Shown here piece after piece: positions 1 through 48,923 of a DNA stretch of 48,923 bases. Both the position numbers and the translations under genes were made by a program. The stretch is from NCBI GenBank assembly GCA_025463055.1, contig JAOAPV010000057.1:1-48923 (forward strand), given 5' to 3'. How positions within the stretch are numbered: the stretch's first letter is position 1; every line of letters begins with the position of its first letter. A model generated the notes under the pieces. It saw nothing but the letters and a program-made list of their open reading frames with translations. It had not been told where the DNA came from and did not search any database. This DNA is from Candidatus Acidiferrum typicum. GTDB lineage: Bacteria > Acidobacteriota > Terriglobia > Acidiferrales > UBA7541.

Positions 1-1474
1 TGGCAATAGCGGTTAGCGTATGCGCTCCATTGCTCGCCGCGGTCGTGTCCCAAGAAAAAGAATAGGGCGCCGTCGTATCCAATCCGCCCAAGTTCGCCCC
101 ATCCAATTGGAACTGCACGCTCGCCACTCCAACATTGTCTGAGGCATTCGCAGCTATCGAAACGGCTCCCGATACAGTCGCCGAATTCGCTGGCGCCGTT
201 ACTGACACCGCCGGCGGCGTCGTGTCTAACGGGTTCACCGTCAGCGTGGCCGCATTGCTCGTAGCGGTTCCCGCCGCGTTGCTTACGACTACGCGGAACG
301 TTGATCCACTGTCCGCAATCACCGTCGCCGCGGTCGTGTAACTTGCGGTCGTCGCTCCCGCGATATTCGCCCCGTTCTTCTGCCATTGATAACCGAGCGG
401 CGCTGTTCCTACCGCCGTCACTGCAAATGTCGCCGTCTGCCCCGCTGTCACCGTCGTACTTACCGGTTGGGCCGTGATACTTGGAGCTGTGGCAACGTTA
501 TTCACCATCAGCGTAGCCGCATTGCTCGTAACGGTTCCCGCCGCGTTGCTTACGACTACGCGGAACGTTGATCCACTGTCCGCAATTACCGTCGCCGCTG
601 TCGTGTAACTTGCGGTTGTCGCTCCCGAGATATTCGCCCCGGTCTTCTGCCATTGATAGCTGAGCGGCGCTGTTCCGCCCGCCGTCACCGCAAATGTCGC
701 CGTCTGCCCCGCTGTCACCGTCGTACTTACCGGTTGGGCCGTGATACTTGGAGCTGTACTGTTGCTCACGTTTACGACTGTGCCGCCGCTTGTCGTGCTA
801 TTTCCGACGCTATCCTTAGCAATGGCTGAGAGCGTGTGTGCGCCATTGGTTGTGCCCGTTGTATTCCAGGAGGTCGAATACGGCGCCGCGGTGATCACGG
901 TACCAAGATTGCCGCCGTCCAGCTGGAACTGCACACTCGCTACGCCCACGTTATCGCTCGCATTCGCGATAACCGTGATGCTGCCCAAAACTCTTGTTCC
1001 ACTAACGGGCGAGGTAATCGAAACGATCGGAGGCGTCGTGTCTCCTCCGGAGGAAGCCGTCGTAAAGGTCAGGTCACTGCTGACCGCAGGATTGTTGCTG
1101 GCATCCGACGAGTGCACGCGATAGTGATAAAGCGTCCCGGCACTCAAGCCTGACAGGCTTTGCTGGTGCGAGGGCACCATTGCTGAATCGAGAGGGGTGT
1201 TCGACCCATAGGAGGTGCTCGATCCGTACTCCACCTGGGAAGTGGCGGGGAGGCTGGTCTGCCAAGTCAAGGTTGCCGTTGTTGCTGTTACGGTAGCAGC
1301 TGAAATATTGGAAATCGTAAGTATTGGCGCCGGTACGCCGCCGGTGGATTTACCGCTTACGATGCCGGAGCACCCGCTCTGGAGCATACCAAAACCCAGC
1401 AGCACGCCAAGAAACAGAGCGCGCTTGAAACCAAGATGGTGGAAACTTCTGTGGAGCCCCCTATGGTAGGTCAT
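1..1474 (-). CDS. Fn3/Ig-like repeat surface lipoprotein, C-terminus off the left edge
   Basis: The minus-strand frame is open from an ATG at 1474 to the window edge (491 codons), so the C-terminus is missing. Residues 1-35 form a lipoprotein-type signal ending LQSGC; the lipobox is imperfect because Q sits at -3. A fibronectin-III-like domain follows (about 48-135, with the typical Y-G-S-S-T-S-Y-G and YHYRV stretches). Next come a bacterial Ig-like domain starting DTTPP with the core NASDNVGVASVQF, two nearly identical Ig-like modules starting APSITAQPVS, and a second DTTPP module. These are extracellular adhesion or carbohydrate-contact modules; no enzyme domain is visible. It lies 205 bp beyond the BY-kinase stop on the same strand, so it may be part of, or a cargo of, the polysaccharide locus. 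The exact function is unknown. Confidence 0.85.
   Translation of the reverse strand, partial: MTYHRGLHRSFHHLGFKRALFLGVLLGFGMLQSGCSGIVSGKSTGGVPAPILTISNISAATVTATTATLTWQTSLPATSQVEYGSSTSYGSNTPLDSAMVPSHQQSLSGLSAGTLYHYRVHSSDASNNPAVSSDLTFTTASSGGDTTPPIVSITSPVSGTRVLGSITVIANASDNVGVASVQFQLDGGNLGTVITAAPYSTSWNTTGTTNGAHTLSAIAKDSVGNSTTSGGTVVNVSNSTAPSITAQPVSTTVTAGQTATFAVTAGGTAPLSYQWQKTGANISGATTASYTTAATVIADSGSTFRVVVSNAAGTVTSNAATLMVNNVATAPSITAQPVSTTVTAGQTATFAVTAVGTAPLGYQWQKNGANIAGATTASYTTAATVIADSGSTFRVVVSNAAGTATSNAATLTVNPLDTTPPAVSVTAPANSATVSGAVSIAANASDNVGVASVQFQLDGANLGGLDTTAPYSFSWDTTAASNGAHTLTAIA
235..770 (-). repeat. Two near-identical 270-bp tandem copies encoding Ig-like modules
   Basis: Inside the truncated lipoprotein gene the stretch around 235-500 recurs at about 505-770 with an exact 270-bp (90-codon) offset and only a few substitutions, mostly silent. 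For example cattgctcgtagcgg at about 253 matches cattgctcgtaacgg at about 523. The high DNA identity points to recent duplication or gene conversion, so module number may vary between strains. Confidence 0.85.
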
Positions 1475-1679
1475 TCTCGGCAGCCCCTCGACGTGGTTCC
1501 AATTACAGTTGTGGCACAGCCAATGTAGGGTAGCTAACCACAAAGCGAGTGGATAGTGGCCGAAGGTAGGGAAAAAGTACAGGTATTCGATTAAATGTAA
1601 ACTGCACGGCCGGACAGCGTATCGGGGCTGGATTCACCTCATCCCAAGGGCTTAGAGCGGACGTCACAATGGCGAAACG

Positions 1680-2771
1680 CTAGTTCGCGTGCGATACGAC
1701 GTCCTGGCCAACCTTCGGGCTGCCCGGATCACCGTCGTGACCGTAGTAGTCTCCATACGTCTGATTTTCTTCGACAAAATTAACGACGACGCCGACTACT
1801 TTGCGCTTCTGCAGCTCTTTGCGAGCCTTTTCCGCCGCCGCGGAAGGAGTTGACTGCGCTCGCAAAACAAGCAGAACTCCATCGCAAAGGCCTCCGATAA
1901 GATTGGCGTCTGCCACCGGTAGACATGGCGGGGAGTCGATAATCACCCAGTCAAACAGGGGAGCAACTCTATCAAGGAGTTTATCCAACATGCCATTAGA
2001 TAATAATTCGCTCGGGTCGCGTCCGGGATTGCCAGCTGGAATGAAGCAAAGATTTCCTTCTTGCCCGTGCTGGATAATCTCAGGATCGCTTGCCTCACCG
2101 CGAAGGTAGTCAGACAGGCCGGGGGACAAGGGAGCTCCCAGTGGTTTGTGCAGAGACGGATTGCGAAGGTCTGCATCAATAAGTAAAACCTTGCGTTCGC
2201 GCTCCCTCGCGATGGCCTGACCAAGATTCGTCACAACGAAGGTCTTTCCCTCCCCTGCGAGAGCACTCGTTATAAGCACCTTCTTGAGCGGCGCCGTTTC
2301 GCGCAGCTGGTATAGACGGGTCCTCAAAGTTCTAAATGGCTCTGTGCAGGAGGCTTGCTGCATGGGAGCGCAAAAAGCCACTATGCGTGGATCAAGTACC
2401 CAGGTCGGTTTAGAGCAGTTCCTTAGAAGATCCTCGAACCGGAGGAATTGGCCGGTTCTCGGATCTCTTCCTTGCGCAGGGGCGTGGGGCCGCCGCTCCG
2501 CAGGCAATGGTGTCTTCGTGATCGCAATGGAAGGGGTTACGATCTCATTGGTCGTTCGACCGTTTGTGGACACATCGGCGAGTACGCCTACATTTCCCGC
2601 CACTCGGGCCGCGTCGGGGAAGCCGCCTGCCTGTGCAGCAAATTCTTGTTCTCCAGCCCGTCCCGCGGTCTCTTCCGCAATGCCGGTATCGTTCCCATTT
2701 GCAGCAACCGGCCGGATTGCCGAAGACCGCTCTTCTTGCGCCCTCTTCAGAGCCTCGTGCACCTTACTCAT
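1680..2771 (-). CDS. CpsD/CapB-family tyrosine autokinase (BY-kinase) for exopolysaccharide
   Basis: This 363-aa cytoplasmic P-loop kinase belongs to the bacterial tyrosine kinase family that works with Wzz/GumC co-polymerases to control polysaccharide chain length and export. Visible motifs are Walker A SALAGEGKT (about 169-177), Walker A' VLLIDADLR (195-203), Walker B WVIIDSPP (about 275-282) and a short C-terminal tyrosine cluster, Y339, Y342 and Y343. The N-terminus MSKVHEALKRAQEE is typical of the exosortase-associated (XrtA) subfamily; a 100-residue low-complexity linker separates it from the kinase domain. An AAGGAAACC ribosome site precedes the ATG. The start overlaps the stop of the upstream ATPase gene by 4 bp, so the two are translationally coupled. 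It lacks its own membrane segments, so the transmembrane activator is presumably the Wzz-like protein two genes upstream. Confidence 0.92.
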   Translation of the reverse strand: MSKVHEALKRAQEERSSAIRPVAANGNDTGIAEETAGRAGEQEFAAQAGGFPDAARVAGNVGVLADVSTNGRTTNEIVTPSIAITKTPLPAERRPHAPAQGRDPRTGQFLRFEDLLRNCSKPTWVLDPRIVAFCAPMQQASCTEPFRTLRTRLYQLRETAPLKKVLITSALAGEGKTFVVTNLGQAIARERERKVLLIDADLRNPSLHKPLGAPLSPGLSDYLRGEASDPEIIQHGQEGNLCFIPAGNPGRDPSELLSNGMLDKLLDRVAPLFDWVIIDSPPCLPVADANLIGGLCDGVLLVLRAQSTPSAAAEKARKELQKRKVVGVVVNFVEENQTYGDYYGHDGDPGSPKVGQDVVSHAN

Positions 2772-3733
2772 GGTTTCCTTTCACGAGAAGTTCCAGTCAG
2801 CGGCTCGGGCTGGTCCCCTGGCCTCAAATACGAAAACATATCTCGAAGCAAGCCTTCCACTCGTTCACCCGGCTCTCTGTCGGCACTCAGGCGAACGACC
2901 GGTCGCGGCATTGGCGCAAACTCGCCTAGCGTAAATTCGCGCGCGATTTCCTCGACCACCTTGGCAGGAATGGGCTTGAGTCGCTCTGCAAAAGAGTTGA
3001 TTAGCGAATGCTCGCACAGAAGATTGATAACCCGAGGGATGCCCTTCGAATACTTTTGAACGGCGTCCAACGCTTCCTTGGAGAAAATGGGCGCGCCGCT
3101 AGCGCCGGCGATTCGCAGGCGCTCAGTCACGTAGCCATGCGTCTCCTCCTGAGTTAGCGGAACGGTGCGGCACCTGAAAACAATTCGTTGCAGCAATTGT
3201 CTCAACTGTGGCCGGTTCAGCTTCTCATCAAGCTCCGGTTGGCCGGACAGCACGATCTGTAGCAGCTTCTCAGTCGAAGTCTCGAGATTAGTAAGCAGCC
3301 GAATCTCTTCGAGCAATTGCTCTGAGAGATTTTGCGCTTCGTCCACGATTAGAACCGTCGTTTTTCCCGCCCGATATCGATCGAGTAGCCATTGGTTGAG
3401 TTTCAATAAGACATGGCTCTTCAGACGTGACTCACAGCTGATTGCGAAATCCGCCATCATGAAATCAAAAAGCTGCTTAGCGCTGGAAAGCTGAGAATTG
3501 AAGACAAATGCGGTTGCAATGTCATTCTCGCGCAACCAGTTCAGCAAGCCGTTTAGCAGTGTAGTCTTGCCTGTACCTACCTCGCCGGTCAGCAGAATGA
3601 AGCCTTTGCGGCTCTCAATCCCGTACGTCAGAGCCGACAAGGCTTCTTGCGCCGCGGGCGTCCAGTACAAGTACCGTGGGTCCGGGCTGAAATTGAAGGG
3701 AAGTTCTTTGAGTCCAAAGAAGTTCTTATACAT
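2768..3733 (-). CDS. ExeA/GspA-like AAA ATPase of XrtA-type polysaccharide locus
   Basis: This 321-aa AAA+ ATPase starts MYKNFFGLKELPF and carries Walker A GEVGTGKTT (50-58) and Walker B VLIVDEAQNL (127-136), followed by the QRIVFRCR/sensor region and a C-terminal helical domain. Proteins of this build (AAA_22, ExeA-like) recur in exosortase/PEP-CTERM polysaccharide clusters between the chain-length protein and the tyrosine kinase, exactly the order seen here. It probably energises assembly or export of the polysaccharide machinery; the precise role is not established in the family. It starts 7 bp after the Wzz gene ends and overlaps the kinase gene by 4 bp, so it sits in the middle of an operon. 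No peptidoglycan-binding domain is present. Confidence 0.9.
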   Translation of the reverse strand: MYKNFFGLKELPFNFSPDPRYLYWTPAAQEALSALTYGIESRKGFILLTGEVGTGKTTLLNGLLNWLRENDIATAFVFNSQLSSAKQLFDFMMADFAISCESRLKSHVLLKLNQWLLDRYRAGKTTVLIVDEAQNLSEQLLEEIRLLTNLETSTEKLLQIVLSGQPELDEKLNRPQLRQLLQRIVFRCRTVPLTQEETHGYVTERLRIAGASGAPIFSKEALDAVQKYSKGIPRVINLLCEHSLINSFAERLKPIPAKVVEEIAREFTLGEFAPMPRPVVRLSADREPGERVEGLLRDMFSYLRPGDQPEPLTGTSRERKP

Positions 3734-3740
3734 ATCCGAT

Positions 3741-5267
3741 TTAGCTCGCTGTCTCTGAAATCACGGTCGGCGGAGAGTCCGGCACAGTAGAGCGCGCACG
3801 ATTTCTGCTTCCCTTGGGAACGTTCAGAAGCGGAACCATAGCTAGCGTTGGCAGTTTGAGCAAGCGCTCCACATCTCGCTCTGTGCGAAAAGTTGTGTCC
3901 TGAGCCTCAATCACAAATACAATCCCTAAGCCAAACGCCAATCCACCTATAAATCCACCAACTCCAAAAAAGGGACGATTAGGGTAAGTGGGTTTTTGTG
4001 GCAGACTGGGTGGATCCAAGACTCGAAACTGTTCACCCTGCTGTCTCCGCTCCAAATCTGTCGCCATTTCTGAATCGCTCTGTTTTTTCAGTAGATCGTT
4101 GTAGACATTCACAGCTGTTTGGTAATCACGCGTCAAAGCTTTATATTCCTGTGAGATAGCGGGCGTCAGTTGCAATTTGCCCTGCAATTTGCTGATCTCT
4201 TGCTGAATTCGGGATTGTTCCGCTGTTTTATCTTGGATGGTCCGGTTTATTTGGTACAACTGGGCTCGAAGCTGCTGGACACGCGGCCCATCCGCCACAA
4301 CCTCCTTCTCGGGGTCCGCCGCTTGCGGAGAACTATGATTCACAGCTTGTTCTTCTATTTTCCGTTGTAGTTGCGCGATGTCTTTTTTGAGCCGGCGGAC
4401 ATCCGGATGTGCTTCTGTATATTGCGCCTGCAGTGCTGCTAATTGGCCTTGCAGGTTTGCAAGCTGCTTCTGAAGTATATCCGGATCAACCAGGACCGCT
4501 GCTGAAGTCTTCGCCACCGGCTGATCCAGCGCGCTTTGGACGAATATTTTGTCCTGCTGCGCTCTATTGAGAGCCTGCGACGTCGCCTCCAACTGGGACG
4601 ACAAACCGGTCAGCAAGCTGAAATTAGTCTGCATCTGGTCAGGAAGTTCGCCCATGTAACGCCGCTGAAAAGCAGCAAGCTTGGAATCTTGTTCGTCTAG
4701 CTTGCGCTTGGATTCCGTGAGTTGTTTTGTAATGAACTGAGTCGTGTCTTCGGCTCGCCGCTCTCGTATAAGTACATTCTGCTGCATGAAGAAAGACGTG
4801 ATTTCCGTGCAGATCTGCTGGGCCGTGTACGCTTCACTTGCCACCACGCTTACGGTAAACCCCGGAAGTCCACTGGCCCGCGTTTCCGCCATCGCGCGCA
4901 CCGGGCTGACAGTGATGGACTTGCGCAGCTGCGCCACCACGTCTTCCATTGACTTGCGCCTGGTTTCGTCCGTATACAAACCAAATTTCTCGATGATCTG
5001 CTGGAGCCTGGTGCGGCTGAGGATCTGTTCCTGCATCGTGGCCAGCCGCTGATTTGCATCGCCACCAATCACGGGCTTTACAAGACTTTCAGGTACGGCG
5101 GGTTCCTCGACAAGGACCACGGTCTGTGATGTATATCGGCTGGCCAGAAATAGGGACATCGTATACGCGGCAATACCAAACACCACCGCGGGTACCACAA
5201 TGATCCACAGCCGTCGGCGTAGTATAGCGATGTAGTCATCAAGCGTTAGTTCACGTTGTATGATCAT
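3741..5267 (-). CDS. Wzz/GumC-family polysaccharide co-polymerase (chain-length determinant)
   Basis: This 508-aa inner-membrane protein has two transmembrane segments: about 21-43 (LWIIVVPAVVFGIAAY) and about 430-455 (FGVGGFIGGLAFGLGIVF). Between them is a long periplasmic domain with extended coiled coil (about 180-390, rich in Q, K, E and L heptads), as in GumC and XrtA-type chain-length determinants. The N-terminal motif LTLDDYIAILRRRLW is the usual Wzz start. The C-terminal cytoplasmic tail is about 50 residues and carries no kinase domain; the kinase is the separate gene two positions downstream. An AAGGA lies about 9 nt before the ATG. Known role of the family: setting chain length and bridging polymerase, kinase and outer-membrane exporter. 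Confidence 0.92.
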   Translation of the reverse strand: MIIQRELTLDDYIAILRRRLWIIVVPAVVFGIAAYTMSLFLASRYTSQTVVLVEEPAVPESLVKPVIGGDANQRLATMQEQILSRTRLQQIIEKFGLYTDETRRKSMEDVVAQLRKSITVSPVRAMAETRASGLPGFTVSVVASEAYTAQQICTEITSFFMQQNVLIRERRAEDTTQFITKQLTESKRKLDEQDSKLAAFQRRYMGELPDQMQTNFSLLTGLSSQLEATSQALNRAQQDKIFVQSALDQPVAKTSAAVLVDPDILQKQLANLQGQLAALQAQYTEAHPDVRRLKKDIAQLQRKIEEQAVNHSSPQAADPEKEVVADGPRVQQLRAQLYQINRTIQDKTAEQSRIQQEISKLQGKLQLTPAISQEYKALTRDYQTAVNVYNDLLKKQSDSEMATDLERRQQGEQFRVLDPPSLPQKPTYPNRPFFGVGGFIGGLAFGLGIVFVIEAQDTTFRTERDVERLLKLPTLAMVPLLNVPKGSRNRARSTVPDSPPTVISETAS

Positions 5268-5303
5268 GCTGGAAGATCCTTTCGTTATAATTGCAGGGCG
5301 CGT

Positions 5304-6713
5304 TCATTCCAGTACGATCGGGCGGAAGCCCCAGTTGTAACCGACAGAAATCGTTTGCATTAATTGATTTGAGGCACACGCGGGAACGGAACAAACCGCG
5401 GCTAAGCTCGATTGGCGCGAAGCATTATAGGAAAGAAAGAAGCTTCCCAATGTTCCAAATCCACGGCTGATTTGCGCTCCCCCGAACCAACTCTGCGGAG
5501 CAATGACGTGGATGGAGGTCTGTTGCAGCGCACGATTTCTGGCGTACCCAACGCTGGTGAACCCGCGCCATTTCCCGAAGCCTCGACTGAGGTGTCCCGA
5601 AACCGTGTCCGCTTCTGCTCCGGCCAAAACGCCGCTTCCGCCACCGAGAGAATGGCTATAGTAGAGGCTGGCTCCCCACTCTCGCAGTCTGTAGTTGACG
5701 CCAGCGTTCGCGGTCCAGCTCAAAACTGTCCCGGAGCCCGCCAGCGGTGAACGGTAGACCTGAATTTCCGGGCCCGCCCCTGCCTGGAAGCTCATTCGTC
5801 CAGTGATCCTGCGCGCGAATGACAGTTGTACCGTATGGCTGTCAGCGCCGACCGGAAGATGTGGAAAGATGAACCTGTTAAATCCATACGAAACTGCCAT
5901 CGAATTTAGTGGGCTCAACAAATAGCCATAGCTCGCTCCTCCAGAAACGGAGCTGCTGTTTTGGAAACCGTTGTCGAGGAAATGTAGTGTCCCGTACGTG
6001 CCGAAGAAGTTTAAAGAGGAACGATAACCTAGCGCATAGGTTGTTTGTACAAAAGCTGCATTGCTGATAGCCGCTGCATTCGTCAGGACGGATTGATTTG
6101 GGACCAGATCCTGGCGGAATCCGGGAGTCAGTCCTACACTGGATAGGCCGAGTCCAAAATTGCCAAGTCCTCCCAATCCCCCGAAGTTAAACGAGGATCC
6201 CGGCAAATATGTGAATTGGTCCCCGAACACATGCGACCACCGGCCGCCTTTGATTGTTTCTGCGAAGTCCACACTTTGTACAATCGAGTTTCCCTGGTTG
6301 GAGTTGGTCGCGAAAGCGCCCGCCGCAAGATAGTCCAACAGCGTTTCGGAACGAGCGGAAATCTTATTCAGGGCCAGTCGCCCACTAACATAAGTGGAGG
6401 TTGCAGGCGACGAGTTGCCCGCTGGCTTGGATTCGTAGGGATTGAACTGAACCTGACTGATTACACCGAAGCTCGGAAGCAAGAAGCTATGCCTGCTCGC
6501 TTGACTGCCCAAAGAGAGGTCTTGTACACCTCCTAATGGCCGAGTATCAGGCATGTCCGTCGGCGCGTTTGATTCCAGCGCCGCCATGCCGTCCACATTC
6601 ATCGGAGACTTTGGCGCCTGACCTGAGTCCTGCGCGTACGTCGCGCGAGGACGAAGAGCAATCAGGACAATCGCTGTAAGCAGCACCCAAATTGTTAGTT
6701 GTTTGCGTGACAT
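5304..6713 (-). CDS. Predicted outer-membrane beta-barrel protein of polysaccharide operon
   Basis: This 469-aa protein is of no family I can name. The start chosen is the ATG at 6713 (MSRKQLTIWVLL) because AGGAG overlaps the upstream stop codon just before it; an open frame extends 16 codons further without a better signal. Residues 1-28 form a signal peptide ending YAQ. The mature part is rich in G, S, N, F and Y with alternating hydrophobic stretches (for example SLNFFGTYGTLHF, GASLYYSHSLGGG, FFLSYNASRQSS) and ends in an aromatic-containing strand, as expected for a transmembrane beta-barrel. It sits between the Wza-like export protein and the Wzz protein, so it may be an alternative outer-membrane pore for the polysaccharide. 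This role is inference. Confidence 0.8.
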   Translation of the reverse strand: MSRKQLTIWVLLTAIVLIALRPRATYAQDSGQAPKSPMNVDGMAALESNAPTDMPDTRPLGGVQDLSLGSQASRHSFLLPSFGVISQVQFNPYESKPAGNSSPATSTYVSGRLALNKISARSETLLDYLAAGAFATNSNQGNSIVQSVDFAETIKGGRWSHVFGDQFTYLPGSSFNFGGLGGLGNFGLGLSSVGLTPGFRQDLVPNQSVLTNAAAISNAAFVQTTYALGYRSSLNFFGTYGTLHFLDNGFQNSSSVSGGASYGYLLSPLNSMAVSYGFNRFIFPHLPVGADSHTVQLSFARRITGRMSFQAGAGPEIQVYRSPLAGSGTVLSWTANAGVNYRLREWGASLYYSHSLGGGSGVLAGAEADTVSGHLSRGFGKWRGFTSVGYARNRALQQTSIHVIAPQSWFGGAQISRGFGTLGSFFLSYNASRQSSLAAVCSVPACASNQLMQTISVGYNWGFRPIVLE

Positions 6714-6720
6714 GTCACTC

Positions 6721-7371
6721 CTAAGGCACAACAATCCGGTCGCCGGCTCTGAGCGCAACATCCTGTTCGGATCGTCGATTTTTCACTACTTCCTTGTAGT
6801 TGAACGGAATGCTGATCATTTTCCCGTTTTCCTTGCGAAGGATATAGATCTTGGTCCTCTTGGCAAAGGGCGTGAATCCGCCGGCGCTTGAAATTGCATC
6901 AACAGCGGTCATGTTTGGAAGAAGCGTATAGGACCCCGTCCGCGGTACTTCTCCGACCACAAATATGCGCTGGCTATTTATCCTCGCGACAATCACTGTG
7001 ACCTGAGGCTCGGAAATAAAGCTCTTCAGCTTCTCCGTGATGTCGGAGCCCAATTGCATTGGTGTCCGGCCGGTCGCCTGTACATCATTCAATAGTGCCA
7101 ATGAAATCTTCCCGTCCGGCCGGACCGGCACGGTGCGAGAAATGTCTGGCTCCTTCCATACGCTGATGATCAATTCGTCTTCCGGCCCAATCAGATAGTT
7201 CGGGTCATCGGTTGCCGACTTAGCGCTCAAATCAATGGGGGAATTGTATGCAGCACCATTCTTCGCGGCCGTGAGTTTGTTCTCTGGCTGCGCTTTGATC
7301 GCTGCGCTTTGCCCATAAGCGCCGCTGCCCGTTACCGCCGCTATGATGGCCAGTGCGAATATTTTTTTCAT
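6721..7371 (-). CDS. Wza/GumB-like polysaccharide export protein (Poly_export-SLBB)
   Basis: This 216-aa exported protein has a signal peptide at 1-20 (MKKIFALAIIAAVTGSGAYG). The polysaccharide-export domain begins at about residue 57 (YLIGPEDELIISVWKEPDIS), with the characteristic VRPDGKISLALLNDV and LKSFISEPQVTVIV stretches. One SLBB domain follows from about 130 (RIFVVGEVPRTGSYTL) and the protein ends in RAGDRIVVP. It lacks the C-terminal amphipathic barrel helix and clear lipobox of E. coli Wza, as is common in XrtA-type loci, where another protein may form the outer-membrane channel; the next gene encodes a barrel candidate. AGGAG is well spaced before the ATG. Confidence 0.93.
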   Translation of the reverse strand: MKKIFALAIIAAVTGSGAYGQSAAIKAQPENKLTAAKNGAAYNSPIDLSAKSATDDPNYLIGPEDELIISVWKEPDISRTVPVRPDGKISLALLNDVQATGRTPMQLGSDITEKLKSFISEPQVTVIVARINSQRIFVVGEVPRTGSYTLLPNMTAVDAISSAGGFTPFAKRTKIYILRKENGKMISIPFNYKEVVKNRRSEQDVALRAGDRIVVP

Positions 7372-7389
7372 AATGTTTCTCCTACGAAC

Positions 7390-8373
7390 TTAAACTCCCT
7401 CTGATTCCGGCACTTGAATTTGTTTCAGCTTGAAAAGCAGTGACTTGTAGCTGATCTGCAACGCTTCGGCAGCCCTCTTACGATTCCAATGCGTCCTCTC
7501 CAATGTCTGCAGGATGAGTTCACGTTCTGCTTGTCGGGACGCGGCCCGCGAAGCCGCTTTAAGTGAGCGCGTCGGTTCTGCGACACTCGTATGCGACAGA
7601 GTCGGAAACATCGGCGATATCTTCAAATCAACGATTCCTAAATCCTCGTTTTCCAAAGCCACGATCCTCTTAATCACGTTTTCCAACTGCCGAATGTTCC
7701 CTGGCCATGGATGTTCTACTATGAGCTGCATCGCACGATCGCTGAGCGTCATTTCTGAACGGCTAAATACCCTGGCGTACTTTTTCAAAAAGTAGCCCAC
7801 TAAAACGGGAATGTCGTCCCGCCGCCGCCTAAGAGGGGGAAGTTGCACACAAACTCCGCTGAGTCGATAAAAAAGGTCGCTGCGAAATTTCCCATGATGA
7901 ACATCCGTTTCCAGATCGCGCGAGCTACAGGAAACGATCCGCCCGCCCATAACTTGACCAGCCGAGATATTGGCGCCATCGGGAATCGCGTGCAGCAGGT
8001 GCCGCTGGCGATCTTGATCAAGTTCTCCCACCTCGTCCAAGAAGAGCGTTCCGGTGAGATGGCAGTTCTTCTCGCTACCTCCATTACCAGAAGACGTAAA
8101 ATGGCTGTCCAATGCCTCGGCAGCTACCGTCGAACACGCCATTTTCAAAAACCGAAGCTCTCGGTAATGAGACAAGACGTGAATTTGCATTGCCGCCATT
8201 TCTTTCCCGGTTCCGCTCTCTCCCACTAAGAGAACAGGTATATCGGTTGGCGCAATCTCGGAGATGAGCCGTTGCACCGGCGCCATTTCCTCGCTCACGC
8301 CAGAGATGTAGACTTTGGCGGACGCGCTCAGCGCGCCATTACTGCTTGGTACGTTTAAGTCGCTTAGAATCAC
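7390..8373 (-). CDS. Sigma-54-type AAA regulator lacking the GAFTGA loop (degenerate EBP)
   Basis: This protein of about 327 aa is an NtrC-type AAA+ regulator without a receiver domain. Walker A GESGTGKE (51-58), Walker B GTLFLDEVGEL (108-118), the arginine-finger region GKFRSDLFYRL, sensor II WPGNIRQLEN and a C-terminal Fis-type helix-turn-helix (HWNRKRAAEALQISYKSLL) are all recognisable. The segment that should read ELFG-x-x-x-GAFTGA is replaced by SHFTSSGNGGSEKNCHL and is about nine residues shorter than in the two other activators in this window. That loop contacts sigma-54, so activation of sigma-54 polymerase is doubtful; it may act as a repressor, decoy or hetero-oligomer partner. Start: I prefer the GTG at 8373 (AGGA 5 nt upstream) over a GTG at 8412 with no ribosome site. 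It heads the polysaccharide operon. Confidence 0.88.
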   Translation of the reverse strand: MILSDLNVPSSNGALSASAKVYISGVSEEMAPVQRLISEIAPTDIPVLLVGESGTGKEMAAMQIHVLSHYRELRFLKMACSTVAAEALDSHFTSSGNGGSEKNCHLTGTLFLDEVGELDQDRQRHLLHAIPDGANISAGQVMGGRIVSCSSRDLETDVHHGKFRSDLFYRLSGVCVQLPPLRRRRDDIPVLVGYFLKKYARVFSRSEMTLSDRAMQLIVEHPWPGNIRQLENVIKRIVALENEDLGIVDLKISPMFPTLSHTSVAEPTRSLKAASRAASRQAERELILQTLERTHWNRKRAAEALQISYKSLLFKLKQIQVPESEGV

Positions 8374-8876
8374 GAGTGTCCTAAAAAGCGTTGGCCAAGT
8401 GCGGAACAGCACGGGTAAGAAAGCACGGTGCTTGCCAAGCGATTACTCCCAGGCCAGCCAATTCGATCTGGGTAAGGCCTTTCGGTTGTGTCTTTTACGT
8501 AATTCGACCGGATAGTGAGAAACCTAAGAGTTTCAAAAACTCCTAAGAAGTTCCACAAAGTTGCCATTCGATGGCCGTTCCATTCCAATGTGGAGCATGT
8601 TCCCTTGCCTGTCCGTCAGCGGGCCCCCACATTGCTGCGCCTACTTCACCGGGATTGAGCGTCTTGGCACATTATCCAGCAAGTCCTCTATTTTGTGTTG
8701 TTTACGCAAGATGAGCGAGTAGGCATGCCTATGCTCCCCACCCACCATTACAACTGCCCCCCATGTTTAGGCCGCTAAACGTTGTTCCGTATCTCCAGAA
8801 TACTCGTCGCTTGAGTAAACGAGCCTTGGTCCCCGCTTGGCCCCCCAATTGCCATACCACCTTCGGAGATGCGCAA
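8374..8876. other. Divergent intergenic control region (about 500 bp), no gene seen
   Basis: The gap lies between the divergent regulator/polysaccharide operon (minus) and the TPR lipoprotein gene (plus), so it must hold both promoters. I found no coding sequence or RNA gene. A partial -24/-12-like string TTGGCAC at 8664-8670 has the wrong spacing to its GC (11 instead of 10 bases). No convincing sigma-70 box pair stands out. Confidence 0.5.
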
Positions 8877-11162
8877 ATGAAAAGTACCGCCAAGCTTCTT
8901 GCCTGCTCGCTTACCTTCCTGGTGCTCCTCACGTCCGGTGGGTGCTTCCGTAGTCCGAAGGTGCGAATGCAGAAGTATTACGAAAGCGGCGTGCACTACG
9001 CGCAGAAAGGAAAATACCAAGAAGCCGCGATTCAATTCCAAAACGCCATCCAGATTGATGGGAATTTCGCCGATGCTCATTACGAATTAGCTAAATGCCT
9101 TATGCAACAAGGACTTTGGCCGAATGCTTTCCGCGAACTCCAGTTCACGCTCGACTTAGCGCCGCAGAACTTGCCGGCCCACTTAGACCTGGCGAGCATG
9201 CTTTTCGCAGCTCGACGCTTTGACGATGCCAAGCAACATGCCGAAGACATTCTGAAACAAAGCCCAAATGAAGTCGGAGCTCAACTGCTATTGGCGACTA
9301 GCGATGCCGAGCTTGGAGACTTGGAAGCAGCGCTAAGAGAAGCGTCCAAAGCTGTCGAAATGGCGCCCAATAAGCCGGGCTCTTACATAGCGCTTGCGCT
9401 TATGCAGGAACGTACAAAACGGCTGCAAGTAGCCGAGGAGAGTTTTCGTAAGGCTACCCTTGTCGACCCGGCATCGGTCCCTGCACATTTGGCCCTCGGC
9501 GCGTTTTATCAGCGGCAGGGGCAGTGGGCCCAGGCGGAGGCCGAATATCGTCGTGCGATCGAGATTGCTCCAGAGAGTGCCGTAGCACGCACGTCGCTCG
9601 CGGCTCTCTTCCTGGGCTCGGGTAAGAAAGACCAGGCGGAGCAGACGTTACAAGAAACCAAGAAAGCCTTACCCAACGACCCTAACGCCTACCGTCTCCT
9701 CGGTGACCTGTACCTAGGTCAAAGGGAAACGCAGAAGGCGTTAGTGGAGTTTGCCTCCCTTCTCAAGCAGCATCCGCACGATCTCGTCGTCAAGAAACGT
9801 TATGTGCAGCTCCTGACTGAGAGCAAACAGTTTGATCAGGCTCTCAAAATAGACGACGAAATCCTGAAAGAGAATTCCAGAGATGTTGAGGCGCTTGTTT
9901 TGAAAGGGCGGCTGTTGAACCTCAATCAAAAGGCGGCTGAAGCAATACCGGTCCTCGAATTGGCCGTCAAAAACAGCCCAGAAAACGCAAATGCTCACTT
10001 TGAACTTGGTTCGGCCTACATAAAAACGGGCAATATGGATGCTGCCGAGAAATATTTCCGTACCGCGGTCAAGCTTCGCCCTTCGCTGCTGGATGCTCAT
10101 GAGGCGTTGGCAAATCTGGCTCTGAAAAAGCGGGATATGGAGCTACTCGATCAGAGTGCCTCGGCATGGTTGCAATTCGCGCCCTCGGCTCCACAGGGCT
10201 ACCTAATGCGAGGTACGGTTCGCATCGCCAAGTCGGACATTGCCGGTGCGGAACAGGATTTGCAGCACACAATCGAGCTAGAACCAAAGAGTGCCGTCGC
10301 GCATACCCGCCTTGGCGACGTGCGCGCATTGCAAAGGCGGTTTCCCGACGCGGAGAAACTTTACGAGCAAGCCCTTCAGTTAGATCCTGGTCAGACAGAG
10401 GCTCTACAAAATATCGCCAATCTGCTGCTGCTCCAAAAACAACCAGAAAAGGTGCTGAGCCGCGTACAGGCGCAAGTCGCACAGGTCCCACAGAACGGCG
10501 GCTTTCACCTCCTGCTTGCACAGATTTTACTTTCTGCCCACAAGGTCGAGGAAGCCCAAGCTGAACTGAAAAAGAGCATCGAGCTCGATCCAACAAATTT
10601 GAATGCACTCTTTATACTCGGCCAGACGCAACAGCAGAACGGTCAAATCGATGATGCCGCGTCCATTTACCAGCGGCTGATTCGCGAAAACCCAAAAGAG
10701 GTGAAGCCGTACGTTGCTCTGGGAGTCTTGGAAGAGGGGCGCGGCAACCGGCCGCGCGCCGAAGATCTTTACAAACAGGCTCTCGATCTGGAGCCAGGAA
10801 ACGCCACTGCCGCAAACAATTTGAGCTACCTCCTCATGGAACGTGGCGGAGACACGAATTACGCGCTGTCTCTCGCTCAAATAGCCAGACGCGGCATGCC
10901 AGAATCTCCCAATGCGGCAGACACTCTAGCGTGGGCGTACTACCAAAAAGGGATCTATGACTCGGCCATTCAACTTCTTGAGGAAGCCATCAAGAAGGTC
11001 CCAGAGAATGCCACCTATCGTTACCATCTGGGCCTAGTCTATCAACGCGTTAGCAAAGTTTCATTGGCCAGACAAAATTTCAAGCAAGCGCTGCTAATCG
11101 ATCCAAGCTCAAAACGTGCCGACGAAATCCGCCATGCGCTGTCAGATCTGAGCTCCAACTGA
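8877..11162 (+). CDS. TPR-repeat lipoprotein, PrsT-like
   Basis: This 761-aa secreted lipoprotein is almost wholly tetratricopeptide repeats. The start is the ATG at 8877 (MKSTAKLLACSL) with GGAG upstream; the open frame extends 38 codons further but reads like non-coding sequence. The signal peptide ends LTSGGC at about residue 22. From about residue 35 onward there are some 20 TPR units with the pattern A-x-Y-x-L-G-x-x-Y/L and P at the end of helix B. The length and architecture match the TPR lipoprotein PrsT of exosortase/PEP-CTERM exopolysaccharide loci. It is divergent from the export operon. Likely role: periplasmic or outer-membrane scaffold for polysaccharide assembly, comparable to AlgK or PelB. 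The PrsT identity is inferred from architecture and neighbours. Confidence 0.88.
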   Translation: MKSTAKLLACSLTFLVLLTSGGCFRSPKVRMQKYYESGVHYAQKGKYQEAAIQFQNAIQIDGNFADAHYELAKCLMQQGLWPNAFRELQFTLDLAPQNLPAHLDLASMLFAARRFDDAKQHAEDILKQSPNEVGAQLLLATSDAELGDLEAALREASKAVEMAPNKPGSYIALALMQERTKRLQVAEESFRKATLVDPASVPAHLALGAFYQRQGQWAQAEAEYRRAIEIAPESAVARTSLAALFLGSGKKDQAEQTLQETKKALPNDPNAYRLLGDLYLGQRETQKALVEFASLLKQHPHDLVVKKRYVQLLTESKQFDQALKIDDEILKENSRDVEALVLKGRLLNLNQKAAEAIPVLELAVKNSPENANAHFELGSAYIKTGNMDAAEKYFRTAVKLRPSLLDAHEALANLALKKRDMELLDQSASAWLQFAPSAPQGYLMRGTVRIAKSDIAGAEQDLQHTIELEPKSAVAHTRLGDVRALQRRFPDAEKLYEQALQLDPGQTEALQNIANLLLLQKQPEKVLSRVQAQVAQVPQNGGFHLLLAQILLSAHKVEEAQAELKKSIELDPTNLNALFILGQTQQQNGQIDDAASIYQRLIRENPKEVKPYVALGVLEEGRGNRPRAEDLYKQALDLEPGNATAANNLSYLLMERGGDTNYALSLAQIARRGMPESPNAADTLAWAYYQKGIYDSAIQLLEEAIKKVPENATYRYHLGLVYQRVSKVSLARQNFKQALLIDPSSKRADEIRHALSDLSSN

Positions 11163-11206
11163 ACAGGCGTCAATCGACACTAATTACACCAGTGGGTTGC
11201 AAAACA

Positions 11207-11234
11207 AAGGCGGCCGCTGGTGCCTGGCCGCCTT
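11207..11234 (-). terminator. Hairpin between convergent genes, probable terminator
   Basis: AAGGCGGCC and GGCCGCCTT form a perfect 9-bp stem around a 10-nt loop. On the minus strand the stem is followed by TGTTTTGC, so it best serves the minus-strand lipoprotein gene ending at 11260; it may also slow plus-strand transcripts from the TPR gene. Confidence 0.6.
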
Positions 11235-11259
11235 GCTAAATCAAATGGGACTCTGACCT

Positions 11260-12429
11260 TTAGGGGATGGCTGCGCTGATTTCATTGGAAAAGACGCTCT
11301 CGTTACCGATTCCGTCGACTGCGGTGGTCACAAAGAAGTAGGTCTGTCCGCTCACTACAGTGCTATCCGTGTACGTCAATAATGTAATTTGAGCGGAGTT
11401 GAGTTTTGTGTAGGGTCCCCCGCTGACCGTTCCGCGGTAAACATTGTAACCCGACACCACCGATGTGCTAGCCGTCCAATTGGCTACCGCTGTGTGGATC
11501 GTTGCAGGAGTGGCGGTAAAATTTAATCCCGTCACGTTCGCTCCATTGATGGTTGCCGTCTGGCTCACTGGGCTGAAAGAATAGCCCAATTTGCTCGGGG
11601 TCACGGTGTACGTGCCGTTTGTGAATCCGCTGAAACTGTAAGCCCCGGCGCTGTCGGCTGATATCGTCTTGCTCGCAGCACCGCTAAGATTCACTGTTGC
11701 ACCGCTTCCGCCTGTTGTAGGACTAATTGTTCCGGCAATGCTGAATGTCTGGCTCCCTTGCGCGCTAGCTGAGAAATTGACCCCCGTGACATTCGCGCCG
11801 GTGATTGTTGCGCTTTGACTGCTCGGACTAAATGTATAACCCGTCCGACTCGGCGTTACTGCATAGGTTCCATTCGCTAGCCCTGTAAAGGTATAAGCGC
11901 CTGAACTGTTCGCGGTTGCTGTCGCTGTCGCCGCTCCGCTCAGCGTAACTTTCGCGCCGCTACCACCGGCTGCTGGAGTGATGGTTCCGGAGATGCTATA
12001 GGTCTGGCTCCCCTGTGCGCTCGCCGTAAAATTGATCCCGCTGATATTCGCGCTGCTGACCGTGGCACTTTGGCTAGCGGGGCTAAATGTATAGCCCGTT
12101 CGGCTTGGCGAAACGGTGTACGTCCCATTCGCCAGTCCGGTAAAGGTAAAACTGCCCGAGCTGTCGGCGATCGCTGAAGCGCTCGACGCACCGCTAAGGG
12201 TGACGGTCGTGCCGACGCCACCTGCACTGGGGCTTATCGTCCCGGAGACGCTATATGTTTGCGTTAGCGGCGGTGGAGTCTTCGATGAACTTTGACTAAC
12301 CACACCCGAGCACCCGACCACTAGCGCCAATGGCGCAAAAAGCACCACGGCCAATAATGTTAGGATTGCCTTCTCGGCCTGTTTGCATACTTCCAGTGGG
12401 GCCCCGGTCTCAACGTGAACACGCATCAT
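11260..12429 (-). CDS. SdrD/B-like (carboxypeptidase-regulatory-fold) repeat lipoprotein with Fn3
   Basis: This 389-aa secreted lipoprotein has a hydrophobic signal and a clean lipobox, LVVGC, at about residues 36-40. Three repeats of about 88 residues follow, each starting S-x-(S/A)-G-T-I-(S/T)-P and containing GATVTLSG, FTGLANGTYTVTPS and YTFSP; these are transthyretin-like beta-sandwich modules of the SdrD B-like/CarboxypepD_reg type. The last 90 residues form an Fn3-like domain (SGYNVYRGTVSGGPYTKLN). GGAG lies 10 nt before the first of two consecutive ATGs. It is paralogous to the larger protein encoded at 12639-15059: their Fn3 domains and repeat modules are closely similar. Likely a surface stalk or adhesin; no catalytic residues are visible. 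Confidence 0.87.
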   Translation of the reverse strand: MMRVHVETGAPLEVCKQAEKAILTLLAVVLFAPLALVVGCSGVVSQSSSKTPPPLTQTYSVSGTISPSAGGVGTTVTLSGASSASAIADSSGSFTFTGLANGTYTVSPSRTGYTFSPASQSATVSSANISGINFTASAQGSQTYSISGTITPAAGGSGAKVTLSGAATATATANSSGAYTFTGLANGTYAVTPSRTGYTFSPSSQSATITGANVTGVNFSASAQGSQTFSIAGTISPTTGGSGATVNLSGAASKTISADSAGAYSFSGFTNGTYTVTPSKLGYSFSPVSQTATINGANVTGLNFTATPATIHTAVANWTASTSVVSGYNVYRGTVSGGPYTKLNSAQITLLTYTDSTVVSGQTYFFVTTAVDGIGNESVFSNEISAAIP

Positions 12430-12638
12430 GACGAGCTATCTCCAGACCTACGCCTGCGTAACAGGATAAGGTCCGACCAGGAAAGCGAATACTGGTTGAA
12501 CGTCTAGTTTAGGTACAGGTGGTTATACTGTACGGCTCCAATAAAATTGGAAACCGGATCAAGCGAACCCATAGATACTCGCCATACCTCGGTCGAGATC
12601 ACACTCCGGGCATGCGCGACGGAGCGAAAGTGAGCGAC

Positions 12639-15059
12639 CTACGGTATCACTGCAGTCCCTTCATTGGAAAATACGCTCTCATTGCCAGTGCCATCCAGGG
12701 CGGTGGTGACGTAAAAATAGGTTGCGCCACTTTGAACGGTCGTGTCGACATAGGTCAACGGTCCGATCAAAGAGCCATTTAGCTTTGTGTATGGACCGCC
12801 ACTCACAGTTCCCCGGTATACGTTGTAACCCGAGACGACGGAAGTGCTTGCGCTCCAACCTGCCGTCACGGTGTGCGCTTGCACGGCTACTACAGTGAAG
12901 TTGAGTCCGGTTACGTTGCTTCCGCTAATTGTGGCGTTCTGGTTGGGTGGCGTGAACGAATATCCGGTATTGGTCGGCGTCACCATATACGCGCCGTTCG
13001 CCAAACCGGTGAATGAGTAAGCGCCGGAACTATTGGCTGTGGCGATAGCATTCCCGGCACCCGTCAGCGTTACCGTCGCTCCGCTTCCCCCCAGCGTTGG
13101 GCTGAGTGTTCCAGAAATGCTGAACGTCTGCGCAGTATTCCCAAAGTCGATTCCCGTAACATTTGAACCGTTGATTGTGGCCGTTTGACTCGCTGGGGTG
13201 AATGTGAATCCAGTATGGCTTGGAGTAATTGCATAGGTTCCGTTTGCGAGCCCGGTAAAAGTGAAAGCGCCAGTAGTGTTTGCGGTAGTCGTTGCGCTGG
13301 TCGCCCCACTCAAGGTGAGCGTTGCGCCGTTCCCGCCCGCAACCGGACTGATCGTTCCAGAAATGCTGAATGTTTGCGCCGTATCCGTGAAGTTCACGCC
13401 CGTGACGTTAGCGCCGTTCACTATCGCAGCTTGGCTCGCCGGGCTGAACGTGTACCCCGCGTGGCTCGGAGTGAGCATGTAGCTTCCGTTGACTAAACCG
13501 CTGAACGTGTAGTTCCCTGTGCTGCTTGCCGTCGTAGTCGCATTAGCTGCTCCGCTCAACGTGACCGTTGCTCCGCCTCCCCCCGCAATTGGGCTGATCG
13601 TTCCAGAAATGCTAAATGTCTGTGCGACACCGCTAAAGATCACGCCAGTCACGTTAGCCCCGCTCACCGTGGCAGCTTGGCTCACTGGGCTGAATGTGTA
13701 CCCCGCGTGGCTCGCTGTAAGCGTATAGGTCCCATTCGACAGCCCCGTAAAGACAAAGGCGCCCGAGCTGTCGGCAATCGTTGAAGCGCTCGCCGCCCCG
13801 CTCAATGTCACCGTAGCTCCGGCTCCGCCCGCGACTGGGCTGACTGTTCCAGAAATGCTGAACGTCGGACCGGTCTGCACTGTAGCCGTGAAATTTATCC
13901 CGCTGACATCGGCTCCGTTTACCGAAGCGTTTTGACTGCCCGGCGAGAATGCATAACCGACGCGACTGGGAGTGACCGTATAAGTTCCATTCACTAGACC
14001 CGTAAAAATATAAGCTCCGGAGCTGCTCGCGATAGCAGTTGCTCTTCCAGCCCCACTCAACGTCACTGTGGCACCGCTTCCACCCGCTGCGGGGCTGATC
14101 GTTCCGGAAATGCTGAAAGTTTGCGCGGTGCCGCTAAAATTTATACCCGTTACGTTAGCGCCGTTGATCGTCGCCGCTTGACTTCCAGGGCTGAACGTAT
14201 ATCCCGCCTGATTCGGTGTGACCGTATACGCGCCATTCTGCAAACCCGCGAACATGTAAGCGCCGGTGCTGCTCGCGGTGGTCGTCGTCGCACTGGCGGC
14301 TCCGCTCAGAGTCACTGTCGCCCCGCTCCCTCCCGCGCTTGGACTAATCGTCCCGGAAATCGTGAAGGTCGGCATGATCTCCGTAAAGTTCACTCCGCCG
14401 ACGTCCACCCCATTGACTGTCGTACTCCGACTGCTTGGACTGAATGTCATGCCCGCGCGACTCGGCGCCACAGCATACGTCCCATTTGGTAATCCAGAAA
14501 ATTTGTAGTTCCCGGAGCTGTCTGCCGTGGTAGTGGCGCTCATACCTCCGCTGAGTGCCACGCTCGCTCCGCTCCCACCCGCGGCGGGACTGATTGTGCC
14601 CGAAATGGTGAAACCGTTCGTCTTGAAACCGTACCCACCGCTGTGCCCGTGATTGCTTTTCGAGTCGGCCGAAGTGACCTGGTAATAGTAGGTCGTTCCG
14701 GGGACCAGACCAGAAAGTGTTACCTGATGGTTCGTGACCATTGCTGAATCGATCGGCGTACTGGACCCATAGGAACTCGTGGTTCCATAATCAACCGATG
14801 AATCCGCCGCGATGTTCGTTGTCCAAACGATCAGTGAGGTGGTCGTCGTGGTGGATTTAGCTTGTACATTCGTAATGTCCACGCTCGACGGCAATGGTGG
14901 AGGCGTAGTGTTGTTGGCGCTACTAACCACACCTGCGCAGCCGCTCAGCACGAGAGACGAGGACGCCACAAGAAAAAGCACGCCGGGCTGCAACAGATTT
15001 TTGGCACTGCGAAGAAATACCTTTACCCCGTTTCTTAGATCTCTTTGATTTCCCCTCAT
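12639..15059 (-). CDS. Large SdrD/B-like repeat lipoprotein with flanking Fn3 domains
   Basis: This 806-aa protein uses the ATG at 15059 (MRGNQRD), preceded by GAGGGGG; an upstream in-frame start 15 codons earlier has no better signal. The signal peptide ends in lipobox LSGC at about residue 41. Order: an Fn3-like domain (about 58-150, YGTTSSYGSSTP and YYYQVTSADS), seven SdrB-type beta-sandwich repeats of about 85-90 residues each (consensus F-S-I-S-G-T-I-S-P-x-A-G-G-S-G-A-T-V-T-L-S-G), then a C-terminal Fn3 domain nearly identical to that of the neighbour at 11260-12429. The N-terminal Fn3 also resembles the one in the lipoprotein at the left edge. The three lipoproteins therefore form a shuffled-module surface family that brackets the polysaccharide operon. 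A role as matrix adhesin is inference. Confidence 0.88.
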   Translation of the reverse strand: MRGNQRDLRNGVKVFLRSAKNLLQPGVLFLVASSSLVLSGCAGVVSSANNTTPPPLPSSVDITNVQAKSTTTTTSLIVWTTNIAADSSVDYGTTSSYGSSTPIDSAMVTNHQVTLSGLVPGTTYYYQVTSADSKSNHGHSGGYGFKTNGFTISGTISPAAGGSGASVALSGGMSATTTADSSGNYKFSGLPNGTYAVAPSRAGMTFSPSSRSTTVNGVDVGGVNFTEIMPTFTISGTISPSAGGSGATVTLSGAASATTTTASSTGAYMFAGLQNGAYTVTPNQAGYTFSPGSQAATINGANVTGINFSGTAQTFSISGTISPAAGGSGATVTLSGAGRATAIASSSGAYIFTGLVNGTYTVTPSRVGYAFSPGSQNASVNGADVSGINFTATVQTGPTFSISGTVSPVAGGAGATVTLSGAASASTIADSSGAFVFTGLSNGTYTLTASHAGYTFSPVSQAATVSGANVTGVIFSGVAQTFSISGTISPIAGGGGATVTLSGAANATTTASSTGNYTFSGLVNGSYMLTPSHAGYTFSPASQAAIVNGANVTGVNFTDTAQTFSISGTISPVAGGNGATLTLSGATSATTTANTTGAFTFTGLANGTYAITPSHTGFTFTPASQTATINGSNVTGIDFGNTAQTFSISGTLSPTLGGSGATVTLTGAGNAIATANSSGAYSFTGLANGAYMVTPTNTGYSFTPPNQNATISGSNVTGLNFTVVAVQAHTVTAGWSASTSVVSGYNVYRGTVSGGPYTKLNGSLIGPLTYVDTTVQSGATYFYVTTALDGTGNESVFSNEGTAVIP

Positions 15060-15527
15060 CGACACCCCCTCGAAGTTCGCCGAAGAGAACGAACGCGCAC
15101 ACAAATACCGTCTGCTTTCGATTGCTCCGTTTGGGTTTAGGTCAGCTTCGCGGCCTGGACTGGGTTGTCCACTGAAGCCAAAAGTAGCTTTTCTGGTTTT
15201 ACGTTACCCGAAGGATAGACGCGAAACACTGAAGGAACTACTGGTGTGAAGAACAGTTTTGGGGCAGCGGTCCGAAGCTACGCTCTACGCGCGTGTCTTG
15301 TCCGGCGGCCAGGAATCACCTGCCCCACAGAACGGGGTTGATTAGCTACTCCGGCGCACGGATATTCGAGCGACTGTGATTCCGTAAGCTCCGTCTTGCG
15401 CCACATCGTCCAGTCAAAATGCATGCAGCGCTAAATGTAAACCGGGATCTAAAGGGAGAGAAAGCACGACGACGAGTAATCAATCATATGATGAGGAATC
15501 CCCAACCGCCGCACTGTAATCGGTCGT
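15060..15527. other. Intergenic gap of about 470 bp, nothing recognised
   Basis: This stretch separates two minus-strand genes (lipoprotein and sigma-54 activator). I see no open frame with coding character, no RNA gene and no terminator with a T-run. It should contain the promoter of the lipoprotein gene; a GG-N10-GC string on the minus strand around 15403-15420 lacks the rest of the sigma-54 consensus. Confidence 0.4.
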
Positions 15528-16556
15528 TTATACCGCAGCTCCACGCCTGGATATCAATCCTGCATCGCGGATCTTGTAAATGAGTGCGCGGTAGCTGATC
15601 TTAAGAGCTTGCGCGGTTTTGCGACGATTCCACTGATTCGTTCGCAAAGCTTCCAAAATTACATTACGTTCCAATTCCCGAATTGCTTCTTTAGCAATGC
15701 TTCTCAAGGGCACCCCGCGAGTCACGGCAGAACCACCTGAGGTGGAGATAGGTGTTTGCTTCGGAAAAGGCTTAATGGCGAATGCATCTTGACCAATCAA
15801 TACGTATCGGGCGATACAGTTCGAGAGCTCACGCACATTTCCCGGCCACGGCAAGTTCTTAAGGAAATGCAGCGTTTCCGCCTCTATGGGATCGCACTCT
15901 TTCCCGAATTGTCTCTGGTAGACCCCCTGAAAATATTGCGCCAGAGCGCACACGTCTTCCCTTCGTTCGCTCAATCTCGGCAACTTTATCTGGAATACGC
16001 TAATCCGATAGTACAAGTCGGCACGGAATCTACCCGCCTCAATCTCCTGTTCCAAATCACGGTTAGTGGAACAGATAATTCGCGTCTCGACGAATTTCTC
16101 CGATTCCCCACCGATCCGCGAGAACGTTCCATCCTGCACGAAATGCAGCAACTTGCTCTGCAGAGCCATGTCCAAATCAGCGATTTCATCCAGAAACAGT
16201 GTGCCGTGATCCGCCAGCTCCACCCGTCCAGGCTTTGATACGTGTGCACCCGTAAACGCTCCCTTTTCGTATCCAAACAGTTCGCTTTCCAGCAATGATC
16301 CGGGAATCGCTGCGCAATTTACTTTCACGAATTGACCGGTCTTATAAGGCGAACGGCAGTGCATCCATCGAGCGACCGTCTCTTTGCCCGTGCCGGCATC
16401 TCCGCACATCAGGACTGGAACATTCGTGTTGCAGATTCTTTCCAATCGCTTGTGAACCGCCGACATTGCCGGCGAACAGCCGAAGACAATTTCATCCGGC
16501 GGTATATGGCTGGTACCGCCCAGTAATTCGGTCTTATTTTTGGCAGCAGATGGCAT
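15528..16556 (-). CDS. Sigma-54-dependent activator without receiver domain
   Basis: This 342-aa enhancer-binding protein consists of a short N-terminal arm, the AAA+ sigma-54 interaction domain and a Fis-type DNA-binding domain. Walker A is GDAGTGKE (about 51-58, a variant of GESGTGKE); ELFGYEKGAFTGA is intact, as are GTLFLDEIADLD, GRFRADLYYRI and WPGNVRELSN. The C-terminal helix-turn-helix is WNRRKTAQALKISYRALIYK. With no receiver, GAF or PAS domain it is probably controlled by an anti-activator, by expression level or by forming mixed rings with the other activators here. It is 60-70% similar by eye in its DNA-binding helix to the regulators at 7390-8373 and 17397-18866, so the three may recognise related sites. 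Confidence 0.92.
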   Translation of the reverse strand: MPSAAKNKTELLGGTSHIPPDEIVFGCSPAMSAVHKRLERICNTNVPVLMCGDAGTGKETVARWMHCRSPYKTGQFVKVNCAAIPGSLLESELFGYEKGAFTGAHVSKPGRVELADHGTLFLDEIADLDMALQSKLLHFVQDGTFSRIGGESEKFVETRIICSTNRDLEQEIEAGRFRADLYYRISVFQIKLPRLSERREDVCALAQYFQGVYQRQFGKECDPIEAETLHFLKNLPWPGNVRELSNCIARYVLIGQDAFAIKPFPKQTPISTSGGSAVTRGVPLRSIAKEAIRELERNVILEALRTNQWNRRKTAQALKISYRALIYKIRDAGLISRRGAAV

Positions 16557-16823
16557 CGAGGCGCGGTGATCGTCTTCACGAACGATGCATCTGCAGGCCC
16601 AATTTGCCGTCGGGCCGCCTTCACGTATTCGAGGCAGCTCGAGCGGTTAACTTACTGATGGGCGGTTGGTTACGGGATTGTCGGTCGAAGAGTACTAGAA
16701 CGGAGGTCCTCGCTTGGAGGAGCTAGAAGAAGAAAAAAGTGTCCGAAGTTCCGACAACAATTTCTCTCGATTAGCTTCCGTTGTTGTTCACCGAATCTAA
16801 ATCTGGTGGGGAGAAACCGCTGG

Positions 16824-17162
16824 CTACGCTCTTCCGTTTTCGCCGCGAATGATGTCGTACCGCTCAATCACCGCCGCTACGCCCATCCGTGCGCTACCAT
16901 CTTCCATGCGCTTTTCAACCCGCACAACCTTACCTAACGCACGCACGAAAACATCGGAGCCGTGTGTAATCTCCGCAGGAAGCGTCAAGGTAATGTCCAG
17001 CTCCGAACCCGCCTCCAAATCCTGATCAAGCACGAAGTAAACGCCTCGCGTCGAAACGTCGCGCGTTTTCCCTTTTTGGGTCTCGGCAACACGCTCCGTC
17101 GGCACACGAATAATGACGGGCAATGATAAATCGTACCGCCGTGCAACCCTCCGCTCCGTCAT
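16824..17162 (-). CDS. PilZ-domain protein, candidate c-di-GMP receptor
   Basis: This 112-aa cytoplasmic protein is essentially one PilZ domain. The c-di-GMP binding signature is complete: RRVARR at the N-terminus (RxxxR) and DVSTRG at about residue 35-40 (DxSxxG). The start is the ATG at 17162 (MTERRVARR), with AGGAGG 9 nt upstream; in-frame starts further upstream would overlap that ribosome site. The family binds c-di-GMP and relays it by protein-protein contact. It sits among three sigma-54-type regulators and close to a GGDEF protein, suggesting that it couples c-di-GMP to matrix production. Confidence 0.9.
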   Translation of the reverse strand: MTERRVARRYDLSLPVIIRVPTERVAETQKGKTRDVSTRGVYFVLDQDLEAGSELDITLTLPAEITHGSDVFVRALGKVVRVEKRMEDGSARMGVAAVIERYDIIRGENGRA

Positions 17163-17396
17163 TACCCCCATCCTCCTCGATCCCCGCACGGGCCACGTAT
17201 CCCCCGCGCCCCTTTTATTTAATCAATTCGTTCGGCTGCAACTGAACCTGCTGAGCTCTCCCAGCCTAAGTTCTTTATTATTGGGTGACAATACCGGAAT
17301 CGCAGGTTTTCCGCTATGGAAAAATCGGCCCGGTACCTACAGGCCTCACGGTCCGTAAGTCAACGGGCAAGCAGGTATCAACTTCCCCGGTGTGGA

Positions 17397-18866
17397 CTAC
17401 GAATTCCGAATCGCGCCAACCGGAGCTATTTCCTCGGCTGCCGCGGCCGCCACCGGCGCGGACTTTCGCGTTCTCGGCGTATCTAGATTGAATTGCCGCA
17501 TCTTATAAAGCAGCGCCTTGTAACTGATGCCGAGCATCTTCGCCGCGTCCTTGCGGCACCACCGTGTCTTTTCCAAAGCGTCGGCAATCGCTTCCATTTC
17601 GGCTTCGTCTTTCAGTCCTCGCACCAAAGCTTTCAAGCCCTGCTCGCGCGGGGGAGGCGCCTCCTGCCGCGGAGATGTTCGCTGCCGCGCCGACGACATT
17701 TCCACCAATTCGCGCAGGCTGCCTTCATCGTCCTCAAGGATCACGTAGCGTTTCACGAAATTTTCCAGCTCACGCAGGTTCCCGGGCCATGGGTAATTCA
17801 GAGCTGCGTCCAGCAAATGTTTGGAAGGTCCGTGCGACGGCTTCCCAAACTTTTCGCTGTATTTCTCAAGGAAATGACGGAACAGCAAGGGTATTTCGGC
17901 CGTCCTTTCGCGCAGCGGCGGAACCAAAATCGAGAGCACGTTCAACCTATAGTACAAATCCTCGCGGAAGCGTCCCGTCTTCATCGCCTCCTGCACATCG
18001 ACGTTCGTGGCCGCGAGTACTCGCACATCTGTTTCGATCAAGTGCCGCCCGCCCAGCCGCGAATATTGATGGTCCTGCAGGACGTGCAAGAGCTTCGCCT
18101 GCAAATGCGTACTCATTTCTGCGATCTCATCCAAAAAAATCGTTCCCTTATTGGCTAATTCGAACTTTCCGGGTTTGGAGCGCACTGCTCCGGTAAACGC
18201 TCCCTGCTCAAATCCAAACAGCTCCGACTCGAGCAGCTCTCCAGGCAGTGCAGCGCAGTTCACCTTTACAAAAGGTTGATTTCGCCTCTTCGAACGCAAG
18301 TGAATCATGCGCGAGACAACTTCTTTGCCCACGCCGCTTTCTCCGCAGATGAATACCGGCACGTCCACAGGCGCAATTTGCAAGATTTGCTGCCGGATGC
18401 GCACCATCTGCGGACTCGCCGCCAGAAAACTCAAGTCCTCCGTCACCTGATCGCAATAGTCGCGCAACGCCTGATTTTCCTGCGTTAACTGATTTTTCTG
18501 ACGCGACTTCAGCATCGCCGCGTCCAGCTCGCTTTTCTCGAAGGGTTTAGTCAGGTAATCGTGTGCACCGATACGAATCGCTTCTACTACAGTGCCAACC
18601 TCGTTCGAGCAGCTCAACATGATCACGTTCAGGCTGCGGTCCAGTTGCATCAATTCTTTCAGCGTGTCGAGGCCGTTCATCTCCGGCATCAAAACGTCCA
18701 AAATGATGAAATCCGGCCGCTCTCCCGTGTTTATCTTTGCAAGCGCCTCTTTGCCGGAGCTCACGGTCTCCACGTCGAAGCCATCTACCTCAAGCAGCGT
18801 TTGCAGGTACTTTCTAATGCTCGGCTCATCATCGACCACCAGAATCTTTTCTTTGACAGCAGCCAT
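17397..18866 (-). CDS. NtrC-family response regulator, PrsR-like
   Basis: This 489-aa response regulator has a receiver domain (1-120; acidic pair D12-D13, phospho-acceptor D57 in ILDVLMPEMNG, K107 in YLTKPFE), a sigma-54 AAA+ domain (Walker A GESGVGKE, intact GAFTGA at 222-227, Walker B GTIFLDEIAE, WPGNLRELEN) and a Fis-type helix-turn-helix (WCRKDAAKMLGISYKALLYK). I chose the ATG at 18866 because AGGAG lies 7 nt upstream; a start 7 codons earlier is possible. It lies 49 bp after the histidine-kinase stop on the same strand and is its likely partner. In exosortase-linked polysaccharide loci a PrsK/PrsR pair of this type drives expression; the same role here is inference from context. Confidence 0.94.
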   Translation of the reverse strand: MAAVKEKILVVDDEPSIRKYLQTLLEVDGFDVETVSSGKEALAKINTGERPDFIILDVLMPEMNGLDTLKELMQLDRSLNVIMLSCSNEVGTVVEAIRIGAHDYLTKPFEKSELDAAMLKSRQKNQLTQENQALRDYCDQVTEDLSFLAASPQMVRIRQQILQIAPVDVPVFICGESGVGKEVVSRMIHLRSKRRNQPFVKVNCAALPGELLESELFGFEQGAFTGAVRSKPGKFELANKGTIFLDEIAEMSTHLQAKLLHVLQDHQYSRLGGRHLIETDVRVLAATNVDVQEAMKTGRFREDLYYRLNVLSILVPPLRERTAEIPLLFRHFLEKYSEKFGKPSHGPSKHLLDAALNYPWPGNLRELENFVKRYVILEDDEGSLRELVEMSSARQRTSPRQEAPPPREQGLKALVRGLKDEAEMEAIADALEKTRWCRKDAAKMLGISYKALLYKMRQFNLDTPRTRKSAPVAAAAAEEIAPVGAIRNS

Positions 18867-18915
18867 CGAGGTCTCCTTCGCACTCAATCATCCAGATTTC
18901 GTTCACTTCAGCAGA

Positions 18916-20154
18916 TCAACTCTGATCCATGGGCAGTAGAAACGTAAATTTGCTGCCGCCCGCCTGCCCGTCTTCCACCCAAATTTTTCCGCGATGCGCT
19001 TGAATCAACCGCTTCGCAATTGCCAGCCCCAAACCCATTCCGGTTGTGTTGCGATCGACCCGCACAAAATCTTCAAAAATTTCCTGGTGATGTTCCGCGG
19101 GAATTCCAGGTCCAGTATCCGCCACGGAAACCTCCACGCTGTTCGGGCGCGGCAGCCGGAAGCGTCTTCGCTCCTGGATGGGCGAAACTTCCGACACGCG
19201 GCGTTCCCAAAAATGCGGCCCGGCATGCAGCGTCACCGTGCCGCCACTAGGAGTGTGCTTCAGGGCGTTATCCAGTAAATTTGCCGCTGCCTGCTGTACC
19301 TTCTGGTAATCGAACCGGAAATTGGGTATCGAGGGATCGAAAGACGCTTCCAGCTTCACTCCCTTGCGCTGAAATGCCTCTGACCATCTCTTTGCCACTT
19401 CGTCCAGGCAATCGCGCAGATCATTTTCACGAAGCTGCAGCACCAATTTTCCGCTCTCGAGGGCTGAGTAATTCAAGAACATTGACACCAGCCGGACAAG
19501 CCTCTCGCAGCTTTCCTTCGATTCCTCCAGGATGTCTCTTTGTTTATCCGACAATTTTCCTAATGAACCGGCCAGCATCAAATCGTAATAACCCTTAATC
19601 ACTGCTAGCGGCGTCTTCAGTTCGTGCGCAGCGGAAGCGAGGAATACCGTTTTCTGCCGGTTAACTTCCTGCAGCTTCAAGTAGGCAGCAAGCAAATTGC
19701 GGTACGTGATTTCGCGCTCTTGCAGAAGTTCCTGCACGGTGATCTGCGTCGCCGGGTCCGGCCTCTGCTGTTCGTCCTGGCGCACAAATTGCGCCACGAC
19801 CCAGTCCGGCTCTGGTATCCACTGTACGCTGGCGAAGAATTTCTCATCGCCGCGCGCCACCTCCAGCCGCAGCTCATGCTTTCCGCTTTCGATCTCTCGG
19901 AAAACCTGCGCCGCGTCCGTCTGTAGCAATTCAGTAAAGAGGTTGGTTTCCGAATACTCGCTGAGTTCAATGCCCAGGGACTTACGCGCTCGCGCGTTCA
20001 CTAATAAAACCCGTCCATCCCGCCGCGCAACAACCAGCGCAGTTTCAATGGCGTCAAGAAGGCTGACAACCGCGCCTCTCGAGAACCCTGTTAGGACACG
20101 CGAACCGGCTACCACCGGATTTGCAATTGTTCCAGTCACTGGTTTCGAGGTCAC
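18916..20154 (-). CDS. Cytoplasmic PAS histidine kinase, partner of the NtrC-type regulator
   Basis: This 412-aa sensor kinase has no transmembrane segment. An N-terminal PAS-like domain (about 28-125, beginning VVSLLDAIETALVVARRDGRVLLVN) is followed by a coiled linker, a HisKA domain with the phospho-acceptor H177 in SAAHELKTPLAVIKGY, and a HATPase domain with N box NLLDNALKHTPSGG, G1 DTGPGIP and G2 GMGLGLAIAKRL. It uses a GTG start. An insertion of about 25 basic residues (ERRVSEVSPIQERRRFRLPR) precedes the G1 box, which is longer than usual. It is transcribed just ahead of the response regulator gene. The signal is unknown but must be cytoplasmic or relayed by another protein. Confidence 0.93.
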   Translation of the reverse strand: MTSKPVTGTIANPVVAGSRVLTGFSRGAVVSLLDAIETALVVARRDGRVLLVNARARKSLGIELSEYSETNLFTELLQTDAAQVFREIESGKHELRLEVARGDEKFFASVQWIPEPDWVVAQFVRQDEQQRPDPATQITVQELLQEREITYRNLLAAYLKLQEVNRQKTVFLASAAHELKTPLAVIKGYYDLMLAGSLGKLSDKQRDILEESKESCERLVRLVSMFLNYSALESGKLVLQLRENDLRDCLDEVAKRWSEAFQRKGVKLEASFDPSIPNFRFDYQKVQQAAANLLDNALKHTPSGGTVTLHAGPHFWERRVSEVSPIQERRRFRLPRPNSVEVSVADTGPGIPAEHHQEIFEDFVRVDRNTTGMGLGLAIAKRLIQAHRGKIWVEDGQAGGSKFTFLLPMDQS

Positions 20155-20425
20155 TCAGAGTTGCAGGAAAAACTTTTCCTCTTTAGCGTGCCCGCCATAC
20201 TCCCAAACACCTACCCACCTGTCAATGGGAAAAGCGTTCCGTTTGCACATTTGAGGAAGCATCTAGCCGCAGAATAACCCGAATGGACTAACTCTCTTGC
20301 GGATCGGCGCGAGGAATGTTTTGTTTAAGTTGCTGTTTCCATGTCACTTACAGCCCTGCTCCGAAACGAGTTTTCCTGGCATTGAATATGCACGTACTAG
20401 TTCGCTGGTACCACTCGGGGGGAGT

Positions 20426-20779
20426 TTGGAAACCCAAATCGATAAGAAAGGCGAGCGCTTGGAGCCTGCTCAACGCCGGCGCTCGCCACGCATCCGCCTC
20501 CAGGTACCTGTTTTTCTTCGTGGCGTCGACACCGCCGGCGTAGAGTTCATTGAGCTCACCAAGACGCTCAACATCAGCGCGACTGGCGCGTGCATCGCCT
20601 CAACGCACTTCCTCCGCCCAGACCAGATCGTCAGCATCACCGTACCAGCTCCCTCTCCCACCTCCTCCTCCAGCGTCGTTCCCAATGAGACCCCGCCCAT
20701 CTCGGCTAAGATCCTTAGGCAGTGGGTTACAGGCGACATTCGCCTCTTTGGCCTGCAATTCTTAAGGCCACTTGAGTAA
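20426..20779 (+). CDS. Small PilZ-domain protein
   Basis: This protein of about 117 aa carries a PilZ signature: RRRSPRIRL (RxxxR) and NISATG (NxSxxG), with a hydrophobic strand pattern to the end (LFGLQFLRPLE). The start is uncertain. The frame is open back to a TTG at 20297, but that segment reads as non-coding; a TTG at 20426 follows a purine-rich stretch, and another TTG at 20459 is possible. A proline/serine-rich loop (APSPTSSSSVVPNE) interrupts the barrel. It is divergent from the histidine kinase gene and upstream of the GGDEF-PilZ gene, extending the c-di-GMP theme. Confidence 0.72.
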   Translation: METQIDKKGERLEPAQRRRSPRIRLQVPVFLRGVDTAGVEFIELTKTLNISATGACIASTHFLRPDQIVSITVPAPSPTSSSSVVPNETPPISAKILRQWVTGDIRLFGLQFLRPLE

Positions 20780-21061
20780 TTACCTGCTCTTTGTTCCAAC
20801 TTTTATTCCTGGGTATTTTCGTTACATCTGGTAAAGGCGGCTGAGGCCAACTTTTCCTCAAGACGCCCGTTGCGGCTATCTTTATTGTTTGCTTTGGGAT
20901 AGCATTAACAATGAAACTCGCGCCTTCGTTGGCTGAGGAAGATTTCGCGCATTCTCCGTGATGCTACGGATGGACCGCCACTTGCTCCCCGTCCAACAGA
21001 GAAGTTTCGTTCTCTCCCCACACCCCGCGGGGATTAGGCAGAGGTTAGGTAACCACCCAGC

Positions 21062-22351
21062 ATGCCCAGCCCCGGCGCCCCTGTGCCCCCTCGTCTGCCA
21101 GTAGAGGATTCTTATCTCGAGCTTCTTGCCGATACGCTCGAAAGCCTCGATCTGTCCGCGCGCGGCCAATTCCTGCAACGATATATTCGCGCTATCACTC
21201 ATTTGGACCTGCGCGAAAGCCAATGCATCCAGTTGTGGGACGAAATGCTTCTGCGTCGCCGCGAACTGAGTGAAAATCTCGGTCGCCCCGTCGCTCTCAA
21301 AACCGCGCTGATGGACGTTCTCGCTTCGGCCGGCCTCTTCCGCGTTCCGATTGTTATTGAATACGACGAGCTGAAGATCCTGCAATTAAACGCCGTGACG
21401 GATCCACTGACCGGCCTCTACAATCGCCGCCTCTTCAGTGAAACCTTTGACAAAGAACTCAATCGCGGCCGCCGTTACGGCTCGCCATTGGGACTTGTAG
21501 TTCTCGATCTCCACCGTTTCAAGGAAGTGAACGACAAGCATGGCCACCCGCGCGGCGATGAGGTTCTCCGCGCCGCCGCAGCTACGCTCAAAAAAGCTCT
21601 TCGTACTTCCGATTTTGCATTCCGAATTGGCGGCGACGAGTTCGCTCTTCTCTTGCCGCAAACAGATGCCGAACAGGCGCTGGCGCTTAGCCGCCGTGTG
21701 GAGACGGTTTTTGCCGAAATGCTGCAGCCCTTGCAGCTGATTATCGGCGTGAGTATGGATCACGGCGTCGCCACCTTCCCGCAAGATGGCGAGCAGACTG
21801 ATCAGTTGATCCGCGTTGCCGATGAGCGGCTCTATCGCCTAAAGCAGGCAAATCACGGCAGGTCCGGAAACGGTGGAACTCGCATTCCAACCGAATCCGC
21901 TCCACCGGAGCCCCGTTCAGCTCCAGAACGCTCCACGGCTCCTCCAGCGCCAATTTCCATTGAATCCGGACGAGTCGCAGAGCGCTCCGAGCCTCAACCG
22001 GAGCCTCACCCAAAGTCCGAGGCCACTCCCGCGGAACCGGAACAGACCACCCCTCCGCAAGCTCCCTCTCCACGCAGCTATGCTGTTCAGCGCAAAGCGG
22101 AGCGCGTCTCGATGGCCGGCACCAACGCGTATGCCACCCTCGGCGAGCAAGGCGCACGCCGCGCCCGCGTTCTCGACCTCGGTTTTGGAGGCGTCGCTAT
22201 TGAACTTGACGCCCAGGAAGATCTTCCGGACAACATCTTGGCCGTCCTGCATGTCCCCATTCTTCCGCCTGTACGTGTCAGCCTCAAACCAGTGTGGTCT
22301 CAACGCACAACGCAAGGCGGTTTCCGCGTCGGCTGCGCCTTTGTGTCGTAA
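21062..22351 (+). CDS. Diguanylate cyclase with C-terminal PilZ domain (GGDEF-PilZ)
   Basis: In this 429-aa cytoplasmic protein an N-terminal helical region (1-110) precedes a GGDEF domain that begins at about 115 (TDPLTGLYNRRLF). The active-site loop is RIGGDEFALL and the allosteric I-site RTSD sits exactly five residues before GGDEF, so product inhibition by c-di-GMP is expected. A proline/glutamate-rich linker (about 275-345) leads to a PilZ-like domain with RKAER (RxxxR) and DLGFGG, where the usual serine of DxSxxG is glycine. The protein could both make and sense c-di-GMP. PilZ binding is less certain because of the serine-to-glycine change. It is close to two further PilZ genes and the matrix regulators. 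Confidence 0.93.
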   Translation: MPSPGAPVPPRLPVEDSYLELLADTLESLDLSARGQFLQRYIRAITHLDLRESQCIQLWDEMLLRRRELSENLGRPVALKTALMDVLASAGLFRVPIVIEYDELKILQLNAVTDPLTGLYNRRLFSETFDKELNRGRRYGSPLGLVVLDLHRFKEVNDKHGHPRGDEVLRAAAATLKKALRTSDFAFRIGGDEFALLLPQTDAEQALALSRRVETVFAEMLQPLQLIIGVSMDHGVATFPQDGEQTDQLIRVADERLYRLKQANHGRSGNGGTRIPTESAPPEPRSAPERSTAPPAPISIESGRVAERSEPQPEPHPKSEATPAEPEQTTPPQAPSPRSYAVQRKAERVSMAGTNAYATLGEQGARRARVLDLGFGGVAIELDAQEDLPDNILAVLHVPILPPVRVSLKPVWSQRTTQGGFRVGCAFVS

Positions 22352-22482
22352 ATCGTTTCATAGATCCAGGCGAGCATTCCGCGATCTCAACCAAACCCAT
22401 CAATCAGCAAAGGGCAAAAGGAATTCATAGTTCTGCGCCGGACTGCTAGAATGCTGGTTCCCTGCCCGCTACGAGACACTCC

Positions 22483-22986
22483 ATGCTGGAACCCACATCG
22501 AGCCACCCGTACTGGCCAGACGCGCTCGACAAGCCCACCGACTCTTCCGCCCTCAAACCCTGGTCCTGGGCGCTTGATCGCCTCGAACAATCTCACAACT
22601 ACTGGATCACGACTTCTCGCTCCGATGGGCAGCCACATCTCATGGTGGTCTGGGGCATTTGGTGGCAGGACTCCTTCTGGTTCAGCACTGGATCTCGCAC
22701 GCGCAAAGCAAAAAATCTCGCTGGCAACCCTCGCTGCGCCATCGGCACGGAAAAAGCGGACGAAGCCGTAATCCTCGAAGGTACCGCGCATCAAGTGTCG
22801 GATCGTGCTGTCTGGAAGCAGCTAATCGAAATCTACAATCACAAGTATGGTGGCGATCTTGGACCTCTCCTCGAATCTTCGGGCAGCTTCGTATTTCGCG
22901 TTATCCCACAAATTGTCTTCGGGCAAGACGAGCACGCAGAAAACTTCACGGAGGCCGTTACTCGTTGGACGTTCACGAAATCTTGA
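22483..22986 (+). CDS. Pyridoxamine-phosphate-oxidase-fold flavin/F420-type protein
   Basis: This 167-aa soluble protein belongs to the split-barrel PPOX superfamily. Visible family stretches are NYWITTSRSDGQPHLMVVWGIW near residue 40-60 (two strands contacting the cofactor), FWFSTGSRTRKAKNL (phosphate-binding S/T-R-K region) and the strand NPRCAIGTEKADEAVILEGTA. Such proteins bind FMN, F420 or haem and act as small-molecule oxidoreductases; the substrate cannot be told from sequence. No strong ribosome site precedes the ATG. The next gene starts 27 bp downstream, so they may be co-transcribed. Confidence 0.85.
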   Translation: MLEPTSSHPYWPDALDKPTDSSALKPWSWALDRLEQSHNYWITTSRSDGQPHLMVVWGIWWQDSFWFSTGSRTRKAKNLAGNPRCAIGTEKADEAVILEGTAHQVSDRAVWKQLIEIYNHKYGGDLGPLLESSGSFVFRVIPQIVFGQDEHAENFTEAVTRWTFTKS

Positions 22987-23013
22987 CCGTACTCTCTCCG
23001 GGGACAGGCAACC

Positions 23014-23475
23014 GTGCTGACTGACACTCGAGAAAAGCCCCGCGCGAAAACTCTGTTTAAGAACCCACTGCTTTATTCTTCGCTCCTCGTGGGTATCGCA
23101 CTTGTGGTTGTGTCTTGGATCTTGTATTACCGCTGGCAAGAGAACCGCTCGATTGAGCGCCGAAACCGCGAAGAAGCCTCGCGCAAACAATTGGAAAACG
23201 ATCGCGTCGTTCTGGAACAGCTCGGCGGTAAGGAACTTGCCATCCAGAGTTTCTATGCAAGTCCGGGCGCCATTCACAAGGGAGAACGCGTGCAGCTCTG
23301 CTATGGTGTCGCCAATGCCAAGGTTGTGAAGCTCGATCCTCAGCCAAATGCGGTCTGGCCGTCCTACGCGCGTTGCGTCAACGTGTCCCCAGCAAAAACC
23401 ACCACGTACACGCTAACCGCCAGCGACGCCTCGGGAAACACAATCTCACAATCACTTCAAGTAAGTGTCAGGTAA
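23014..23475 (+). CDS. Membrane-anchored protein with Ig-like C-terminal domain
   Basis: This 153-aa protein of unknown function starts at GTG 23014 with AGG upstream. It has one transmembrane segment at about 18-40 (NPLLYSSLLVGIALVVVSWILYY written in part), a charged coiled stretch (about 41-75, rich in R, E and K) and an exported beta-rich domain with LCYGVANAKVVKLDP and TTTYTLTASDASGN. The latter resembles the Ig-like folds that end in TYTLTAS in cell-surface proteins. It probably sits in the inner membrane with the Ig domain in the periplasm. It lies convergent with the aldo/keto reductase genes. Confidence 0.72.
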   Translation: MLTDTREKPRAKTLFKNPLLYSSLLVGIALVVVSWILYYRWQENRSIERRNREEASRKQLENDRVVLEQLGGKELAIQSFYASPGAIHKGERVQLCYGVANAKVVKLDPQPNAVWPSYARCVNVSPAKTTTYTLTASDASGNTISQSLQVSVR

Positions 23476-23506
23476 CTACCTTCAGTCCTATCGGCGCGTA
23501 TGCGAA

Positions 23507-24550
23507 CTATGCGGGCAATTTTTCTTTTGGTGGGTAATGATGCTGTTCCCGTCCGACGTTCCCATCGTACTTTGTTGTCGTCTTGAAAAGTTCGTACCGC
23601 CCATCTGCAGCCAGCGGACGGACCCGCTCTCGTAGCGCCGCCATCTCCTGCTCCCCAAACGGCTTAAACCCTCTCGCCACGTTCAAATTTTGCTCCAGCA
23701 CCACCATCGAATCCATTCCGCTGATCGTTGTCGCCACGGGCAGACTCATGGCATAGCGCAACCCTTCTTCGGGCGTAACCGCTCCGTTCACCGCAATCTC
23801 GCCGCTTCCCCCCAAGCTCTTCATGCCCAGCACAGCAAGTCCACGCTTTTTCGCTTCCGGCAATACTTGCTGCTGAAAACTGCGAAAGGTCGCGTCCAGC
23901 GCGTTCAGCGGCATCTGCACCGTGTCAAAAGGAAAGTCATGCGCCAACATCTTCAAATGAATCGCCGGATTCTTGTGCCCCGTAAATCCCACAAAGCGCA
24001 CCTTCCCTTGCTGCTTTGCAGCCAGCAGCGCCTCGGCCGCTCCATTCGGCGCAAAAATCATTTCCGGATCGTTCCAATACACAACTTCATGAATCTGCCA
24101 CAACTCCACATGATCGGTCTGCAATCGGCGCAAAGACTCTTCCAGCTGTTTCATTGCCACCTCCTTGCCGCGCCCGTGCGTGCACACCTTCGTCATCACA
24201 AACGCCTTGTCGCGTTTGCCCTTCAGCGCAACGCCAAGCCGCTCTTCGCTCACACCGTCGTGGTACTCCCAACAGTTGTCAAAAAAATTGACGCCCGCAT
24301 CCAGCGCTAGCGCCACCAACTCCGTCGACTCCTTCTCTTCCTTAATAGACCCGAGGTGATAGCCTCCGACTCCCAGGCACGAAACAAGCGCCCCTGTTTT
24401 CCCCAAAGGCCGATGCGGCACTCCCTCCGTAGCTCCGCCTTGGCGGCTCCCTACTGCTGCTGACCCGGGTCGCGCCACAAAGGAACCTGTGACTACCGCA
24501 GCGCTCGCCTTAACAAATCCGCGCCGCGTGAATCCTTTCTTGCTCTCCAT
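23507..24550 (-). CDS. Tat-exported aldo/keto reductase
   Basis: This 347-aa aldo/keto reductase has an N-terminal twin-arginine signal TRRGFVKASAAVV (residues 8-20), so it is predicted to be folded in the cytoplasm and exported. The catalytic tetrad is recognisable: D in FFDNCWEYH, Y in the same motif, K in VMTKVCTHGRG and H in LWQIHEV. The barrel begins at about 45 (HRPLGKTGALVSCLGVGGYHLG). GGGAG lies before the ATG. It is 14 bp from its paralog at 24565-25677 on the same strand; the two are close relatives by eye throughout the barrel, indicating tandem duplication. Substrate unknown. Confidence 0.92.
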   Translation of the reverse strand: MESKKGFTRRGFVKASAAVVTGSFVARPGSAAVGSRQGGATEGVPHRPLGKTGALVSCLGVGGYHLGSIKEEKESTELVALALDAGVNFFDNCWEYHDGVSEERLGVALKGKRDKAFVMTKVCTHGRGKEVAMKQLEESLRRLQTDHVELWQIHEVVYWNDPEMIFAPNGAAEALLAAKQQGKVRFVGFTGHKNPAIHLKMLAHDFPFDTVQMPLNALDATFRSFQQQVLPEAKKRGLAVLGMKSLGGSGEIAVNGAVTPEEGLRYAMSLPVATTISGMDSMVVLEQNLNVARGFKPFGEQEMAALRERVRPLAADGRYELFKTTTKYDGNVGREQHHYPPKEKLPA

Positions 24551-24564
24551 GTTTCGCTCCCGGT

Positions 24565-25677
24565 CTATGGTTGTGGCGGCTTTACATCCGGAAACGGATG
24601 TCCCGTATTCTCCGTGGCCTTCAGCATTTCCTTCACTTCCGTGCTCTGCTCATCGAGCGGGAAATTATGAGCAATGCGTGCCTCCGGATTGTCAAACTTT
24701 AGCGATACTTTGTAGAGTTCATACCGACCGTCGCCGGCAGCCTGCCGTGTCCGCTCACGAAGCCCACGCATTTCTGCTGCGGTCATCGGGGTAAATCCCT
24801 GCGCAATTTTCAAATTCTGCTGCAAGATTTCTGGCTTATCGATTCCCGTGATCGTGGTTGTCACCGGCAAGCTCATCGCATACCGCAGCGCCTCTTCCGC
24901 GCTCAATTCGCCCTGCTCAATGGGATCGCCATGGCCGCTCATCGGCTTCATTCCCAGGGCCGCCATGCCTCGCCGATTTACTTCCGGCAACACCTGCTCG
25001 GAGAAGCTGTGAAAGTGCGCGTCAAACGCGTTCAGTGGCATCTGCACCGCGTCGAACGGAAAACCTGTCTCAAGCATCTTCAAGTGAATCACCGGATCCT
25101 TGTGCCCCGTGAATCCCAGAAAGCGCACCTTGCCCTGTTCCTTTGCTTTGCGCAGCGCTTCGGCTGCTCCGTTCGGCCGAATAAACAGTTCGGGGTCATT
25201 CTCAAAACTCACGCCGTGAATCTGCCAAAGGTCCAGATGATCCGTTTGCAGGCGCCGCAAAGACTGCTCCAACATTTGCAATCCGAGCATCGCTTCCCGC
25301 CCATGCGTGCATACCTTCGTCATCAGGAATACTTTGTCCCGCCGCCCCTTCAGTCCTCTCCCCATCCAATCCTCTGATTTCCCGACGTGGTATTCCCAGC
25401 AGTTATCGAAAAATGTGATCCCGTTGTCCACCGCCTCCTGCACGAGGCGCATCGCCATCTGTACATTCTCAGCGTCGCCCAAATGATGCCCGCCAAAACC
25501 GAGCGCCGACACCTTAACCTCATGCCGTCCAAATTTGCGCAGAGGTATCCCCCTGCTTGGCTCTTGCCTGGATGCTCCAAGCCCCCTGCTTGGCTCTTGC
25601 CTGGATGCTCCAAGCCCCCCGATTGCCGCTCGTTGAGATATGTTTTCTGCCGAAAATGGCTCCCACAGCAAGCCCAT
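24565..25677 (-). CDS. Aldo/keto reductase, paralog without Tat signal and with repeat-derived N-terminus
   Basis: This 370-aa aldo/keto reductase shares the barrel and tetrad of its neighbour (FFDNCWEYHVGKS, FLMTKVCTHGRE, LWQIHGV). Instead of a twin-arginine signal, the first 45 residues contain GLGASRQEPSR twice in tandem, encoded by an exact 33-bp DNA duplication. The catalytic domain begins only at about residue 45 (IPLRKFGRHEVKVSALGFGG). The GAGG upstream of the ATG at 25677 supports the start, but translation could begin later. The N-terminal extension looks like inserted intergenic repeat that happens to be open in frame. Substrate unknown; possibly co-transcribed with the downstream paralog. 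Confidence 0.88.
   Translation of the reverse strand: MGLLWEPFSAENISQRAAIGGLGASRQEPSRGLGASRQEPSRGIPLRKFGRHEVKVSALGFGGHHLGDAENVQMAMRLVQEAVDNGITFFDNCWEYHVGKSEDWMGRGLKGRRDKVFLMTKVCTHGREAMLGLQMLEQSLRRLQTDHLDLWQIHGVSFENDPELFIRPNGAAEALRKAKEQGKVRFLGFTGHKDPVIHLKMLETGFPFDAVQMPLNAFDAHFHSFSEQVLPEVNRRGMAALGMKPMSGHGDPIEQGELSAEEALRYAMSLPVTTTITGIDKPEILQQNLKIAQGFTPMTAAEMRGLRERTRQAAGDGRYELYKVSLKFDNPEARIAHNFPLDEQSTEVKEMLKATENTGHPFPDVKPPQP
25549..25614. repeat. Exact 33-bp tandem duplication with inverted ends
   Basis: Two identical 33-bp units (25549-25581 and 25582-25614) lie at the 5' end of the aldo/keto reductase gene. Each unit contains GCTTGG and CCAAG arms around ctcttgcctggatgct, so each can fold as a small hairpin. 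The surrounding frame is open in all minus-strand phases, typical of a dispersed intergenic element read into a gene rather than selected protein sequence. Confidence 0.9.
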
Positions 25678-25786
25678 GGCGCCTCGCGGTAACGCGAATG
25701 TTTAAACACTGTTTGGATGAGTCCGGCTGGGAAAAGTTGCCGTCACTTGGTGCTTTTCGTTGTTCTTTTGCTGCGAACAACGTATC

Positions 25787-25816
25787 TTGTAGCCGTCCTT
25801 AGCCTGCCTCTATAAT
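25787..25816 (+). promoter_or_regulatory. Possible sigma-70 promoter for greA
   Basis: TTGTAG at 25787-25792 and a perfect TATAAT at 25811-25816 are separated by 18 bp. A second TATAAT at 25832-25837 lacks a -35. The -35 matches only three consensus bases, so the element is tentative. Confidence 0.35.
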
Positions 25817-25900
25817 TAGTCTTTTCGCGGGTATAATTAAGAGTTTGCGGGGCGCGTCATTAAATTGCTTCCGCCCTGCTTGGATAGGCCTTGATTCGCT

Positions 25901-26380
25901 ATGTCTGACCCATTGCAGAAGATTAAACAGAAGATCCAGGAGGAACTTACCGCGCTTGAGCACGAACTCAGCGTCGACCTCCCCAAGGAAATTGCCGTCG
26001 CCCGCGCCCATGGCGATCTCTCCGAGAATGCCGAGTACAAATATGCCAAAGAGCGTCAGGGCTTCGTGAATGCTCGCATCGCTCAGCTCAAAAAACGCAT
26101 GGGCGACTTAGGCATGCTCAATCTCACAAACATTCCAAAGGATCGCGCAGGCTACGGCTCCCGCATCGTTGTGCTCGACACCAGCCGTGACGTGAAAATC
26201 GAATACAAACTCGTCAGCTCAGAAGAAGCTGATGCCGAAAAGGGATATATCTCGACCACATCCCCTATCGGTCGCGCTCTGCTTAATCATAAAGTGGGCG
26301 ATGAAGTGCAAGTTACCACCCCCGCTGGGCCAAAGGAGTTTGAAGTCGTGCGTCTCGTCACTATTCACGATGGCGAGTAA
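25901..26380 (+). CDS. greA: Transcript cleavage/elongation factor GreA
   Basis: This 159-aa protein has the two GreA domains: an N-terminal antiparallel coiled coil (about 1-75) and a C-terminal FKBP-like domain (about 85-155). The coiled-coil tip holds the acidic residues that enter the RNA polymerase secondary channel, in DLSENAEYKYAKERQG, which matches the Gre signature closely. The C-terminal domain ends VGDEVQVTTPAGPKEFEVV, as in the family. Known role: rescuing backtracked RNA polymerase by stimulating transcript cleavage. No strong ribosome site precedes the ATG (GGATAGG is 11-12 nt away). Confidence 0.95.
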   Translation: MSDPLQKIKQKIQEELTALEHELSVDLPKEIAVARAHGDLSENAEYKYAKERQGFVNARIAQLKKRMGDLGMLNLTNIPKDRAGYGSRIVVLDTSRDVKIEYKLVSSEEADAEKGYISTTSPIGRALLNHKVGDEVQVTTPAGPKEFEVVRLVTIHDGE

Positions 26381-26435
26381 CATGGCAGCGTCATTTTCGC
26401 GTCTAAATCACAACACTCCGGGCGTGTGAGGAAAC

Positions 26436-26756
26436 ATGTATTGGGGCGAAGGTTCAGCTATGGGATTTCTAACATTTCTAGGCTATTTACTTTTTATGGT
26501 TGGCGCAACGCTCGTCTGGCGCGGCCGCGAAGAAGTTTCCGTATGGATTCAGGACGAAGCCTGCGCTTTCCGCCGCAGTTTTTCGCGTTATACGGCAGTC
26601 GGACCGTTCTACGGCCCGCGTCCGGAGTCGCGTCTCAAAGCTGTGCCTGTCAGTTTTGTGCGCTCCTTTTGCCGCATCCCGCGGAGCCCCATTACCGGTG
26701 GCTTGATTCTAGCTTTTCTCGGACCTTTACTAGTCTTGCTCGACTTCTTCATCTAA
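26436..26756 (+). CDS. Small two-helix membrane protein of unknown function
   Basis: This 106-aa protein has transmembrane segments at about 10-28 (FLTFLGYLLFMVGATLVW) and 88-105 (GGLILAFLGPLLVLLDFF), separated by a basic soluble stretch with several aromatic residues. AGGA lies close to the ATG; a second ATG at codon 9 (MGFLTF) is an alternative start. It follows greA by 55 bp on the same strand and could be co-transcribed. I recognise no family. Confidence 0.68.
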   Translation: MYWGEGSAMGFLTFLGYLLFMVGATLVWRGREEVSVWIQDEACAFRRSFSRYTAVGPFYGPRPESRLKAVPVSFVRSFCRIPRSPITGGLILAFLGPLLVLLDFFI

Positions 26757-26830
26757 TCGCCAGCTCACGAAGCTAAACGTCGCTTCGTTTCCTGGACAAC
26801 CGTACTCTCGCTTTGCGATTCTCATTTCCC

Positions 26831-27775
26831 ATGAAACCTTCGCTCATCGTTCACGGCGGCGCCTGGGACATTCCCGATGAAGCTGTCGACGCATGCAAAG
26901 CCGGCTGCGAGCGCGCTCTCGCCGCAGGCTGGTCTATTCTCACTCAGAGCGGCTCAGCACTCGACGCCGTTCAAGCCGCTGTCATAGTTCTCGAAGATGA
27001 CCCCGCCTTCGACGCCGGCTTCGGCTCGCATCTCACACTCGACGGCCACGTTGAATGCGACGCGATCGTCATGGACGGCACCACGCTGCGCGCAGGTTCC
27101 GTCGCGGCGCTGCGCCGCATTCGCAATCCCATCCGTCTTGCGCGTCACGTCCTCGAAAATTGTCCGCACATGATGCTCGTCGCAGACGGCGCCGAACGCT
27201 TTGCCGCTGACCAAGGTTTGGAGCTATGCCCCCCAGATAACCTCATCGCCGATGCCGAGCGCGACGCCTGGCTGAAATGCCGCAACAGCAAGCACGCCGC
27301 CGCACATCATCGCGGCCACGAACAGGGAACGGTCGGCGCCGTCGCTCTCGATAGCCATGGTCGTTTGTTTGCCGCCACCAGCACGGGCGGCACTTGCTGC
27401 AAACTTCCCGGCCGCGTGGGAGATTCTCCGTTGATTGGCTGTGGCTGCTACGCCGATGCGGAGGTTGGCGGCGTTTCCTGCACCGGCTACGGAGAAGCCA
27501 TCATGAAAGTGGTGTTAGCAAAAACAACCGCGGACTTCCTGCGCCGCCCGGTTGGCACCGATCCAAATCTTTCTCCGTCAATTCTGCCGAAGCCGGCGAC
27601 TCCCGACGTAGCGTCCCTCGCCGCCCGCGAAGCCGTGAGCGTCTTAGCCAAACGCACCCACGCCACAGGCGGCCTAATCCTTCTCGATCGCAAAGGAAAC
27701 CCCGGCTTCGCCTTCAACACCCCGCGAATGGCCTACGCCTACGTAGCAGACGGAAAATTCATAGTGGGCATTTAG
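26831..27775 (+). CDS. Plant-type asparaginase / isoaspartyl peptidase (Ntn hydrolase)
   Basis: This 314-aa enzyme belongs to the Asparaginase_2 family, which hydrolyses isoaspartyl dipeptides and L-asparagine. The N-terminus IVHGGAW is diagnostic. The autocleavage site and nucleophile threonine lie in HEQGTVGAVALDSHG (cleavage before the T of GTVGAV). Downstream GRVGDSPLIGCGCYAD and the glycine-rich TGYGEAIMK are the substrate-binding motifs. The frame is open to a TTG 6 codons upstream; I chose the ATG at 26831 (MKPSLIVHGG) to match the usual family start, although no clear ribosome site precedes it. No signal peptide, so probably cytoplasmic protein repair or amino-acid salvage. Confidence 0.93.
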   Translation: MKPSLIVHGGAWDIPDEAVDACKAGCERALAAGWSILTQSGSALDAVQAAVIVLEDDPAFDAGFGSHLTLDGHVECDAIVMDGTTLRAGSVAALRRIRNPIRLARHVLENCPHMMLVADGAERFAADQGLELCPPDNLIADAERDAWLKCRNSKHAAAHHRGHEQGTVGAVALDSHGRLFAATSTGGTCCKLPGRVGDSPLIGCGCYADAEVGGVSCTGYGEAIMKVVLAKTTADFLRRPVGTDPNLSPSILPKPATPDVASLAAREAVSVLAKRTHATGGLILLDRKGNPGFAFNTPRMAYAYVADGKFIVGI

Positions 27776-27927
27776 AAGAAGTGTTTTTGTGGCATAGCCA
27801 ACTCTGCGCTATTCCACGCGCAGTAGGCATGCGATGAATCTCGGCTGCCTGCCTCCAGACCGGCGGCTTGGAGACTTATAGCAATTGAGACCAGGGACCT
27901 TAGCTCACGAGGAGCAGCCTGTGTCTC

Positions 27928-29574
27928 CTACTGATTCGACGTCACGGCCGCATTCGCATTCCCGCCACCGATGGCATCGCCATTCACCACCAGCTCCACG
28001 CGACGATTCCTCTGCCGCCCTTCCGCAGTATCATTTCCTGCCACTGGCTGCGTCTTTCCGAATCCGCGCGCGCTGATTGCCGATCCTGGCACTCCCTGCT
28101 CCGCCAGAAAATCCCGCACCGAATCCGCGCGCCGCTCTGAAAGTTGTTGGTTCATTTCGTCGCTGCCCACGCTGTCCGTGTGCCCTTCGACCTGCAAATT
28201 CAGCCCCGGATGTGCCAGCACGATGCCGGAAATCTTAGCAAGCTTCTCCCGCGCCCCAGGTTTCAGCGTGTAGCTCCCGGTATCGAACAGCACATCCGAC
28301 ATGTTCACGATCAGCCCGCGCGCCGAATCCCGCGTCTGCAAAATTGAATTCAACTGCGAAAGCAGCTGCGCGCGAAGCTGCCCCTTCTCCGCTTCCGCCT
28401 GCGCTGCTGCCTGGCGCGCCTTTTCCGCCTCGGCTTCCGCAGCGTGTCTCTGCGATACCGCCGCTGCTGTGTCCCGTGCTGCCTGCTCTGCAGCCGCCTG
28501 CGCCACCTGCTGCTGCTGCAAAGCTGCCGCGCGAGCTTGCTCGGCTTCCTGCCGCTGCCGAACCGCATCTTGCGACGCCTGCTCCGCTTCGTGCTTCATG
28601 CGCTCCGCTTCGGCCTTCGCCGCTTCCGCCGCCGCGCGTGCTTGATCCGCTTCCTGCCGGCGCTTCACTTCCGCGGCCGCGTCAGCTCGCGCCTTCGCTT
28701 CGCGTTCCAGCGCAGCTTTCTTTTCCGCCGTTACCGAAGCCTGCGCATCTTCCTCGGCCTTCTGCTTCACGGCCATCACACGCGCTTCTTCCGCCGTCTC
28801 CACCACTTCGCGCGCCGCCGCATCCACCGACTTCTTATCGCGCCCAGAGCGGTAAACATCCTCCGCGCCCTTTAGTTGCTGCTCCGCCTTGCTCATGATC
28901 GATCCGGCGTACTTGTCCGCCATCGCGATCCGCGCGATTCTCACCGCATTGCGCGCCTCGAACAGCTCCAGCGGCGTCTTGCGATCGATCCCGAAAATCG
29001 CATTCTCAATCTTCGTGTTCGACGAGGAATAAATCCCGCGTCCCAGCAACTCATACCGCGCATCGATATTCTCGACCTTCGACAATGTGTCCGCCGGAAT
29101 CACGTTCTCCAGCACAACCACATTTCCCGGCTGCTGCACGGCAAAATAAGGTTCCGCAGTCACGATCATCCCAAACGTCTGCATGTCGCTGATAGCCTTA
29201 ACGTGCCCGTTGCCATGATTCAGCACCACTTCACCCAAATTCACCGCACGGCCCTGCGGCGACACGGCCCACAGCACATACGTCAGGTATTCCAGCCCAA
29301 ACTTCGTCGCTTCTTCCAAACTCTCGAATTTCGCGTCGATCTCAATTCGATTGCTCTTGCTCTCCACCTTCGCTTCGCCGCCCGCCGTCGGCAACAACTC
29401 CGTCCCGTGAAAATCGAGCTTCGTCGACCCGCCAGCCCGCCGGAAATTCACTGCCTTGGTGGTTCGCGACACACTAGACGCCGTCGATGTCGACCCAGCA
29501 GTCTGCGCAAAAGCCGGCGCCACCGATGATCCGAAAATCCCCGTAATTGCCAGGCAAATCGTTGCCTTTTTCAC
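27928..29574 (-). CDS. OmpA-family peptidoglycan-associated protein with long coiled coil
   Basis: This 548-aa exported protein starts at GTG 29574 (VKKATICLAITGIFG), supported by GAGGAG upstream; the open frame goes 21 codons further without a signal. The signal peptide ends APAFAQ. The N-terminal third is an uncharacterised beta-rich domain. From about 240 to 410 there is a long alanine/glutamate/arginine-rich coiled coil (runs of AEAEKARQAA type). The C-terminal OmpA domain (about 420-530) has VLFDTGSYTLKPGAREKL, LQVEGHTDSVGSDEMNQQLSERRADSVRDFL and GNDTAEGRQRNRRVEL in shortened segments, with the peptidoglycan-binding residues typical of OmpA-like domains. Likely tethers the envelope to peptidoglycan across the periplasm. 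Confidence 0.93.
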   Translation of the reverse strand: MKKATICLAITGIFGSSVAPAFAQTAGSTSTASSVSRTTKAVNFRRAGGSTKLDFHGTELLPTAGGEAKVESKSNRIEIDAKFESLEEATKFGLEYLTYVLWAVSPQGRAVNLGEVVLNHGNGHVKAISDMQTFGMIVTAEPYFAVQQPGNVVVLENVIPADTLSKVENIDARYELLGRGIYSSSNTKIENAIFGIDRKTPLELFEARNAVRIARIAMADKYAGSIMSKAEQQLKGAEDVYRSGRDKKSVDAAAREVVETAEEARVMAVKQKAEEDAQASVTAEKKAALEREAKARADAAAEVKRRQEADQARAAAEAAKAEAERMKHEAEQASQDAVRQRQEAEQARAAALQQQQVAQAAAEQAARDTAAAVSQRHAAEAEAEKARQAAAQAEAEKGQLRAQLLSQLNSILQTRDSARGLIVNMSDVLFDTGSYTLKPGAREKLAKISGIVLAHPGLNLQVEGHTDSVGSDEMNQQLSERRADSVRDFLAEQGVPGSAISARGFGKTQPVAGNDTAEGRQRNRRVELVVNGDAIGGGNANAAVTSNQ

Positions 29575-29830
29575 GTCAGTTCTCCTCTTCGCCCATAAGT
29601 AACCGCAAACTCCCGCGGCCAGACCTGTCCGGCTCAAGGCGTTCTGCAGTTTTTGGGGACCCTACCGCGACCAAATTCATCCGGCTGCGCGCCTTCTCCC
29701 ACAGAAGTGTAGTGCCGCTCAGTCAATAAGTGCTTACGTAACTTCAGCCTAGCAGAGATACCGAAGGACAGAACGCCAAGACAAAACATATTTGCACAAC
29801 TAATTACCGCCCAAACGTCCAGCCAGCGCC

Positions 29831-29863
29831 AAAAAAATGCGCGAGGGCCAAAGCCCTCGCGCA
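29831..29863 (-). terminator. Strong Rho-independent terminator of the receptor-like gene
   Basis: On the minus strand an 11-bp perfect GC-rich stem (TGCGCGAGGGC / GCCCTCGCGCA, 29838-29863, loop of 4) is followed directly by seven T residues (29831-29837). It lies 29 bp beyond the stop of the large minus-strand gene, exactly where an intrinsic terminator belongs. Confidence 0.92.
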
Positions 29864-29891
29864 CCGTGAACACGGTTTTGCTTAGACTCGC

Positions 29892-32800
29892 TTAGAAGAT
29901 GATCTTCGCCGCGAGCTGCAGGTTGAACGCTTCCCCGGGACCGATCCCCGGCGCCCCGTTGAAGTCGCCAATGGTGTCGCGAACCGTGCCGTCACCGTTG
30001 ACGGCTCCCGGACCGCTCGCGAAATTGACGCGGTTAAAGAGATTGAACATCTCAGCTCGCAATTGGATCTTGAGACGTTCCGTGATGGGGATGTTTTTGA
30101 AGACAGATAGGTCCACGTCACCGAAACCAGGGCCGTAGTACTTATTGCGAGATGCGGTACCGAAGGGGCCAGTTGCCGTTCCAAAAGCATCCGGATTGAA
30201 CCACTGCACGCCCGGTCCCGTTCCCTGCCCCTTTTGGATGATATCCCTCGTGAACGAATGGTTCACCGTGTAGTTGCTGTCGCTCTTGAAGGGATCCCCG
30301 ATCAGGTCCTGAAGCGGAAGCGTGACGTTCCACGGCTGCCCTGTATGGAAATTCCACAGGGTGCTGACCTGCCATCCATTCACCAGATAGCTCGACCACC
30401 CGGTGGCCCACGGCGCTTTGGGCACATCGTAACTAATGCTTGTGGTGAAGAGGTGCCGAGTATCGTTGTCGCTATTCCCGTAATCCACTTTGGCGTTAGT
30501 GCTGTCTGCGACGACGGCACGGTACTGGCTGATCTCATCGAGAGAGTGCGACCAGGTATAACCGAGTTGCGCGCTTAGTCCATGCCAAGTGCGAAGTCTA
30601 TAGATGGCTTGGAGCGCGTTGTAGTTCGAGGTGCCAATACTATTTTCTTGCAGGATGTTGCCGGCATTAGGGAACTGGGTCGCGAACTCACCGTTCGCGT
30701 TTATATTGGTCATGATGTTCAGCTTGCGACCTTCACTGCCTACGTAGCCGAGCTGGATGACTGACGCGTGGCCCAGGCTTTTTTCCAGCTGGAGACTATA
30801 GTTGTAAAAATACGGAGTGCGGAAATTCTGGTTGACGGCATACGCCGCAAATGTGCTGGCGCCGCAGTTTGGATCCGTCGCTGCGTTGAGAGTGGTGCAC
30901 GTCATCACGTCACGGAAGATCGAGGCGCCTCCGGCCTGCACGGCCTGCCAGTTATACCCTGACAAAGAGTAGTTAGAGACCGGATGTGGCCCGATCGGAT
31001 TATCCTGCAATCCATCGGCGGCGTTGGCCGGCGGGCGGAAATCCAGGAACGGGTTAATGTTGATCTGATCGTAGAAAACACCAAAGCTTCCCCGGACGAC
31101 CATGTCGTCCTTGGCCTGATAAGCAAAACCTAACCTCGGAGCAAAGTTGTTGCGGTCCGGCGGGAAAATGGAGTCGATACCCGCCCCTTGGATGACCAAA
31201 CCCTTACTTGGAATGAATACGGCCAGATCTTTGTCCCCACTGTGCAGCGGGCCAAAGTATTCGTAGCGCATTCCGTAATTGATGCTGAGCTTCTTGGTCC
31301 ACTGCCAGGAATCTTGGAAGTAGAAGTTGAAGGCGTTTACGTACACATTCCGCTCCGGATTTCCAACCGCGATTGAGGAAGTCGATACGTCACCAGCCAA
31401 ATAGTCAGCGAGCGCCAATGCGTTGGGTAGCAGAGCGCCCAGATTCGTGCACGCAGCTGGCGCAGAGGTGACGGGGGCTCCACAAGCTGTTGCACCGCCC
31501 CAAGGCCCCTGACTGCCGTCGAACACAAATTTGCCCGTGCCGCGGCGATGATAAAACTCATTCACACGGCCGCGCCGGAACTCACCGCCAAACCGGAGTT
31601 GGTGCGCTCCCATGCTGTACGACACGATGTCAGTGATATGCCAGGTGAGGTCACTCCGGCCTTCCGGAGGCGTTAGTCCAATCTGCTCAAAGTTGCCAAT
31701 CTGAACGTTCGGTGCGCCAAGGATAGGCTGCCCATTATTGGTTGCGCCTGGGCTCAGAAACAAGCCCATGGCCTTGGTATCGAAGCTGTTGTTGAAGTCG
31801 TGAAAAACCTGATTGAAGTAGTTGGCTCCCACCAGAATCTGGTTGGTGAGCCGGCTCGAGAAGGTCGAGTTGAGCACCGCAGACTCGTTGAATACATGCA
31901 GCGGCGCCACTTCGAAATAGTCCTTCAAGTTTGAGCTGGCTGTTCCCAACGCTGCGCTGCCGCCCAGGGGCTGAGTCTGACTGCCCTGGCCTCCGAAGAA
32001 GCGCAAGTAGAGATGGTGTTTATCGTTGATCTGATAATCGACTTTCCCAACGCCGTTGTAGCTGTATCCTGTGGAAGCGACGGGGCTGAAGAAATTGTTA
32101 TTGGCAGCAGCCAGATTGCCAACCAGACTCCGGGGCCAAAAGCCACTCGGGCCCATGAGACCGCCGCTGCATCCAGACGCCGAAGGGGATGTGCAAGACA
32201 GTGAGCTTGGCGCGACCGGAGCGTACGAGCCATACTTGCCGCCGGGATTGTTGAGAAGGTCTGCGGCCAACCCAATCCACTTATCGGAAGGCTCGGTGGC
32301 CACACCTGATAGTCCGATGATGTACTGTTGCTTTTCATAGCTCGCGAAATAGAACAGCTTGTTCTTGACGACCGGTCCACCCACAGAGAATCCATAATTC
32401 TGGTTGCGGACGGGGGGTGCCTTAGGAGTCGTGGCACTGGGGCTAAAGAAAGCCGAATGCGCCCCGTAGAACTCATTGCGGTTGTAGTAGTAAGCGGAAC
32501 CATGAATGGTGTTGCCGCCGGACTTAATGACCAGGTTGACTGTGCCACCCGCATTGCGGCCGGATTCCGCGCCAGACTGCGTTTGCGACGAAAATTCGTC
32601 AATCGCATCGATCGGCAGCACGACGCCGGCGATACCCGAAACACCTCCCTGATTGACCGCTGGGATGTTATGCCAGAAGTCGTTGTTGTCCACGCCGTCG
32701 ATTTGCCAGTTATTCTGATTGGCGCGGGCCCCGTTCATGGAGCCAAAGCCACCAACCGAGTAGCCTCCGTACCCGGGCGCAACCGCGATCAACTGTGTGA

Positions 32801-33248
32801 AGTCCCGGCCGTTCAAAGGAACGTCTTGCACGACATCGGACGTGATCGTCATATTCTGAGTCGCCGTCGTCGTGTCGAGCGTAATCGCCGCAGCTGAGAC
32901 TTCGACCGTCGTGGTTGTCGACTGCAGGGTCAGTTTGACGTTCAGTGTGTAGATAGTGCCGGCCGATACTTCGACCTTGTCTACCGCGTATGGCGGAAAA
33001 CCGGTCGCCGTGACAGTTACCTTGTAAAAGCCCAGCGGAATGTCCTGGAACGCAAACGCGCCGTCACTCGTGGTAACGGTATTGTGGTCGATTCCCGTGG
33101 CCGTCTCCGTCGCCTTCACCTGCGCGTTCGGCACGGAACTGCCCGACGGATCCGTCACCGTCCCATTAATGGCGCCGCGAAACGTCTGCGCATTCGCCGC
33201 AACACCCAAACTCAAAATCATAAACACTGCGAGGAACAATCGCCTCAT
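29892..33248 (-). CDS. TonB-dependent-receptor-like outer-membrane protein with N-terminal CarboxypepD_reg domain
   Basis: This 1118-aa protein is of the large 'Oar-like' type that is abundant in Acidobacteriota. The ATG at 33248 (MRRLFLAVFMILSLG) follows a GGGGTGG-rich ribosome site; the frame extends 46 codons upstream without merit. After a signal peptide ending ANAQ, a carboxypeptidase-regulatory domain covers about 23-110 (GTVTDPSGSSVPNAQVKA, FPPYAVDKVEVSAG). A plug-like domain follows (VPLNGRDFTQLIAVAPG, QIDGVDNNDF), then a long beta-barrel ending QLAAKIIF with a terminal phenylalanine. No TonB box can be named with confidence. The family is thought to import large substrates or act as an adhesin. 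A strong terminator follows. Confidence 0.93.
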   Translation of the reverse strand: MRRLFLAVFMILSLGVAANAQTFRGAINGTVTDPSGSSVPNAQVKATETATGIDHNTVTTSDGAFAFQDIPLGFYKVTVTATGFPPYAVDKVEVSAGTIYTLNVKLTLQSTTTTVEVSAAAITLDTTTATQNMTITSDVVQDVPLNGRDFTQLIAVAPGYGGYSVGGFGSMNGARANQNNWQIDGVDNNDFWHNIPAVNQGGVSGIAGVVLPIDAIDEFSSQTQSGAESGRNAGGTVNLVIKSGGNTIHGSAYYYNRNEFYGAHSAFFSPSATTPKAPPVRNQNYGFSVGGPVVKNKLFYFASYEKQQYIIGLSGVATEPSDKWIGLAADLLNNPGGKYGSYAPVAPSSLSCTSPSASGCSGGLMGPSGFWPRSLVGNLAAANNNFFSPVASTGYSYNGVGKVDYQINDKHHLYLRFFGGQGSQTQPLGGSAALGTASSNLKDYFEVAPLHVFNESAVLNSTFSSRLTNQILVGANYFNQVFHDFNNSFDTKAMGLFLSPGATNNGQPILGAPNVQIGNFEQIGLTPPEGRSDLTWHITDIVSYSMGAHQLRFGGEFRRGRVNEFYHRRGTGKFVFDGSQGPWGGATACGAPVTSAPAACTNLGALLPNALALADYLAGDVSTSSIAVGNPERNVYVNAFNFYFQDSWQWTKKLSINYGMRYEYFGPLHSGDKDLAVFIPSKGLVIQGAGIDSIFPPDRNNFAPRLGFAYQAKDDMVVRGSFGVFYDQININPFLDFRPPANAADGLQDNPIGPHPVSNYSLSGYNWQAVQAGGASIFRDVMTCTTLNAATDPNCGASTFAAYAVNQNFRTPYFYNYSLQLEKSLGHASVIQLGYVGSEGRKLNIMTNINANGEFATQFPNAGNILQENSIGTSNYNALQAIYRLRTWHGLSAQLGYTWSHSLDEISQYRAVVADSTNAKVDYGNSDNDTRHLFTTSISYDVPKAPWATGWSSYLVNGWQVSTLWNFHTGQPWNVTLPLQDLIGDPFKSDSNYTVNHSFTRDIIQKGQGTGPGVQWFNPDAFGTATGPFGTASRNKYYGPGFGDVDLSVFKNIPITERLKIQLRAEMFNLFNRVNFASGPGAVNGDGTVRDTIGDFNGAPGIGPGEAFNLQLAAKIIF

Positions 33249-33731
33249 ACGTCCACCCCCCCAATCGATTTTCAGAGCAGCTCGCCGACGCTCAATCACC
33301 CCTAATTGCCTGCGCCGTAGAGCCGACTTCTGCAGACCACCCGCCCCTGAAACAAAGTGACTACTTGCCCCAAAAAGCAGAGCCACTCGGCACCTGGGTG
33401 CACCATTCCCTTTTCTCGACTATTGAAGAAAGAAAATCTTGCTAGAGCCAATATGGCTTGGTAACGGGGATGCTACTCCCAAACTGTTTAGTCTGTCAAA
33501 GCTGATTCTGTGATGCCAGCGATTCGTAAATCCAATAGCGCCATCTTTTCATGTCGGGCGGCAGCGTGACCAGTCAGGAGCGTGGCGTTCCAATTCCGTG
33601 ACTGTAACAACGCCCAACGCAGATGGCTTTAGCTATGGTCCGCCCTTTATCGTTTTCGTTGCGCACGGCGGAGAGCCGCTTGGCGAGCGCGAATTTTGGC
33701 GGCCATCGCTTCAAATTTGGTGACAAATTTC

Positions 33732-33761
33732 TTGACACAGTAGATATCGTTCTGGTAAACT
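33732..33761 (+). promoter_or_regulatory. Candidate sigma-70 promoter
   Basis: A consensus TTGACA (33732-33737) and TAAACT (33756-33761; four of six -10 bases) are 18 bp apart. The element points toward the repeat region and the M24 peptidase gene about 480 bp downstream. Confidence 0.42.
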
Positions 33762-33913
33762 CTTCCATGTTAGCTCGGCCAAGCAACCCAAGTCCTTTCC
33801 TTCCTATTACATCCCTGCAAGCCCAGCATTATCATGGAATTACACACTTTTTTGCGCAACGGCAGCCGTCTATCCCTTCTATTTTCAACAGTTTCCGCAC
33901 TCTTTCTATCGCC

Positions 33914-33932
33914 ACGGGGGTGGTACCCCCGT
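33914..33932. repeat. Perfect 8-bp-stem hairpin with 3-nt loop
   Basis: ACGGGGGT and ACCCCCGT flank GGT, giving a very stable small hairpin with no T-run after it, so it does not look like a terminator. It lies just upstream of the 9-bp tandem repeat and may belong to the same dispersed element. Confidence 0.7.
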
Positions 33933-33960
33933 CTCCCGTCCAAAAACCCGAGCGTATCGT

Positions 33961-33996
33961 CTCTGTGGGCTCTGTGGTCTCTGTGGTCTCTGTGCT
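33961..33996. repeat. Four 9-bp tandem copies (CTCTGTGGK)
   Basis: The units are CTCTGTGGG, CTCTGTGGT, CTCTGTGGT and CTCTGTGCT, head to tail with no spacers. This is a minisatellite-like tract inside the large non-coding gap. Confidence 0.85.
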
Positions 33997-34238
33997 CCGA
34001 TCTCAGTGCCCTCCGTGTTGCGCTTTTTCCTTCTTTATTTTCATGTCCTTGCAAATCCATTGTTGGCAACTCCTTTGCTTTCACATCCATACAAAACCCG
34101 GCCCCAACCCAGCCATTTTCTCCATGCGCCAGCTTTCGGATACAATCCTCTTGTTGCTCTGCCTCCGTCGCCAGTGGACGATGGCGCAACCCGACCGCCC
34201 CGTGGGTTCCCAGAGTAATCATGAGAGGTGTAACCGCG

Positions 34239-35651
34239 ATGCGTAGTCGCCCCCGGCGAAGGTATGAGTTTGCTTTGGCAATCCTATCTATTTTGATCTG
34301 TCTCGGCGCCTGCGGTGTCGCGCCCTTCGCCCACGCTCAGGAACGCCGCGACCGCGAGCCCAATAGCGTCTACGCCGAGCGTCGAGCCAAGCTCGCCGCT
34401 CAAATCGATTGCCCCATGGTTCTCTGGGGGCTGACCGGGCGCGAAGAATCCTCGCAAACCTACATCTTCGAGCAAGAAGAAAATTTTTATTACCTAACCG
34501 GCCACAATGAAGAGGGCGCCGCTCTCGTAATCCTCCCCGCAAAATCCGCCAATGATTCCTCGTCTGGCCCGCGCGAAATCTTCTACCTCCCCGCCAAAAA
34601 CCTCATGAAAGAAAGGTGGAACGGCGTGCGCATGTCTCCCGCCGATCCCGGCATTGAAGCCCGCACCGGCTTCGCCAGCGTGAAGCCTTTCGCAGAAATG
34701 CGCGCCGCAGTCGAGGAACTGGCAAAAACGTGCGCGTCTTTCTACACCATTCTTCCCTACCAAAAAGAGTTAGGCGGCTACCCGCACGAAAAAGAACTCG
34801 TGGAGTGGCTCCAGCAAGTCGCGCCGCAAATCAAACCGAAGGACATTCGCCAGCAGGTCGGCGCCCTGCGCCAGATCAAATCTCCCAGCGAAATTGCATT
34901 CCTTCAGCGCGCCATCGACCTCTCGCTCGACGCCCACCTCGAAGCCATGCGCATGATGCGTCCCGGCCTCTACGAATACCAAGTCGCAGCGAAAATGACC
35001 GAACTCCACGCCATGGGCGGTTCTGAAGCCGAAGGCTACGCCCCCATCGTCGGCGCTGGGCCAAACTCCACCGCACTGCACTACGACAAACTCTCGCGCA
35101 AAATCGAAAACGGCGACATCGTCGTACTCGATGTGGGGGCGCAATACTCCGGCTACTCCGCGGACATCACGCGCACGCTTCCCGCCAACGGAAAGTTCAC
35201 GCCGCGCCAGCTCGAAATCTACAACATCGTCCTGGGCGCCCAGAACGCCGCCCTGGCCGCCATCAAGCCCGGCATGGATCTGTGCCAAAAAGGCGGCAAG
35301 AGCCTGCACAAAATTTCGTACGACTACATCAATTCCCACGGAAAAGATCTGCACGGCAACCCGCTCGGCCAATATTACATTCACGGCCTCGGCCACAACA
35401 TTGGCCTCAACGTCCATGATCCCGGCGACTACTGCAAGCCCCTCCAGCCCGGCATGGTCGTCACCATGGAGCCGGGCATTTATATTCCCGAAGAAAATCT
35501 AGGCGTCCGCATTGAAGACGACGTCCTAATCACAGAAACCGGCTACAAATTCTTGAGCGAACGCCTCCCTCGCGACCCCGCCGAAATCGAAAAAATAATG
35601 GCCCAAGCCGCCACTCAGCGTGCCAATGCCGCAAAGCGCGGCAACGATTGA
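34239..35651 (+). CDS. Secreted M24 metallopeptidase (Xaa-Pro aminopeptidase type)
   Basis: This 470-aa exported aminopeptidase-P-like enzyme starts best at the ATG at 34239 (MRSRPRRRYEF), with AGAGG upstream; an ATG at 34221 is possible. The signal peptide ends FAHAQ. The N-terminal aminopeptidase-P domain (YAERRAKLAAQI, NFYYLTGHNEEGAALV) precedes the pita-bread catalytic domain. The five metal ligands are visible: D in IVVLDVGAQYSGY, D in SADITRTLP, H in HGLGHNIGLNVHD, E in VVTMEPGIYI and E in VRIEDDVLITETG. It removes N-terminal residues before proline. The signal peptide places it in the periplasm or outside, unlike cytoplasmic PepP. Confidence 0.93.
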   Translation: MRSRPRRRYEFALAILSILICLGACGVAPFAHAQERRDREPNSVYAERRAKLAAQIDCPMVLWGLTGREESSQTYIFEQEENFYYLTGHNEEGAALVILPAKSANDSSSGPREIFYLPAKNLMKERWNGVRMSPADPGIEARTGFASVKPFAEMRAAVEELAKTCASFYTILPYQKELGGYPHEKELVEWLQQVAPQIKPKDIRQQVGALRQIKSPSEIAFLQRAIDLSLDAHLEAMRMMRPGLYEYQVAAKMTELHAMGGSEAEGYAPIVGAGPNSTALHYDKLSRKIENGDIVVLDVGAQYSGYSADITRTLPANGKFTPRQLEIYNIVLGAQNAALAAIKPGMDLCQKGGKSLHKISYDYINSHGKDLHGNPLGQYYIHGLGHNIGLNVHDPGDYCKPLQPGMVVTMEPGIYIPEENLGVRIEDDVLITETGYKFLSERLPRDPAEIEKIMAQAATQRANAAKRGND

Positions 35652-35713
35652 GTCCAAGGTTTGAAAGTAAAAATTCGAAGTGAAGACCGTTCACAAAGAA
35701 AGATTGATGAACA

Positions 35714-35743
35714 TTGACCATGCAGAATCGGCCCGTCTATACT
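35714..35743 (+). promoter_or_regulatory. Sigma-70 promoter of efp
   Basis: TTGACC (35714-35719) and TATACT (35738-35743), each five of six consensus bases, are 18 bp apart and lie about 150 bp before the efp start with no other gene between. Transcription would start near 35750, giving a leader of about 140 nt. Confidence 0.62.
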
Positions 35744-35890
35744 GTGTGTTCGCGTGGGAGGCGACTTTCCGCTCCGGCGCGCCTCGAGTCATTCCGCGCG
35801 CAGCCATTTTTGCCGTTCAGCGGCCGCCAGCCGGAATTTCCGAAATCCGCAATTTTTAGGAGCCGCCCGGCCGCACGGCCGTGAAACATT

Positions 35891-36457
35891 ATGAGCAGCG
35901 TCAAAGCCACTCAACTTCGCCCCGGCATGGTTATCCAGCACGAGGGCCAGCTTTTCACGATCTTCAGCGTCGACCACCGCACACCCGGCAACAAGCGCGG
36001 CTCCATGCAAACGCGCATGAAAAACCTCAAGAGCGGCACGATGATTGACTATCGCTTCCGCGCTGAAGAATTCGTGGATCGCGCCATTCTTGACGAAGTC
36101 GAATTCGAGTACCTCTACAACGAAGGCGACGATTTCCATTTCATGAATACGGAAACCTACGAGCAAATGCACCTCACCCGCGAACTCCTCGGCGATACGG
36201 TCTACTACCTGATTCCGAACACGGTCGTGAAAGTGGAATTTTTCGAGGAAAAACCAATCGGCGTCGACCTGCCAGACACCATGGATCTAAAAGTAGTCGC
36301 CACCGAGCCAACATTGCAAAAAGCTACGGCCAGCGCAGTAGGCAAGCCAGCCACGCTGGAGACCGGCTTGGTCGTGCAAGTCCCGCCCTTCGTAAACGAA
36401 GGCGACAAAATCAAAGTTGACACCACCGAAGCCCGCTACGTCCAGCGCGTAGAATAG
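35891..36457 (+). CDS. efp: Translation elongation factor P with atypical tip sequence
   Basis: This 188-aa protein shows the three-domain EF-P layout: KOW-like domain (1-65), OB domain (66-130) and C-terminal OB domain ending VNEGDKIKVDTTEARYVQRVE (the EF-P signature region). EF-P binds between P and E sites and relieves stalling at polyproline. The tip loop that carries the modified lysine in E. coli (PGKG) reads PGNKRG here (residues 32-37), so the tip lysine is displaced by one position and followed by arginine. No canonical beta-lysylation or R32-rhamnosylation context is seen. An own promoter and an intrinsic terminator bracket the gene, so it is monocistronic. Confidence 0.95.
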   Translation: MSSVKATQLRPGMVIQHEGQLFTIFSVDHRTPGNKRGSMQTRMKNLKSGTMIDYRFRAEEFVDRAILDEVEFEYLYNEGDDFHFMNTETYEQMHLTRELLGDTVYYLIPNTVVKVEFFEEKPIGVDLPDTMDLKVVATEPTLQKATASAVGKPATLETGLVVQVPPFVNEGDKIKVDTTEARYVQRVE

Positions 36458-36567
36458 TTTCAGGTGTTGTCGGGCCGCGCTTTAGCGCGCCCCAGCGGCC
36501 TCCGCCGCCGACATTTTCCCGCCTCCGCAGCTTGCTGCGCGAAAGCAAAGCAAGAAGAGGCAACACG

Positions 36568-36599
36568 GCGCCCCGGCGAAATCCGGGGCGCTTATTTTT
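36568..36599 (+). terminator. Rho-independent terminator of efp
   Basis: A perfect 9-bp stem (GCGCCCCGG / CCGGGGCGC, loop CGAAAT) is followed by TTATTTTT. It lies about 110 bp after the efp stop. Between stop and terminator are two further small GC-rich hairpins (around 36474-36494 and 36528-36541). Confidence 0.9.
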
Positions 36600-36657
36600 G
36601 CACTATCACTTAATTCTTTATTTTGAACTGGAGGGACGCTTTAGTTTTTGCCCAGGT

Positions 36658-38001
36658 TTAATTCTTGCCGACGGATCCCGCTGCAGATTTTTCCGAAGCC
36701 TTCTCAGCGAAGACACGCGCGAAAATCGCATCGACATACCGAAGCTGCCGCTGCAAATCAAACGCATGCGCCAAAGCCTTGGCATCAAGGTATTTTGTGA
36801 TACGCGCATCGTTCGCAACGCGCTCGCGAAAATTCGAGTCCGTCTCCCAAGCCGCCATCGCGTTTTCCTGCACCGCCTTGTAAGCGTCGTCGCGCGGCAT
36901 ACCCTTCTCCACGAGATCCTGCAAGAGTTGCCCCGAGTACACCAGGCCGTGCGTCAAATCCAGATTGCGCTGCATGCGCTCCGGAAAGACGCGCATGTCT
37001 GCAACAATCGTGGTCATTTTCGCCAGCATGTAGTCCACCAGAATTGTGGAGTCCGGCAGAATCACGCGCTCCACCGAGCTGTGAGAAATGTCGCGCTCAT
37101 GCCACAGCGCCACGTTTTCGAACGCAGCCATCAGGTTCGAACGCACCAGGCGCGCCAAGCCACAAATTTGCTCGGACGTGACCGGATTGCGTTTGTGCGG
37201 CATAGCGGAGCTTCCGCGCTGCTCGCCGCCAAATGGCTCTTCCGCCTCGCGCACTTCCGTGCGCTGCAAATGACGAATCTCCAGCGCGATTTTCTCAAGA
37301 GTTGCCGCAATCAGCGCCAGCGAACTCAAATAGTGCGCATGCCGGTCGCGCTGAATCACCTGCGAAGCTACCGGCGCGACATTAAGGCCTAAGCGCCGGC
37401 AAATTTGCTCTTCCATTTCCGGCCCCAGATGCGAAGCATTCCCTACCGCCCCGGAAATTTTCCCCACCGCCATTTGCGCGGCCGCATCGCGGAAGCGCTG
37501 TTGATTCCGTTCGTTTTCGGCAAACCAGTTAGCGATTTTCAGTCCGAAAGTGATCGGCTCTGCGTGAATCCCATGCGTTCGGCCGATTTGCGGTGTGTGG
37601 CGAAACTCCTGCGCCCGCTTCGCCAGCACGTCGCCAAACTTTATCAGTGCCGCCTCAATCAGCCACGACGCATCGCGCACCAGTAAAGCCTGCGCTGTGT
37701 CGACCACATCGTTCGAAGTCAGCCCGTAATGCAGCCAGCGCGCCGCAGATGGGTCCCCGATCGACTCGCCGACCGCCATGGTAAAGGCGATCACGTCGTG
37801 CTTGACCCGCGATTCCAGCTCCAGAATGCGCGCGACGTCCACTTTTGCCCGCGCTCGGATTATCGCCGCGGACTCCTTCGGCACCTGTCCGGCTTCCGCA
37901 AGCGTCTCCGTGGCGGCTAACTCCACCTCCAGCCAGCGAGCAAACTTGTTCGCATCGCTCCAAACCCGGCCCATTCCCTCACGGGTATACCGTGCAATCA
38001 A
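36658..38001 (-). CDS. purB: Adenylosuccinate lyase
   Basis: This 447-aa enzyme of the fumarase/aspartase superfamily cleaves SAICAR and adenylosuccinate in purine synthesis. The superfamily signature is GSSAMPHKRNP, with the catalytic serine in the flexible loop just before it. Further matches are the start MIARYTREGMGRVWSD, the YGLTSNDVVDTA stretch and the histidine-containing TPQIGRTHGIHAEP. The length fits the short PurB class (430-450 aa) typical of Gram-positive and acidobacterial enzymes. No ribosome site stands out before the ATG. It is divergent from the ECF sigma factor gene with a 157-bp gap. Confidence 0.96.
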   Translation of the reverse strand: MIARYTREGMGRVWSDANKFARWLEVELAATETLAEAGQVPKESAAIIRARAKVDVARILELESRVKHDVIAFTMAVGESIGDPSAARWLHYGLTSNDVVDTAQALLVRDASWLIEAALIKFGDVLAKRAQEFRHTPQIGRTHGIHAEPITFGLKIANWFAENERNQQRFRDAAAQMAVGKISGAVGNASHLGPEMEEQICRRLGLNVAPVASQVIQRDRHAHYLSSLALIAATLEKIALEIRHLQRTEVREAEEPFGGEQRGSSAMPHKRNPVTSEQICGLARLVRSNLMAAFENVALWHERDISHSSVERVILPDSTILVDYMLAKMTTIVADMRVFPERMQRNLDLTHGLVYSGQLLQDLVEKGMPRDDAYKAVQENAMAAWETDSNFRERVANDARITKYLDAKALAHAFDLQRQLRYVDAIFARVFAEKASEKSAAGSVGKN

Positions 38002-38158
38002 TTCGTCTCCTTCAGCGGGCAGCCTCTAAAAGGCCTGCTAACCCGCAAATCCCTTGTAATGATACGGTATTTCCATTCAGGGCGCGAAAAAAGGCAAATC
38101 TCTCCTTTGCTGCAATAGCCGTAAAAGTGACCTAACCGCGACCCCGAAATCCTGTCTA

Positions 38159-38806
38159 ATGAACCGGATGAGGCCGAGCGTCGACACCATCATGGAAACC
38201 GACGCAGTCGCCGTCGAGCGAACGCTTGCCGGCGATCGCGAGGCGTTTCGCATTCTGGTGGAGCGGCACAGCCGCAACGTGTACCGGCTCGCGTATCGCA
38301 TGACCGGGAATCAGCACGATGCAGAGGAAGTAGTTCAGGAGGCTTTTTTGCGCGCCTACCAAAAACTCAGCCAGTTTGCCGCGCTCGCGAATTTCGGGAC
38401 GTGGGTCTACCGCATCGCTGCGAATTATGCGATCGACCGCCTGCGCCAGAGAAAAAGCGAAGATTCAAATCGCGCATTCCCAGCCAGAGAAACGGAGGAC
38501 GGCGCAGAGATGGACCTGATGAGCACAGTACTAGACGCCGCGCCTTCGCCCGAGCGCCTGGCGCAAAGCGGGCAGCTCGCCGTGCAAATGCGCATCGCGT
38601 TGCGCGACCTTACTCCAGCCGAGCGCACCGCATTCGTGATGCGCCACTGGGGCGGCTCCGGGATCGAAGAAATCGCGGCCGCGCTGAATTCCAGCGCAAG
38701 CGCCGCAAAGAACACAGTCTTTCGCTCGGTTCAAAAACTTCGCAAAGCATTGGAACCATTCGTGGAGCAGCGAGGGCGAGCAAGAGCAATGGGAACGGAA
38801 CTATGA
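38159..38806 (+). CDS. ECF-type RNA polymerase sigma factor
   Basis: This 215-aa sigma-70 family protein of the extracytoplasmic-function class has region 2 at about 22-95 (FRILVERHSRNVYRLAYRM, HDAEEVVQEAFLRAY, FGTWVYRIAANYAIDRLR) and region 4 at about 140-200 (LRDLTPAERTAFVMRHWGG, IEEIAAALNSSASAAKNTVFRSVQKLRKAL). Regions 3 and C-terminal extensions are absent. Its TGA overlaps the ATG of the zinc-finger anti-sigma gene (ATGA), the standard coupled arrangement. It leads a four-gene operon with two HEAT-repeat proteins, so it probably responds to an envelope signal. An internal ATG at codon 12 is an alternative start. Confidence 0.94.
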   Translation: MNRMRPSVDTIMETDAVAVERTLAGDREAFRILVERHSRNVYRLAYRMTGNQHDAEEVVQEAFLRAYQKLSQFAALANFGTWVYRIAANYAIDRLRQRKSEDSNRAFPARETEDGAEMDLMSTVLDAAPSPERLAQSGQLAVQMRIALRDLTPAERTAFVMRHWGGSGIEEIAAALNSSASAAKNTVFRSVQKLRKALEPFVEQRGRARAMGTEL

Positions 38807-39621
38807 AACATCCAAAAGAGGAAGAATTGATTGCGTATCACGATGGCGAAGCCGCTGGCCGTGAAGCGATTGCGACACATCTCGCGGATTGCCCGGAATG
38901 CGAAGCGGAACTCGCCCGCATCGATGCCTTGCTCGCCGCGCTAAACACCATTCCCGTGCCTGAGCCCGGACAAGATTACGGTCAGCGCGTCTGGCAGCAA
39001 ATTTCGCCGCGTCTGCCGGAGCGCCCCGGTCACTGGTGGGATTTTCTGTTCAGCGAGCCGAACGCTGCTCCGTGGTTCGCGCCACGCCGATGGGTTGCTG
39101 CCGGCGCGATTGCCGTCCTCGTGCTCACCGCGTTTATTGCGGGCCGCCTTGCAGAAAGGCATGTGACATCGCCCGTCGCAATCGATGCAAGTAAAGTTCG
39201 CGAGCGCATTCTCGTTATGGCTGTTGGCGAGCATCTCGGACGCTCAGAGATGGTTCTAGTGGAGCTGGCCAATAGCGGGCCGCAGAATGCCGGGCAAAAA
39301 CAGGTCAACATTTCCGGCGAGCAGCATCGAGCGGAAGACTTGCTCGAAGAAAATCGTCTATACCGCCAGACGGCGCTGGAACAGGGCGACACGGCGCTCG
39401 CGGGCGTACTCGATGAACTCGAGCGCGTGCTTCTCGACGTCGCGCACAGCCCGCAGCAGGTAACGCCAGTTCAGTTAGAAGGCATGCGCCAGCGCATCGA
39501 GGCGCGCGGAATTCTGTTCAAGGTTCGTGTGGTCGGCAAGGAACTGCAGCAGCGCGGGGAGTCGGGAAACACGCCCGCGCAGCCGAGCGGTTCCGGGAAA
39601 AGCGAAAGGAACAAGGTATGA
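38803..39621 (+). CDS. Membrane anti-sigma factor with zinc-binding (ZAS) motif
   Basis: In this 272-aa protein the N-terminal cytoplasmic anti-sigma domain has the HxxxCxxC motif THLADCPEC (about 26-34), preceded by the conserved H in IAYHDGEA. A single transmembrane helix lies at about 98-118 (WVAAGAIAVLVLTAFIAGRL). The C-terminal periplasmic part is helical and charged, with an N-glycine/glutamine-rich tail. The ATG overlaps the sigma gene stop and the gene's own stop overlaps the next ATG, so sigma, anti-sigma and the first HEAT protein are translationally coupled. A much longer open frame in the same phase reaches back into the sigma gene but is not coding. Confidence 0.92.
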   Translation: MKHPKEEELIAYHDGEAAGREAIATHLADCPECEAELARIDALLAALNTIPVPEPGQDYGQRVWQQISPRLPERPGHWWDFLFSEPNAAPWFAPRRWVAAGAIAVLVLTAFIAGRLAERHVTSPVAIDASKVRERILVMAVGEHLGRSEMVLVELANSGPQNAGQKQVNISGEQHRAEDLLEENRLYRQTALEQGDTALAGVLDELERVLLDVAHSPQQVTPVQLEGMRQRIEARGILFKVRVVGKELQQRGESGNTPAQPSGSGKSERNKV

Positions 39622-41072
39622 GCAGGGGAGATTCATCCGTGATGCGAAACAGAATGTGGATTGAAAACAGAACGTGGATTGTATTGGCTGTCTTGTTGGC
39701 GATACCGAGCTTTGCATCGCGCGCCGCGGCGGCGCCCAGCGCCTTTTTCGCAGCGCCGCAATCCGCTTCCGGCACACAAAGTCCGGCAAGCGTCGATACG
39801 GACCGCGACGAAGAAGCCACAGAGATGGAGCAGGATCGTCAAGATCAGGAGCAGGAAAAGCGGGACCGCGAACAGGAGAGACGTGATCGCGAGCAGGAGA
39901 AACGCGACCGGGAACAGGAAAAGCTGGATCGCGAGCAGGAGCGGCTTGAGCGCTTCAACGAGCTTTACGAAAATGGCCGCGAAGCACTAGACGAGGACCG
40001 CTACGACCGCGCCGAATCTAAATTCGATGAGCTCGCGCAATTGAACGGCCCGCAGACGGACGCGGCACTCTACTGGAAAGCGTATGCGGAGAATCGTCTT
40101 GGCAAACGCGATACCGCGCTAGCCAGCATTGCCGAACTCAAGCGGCGCTTTCCACAAAGCCGATGGCAAAAAGATGCGTCTGCTCTGGAGATTGAGGTCC
40201 GGCAATCCTCGGGGAACCCCGTTCAACCCGGAGGGCAGAAGGATAATGACCTCAGGATGCTGGCCCTCCACGGAATCATGAATAGCGATCCGGAGCGCGC
40301 GATCCCGCTACTCGGAAAAGTCCTCGAGAATGGCTCCGCGTCTCCTAAAGAACGCTCACAAGCGTTATTCGTGTTGGCGCAAAGCGGCTCGCCCCAGGCC
40401 CGTGAGGTTCTGGGCAAGATCGCGCGCGGCCAAAGCAATCCTGATCTGCAAAGCAAGGCCATTCAGTATTTGGCGATGTTCGGCGGAGCGGATTCGCGCA
40501 AGACGCTGGCCGAAGTCTATGCCTCGAGTTCTGACCCATCAATCAAGCGGGCAATATTACGCGCATACATGATTGGAGGCGATCGCGAGCGTCTGTTTGA
40601 AGCCGCCAAGAACGAAAAGAACGATGACTTAAAGCGCGAAGCGATCCGCCAGCTTGGCCTGGTCCACGCGCAAAGCGAATTGCAGCAGCTCTATCGCAGC
40701 GATAATTCCCCGGCAGTACGCCGCGAATTGCTGCAGGCGTTTTTCCTTGCCGGCGATGCGCCAAAGCTTCTGGAAGCCGCGCAGAACGAGAAAGACCCGG
40801 AGCTGCGCCGCACCGCCATTCGTAACCTTGGATTGATCCATTCCGACGATTCGGCCAAAGCGCTGCAGTCCATTTACGCAAAGGAAAGCGACCGTGGAGT
40901 GAAAGAAGAAGTGCTGAACTCCTTTTTCCTGCAGGGAAACGCAGCGGCGATTGTAGCTATCGCGCGTAACGAAAAAGATCCCGAGCTCAAGAGAACGGCG
41001 GTTTCCAAGCTTTCAATCATGCAATCCAAGGAAGCCACGGACTACTTGATGGAGATCTTGCAAAAGAATTGA
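39618..41072 (+). CDS. Exported HEAT-repeat protein with charged heptad tract
   Basis: This 484-aa protein starts at an ATG overlapping the anti-sigma stop, with AAGGAACAAGG upstream. A signal-anchor or signal peptide (about 15-38) ends ASRAAAAPS. It is followed by a highly charged low-complexity tract of R-D-R-E-Q-E-K heptads (about 75-112), a TPR-like hairpin (NELYENGREALDEDRYDRAESKFDEL region) and then about eight HEAT repeats of roughly 30 residues with the pattern DPELRRTAIRNLGLI. Such repeats bind protein partners. As a gene coupled to an ECF sigma factor and its inhibitor, it may sense or buffer the periplasmic signal. Function unknown. Confidence 0.85.
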   Translation: MSRGDSSVMRNRMWIENRTWIVLAVLLAIPSFASRAAAAPSAFFAAPQSASGTQSPASVDTDRDEEATEMEQDRQDQEQEKRDREQERRDREQEKRDREQEKLDREQERLERFNELYENGREALDEDRYDRAESKFDELAQLNGPQTDAALYWKAYAENRLGKRDTALASIAELKRRFPQSRWQKDASALEIEVRQSSGNPVQPGGQKDNDLRMLALHGIMNSDPERAIPLLGKVLENGSASPKERSQALFVLAQSGSPQAREVLGKIARGQSNPDLQSKAIQYLAMFGGADSRKTLAEVYASSSDPSIKRAILRAYMIGGDRERLFEAAKNEKNDDLKREAIRQLGLVHAQSELQQLYRSDNSPAVRRELLQAFFLAGDAPKLLEAAQNEKDPELRRTAIRNLGLIHSDDSAKALQSIYAKESDRGVKEEVLNSFFLQGNAAAIVAIARNEKDPELKRTAVSKLSIMQSKEATDYLMEILQKN

Positions 41073-41097
41073 AAACCCGCGAAGCGGAGGAGCGAAC

Positions 41098-42201
41098 ATG
41101 CGCGCACTTTTTCTGAGCCTGGGCATGATCATCGCGGCGGCAACATCAATTCCGTTAGCCACCGCGCAAGGCACCGATGCACCGCAAGTAGAAAATGCGC
41201 GCTTAGAAAGGAAAGCGCTTGCCGGTCCGCTCGCGGCGGAAGTAAAGACCTGGGCCGCCAAAGCCGAGCAGCCGCAATGGCTGGGCTACGCAGTGCCGCA
41301 GATGGGGCGGGATCGCGCGATGTGCTGCGGAGACTATGACGGCTCGTGGCGAAATGGTTGCGGGCATTGCCGGCTTGAGGAGCACGGCAACGGAACGAAC
41401 ATGGCGTCGAGGGAAGAAGCGGGCACGACGAAGCTCGAGGCGCCGCGCTCTATTGCCGTGCTGTTCCGCGCCAGCAATAAGCAGGTAATGAAGATTCGCG
41501 TGGTGTCGATGGATTGCTCCGTTGACGCGGGGGGATTGCCATTCATTTGGCTGAGCGGAGTAAAGCCAGCGGAAAGCGTTGCCTTGCTGGAAACTTTTGT
41601 GCAAGGTTCGGATTTCCACACTCGCGATGATGAACATGTTTCGCACGGTGCGCTGACTGCGATCGCGCTTCATGCCGACGCTGCAGCCGACCGAGCTCTC
41701 GAATCTTTCACGCGCAGTAGCGAGCCCGAATCCCTGCGAAAGCAGAGCGCATTCTGGCTCGGTGCGGCCAGAGAAAACGCGGGACTCGTCGTGCTGGAGA
41801 AAATGGCTAAGAGCGATCCTAGTGCGGAGGTCCGCGCGCAGGTCACATTCGCTCTTTCCGTGAGCCACGAGCAGGGCGCGGTGGAAGAAATGATCCGCAT
41901 GGCACACGATGACCAGAGCTCGCACGTGCGCGGACAGGCGTTGTTCTGGCTCGCACAGAAAGCGGGACAGAAAGCTGTCGGCGCTATTACCGGGGCAATC
42001 GAAAATGATCCTGACACGGATGTGAAGAAAAAAGCGGTGTTCGCATTGAGCCAACTTCCGAAGGACGAAGGCGTGCCCAAACTGATCGAAGTTGCGCAAA
42101 CCAATCGCAATCGCGAGGTCCGCAAGCAAGCGATGTTCTGGCTGGGCCAATCGCACGACCCGCGTGCACTCGCGTTCTTCGAGAAAATCCTAACGCAGTA
42201 G
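41098..42201 (+). CDS. Exported HEAT-repeat protein with N-terminal cysteine-rich segment
   Basis: This 367-aa protein has a strong GGAGGAG ribosome site 8 nt before the ATG. The signal peptide (1-24) ends ATAQG. A short segment around 76-91 contains C76-C77, C88 and C91 with H90 (motifs MCCGDY and GCGHC), a possible metal or disulfide site; a further cysteine lies in SMDCSVD. From about 180 the protein is HEAT repeats of about 31 residues (DPSAEVRAQVTFALS, DPDTDVKKKAVFALSQLP). It follows the first HEAT gene by 25 bp and completes the sigma operon. The combination of cysteine-rich head and HEAT tail is not a family I recognise. Confidence 0.82.
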   Translation: MRALFLSLGMIIAAATSIPLATAQGTDAPQVENARLERKALAGPLAAEVKTWAAKAEQPQWLGYAVPQMGRDRAMCCGDYDGSWRNGCGHCRLEEHGNGTNMASREEAGTTKLEAPRSIAVLFRASNKQVMKIRVVSMDCSVDAGGLPFIWLSGVKPAESVALLETFVQGSDFHTRDDEHVSHGALTAIALHADAAADRALESFTRSSEPESLRKQSAFWLGAARENAGLVVLEKMAKSDPSAEVRAQVTFALSVSHEQGAVEEMIRMAHDDQSSHVRGQALFWLAQKAGQKAVGAITGAIENDPDTDVKKKAVFALSQLPKDEGVPKLIEVAQTNRNREVRKQAMFWLGQSHDPRALAFFEKILTQ

Positions 42202-42206
42202 ATGGC

Positions 42207-42914
42207 TCAGACGGTGATGTAGGAATAGTGGCCTTCGCTTTGTAGCAACGCGATGGCTGAAACCATCGAAGCCACAACGAGCACGTCGGGTACGGTGTGT
42301 GCCAACAGGTCCTTCACGATTTCTTCGGGCTTCTGGGAGAGATCAAATTGCTTGATCAGCGCGCGAGACTGCTCTTCCGTCGCGGTATGGCAGCAAAGAA
42401 ACTGTACTCCCCTGAGCTGTAACGCTTGAATGCTGGTGTCCTGGAACAGAGAATTCTCGTTGTCAGGATCTTGCGTCGCATAATGCGTCTCCGGCGCTGC
42501 CTTGCCTGCAAAAAACGGATTCCGCACGGCGGGTTGCCCTGTCCTAGGGTCCTGCACCTTCAGCCATTCCCCGACGCGATATTTTTGCCAAACGTAGTCG
42601 TCGAAATTGAGCGTGTTCGCGGAACCGTGCATGGCGGCTACGATTTTGATCTGGTCGGATGGGATGCCGAAACCAAAATGAAGGCCGTTCAGGGAGTTCT
42701 TAATATTATTCAAGAACTTGCCGCCGCCAATCTCGTTCTCGTCAAAAACTTGCTTCACGCGAGAAGGATACTTGACCAGCTGATTGAATCCGGCAACGTT
42801 CCAATCCGATCGTTTGTAGACCAGTTGCGGATTTGCGCTGGATCGCATGGCACTTAATGCGGCAAGGCTGGCCGTTGCCTGCCCTAGGAATAACCTGCGC
42901 GTGAGGTTTGTCAC
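42207..42914 (-). CDS. Tat-exported DsrE-like protein
   Basis: This 235-aa protein has an N-terminal twin-arginine signal (TNLTRRLFLGQATASLAAL), so it is probably exported folded. I chose the GTG at 42914 because GGAG lies 6 nt upstream and the Tat motif then falls at residues 5-10; the open frame continues 30 codons further. The C-terminal part resembles the DsrE/DsrF sulfur-relay fold: IKIVAAMHGSA early, FLCCHTA in the position of the conserved cysteine strand, and LLQSEGHYSYITV at the end, close to the usual LQ-x-x-G-x-x-Y-I ending. Function not known; a role in sulfur or redox handling is inference. It ends 5 bp from the HEAT gene stop on the other strand. Confidence 0.78.
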   Translation of the reverse strand: MTNLTRRLFLGQATASLAALSAMRSSANPQLVYKRSDWNVAGFNQLVKYPSRVKQVFDENEIGGGKFLNNIKNSLNGLHFGFGIPSDQIKIVAAMHGSANTLNFDDYVWQKYRVGEWLKVQDPRTGQPAVRNPFFAGKAAPETHYATQDPDNENSLFQDTSIQALQLRGVQFLCCHTATEEQSRALIKQFDLSQKPEEIVKDLLAHTVPDVLVVASMVSAIALLQSEGHYSYITV

Positions 42915-43072
42915 TGGAATCTCCGGCCTGCTCCTTAGAGGAGCGGAGCACTTGCCGTTCCAACCTGGATGGTCGTCAAGGCCTTCAAAACTCCGAAAAA
43001 ACAAGGATCGTCGGCATTAGATATTGATATTACTCAGGTTCAGTTCAGGCGCCTTGGACAGTTGTCCGCATT

Positions 43073-43104
43073 TTGACAAGCAGCCAACCCGCCAGTGCTA
43101 TAAT
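43073..43104 (+). promoter_or_regulatory. gatB promoter, predicting a leaderless mRNA
   Basis: A perfect TTGACA (43073-43078) and a perfect TATAAT (43099-43104) are 20 bp apart, longer than the 17-18 bp optimum. A start seven bases after the -10 would be at about 43111, on the GTG/ATG cluster that begins gatB. No ribosome site exists between the -10 box and the start codon. Confidence 0.5.
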
Positions 43105-43113
43105 TTTTGTGTG

Positions 43114-44598
43114 ATGGTGAAATCGGCGCCAGAAACGGCAGGTCTTTCTCCCGAAGTACTGGCCAAGTACGAGCCGGTGATCGGGTTGGAAGTACACGTC
43201 CAGCTTCTGACCGATTCCAAGATTTTTTGCGGCTGCTCGACACGATTCGGTGATGCGCCGAACAGCAATACGTGCCCGGTGTGCCTTGGGCTTCCGGGAA
43301 CGCTGCCGGTGCTGAACAAGCGCGTGGTAGAGATGGCGACGCGCGCGTCTTTGGCCTTGAATTGCGAGGTGCACGAGCATTCGCGGTTCGCGCGGAAGAA
43401 TTACTTTTATCCGGACCTGCCCAAGGGATATCAGATCTCGCAGTATGAGTTGCCGCTGGCGACGGGCGGCTGGATTGAAGTGGAGCACGACGGCGCGAAG
43501 AAGCGCATTGGCATCACGCGGCTGCACCTGGAAGAGGACGCGGCTAAGAATTTGCACGAAGGATTTTCGGAATCGTCCACGAAGGCGTACATCGATTACA
43601 ACCGCTGCGGAACGCCGCTTTGCGAAATCGTGTCCGAACCGGACATGCACGCACCGGAAGAGGCGTACGCGTATCTGACGACGCTGCGGCAAATCCTGCT
43701 GTACACCGGCGTTAGCGACTGCAACATGGAAGAAGGGTCGCTGCGCTGCGATGCAAACGTGAGCGTGCGCCTGCGCGGCTCGCGCGAATTCGGCACCAAA
43801 GTGGAAGTGAAAAATCTCAACTCTTTCCGGTTTTTGCAAAAAGCCCTGGAATACGAAATTGAGCGTCACATCGGCGTGATCGAAAGCGGCGGGCGTATTT
43901 CACAAGAGACGCGGCTTTGGAATCAATCCGCGAACCGCACGGATTCGATGCGCTCGAAAGAGAAGGCGCATGATTACCGGTATTTTCCCGAGCCGGATTT
44001 GTTGCCCGTGCACGTGAGCGCGGCTTGGCGCGAGGAAATCCGCGGCGCGTTGCCAGAGTTGCCGGAGGCGAAGCAGCAACGGTTTGTGCGCGAGTACGGA
44101 ATTACCGAGTACGATGCGGAAGTGCTGACCGGCTCGCAGGCGCTGGCGGATTATTTTGAGTCGGTGGCAAAGGCGGGCGGCTCGGCGAAGAGCGCTGCAA
44201 ACTGGATGCAGACGGAACTTCTACGCCGCCTGAACGACTCCGGGAAGGAAATCGAGGCAAGTCCCGTGAGGCCTGCTGCTCTCGCGGAACTGTTGAAGCT
44301 GGTGGAGTCCGGCCAAATCACGGGAGCGGTCGGCAAAAAAGTCTTCGCCTCGATGTTTGAGACGAGCCGGAGCGCCGCAGATATAGTCGCCGCTGAAGGA
44401 CTTGGCGCGCAAGTGGGCGCTGACGCGATTGAGCAGGCAGCGCGGGACGTGATTGCGAAGAATCCGGAGAATGTGGCGAAATTTAAATCGGGGAATGAAG
44501 GGGTATTCAAGTTTTTTGTGGGCCAGGTGATGAAAACTACGCGGGGGCAGGCTAATCCGCACGCTGTGAATGATATTTTGCGTCGGTTACTTTCGTAG
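43114..44598 (+). CDS. gatB: Asp-tRNA(Asn)/Glu-tRNA(Gln) amidotransferase subunit B
   Basis: This subunit of about 494 aa binds the misacylated tRNA and generates the amide on it in the GatCAB complex. The start region has GTG 43111, ATG 43114 and GTG 43117 in one frame; I use the ATG ([10 protein letters not shown]). The catalytic domain contains [13 protein letters not shown], the zinc-site cysteines CGC and CPVC (residues about 34-36 and 51-54), and the phosphate-binding SQYELPLA region. The yqeY-like C-terminal helical domain ends the protein ([27 protein letters not shown]). Length and motifs are standard. gatA and gatC are not in the window, so the complex is encoded at split loci. Confidence 0.96.
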
Positions 44599-44631
44599 GA
44601 CAGATTGTAGTCTTCGTGGAACAGATTGTAG
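44590..44631. repeat. 21-bp imperfect tandem repeat at the gatB 3' end
   Basis: Copies at 44590-44610 and 44611-44631 match at 17 of 21 positions and share acagattgtag. The gatB stop codon is inside the first copy, so the duplication spread from the gene end into the intergenic space. Confidence 0.75.
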
Positions 44632-44651
44632 TGATGCCCAGGTCGTAAAAG

Positions 44652-44689
44652 CGGCGGCAAAACCGCCGGACCTGCCTGTAGCAGGCAGG
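44652..44689. repeat. Two adjacent GC-rich hairpins
   Basis: CGGCGG / CCGCCG (44652-44668, loop CAAAA) is followed by CCTGCCTG / CAGGCAGG (44671-44689, loop TAG). No T-run follows, so this resembles a dispersed REP-like element rather than a gatB terminator. It ends 24 bp before the selenoprotein-candidate start codon. Confidence 0.7.
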
Positions 44690-44713
44690 CTCCAAGAAAA
44701 TCTGAGGTGATTG

Positions 44714-45208
44714 ATGCTCAAGACAGGCGATAAGGCTCCCGAGTTTCGGGTGAAGGCCGATGATGGCAAAGACGTTGCGCTCGCGGATTTTCGTGGGAAG
44801 CGCGTGATCCTGTTTTTCTTTCCGAAGGCGAACACATCGGGTTGAACGGTCGAAGCGTCCGAGTTTCGTGACGCAAAGAAGCAATTTGACAAGCTGAATG
44901 TGGCGATACTTGGAGCGAGCGCCGATCCCGTCAAGACGCAAGCCGGCTTCAAGGAAAAGTACAAATTGAATTTTCCGCTGCTGAGCGATCCCGATTTCAA
45001 GATTATCGAGGCCTTCGGGTCGCGGCGCATGAAGACATTTCTGGGCAAGTCGTTTCTGGGAATTGTGCGCAGCTCGTTTCTGATCGGGGCGGACGGAAAA
45101 ATCGAGCACGTCTGGGACAATGTGAAAGCGAAAGGCCACGCCACCGAAGTGCTCGCCGTGGCCTCTGAAACGAATGGTAAGGCGCAAGCCGCCGCTAAAC
45201 GAACCTAG
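44714..45208 (+). CDS. BCP/PrxQ-type peroxiredoxin, predicted selenoprotein (TGA = Sec44)
   Basis: A 164-residue thioredoxin-fold peroxidase is encoded if the single in-frame TGA (44843-44845, codon 44) is read through. Before it: LKTGDKAPEF, LADFRGKRVILFFFPKANTSG. After it, in the same frame: TVEASEFRDAKKQFDKL, ILGASADPVKTQAGF, FPLLSDPDFKIIEAFG. In this family the motif is F-Y-P-K-A-D-T-P-G-C-T-x-E-A, and the TGA falls exactly on the peroxidatic cysteine. The usual second cysteine (EACEFRD) is serine, and no cysteine exists elsewhere in the frame, so the enzyme would be a 1-Sec peroxidase. GAGGTGA gives a good ribosome site. A SECIS-like hairpin follows the TGA. Conservation on both sides of the TGA argues against a pseudogene. 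Automated callers would leave only a fragment starting near 44900. Confidence 0.88.
44855..44874 (+). promoter_or_regulatory. Bacterial SECIS-like hairpin after the Sec TGA
   Basis: Nine nucleotides after the TGA a stem forms: GCGUC (44855-44859) pairs with GACGC (44870-44874), then CGA pairs with UCG, closing a GUU loop (44863-44865). One unpaired U (44869) sits on the 3' side. The loop G is 18 nt from the last base of UGA, within the range reported for bacterial SelB-binding elements, which need a G-U in the apical loop. The element lies within the coding sequence, as is usual in bacteria. Confidence 0.7.
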
Positions 45209-45228
45209 CTATCGTCGTTCGTAATCAC

Positions 45229-45280
45229 TTGATCGCAACTAGTTGATCGCAATCCGTTGATTGTAATCAGTTGATCGTCG
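45229..45280. repeat. 14-bp tandem repeat (TTGATCGCAAYYNG), four units
   Basis: Units start at 45229, 45243, 45257 and 45271 with exact 14-bp spacing; the last is partial. The array lies between convergent genes and includes the stop codon and last codons of the minus-strand gene. It is too short in period and lacks spacers, so it is not CRISPR. Confidence 0.8.
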
Positions 45281-45845
45281 TCGCCGCGCGGGTGGTGAAA
45301 CTTAGCCGCGTCTCGGCTGGGAACTCGACTTCTTTCTTTCCTGTGGCGGCCGCGCCCACGGTACCGGCTCCTGCCCCGGCGCCCGCGCCAATTAGTGCGC
45401 CTTTGCCGCCGCCGGCGAGTCCGCCGATCAAAGCACCCGCGCCTGCTCCACCACCGATGAATCCGGCGTCGCGCTTGCCCTTACCTCCCATGGTCTTTCC
45501 CGTAGAGCTGGTGGCAATCGCGTACGTCTTTCCGTGGACTTCAACGCTCTTGAGGCGCAGCCAAAGCTTGGCGGGAGTGGAAAGCCGACCGGAAGCTTGC
45601 GCGCTGGTGACTACGAGCTTGGCGTGCGCGCCTTTGGGGATGACGACTTTTCCGTTGGAGGTGACGTCATGCGCCACGGTGGCGACAACGCCTTCGCCAA
45701 CCTTAGCGTTTTTCGAGCTGATGGATTGGTCGATCGTCACCGTAATGGCCGTGCCCGCGGGAACCGAGGTTGCCGCGTGTGTCAAAGTGGTAATGCCGAG
45801 ACAAAGAGCTATTACTGACACAGAAAAACGCGTACGAGAATTCAT
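45267..45845 (-). CDS. Exported glycine-zipper protein
   Basis: This 192-aa protein uses the ATG at 45845 (MNSRTRFSVSVIAL), preceded by GGAGGTGA; upstream open frame of 40 codons lacks such a signal and overlaps the panC end. The signal peptide ends THAA. The mature N-terminal half is beta-rich (AGTAITVTIDQSISSKNAKVG, GKVVIPKGAHAKLVV), similar to TrbI/conjugal-type beta domains seen in many acidobacterial exported proteins. Residues about 130-170 are glycine-alanine zipper (GGGAGAGALIGGLAGGGKG), suggesting membrane insertion or oligomer packing. The final codons lie inside a 14-bp tandem repeat. Function unknown. Confidence 0.8.
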   Translation of the reverse strand: MNSRTRFSVSVIALCLGITTLTHAATSVPAGTAITVTIDQSISSKNAKVGEGVVATVAHDVTSNGKVVIPKGAHAKLVVTSAQASGRLSTPAKLWLRLKSVEVHGKTYAIATSSTGKTMGGKGKRDAGFIGGGAGAGALIGGLAGGGKGALIGAGAGAGAGTVGAAATGKKEVEFPAETRLSFTTRAATTIN

Positions 45846-45921
45846 CTCCGTCACCTCCAGGTGATTTGCTCCAATTAGCCGAACGCGATAGAGCGCGACG
45901 TCCTTTCGGAATGTCGCAATA

Positions 45922-46800
45922 CTAAAGATGGTAGGCGAGTTCTTCGGAATCGCCAACTGGCTCAACGTACAGGTTGTCTATGAGGCGGGTCTTGCCGAGG
46001 AAAACAGCGAGAACGGCGTAACAGGGGCGGGCTATGCGGGTGATGGGCTCGAAGGCGTCGGCGTCCACGATTTCCGCGTAATCCACCCTGGCTAGCGGCT
46101 CTGCGGCGATTACTTTGCGCATTGTGGATTGGAGTTGCAGGGCGTCGCGGACGCCTGCCGAGAGTTTGGCACGGGCGGCTTCGAGAGCGCGATGCAGGAC
46201 GGTGGCGGCTCGGCGCTCGTCGGCGCTGAGATAGGCGTTGCGGGAGGAGAGCGCGAGGCCGTCTGGCTCGCGAATGATCGGGCAGACTACGATTTCCGTC
46301 TCGAGATTCAGGTCGCGAACCATTTGCGAAATGATGCGGACCTGCTGGGCGTCTTTACGGCCGAAATAGGCGTAATGCGGCTCGACGATTTCGAGCAATT
46401 TCATTACGACGGTGGCTACGCCGCGGAAATGGCCGGGGCGCGAGCGGCCTTCGAGGCGGTCGCTGAGCCCTTCGACCGTGACATAGGTGCGGAAGCCGGT
46501 GGGATAGATTTCGGCAGCGTCGGGCAGAAATAGTGTGTCGACTCCAGCAGCGGAGAATTTCTCGGAATCGGATTCAAGCTTGCGGGGATATTTTGCGAAG
46601 TCTTCGTTGGGGCCAAATTGTTTGGGATTCACGAAGATTGATGCGATGACAGGCGAACATTCCAGCTTTGAGCGCTGCACTAATGCGGTGTGCCCTTCGT
46701 GCAACGCGCCCATTGTGGGTACAAAACCGATTATGCGGCTTTCCGCGCGGGCTTGACGGGCGGCCTCTTTCATCCAGGCGATGGTTCGGATTGTTTCCAC
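45922..46800 (-). CDS. panC: Pantothenate synthetase
   Basis: This 292-aa enzyme condenses pantoate and beta-alanine with ATP to make pantothenate. Family motifs are PTMGALHEGH (28-37, HIGH-like nucleotide site), VASIFVNPKQFGPNEDF, the pantoate site DRLEGRSRPGHFRGVATVV, YFGRKDAQQ and the KMSKS-like SSRNAYLS. The GTG start at 46800 puts PTMG at residue 28, as in E. coli PanC. It follows the DinB-family gene by 27 bp; panB lies just beyond that gene, so the pantothenate genes form a short minus-strand cluster panB-dinB-panC. Confidence 0.96.
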   Translation of the reverse strand: METIRTIAWMKEAARQARAESRIIGFVPTMGALHEGHTALVQRSKLECSPVIASIFVNPKQFGPNEDFAKYPRKLESDSEKFSAAGVDTLFLPDAAEIYPTGFRTYVTVEGLSDRLEGRSRPGHFRGVATVVMKLLEIVEPHYAYFGRKDAQQVRIISQMVRDLNLETEIVVCPIIREPDGLALSSRNAYLSADERRAATVLHRALEAARAKLSAGVRDALQLQSTMRKVIAAEPLARVDYAEIVDADAFEPITRIARPCYAVLAVFLGKTRLIDNLYVEPVGDSEELAYHL

Positions 46801-46809
46801 GATGGCGGA

Positions 46810-46826
46810 GCCGGCAGGATGCCGGC
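46810..46826. repeat. GCCGGC-AGGAT-GCCGGC hairpin between dinB-like gene and panC
   Basis: Two self-complementary GCCGGC hexamers flank AGGAT, immediately followed by GCTAC. The string looks like a short dispersed intergenic repeat and fills almost the whole 27-bp gap. Without a T-run it is unlikely to terminate transcription. Confidence 0.55.
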
Positions 46827-46827
46827 G

Positions 46828-47337
46828 CTACGCTTTGGCGGCGACTGCGCGCTCGCGGTAGAAATGCATCAGGTCGGTGAGGATTGGCTGCGCGCCGAGT
46901 TGACGCAGCATGGTGGTGATTTGTCCGCGATGGTAGGTGCCGTGATTCACCACGTGCTGCATGGATTGCCAGAGCGGGTTGCTGTAGACGCCGAATTTCA
47001 GGGTTTTGTATTCCATCACGCGCTCGAGATCGGATTGCGTCAGTCCGCGGACAAAATTCAGGAGGCGCGGCTCGAATTCACCCCAGCGCTCGCCGAGAGA
47101 GGCGGCGTCGGAATACTGCGTGTTGTCCGGCAGGGAAGCTGGGGAGCGGCCTTGGAAGCGCTCGAGCCAGATCCATTCGGCGCCGAAGATGTGGGCTAGC
47201 GTGTCGCGCACGGAAGAGAAGCTCGAGCTCATCGGCTTGGTGAATTGCTCTGGGGTTAACGCGGCGGCGGCTGTTAGGGAGCGGCGGTTAGCCCAGGCGT
47301 TGTAGTCGTAGAGCAGGCGGATTTCTTCAGGAGACAT
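46828..47337 (-). CDS. DinB/YfiT-family four-helix metalloprotein
   Basis: This 169-aa protein of the DinB superfamily starts YDYNAWANRR, typical of the first helix. The three metal-binding histidines are recognisable: H in DTLAHIFGAEWIW, and two in QHVVNHGTYHRGQI near residue 130. Family members include thiol-dependent S-transferases using bacillithiol or mycothiol, but many have no known reaction. GAGGAA precedes the ATG. Its position between panB and panC on the same strand suggests co-transcription but not necessarily a role in pantothenate synthesis. Confidence 0.9.
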   Translation of the reverse strand: MSPEEIRLLYDYNAWANRRSLTAAAALTPEQFTKPMSSSFSSVRDTLAHIFGAEWIWLERFQGRSPASLPDNTQYSDAASLGERWGEFEPRLLNFVRGLTQSDLERVMEYKTLKFGVYSNPLWQSMQHVVNHGTYHRGQITTMLRQLGAQPILTDLMHFYRERAVAAKA

Positions 47338-47409
47338 TGGAATTCCTCACAGATAGATTTCGGTGCTTTGCCAAAAGGCGCCCGCGGGAAAAGCGCCGCG
47401 GCCGCTACA

Positions 47410-48300
47410 TTAGCAGATCGAAATTTTGAGGTTGTCTTTTTTTGCTGCCGCACCCGAATGATACGACTCATTGTCCGATGGGAAGTTGCCGCTTTGCACG
47501 TCGGCGCTGTACTCGCGCACGGCGTTCGAGATGATCTCGCCGACATTGGCGTACTTGCGCGCGAATTTTGGCGTTTGGTCGAAGGTTAGGCCGAGCAGAT
47601 CGTGGACGACCAGGATCTGGCCGTCGCAGTCTGGGCCGGCTCCTATGCCGATGGTGGGAATGCGCAGCTCGCGGGTGATTTGCGCGGCGAGTTCGCGGGG
47701 GACGGCTTCGAGGACTACCGCGAAAGCGCCTGCGGCCTCTACGCCGCGGGCGTCTCGCAGCAACTGCTCGGCGGAATCGACGGTCTTGCCTTGCACGCGG
47801 TAGCCGCCGAGGGCGTTGACGGATTGCGGGGTGAGGCCGACGTGGCCCATCACGGGAATTTCTGCTTCGGTGAGGCGGGCTATTAGTTCGAGGCGGCGCT
47901 CGCCGCCTTCGACTTTTACAGCTTCGGCACCGGCTTCTTTTACGAAGCGCACGGCATTGCGCAGGGCTTCCGCGGTGTCCGAGTGGTAGCTGCCAAAAGG
48001 CATGTCCGCTACCACTAGTGCGCGCTTGGTGCCGCGCCGCACTGCGCGCGTGTGATGCAGCATTTCGTCGATCGTGACGGGCAGCGTGCTGTCGTGGCCC
48101 AGCACTACCATCGCTAGCGAATCGCCGACTAGTATTACGTCGACGCCGGCTTCGTCGAGTAGGCGCGCGGTTGGATAGTCGTATGCTGTTAAGCAGACGA
48201 TTTTTTTGGAATTTTCGGGGAAGGCTGCGGGTGATGCTTTTCGCTGCAGCAGTTCGGGCACGGTGATTTTCCCGTTGCCCGTGTTCGGAACGACGCTCAT
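47410..48300 (-). CDS. panB: 3-methyl-2-oxobutanoate hydroxymethyltransferase
   Basis: This 296-aa TIM-barrel enzyme makes ketopantoate from alpha-ketoisovalerate with methylene-tetrahydrofolate, the first step of pantothenate synthesis. Motifs include CLTAYDYPTARLLDEAGVD, VGDSLAMVVLGHDSTLPVT (metal-binding D and substrate residues), MPFGSYH, AEAVKVEGG, VMGHVGLTPQSVNALGGYRVQGK and the catalytic-end IGIGAGPDCDGQILVVHDLLGL. GGAGG lies 5 nt before the ATG at 48300. The C-terminal 25 residues are a poorly conserved hydrophilic tail. It is the first gene of the panB-dinB-panC cluster. Confidence 0.97.
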   Translation of the reverse strand: MSVVPNTGNGKITVPELLQRKASPAAFPENSKKIVCLTAYDYPTARLLDEAGVDVILVGDSLAMVVLGHDSTLPVTIDEMLHHTRAVRRGTKRALVVADMPFGSYHSDTAEALRNAVRFVKEAGAEAVKVEGGERRLELIARLTEAEIPVMGHVGLTPQSVNALGGYRVQGKTVDSAEQLLRDARGVEAAGAFAVVLEAVPRELAAQITRELRIPTIGIGAGPDCDGQILVVHDLLGLTFDQTPKFARKYANVGEIISNAVREYSADVQSGNFPSDNESYHSGAAAKKDNLKISIC

Positions 48301-48499
48301 GGTGGCCTCCGGTACCGTTCCCTGGGTTCGGGATACAGCCCTGCACCTTGCGGTTCAAGAATAGCAAAAATCGATTCGGTCTAGCAAAGTTTCGCGGCGG
48401 GAGGCAGGCCCGGGGGGGCCTGAGGAAAGCGGGTGAGGGAAAAGAGCGGTGAGGAAAGCCTAAGGGGCAAAAAGCGCCCCCCTGCGCTTGTATCTTGTG

Positions 48500-48727
48500 C
48501 GCTGAGGCAAACTCACCGGGGAGTATTGGTGAGTTGCTGCGGCGGGGAGGCCGCCCTGCGCTGAGGCCCGGATGCGAATCCGTGGGCCTGTCTGTAGATC
48601 GGCCCCCCGCCCTAGTTTCCGAAAACTGAAGAGAATCACAGGCCCCAAGAGCCTGCATTGACAAGCTCAGTTGGAAACAACGCAGGGTCGGGGAGCCGCA
48701 GCCACAGCCTACTCCAAAGGAGCGGCC
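48500..48727 (+). ncRNA. Structured leader of IS110-type element, bridge-RNA candidate
   Basis: Between panB and the transposase start, several hairpins follow one another: 48507-48537 (GCAACTCACC-type 10-bp stem with a bulged A and a 10-nt loop), 48541-48555 (GGCGG/CCGCC), 48564-48589 (AGGCCC/GGGCCT with an inner GGAT/ATCC and a GU bulge), and further ones near 48614-48627 and 48633-48649. IS110-group elements encode a bridge RNA in this upstream end that pairs with donor and target DNA. The fold here fits that plan, but neither the element's ends nor target-matching loops can be fixed from one copy. The region from 48301 to about 48480 holds nothing I recognise apart from the panB promoter region. 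Confidence 0.5.
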
Positions 48728-48923
48728 ATGGACACTATTGAAGCCTGTGGAGTGGAAGTGAGTGCACGAGAGTAGGTGGTGGCACGCAAAGAAAAAGGGA
48801 GTGTAAGGCTGAAGCGTTTTGCCAACACACCCGCTGGGCATCGGCAATTGCTGCGCACTCTCACCCGCGGAGGGCAGCGGGTGAGAGTGGTCTTGGAAGC
48901 GACCGGTCTGTACGCGCTGGACC
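48728..48923 (+). pseudogene. IS110-family transposase, decayed and cut by the right edge
   Basis: Reading from the ATG at 48728 (AGGAG 5 nt upstream) gives MDTIEACGVEVSARE, then a TAG at 48773-48775, then in the same frame VVARKEKGSVRLKRFANTP and VVLEATGLYALD to the edge. This is the N-terminal RuvC-like (DEDD) domain of IS110 transposases; VLEATG is the second acidic motif. Two faults are visible: the amber codon where relatives have leucine (TTG to TAG is one change), and E instead of the first catalytic D in GV(D)VS. Either alone would probably inactivate it. The remainder lies outside the window. Confidence 0.8.

Follow-up and report, generated by a model that had tools for sequence, protein, structure and literature searches.

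An in-frame TGA at the peroxidatic position of an acidobacterial BCP/PrxQ peroxiredoxin gene is very probably read as selenocysteine

The DNA analysed here (the window) is a stretch of 48,923 nucleotides from the soil acidobacterium Candidatus Acidiferrum typicum. Downstream of gatB and on the same strand, it carries a reading frame of 164 codons followed by a TAG, in which the sole internal stop is a TGA at codon 44 (Table 1). The original prediction had been that a single TGA interrupts an otherwise intact BCP/PrxQ frame without any change of frame, and this proved exact to the coordinates, translation with TGA as U giving a protein of 164 amino acids. If the TGA is not read through, what is left is the predicted fragment of 102 amino acids, an ORF at 44900-45208 with a GTG start at 44900. 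The true start of gatB is probably later than position 43024, as the profile match begins at residue 48. No promoter- or terminator-like sites were found between 44400 and 45400. Right behind the stop codon of the peroxiredoxin gene, short imperfect repeats of the TTGATCGCAATC/TTGATTGTAATC kind were seen by eye at 45217-45280, and a convergent ORF on the minus strand (45267-45965) was matched by no NCBIfam model.

Table 1. Positions of the genes and sequence elements at the locus, numbered from the first nucleotide of the window.
Feature	Position	Strand	Basis
gatB, upstream neighbour	43024..44598	+	NCBIfam GatB, 694.1 bits (cut-off 414)
Shine-Dalgarno-like GAGGTG ahead of ATG 44714	44704..44709	+	By eye, position checked
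BCP/PrxQ peroxiredoxin gene, very probably selenocysteine-containing	44714..45208	+	Translation with TGA as U, profiles, predicted fold
TGA, codon 44, peroxidatic position, very probably read as selenocysteine	44843..44845	+	Aligned to Cys of homologs
Probable bacterial SECIS hairpin	44855..44874	+	Fold of -8.8 kcal/mol and synonymous constraint
Codon 49, TCC (Ser), resolving-cysteine position, inside the hairpin stem	44858..44860	+	Alignment

The protein obtained with TGA as U belongs to the thioredoxin-dependent thiol peroxidases of NCBIfam NF006960 (163.6 bits against a cut-off of 140) and is matched by Pfam AhpC-TSA. It has the PxxxTxxC(U) motif and the conserved arginine of BCP/PrxQ proteins (P37, T41, residue 44 and R119), and P37, T41, G43, position 44 and R119 are unchanged across 24 aligned homologs. 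The sequence around the TGA is PKANTSGUTVEASEFRD, with TSGU as the TxxU motif. An AlphaFold2 model of the protein has a mean pLDDT of 94.7 and shows a helix formed by residues 42-53, whose first turn contains residue 44. The best PDB matches found by Foldseek with this model are BCP/PrxQ proteins, with TM-scores by query length of 0.86-0.92 in the five best rows, the top row being an integrative model (9a4d). Cys-type members such as Xanthomonas campestris PrxQ (5iiz) and the Burkholderia ambifaria BCP (5enu) share the fold, and 5enu also resembles the window protein in sequence (E 3.2e-33); they differ in having Cys where the window protein has its candidate Sec, and many have a resolving Cys, of which the window protein has none. 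A selenocysteine-containing member of the peroxiredoxin superfamily, PrxU, was reportedly described from Eubacterium acidaminophilum by Soehling in 2001. The two proteins are alike in superfamily and in the (here predicted) Sec, yet the window protein is not a PrxU: on NCBIfam NF040737 (peroxi_PrxU), which we take to be named for the Eubacterium protein, it scores 41.5 bits, and the cut-off is 270.

To both sides of the TGA the frame looks like coding sequence. A scan of the window for in-frame TGAs flanked by 25 or more open codons upstream and 40 or more downstream, scored by the codon usage of 27 hand-picked window ORFs with the peroxiredoxin gene excluded, ranked this TGA first by the coding score of the weaker of its two sides (0.15; the next was 0.07), and by this coding-score scan no further hidden TGA gene scoring as high was found in the window. 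For the window gene against five TGA orthologs, dN/dS over codons 55-147 was 0.07 to 0.32, and upstream of the TGA it was 0.22 and 0.31 in the two pairs with computable dS. These values indicate that the part downstream of the TGA is clearly maintained by purifying selection.

The gene was followed through 89 genomes of the acidobacterial family, all of which match the window protein at E 0.001. Orthologs were defined as copies scoring at least 140 bits by tblastn, which gave 83 copies at 82 loci and left eight weaker peroxiredoxin paralogs, and other hits below 140 bits, uncounted. Among the public relatives that carry names are Acidobacteria 'gp2' and Candidatus Acidoferrales MAGs. At codon 44 the 83 copies have TGA (59), TGC (20) or TGT (4). 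The TGA falls in the column of the peroxidatic Cys, as had been proposed from the window alone, and it recurs in sister genomes. One further ortholog (L112, genome G046) falls below 140 bits because its frame is shifted: it is split over two frames that overlap, the first containing the TGA and the second piece being out of frame, with GTC at the aligned column, and the split is probably an assembly frameshift. With this copy included, 80 of the 89 genomes could be classified: 57 have just the Sec form, 22 just the Cys form and one has both. The other nine have no copy reaching 140 bits. In the stretches fetched around the 83 ortholog loci (the 82 plus L112), GatB was matched in 80, by type in 56/58 Sec loci and 23/24 Cys loci; since both forms sit with gatB, they are alternatives at one locus. 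In the genome with both (G069, locus L091) the Cys and Sec copies stand in tandem beside gatB, with codon 44 at 627 and 1206.

Apart from the codon 44 position, the translation of the window gene contains no cysteine, and the resolving position is Ser49, both as originally predicted. The protein thus lies outside the 2-Cys BCP subtype, in which the resolving Cys follows the peroxidatic one by five residues. In the family, position 49 is Ser or Thr in all but one of the TGA copies, and in the 24 Cys copies it is Cys in five and Ile, Val, Asn or Gly in 19. One-Cys BCPs rely on outside thiols. With Sec at codon 44, its selenolate, positioned by Pro37, Thr41 and Arg119, would attack the hydroperoxide and become a selenenic acid; thioredoxin or a small thiol, acting from outside the protein, would convert this to a selenenylsulfide and a second thiol would regenerate the enzyme. 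Because the protein has no resolving cysteine, resolution by an outside thiol is the likely course for such a Sec peroxidase. It is also conceivable, and in our judgement unlikely, that the Sec peroxiredoxin depends on a partner protein of its own or on an intersubunit cysteine, or serves chiefly as a chaperone or sensor, and is not a plain 1-Sec thiol-dependent peroxidase. The missing resolving Cys would fit such a role, as would a Cys at column 68 in 27 of the 59 TGA copies, though the window copy is without it, and chaperone activity is reported for a PrxQ (PMC6590489). Against it, the active-site residues of a peroxidase are unchanged in the 24 homologs; as to a partner gene, the comparison of neighbours across genomes covered gatB.

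A hairpin of 20 nt is predicted just behind the TGA in the mRNA. Its stem has five pairs, then a single base bulging out on the 3' side, then three more pairs, and is closed by a loop, GUU, at 44863-44865, 18 to 20 bases downstream of the TGA. When 52 bases from the TGA are folded, the same structure is the one predicted in many, though not all, of the TGA copies. Synonymous change was compared with an expectation built from gene-wide rates per amino acid, using 58 of the 59 TGA copies (L108, discussed below, was left out). Over codons 45-51 it was 0.24 of expected in the TGA copies versus 1.13 in the 24 Cys copies, for which the lowest window among those listed was 0.57 (codons 77-83). Of 100,000 sets of conserved codons drawn at random, 1 was as uniform as codons 47-53. 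In the 58 TGA copies, codon 48 is GCG in 56, codon 49 is TCC in 54 and ACC in four, codon 50 is GAG in 58, codon 51 is TTT in 57, codon 53 is GAC in 58 and codon 43 is GGT in 53; among the 24 Cys copies codons 43, 48-51 and 53 are variable. The two commonest stem sequences together cover 66 of 84 TGA copies, a count that includes repeats of the same gene. Judged from this pattern of codon use, the constraint on the codons after the TGA is one that acts on the RNA and is tied to the TGA.

A hairpin just after the UGA is a usual feature of bacterial SECIS elements, and one held in TGA copies only is what such an element predicts, so we read this one as a probable SECIS. Pairing was also evaluated in 10 of the 12 hairpin variants (those of L108 and L188, which do not fit the consensus hairpin, were omitted): 85% of cells were paired, versus 12.5-51.3% when the structure was slid along the sequence. 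Covariation in the 10 variants was not above that in shuffles, a single pair having changed on both sides (A-U to G-C).

These data bear on whether the TGA is simply a recent nonsense mutation that has made the gene a pseudogene, or a miscalled Cys codon. The assembly is a draft and TGA is one base away from TGC and TGT; even so, 59 of 83 copies share the TGA, one of them 84% identical and from another genome record, the frame after it is under purifying selection, and the hairpin is constrained in the TGA copies and free in the Cys copies. Pseudogene and sequencing error are rejected on these grounds for the window gene, for which we regard them as very improbable. For one relative (L108, genome G074) they are possible, its TGA lying among Cys-type copies and being without the consensus hairpin. 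This copy has its TGA at 627, Ile at position 49, no consensus hairpin and Cys-type neighbours in the tree, and another hairpin begins about 20 bases downstream of the TGA; it may represent an independent gain of Sec, decay or an error.

The draft genome amounts to 5.33 Mb, is spread over 146 contigs and is 98.9% complete. The genes whose presence a Sec reading calls for, selA (3.9e-139), selB (1.6e-105), selD (4.0e-104) and a tRNA-Sec, were all found in it. The three proteins are above their curated cut-offs, each of which was passed in only 2 of 14 control genomes. With the Rfam tRNA-Sec model the best tRNA scores 65.2 bits, above the cut-off, and the second-best in the genome 45.8; the cut-off is passed by 5 of the 14 control genomes, so that the Rfam match alone is unspecific, and ARAGORN names the same best candidate tRNA-Sec, with anticodon TCA. 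Across the family, 8 of the 89 genomes have no SelA match. SelA is present in 56 of the 58 genomes with a Sec copy versus 18 of the 22 Cys-only genomes, weak matches being counted as absent, an association that carries little weight by itself (Fisher p 0.046, uncorrected for relatedness). The four Cys-only genomes without SelA all belong to one genus, in which a fifth Cys genome has SelA, and the two TGA-copy genomes without a convincing SelA are 79% complete (G068) and 85% complete in about 800 contigs (G014).

General reassignment of UGA is ruled out by the ordinary use of TGA as a stop in the window, where it ends 8 of the 27 hand-picked long ORFs. That the UGA specifies another amino acid (Trp, or that of a suppressor tRNA), or that two products are made, including the 102-residue piece that the ORF from GTG 44900 does offer, has a negligible probability in view of these TGA-terminated ORFs, of a TCA-anticodon tRNA that is the tRNA-Sec while the one tRNA-Trp seen has CCA, of an alternative state of codon 44 that is Cys and never Trp in every copy examined, and of a lone C-terminal piece without the active site. 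Taken together, UGA at the peroxidatic position, a full set of Sec machinery, a constrained hairpin and orthologs with either UGA or Cys make it almost certain, as far as comparison of sequences can tell, that the window gene encodes a Sec-containing BCP/PrxQ peroxiredoxin. SelB and the Sec-tRNA would use the hairpin to decode the UGA as Sec.

The same genome has a second peroxiredoxin gene with a TGA (L118, 413-1039 on contig C64), at 701 and in the same active-site column (FTEGUTKE). It is an AhpC-TSA protein, yet reaches 98.6 of the 140 bits on the BCP model, has a hydrophobic N-terminus and is followed by a different hairpin of its own. Its relatives L114-L117 carry the same TGA.

For a wider view, 109 loci were taken, namely the best 80 of 126 relatives and the 29 new loci whose codon 44 was examined after a search of the phylum (217 of 396 genomes matched at 1e-30). 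Codon 44 is TGA in 24 of these, TGC in 58 and TGT in 27, and nothing else. Thirteen of the 24 TGA loci repeat members of the family, and two of the others (L161 and L201) are identical in the tree. TGA copies outside the family come from records named Nitrospinota (L142, L160), Acidobacteria (L161, L176), Clostridiales (L186) and Planctomycetaceae (L188), with more from within the phylum (L201-L204, L212). On a tree of 177 copies, built quickly under LG+G4 with codons 44-54 excluded and with 65 of 172 inner branches open, the Sec label requires 14 changes, of which at least four are forced by well-supported branches; the tree does not give their direction.

The position of codon 49 within the hairpin stem raises the possibility that the demands of the SECIS took over the resolving codon, TGC becoming TCC, so that a two-cysteine enzyme became a one-selenocysteine enzyme, and that later reversions to Cys44 kept a one-cysteine scar. 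The basis for a scar is the set of Cys-type copies in the family in which the resolving cysteine is not restored (19/24, as given above), and we put this history forward tentatively, as less probable than not. An obligate link between hairpin and Ser49 is opposed by L176, L202 and L204, three more distantly related Sec forms in which Cys49 is retained and the stem differs slightly, and by the wider Cys-type loci, where Cys49 is present in 45/85 and also absent in 40/85. In the three Sec forms with Cys49, a Sec/Cys pair is possible.

Selenoproteins of this kind are already known, and the window gene is another Sec-containing Prx of the Bcp type. A Prx family with COG1225 (Bcp) and the motif TxxU is placed above the 'Predicted' heading in the table of a 2022 review (PMC9312934), the same family is given elsewhere as PF00578 with TxxU (PMC13188914), and Sec-containing Prx were counted in 2006 (PMC1794560), 2008 (PMC2398784) and 2016 (PMC5029168). 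For Acidobacteria, the 2006 count lists four selenoproteins in three families (PMC1794560), and three known selenoprotein genes are given for Occallatibacter riparius in a 2025 paper (PMC12013277). As far as these sources describe the COG1225 TxxU family, the window gene agrees with it in protein family, in the peroxidatic place of its Sec and in the occurrence of Sec/Cys homolog pairs. It differs in belonging to an acidobacterial family in which the gene is linked to gatB, about seven in ten ortholog copies have Sec, and the resolving position, whose codon forms part of the hairpin stem, is Ser or Thr in all TGA copies but one. In the literature covered, mostly papers readable without subscription, no description of this acidobacterial Sec-BCP group was found. 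As far as that search reached, the spread of the gene in the acidobacterial family, the exchange of Sec and Cys at one locus and the hairpin stem over the resolving codon are new.

A gene that appears broken when ORFs are simply listed is thus confirmed as one, and it comes with a large set of Sec and Cys orthologs at a gatB-linked locus. This set is a natural experiment on the gain and loss of selenocysteine in bacteria, and it informs on a SECIS element that is carried in coding sequence, perhaps with a catalytic residue given up for it. If the takeover of the resolving codon is true, a demand for recoding at the level of RNA would have reshaped a catalytic mechanism.
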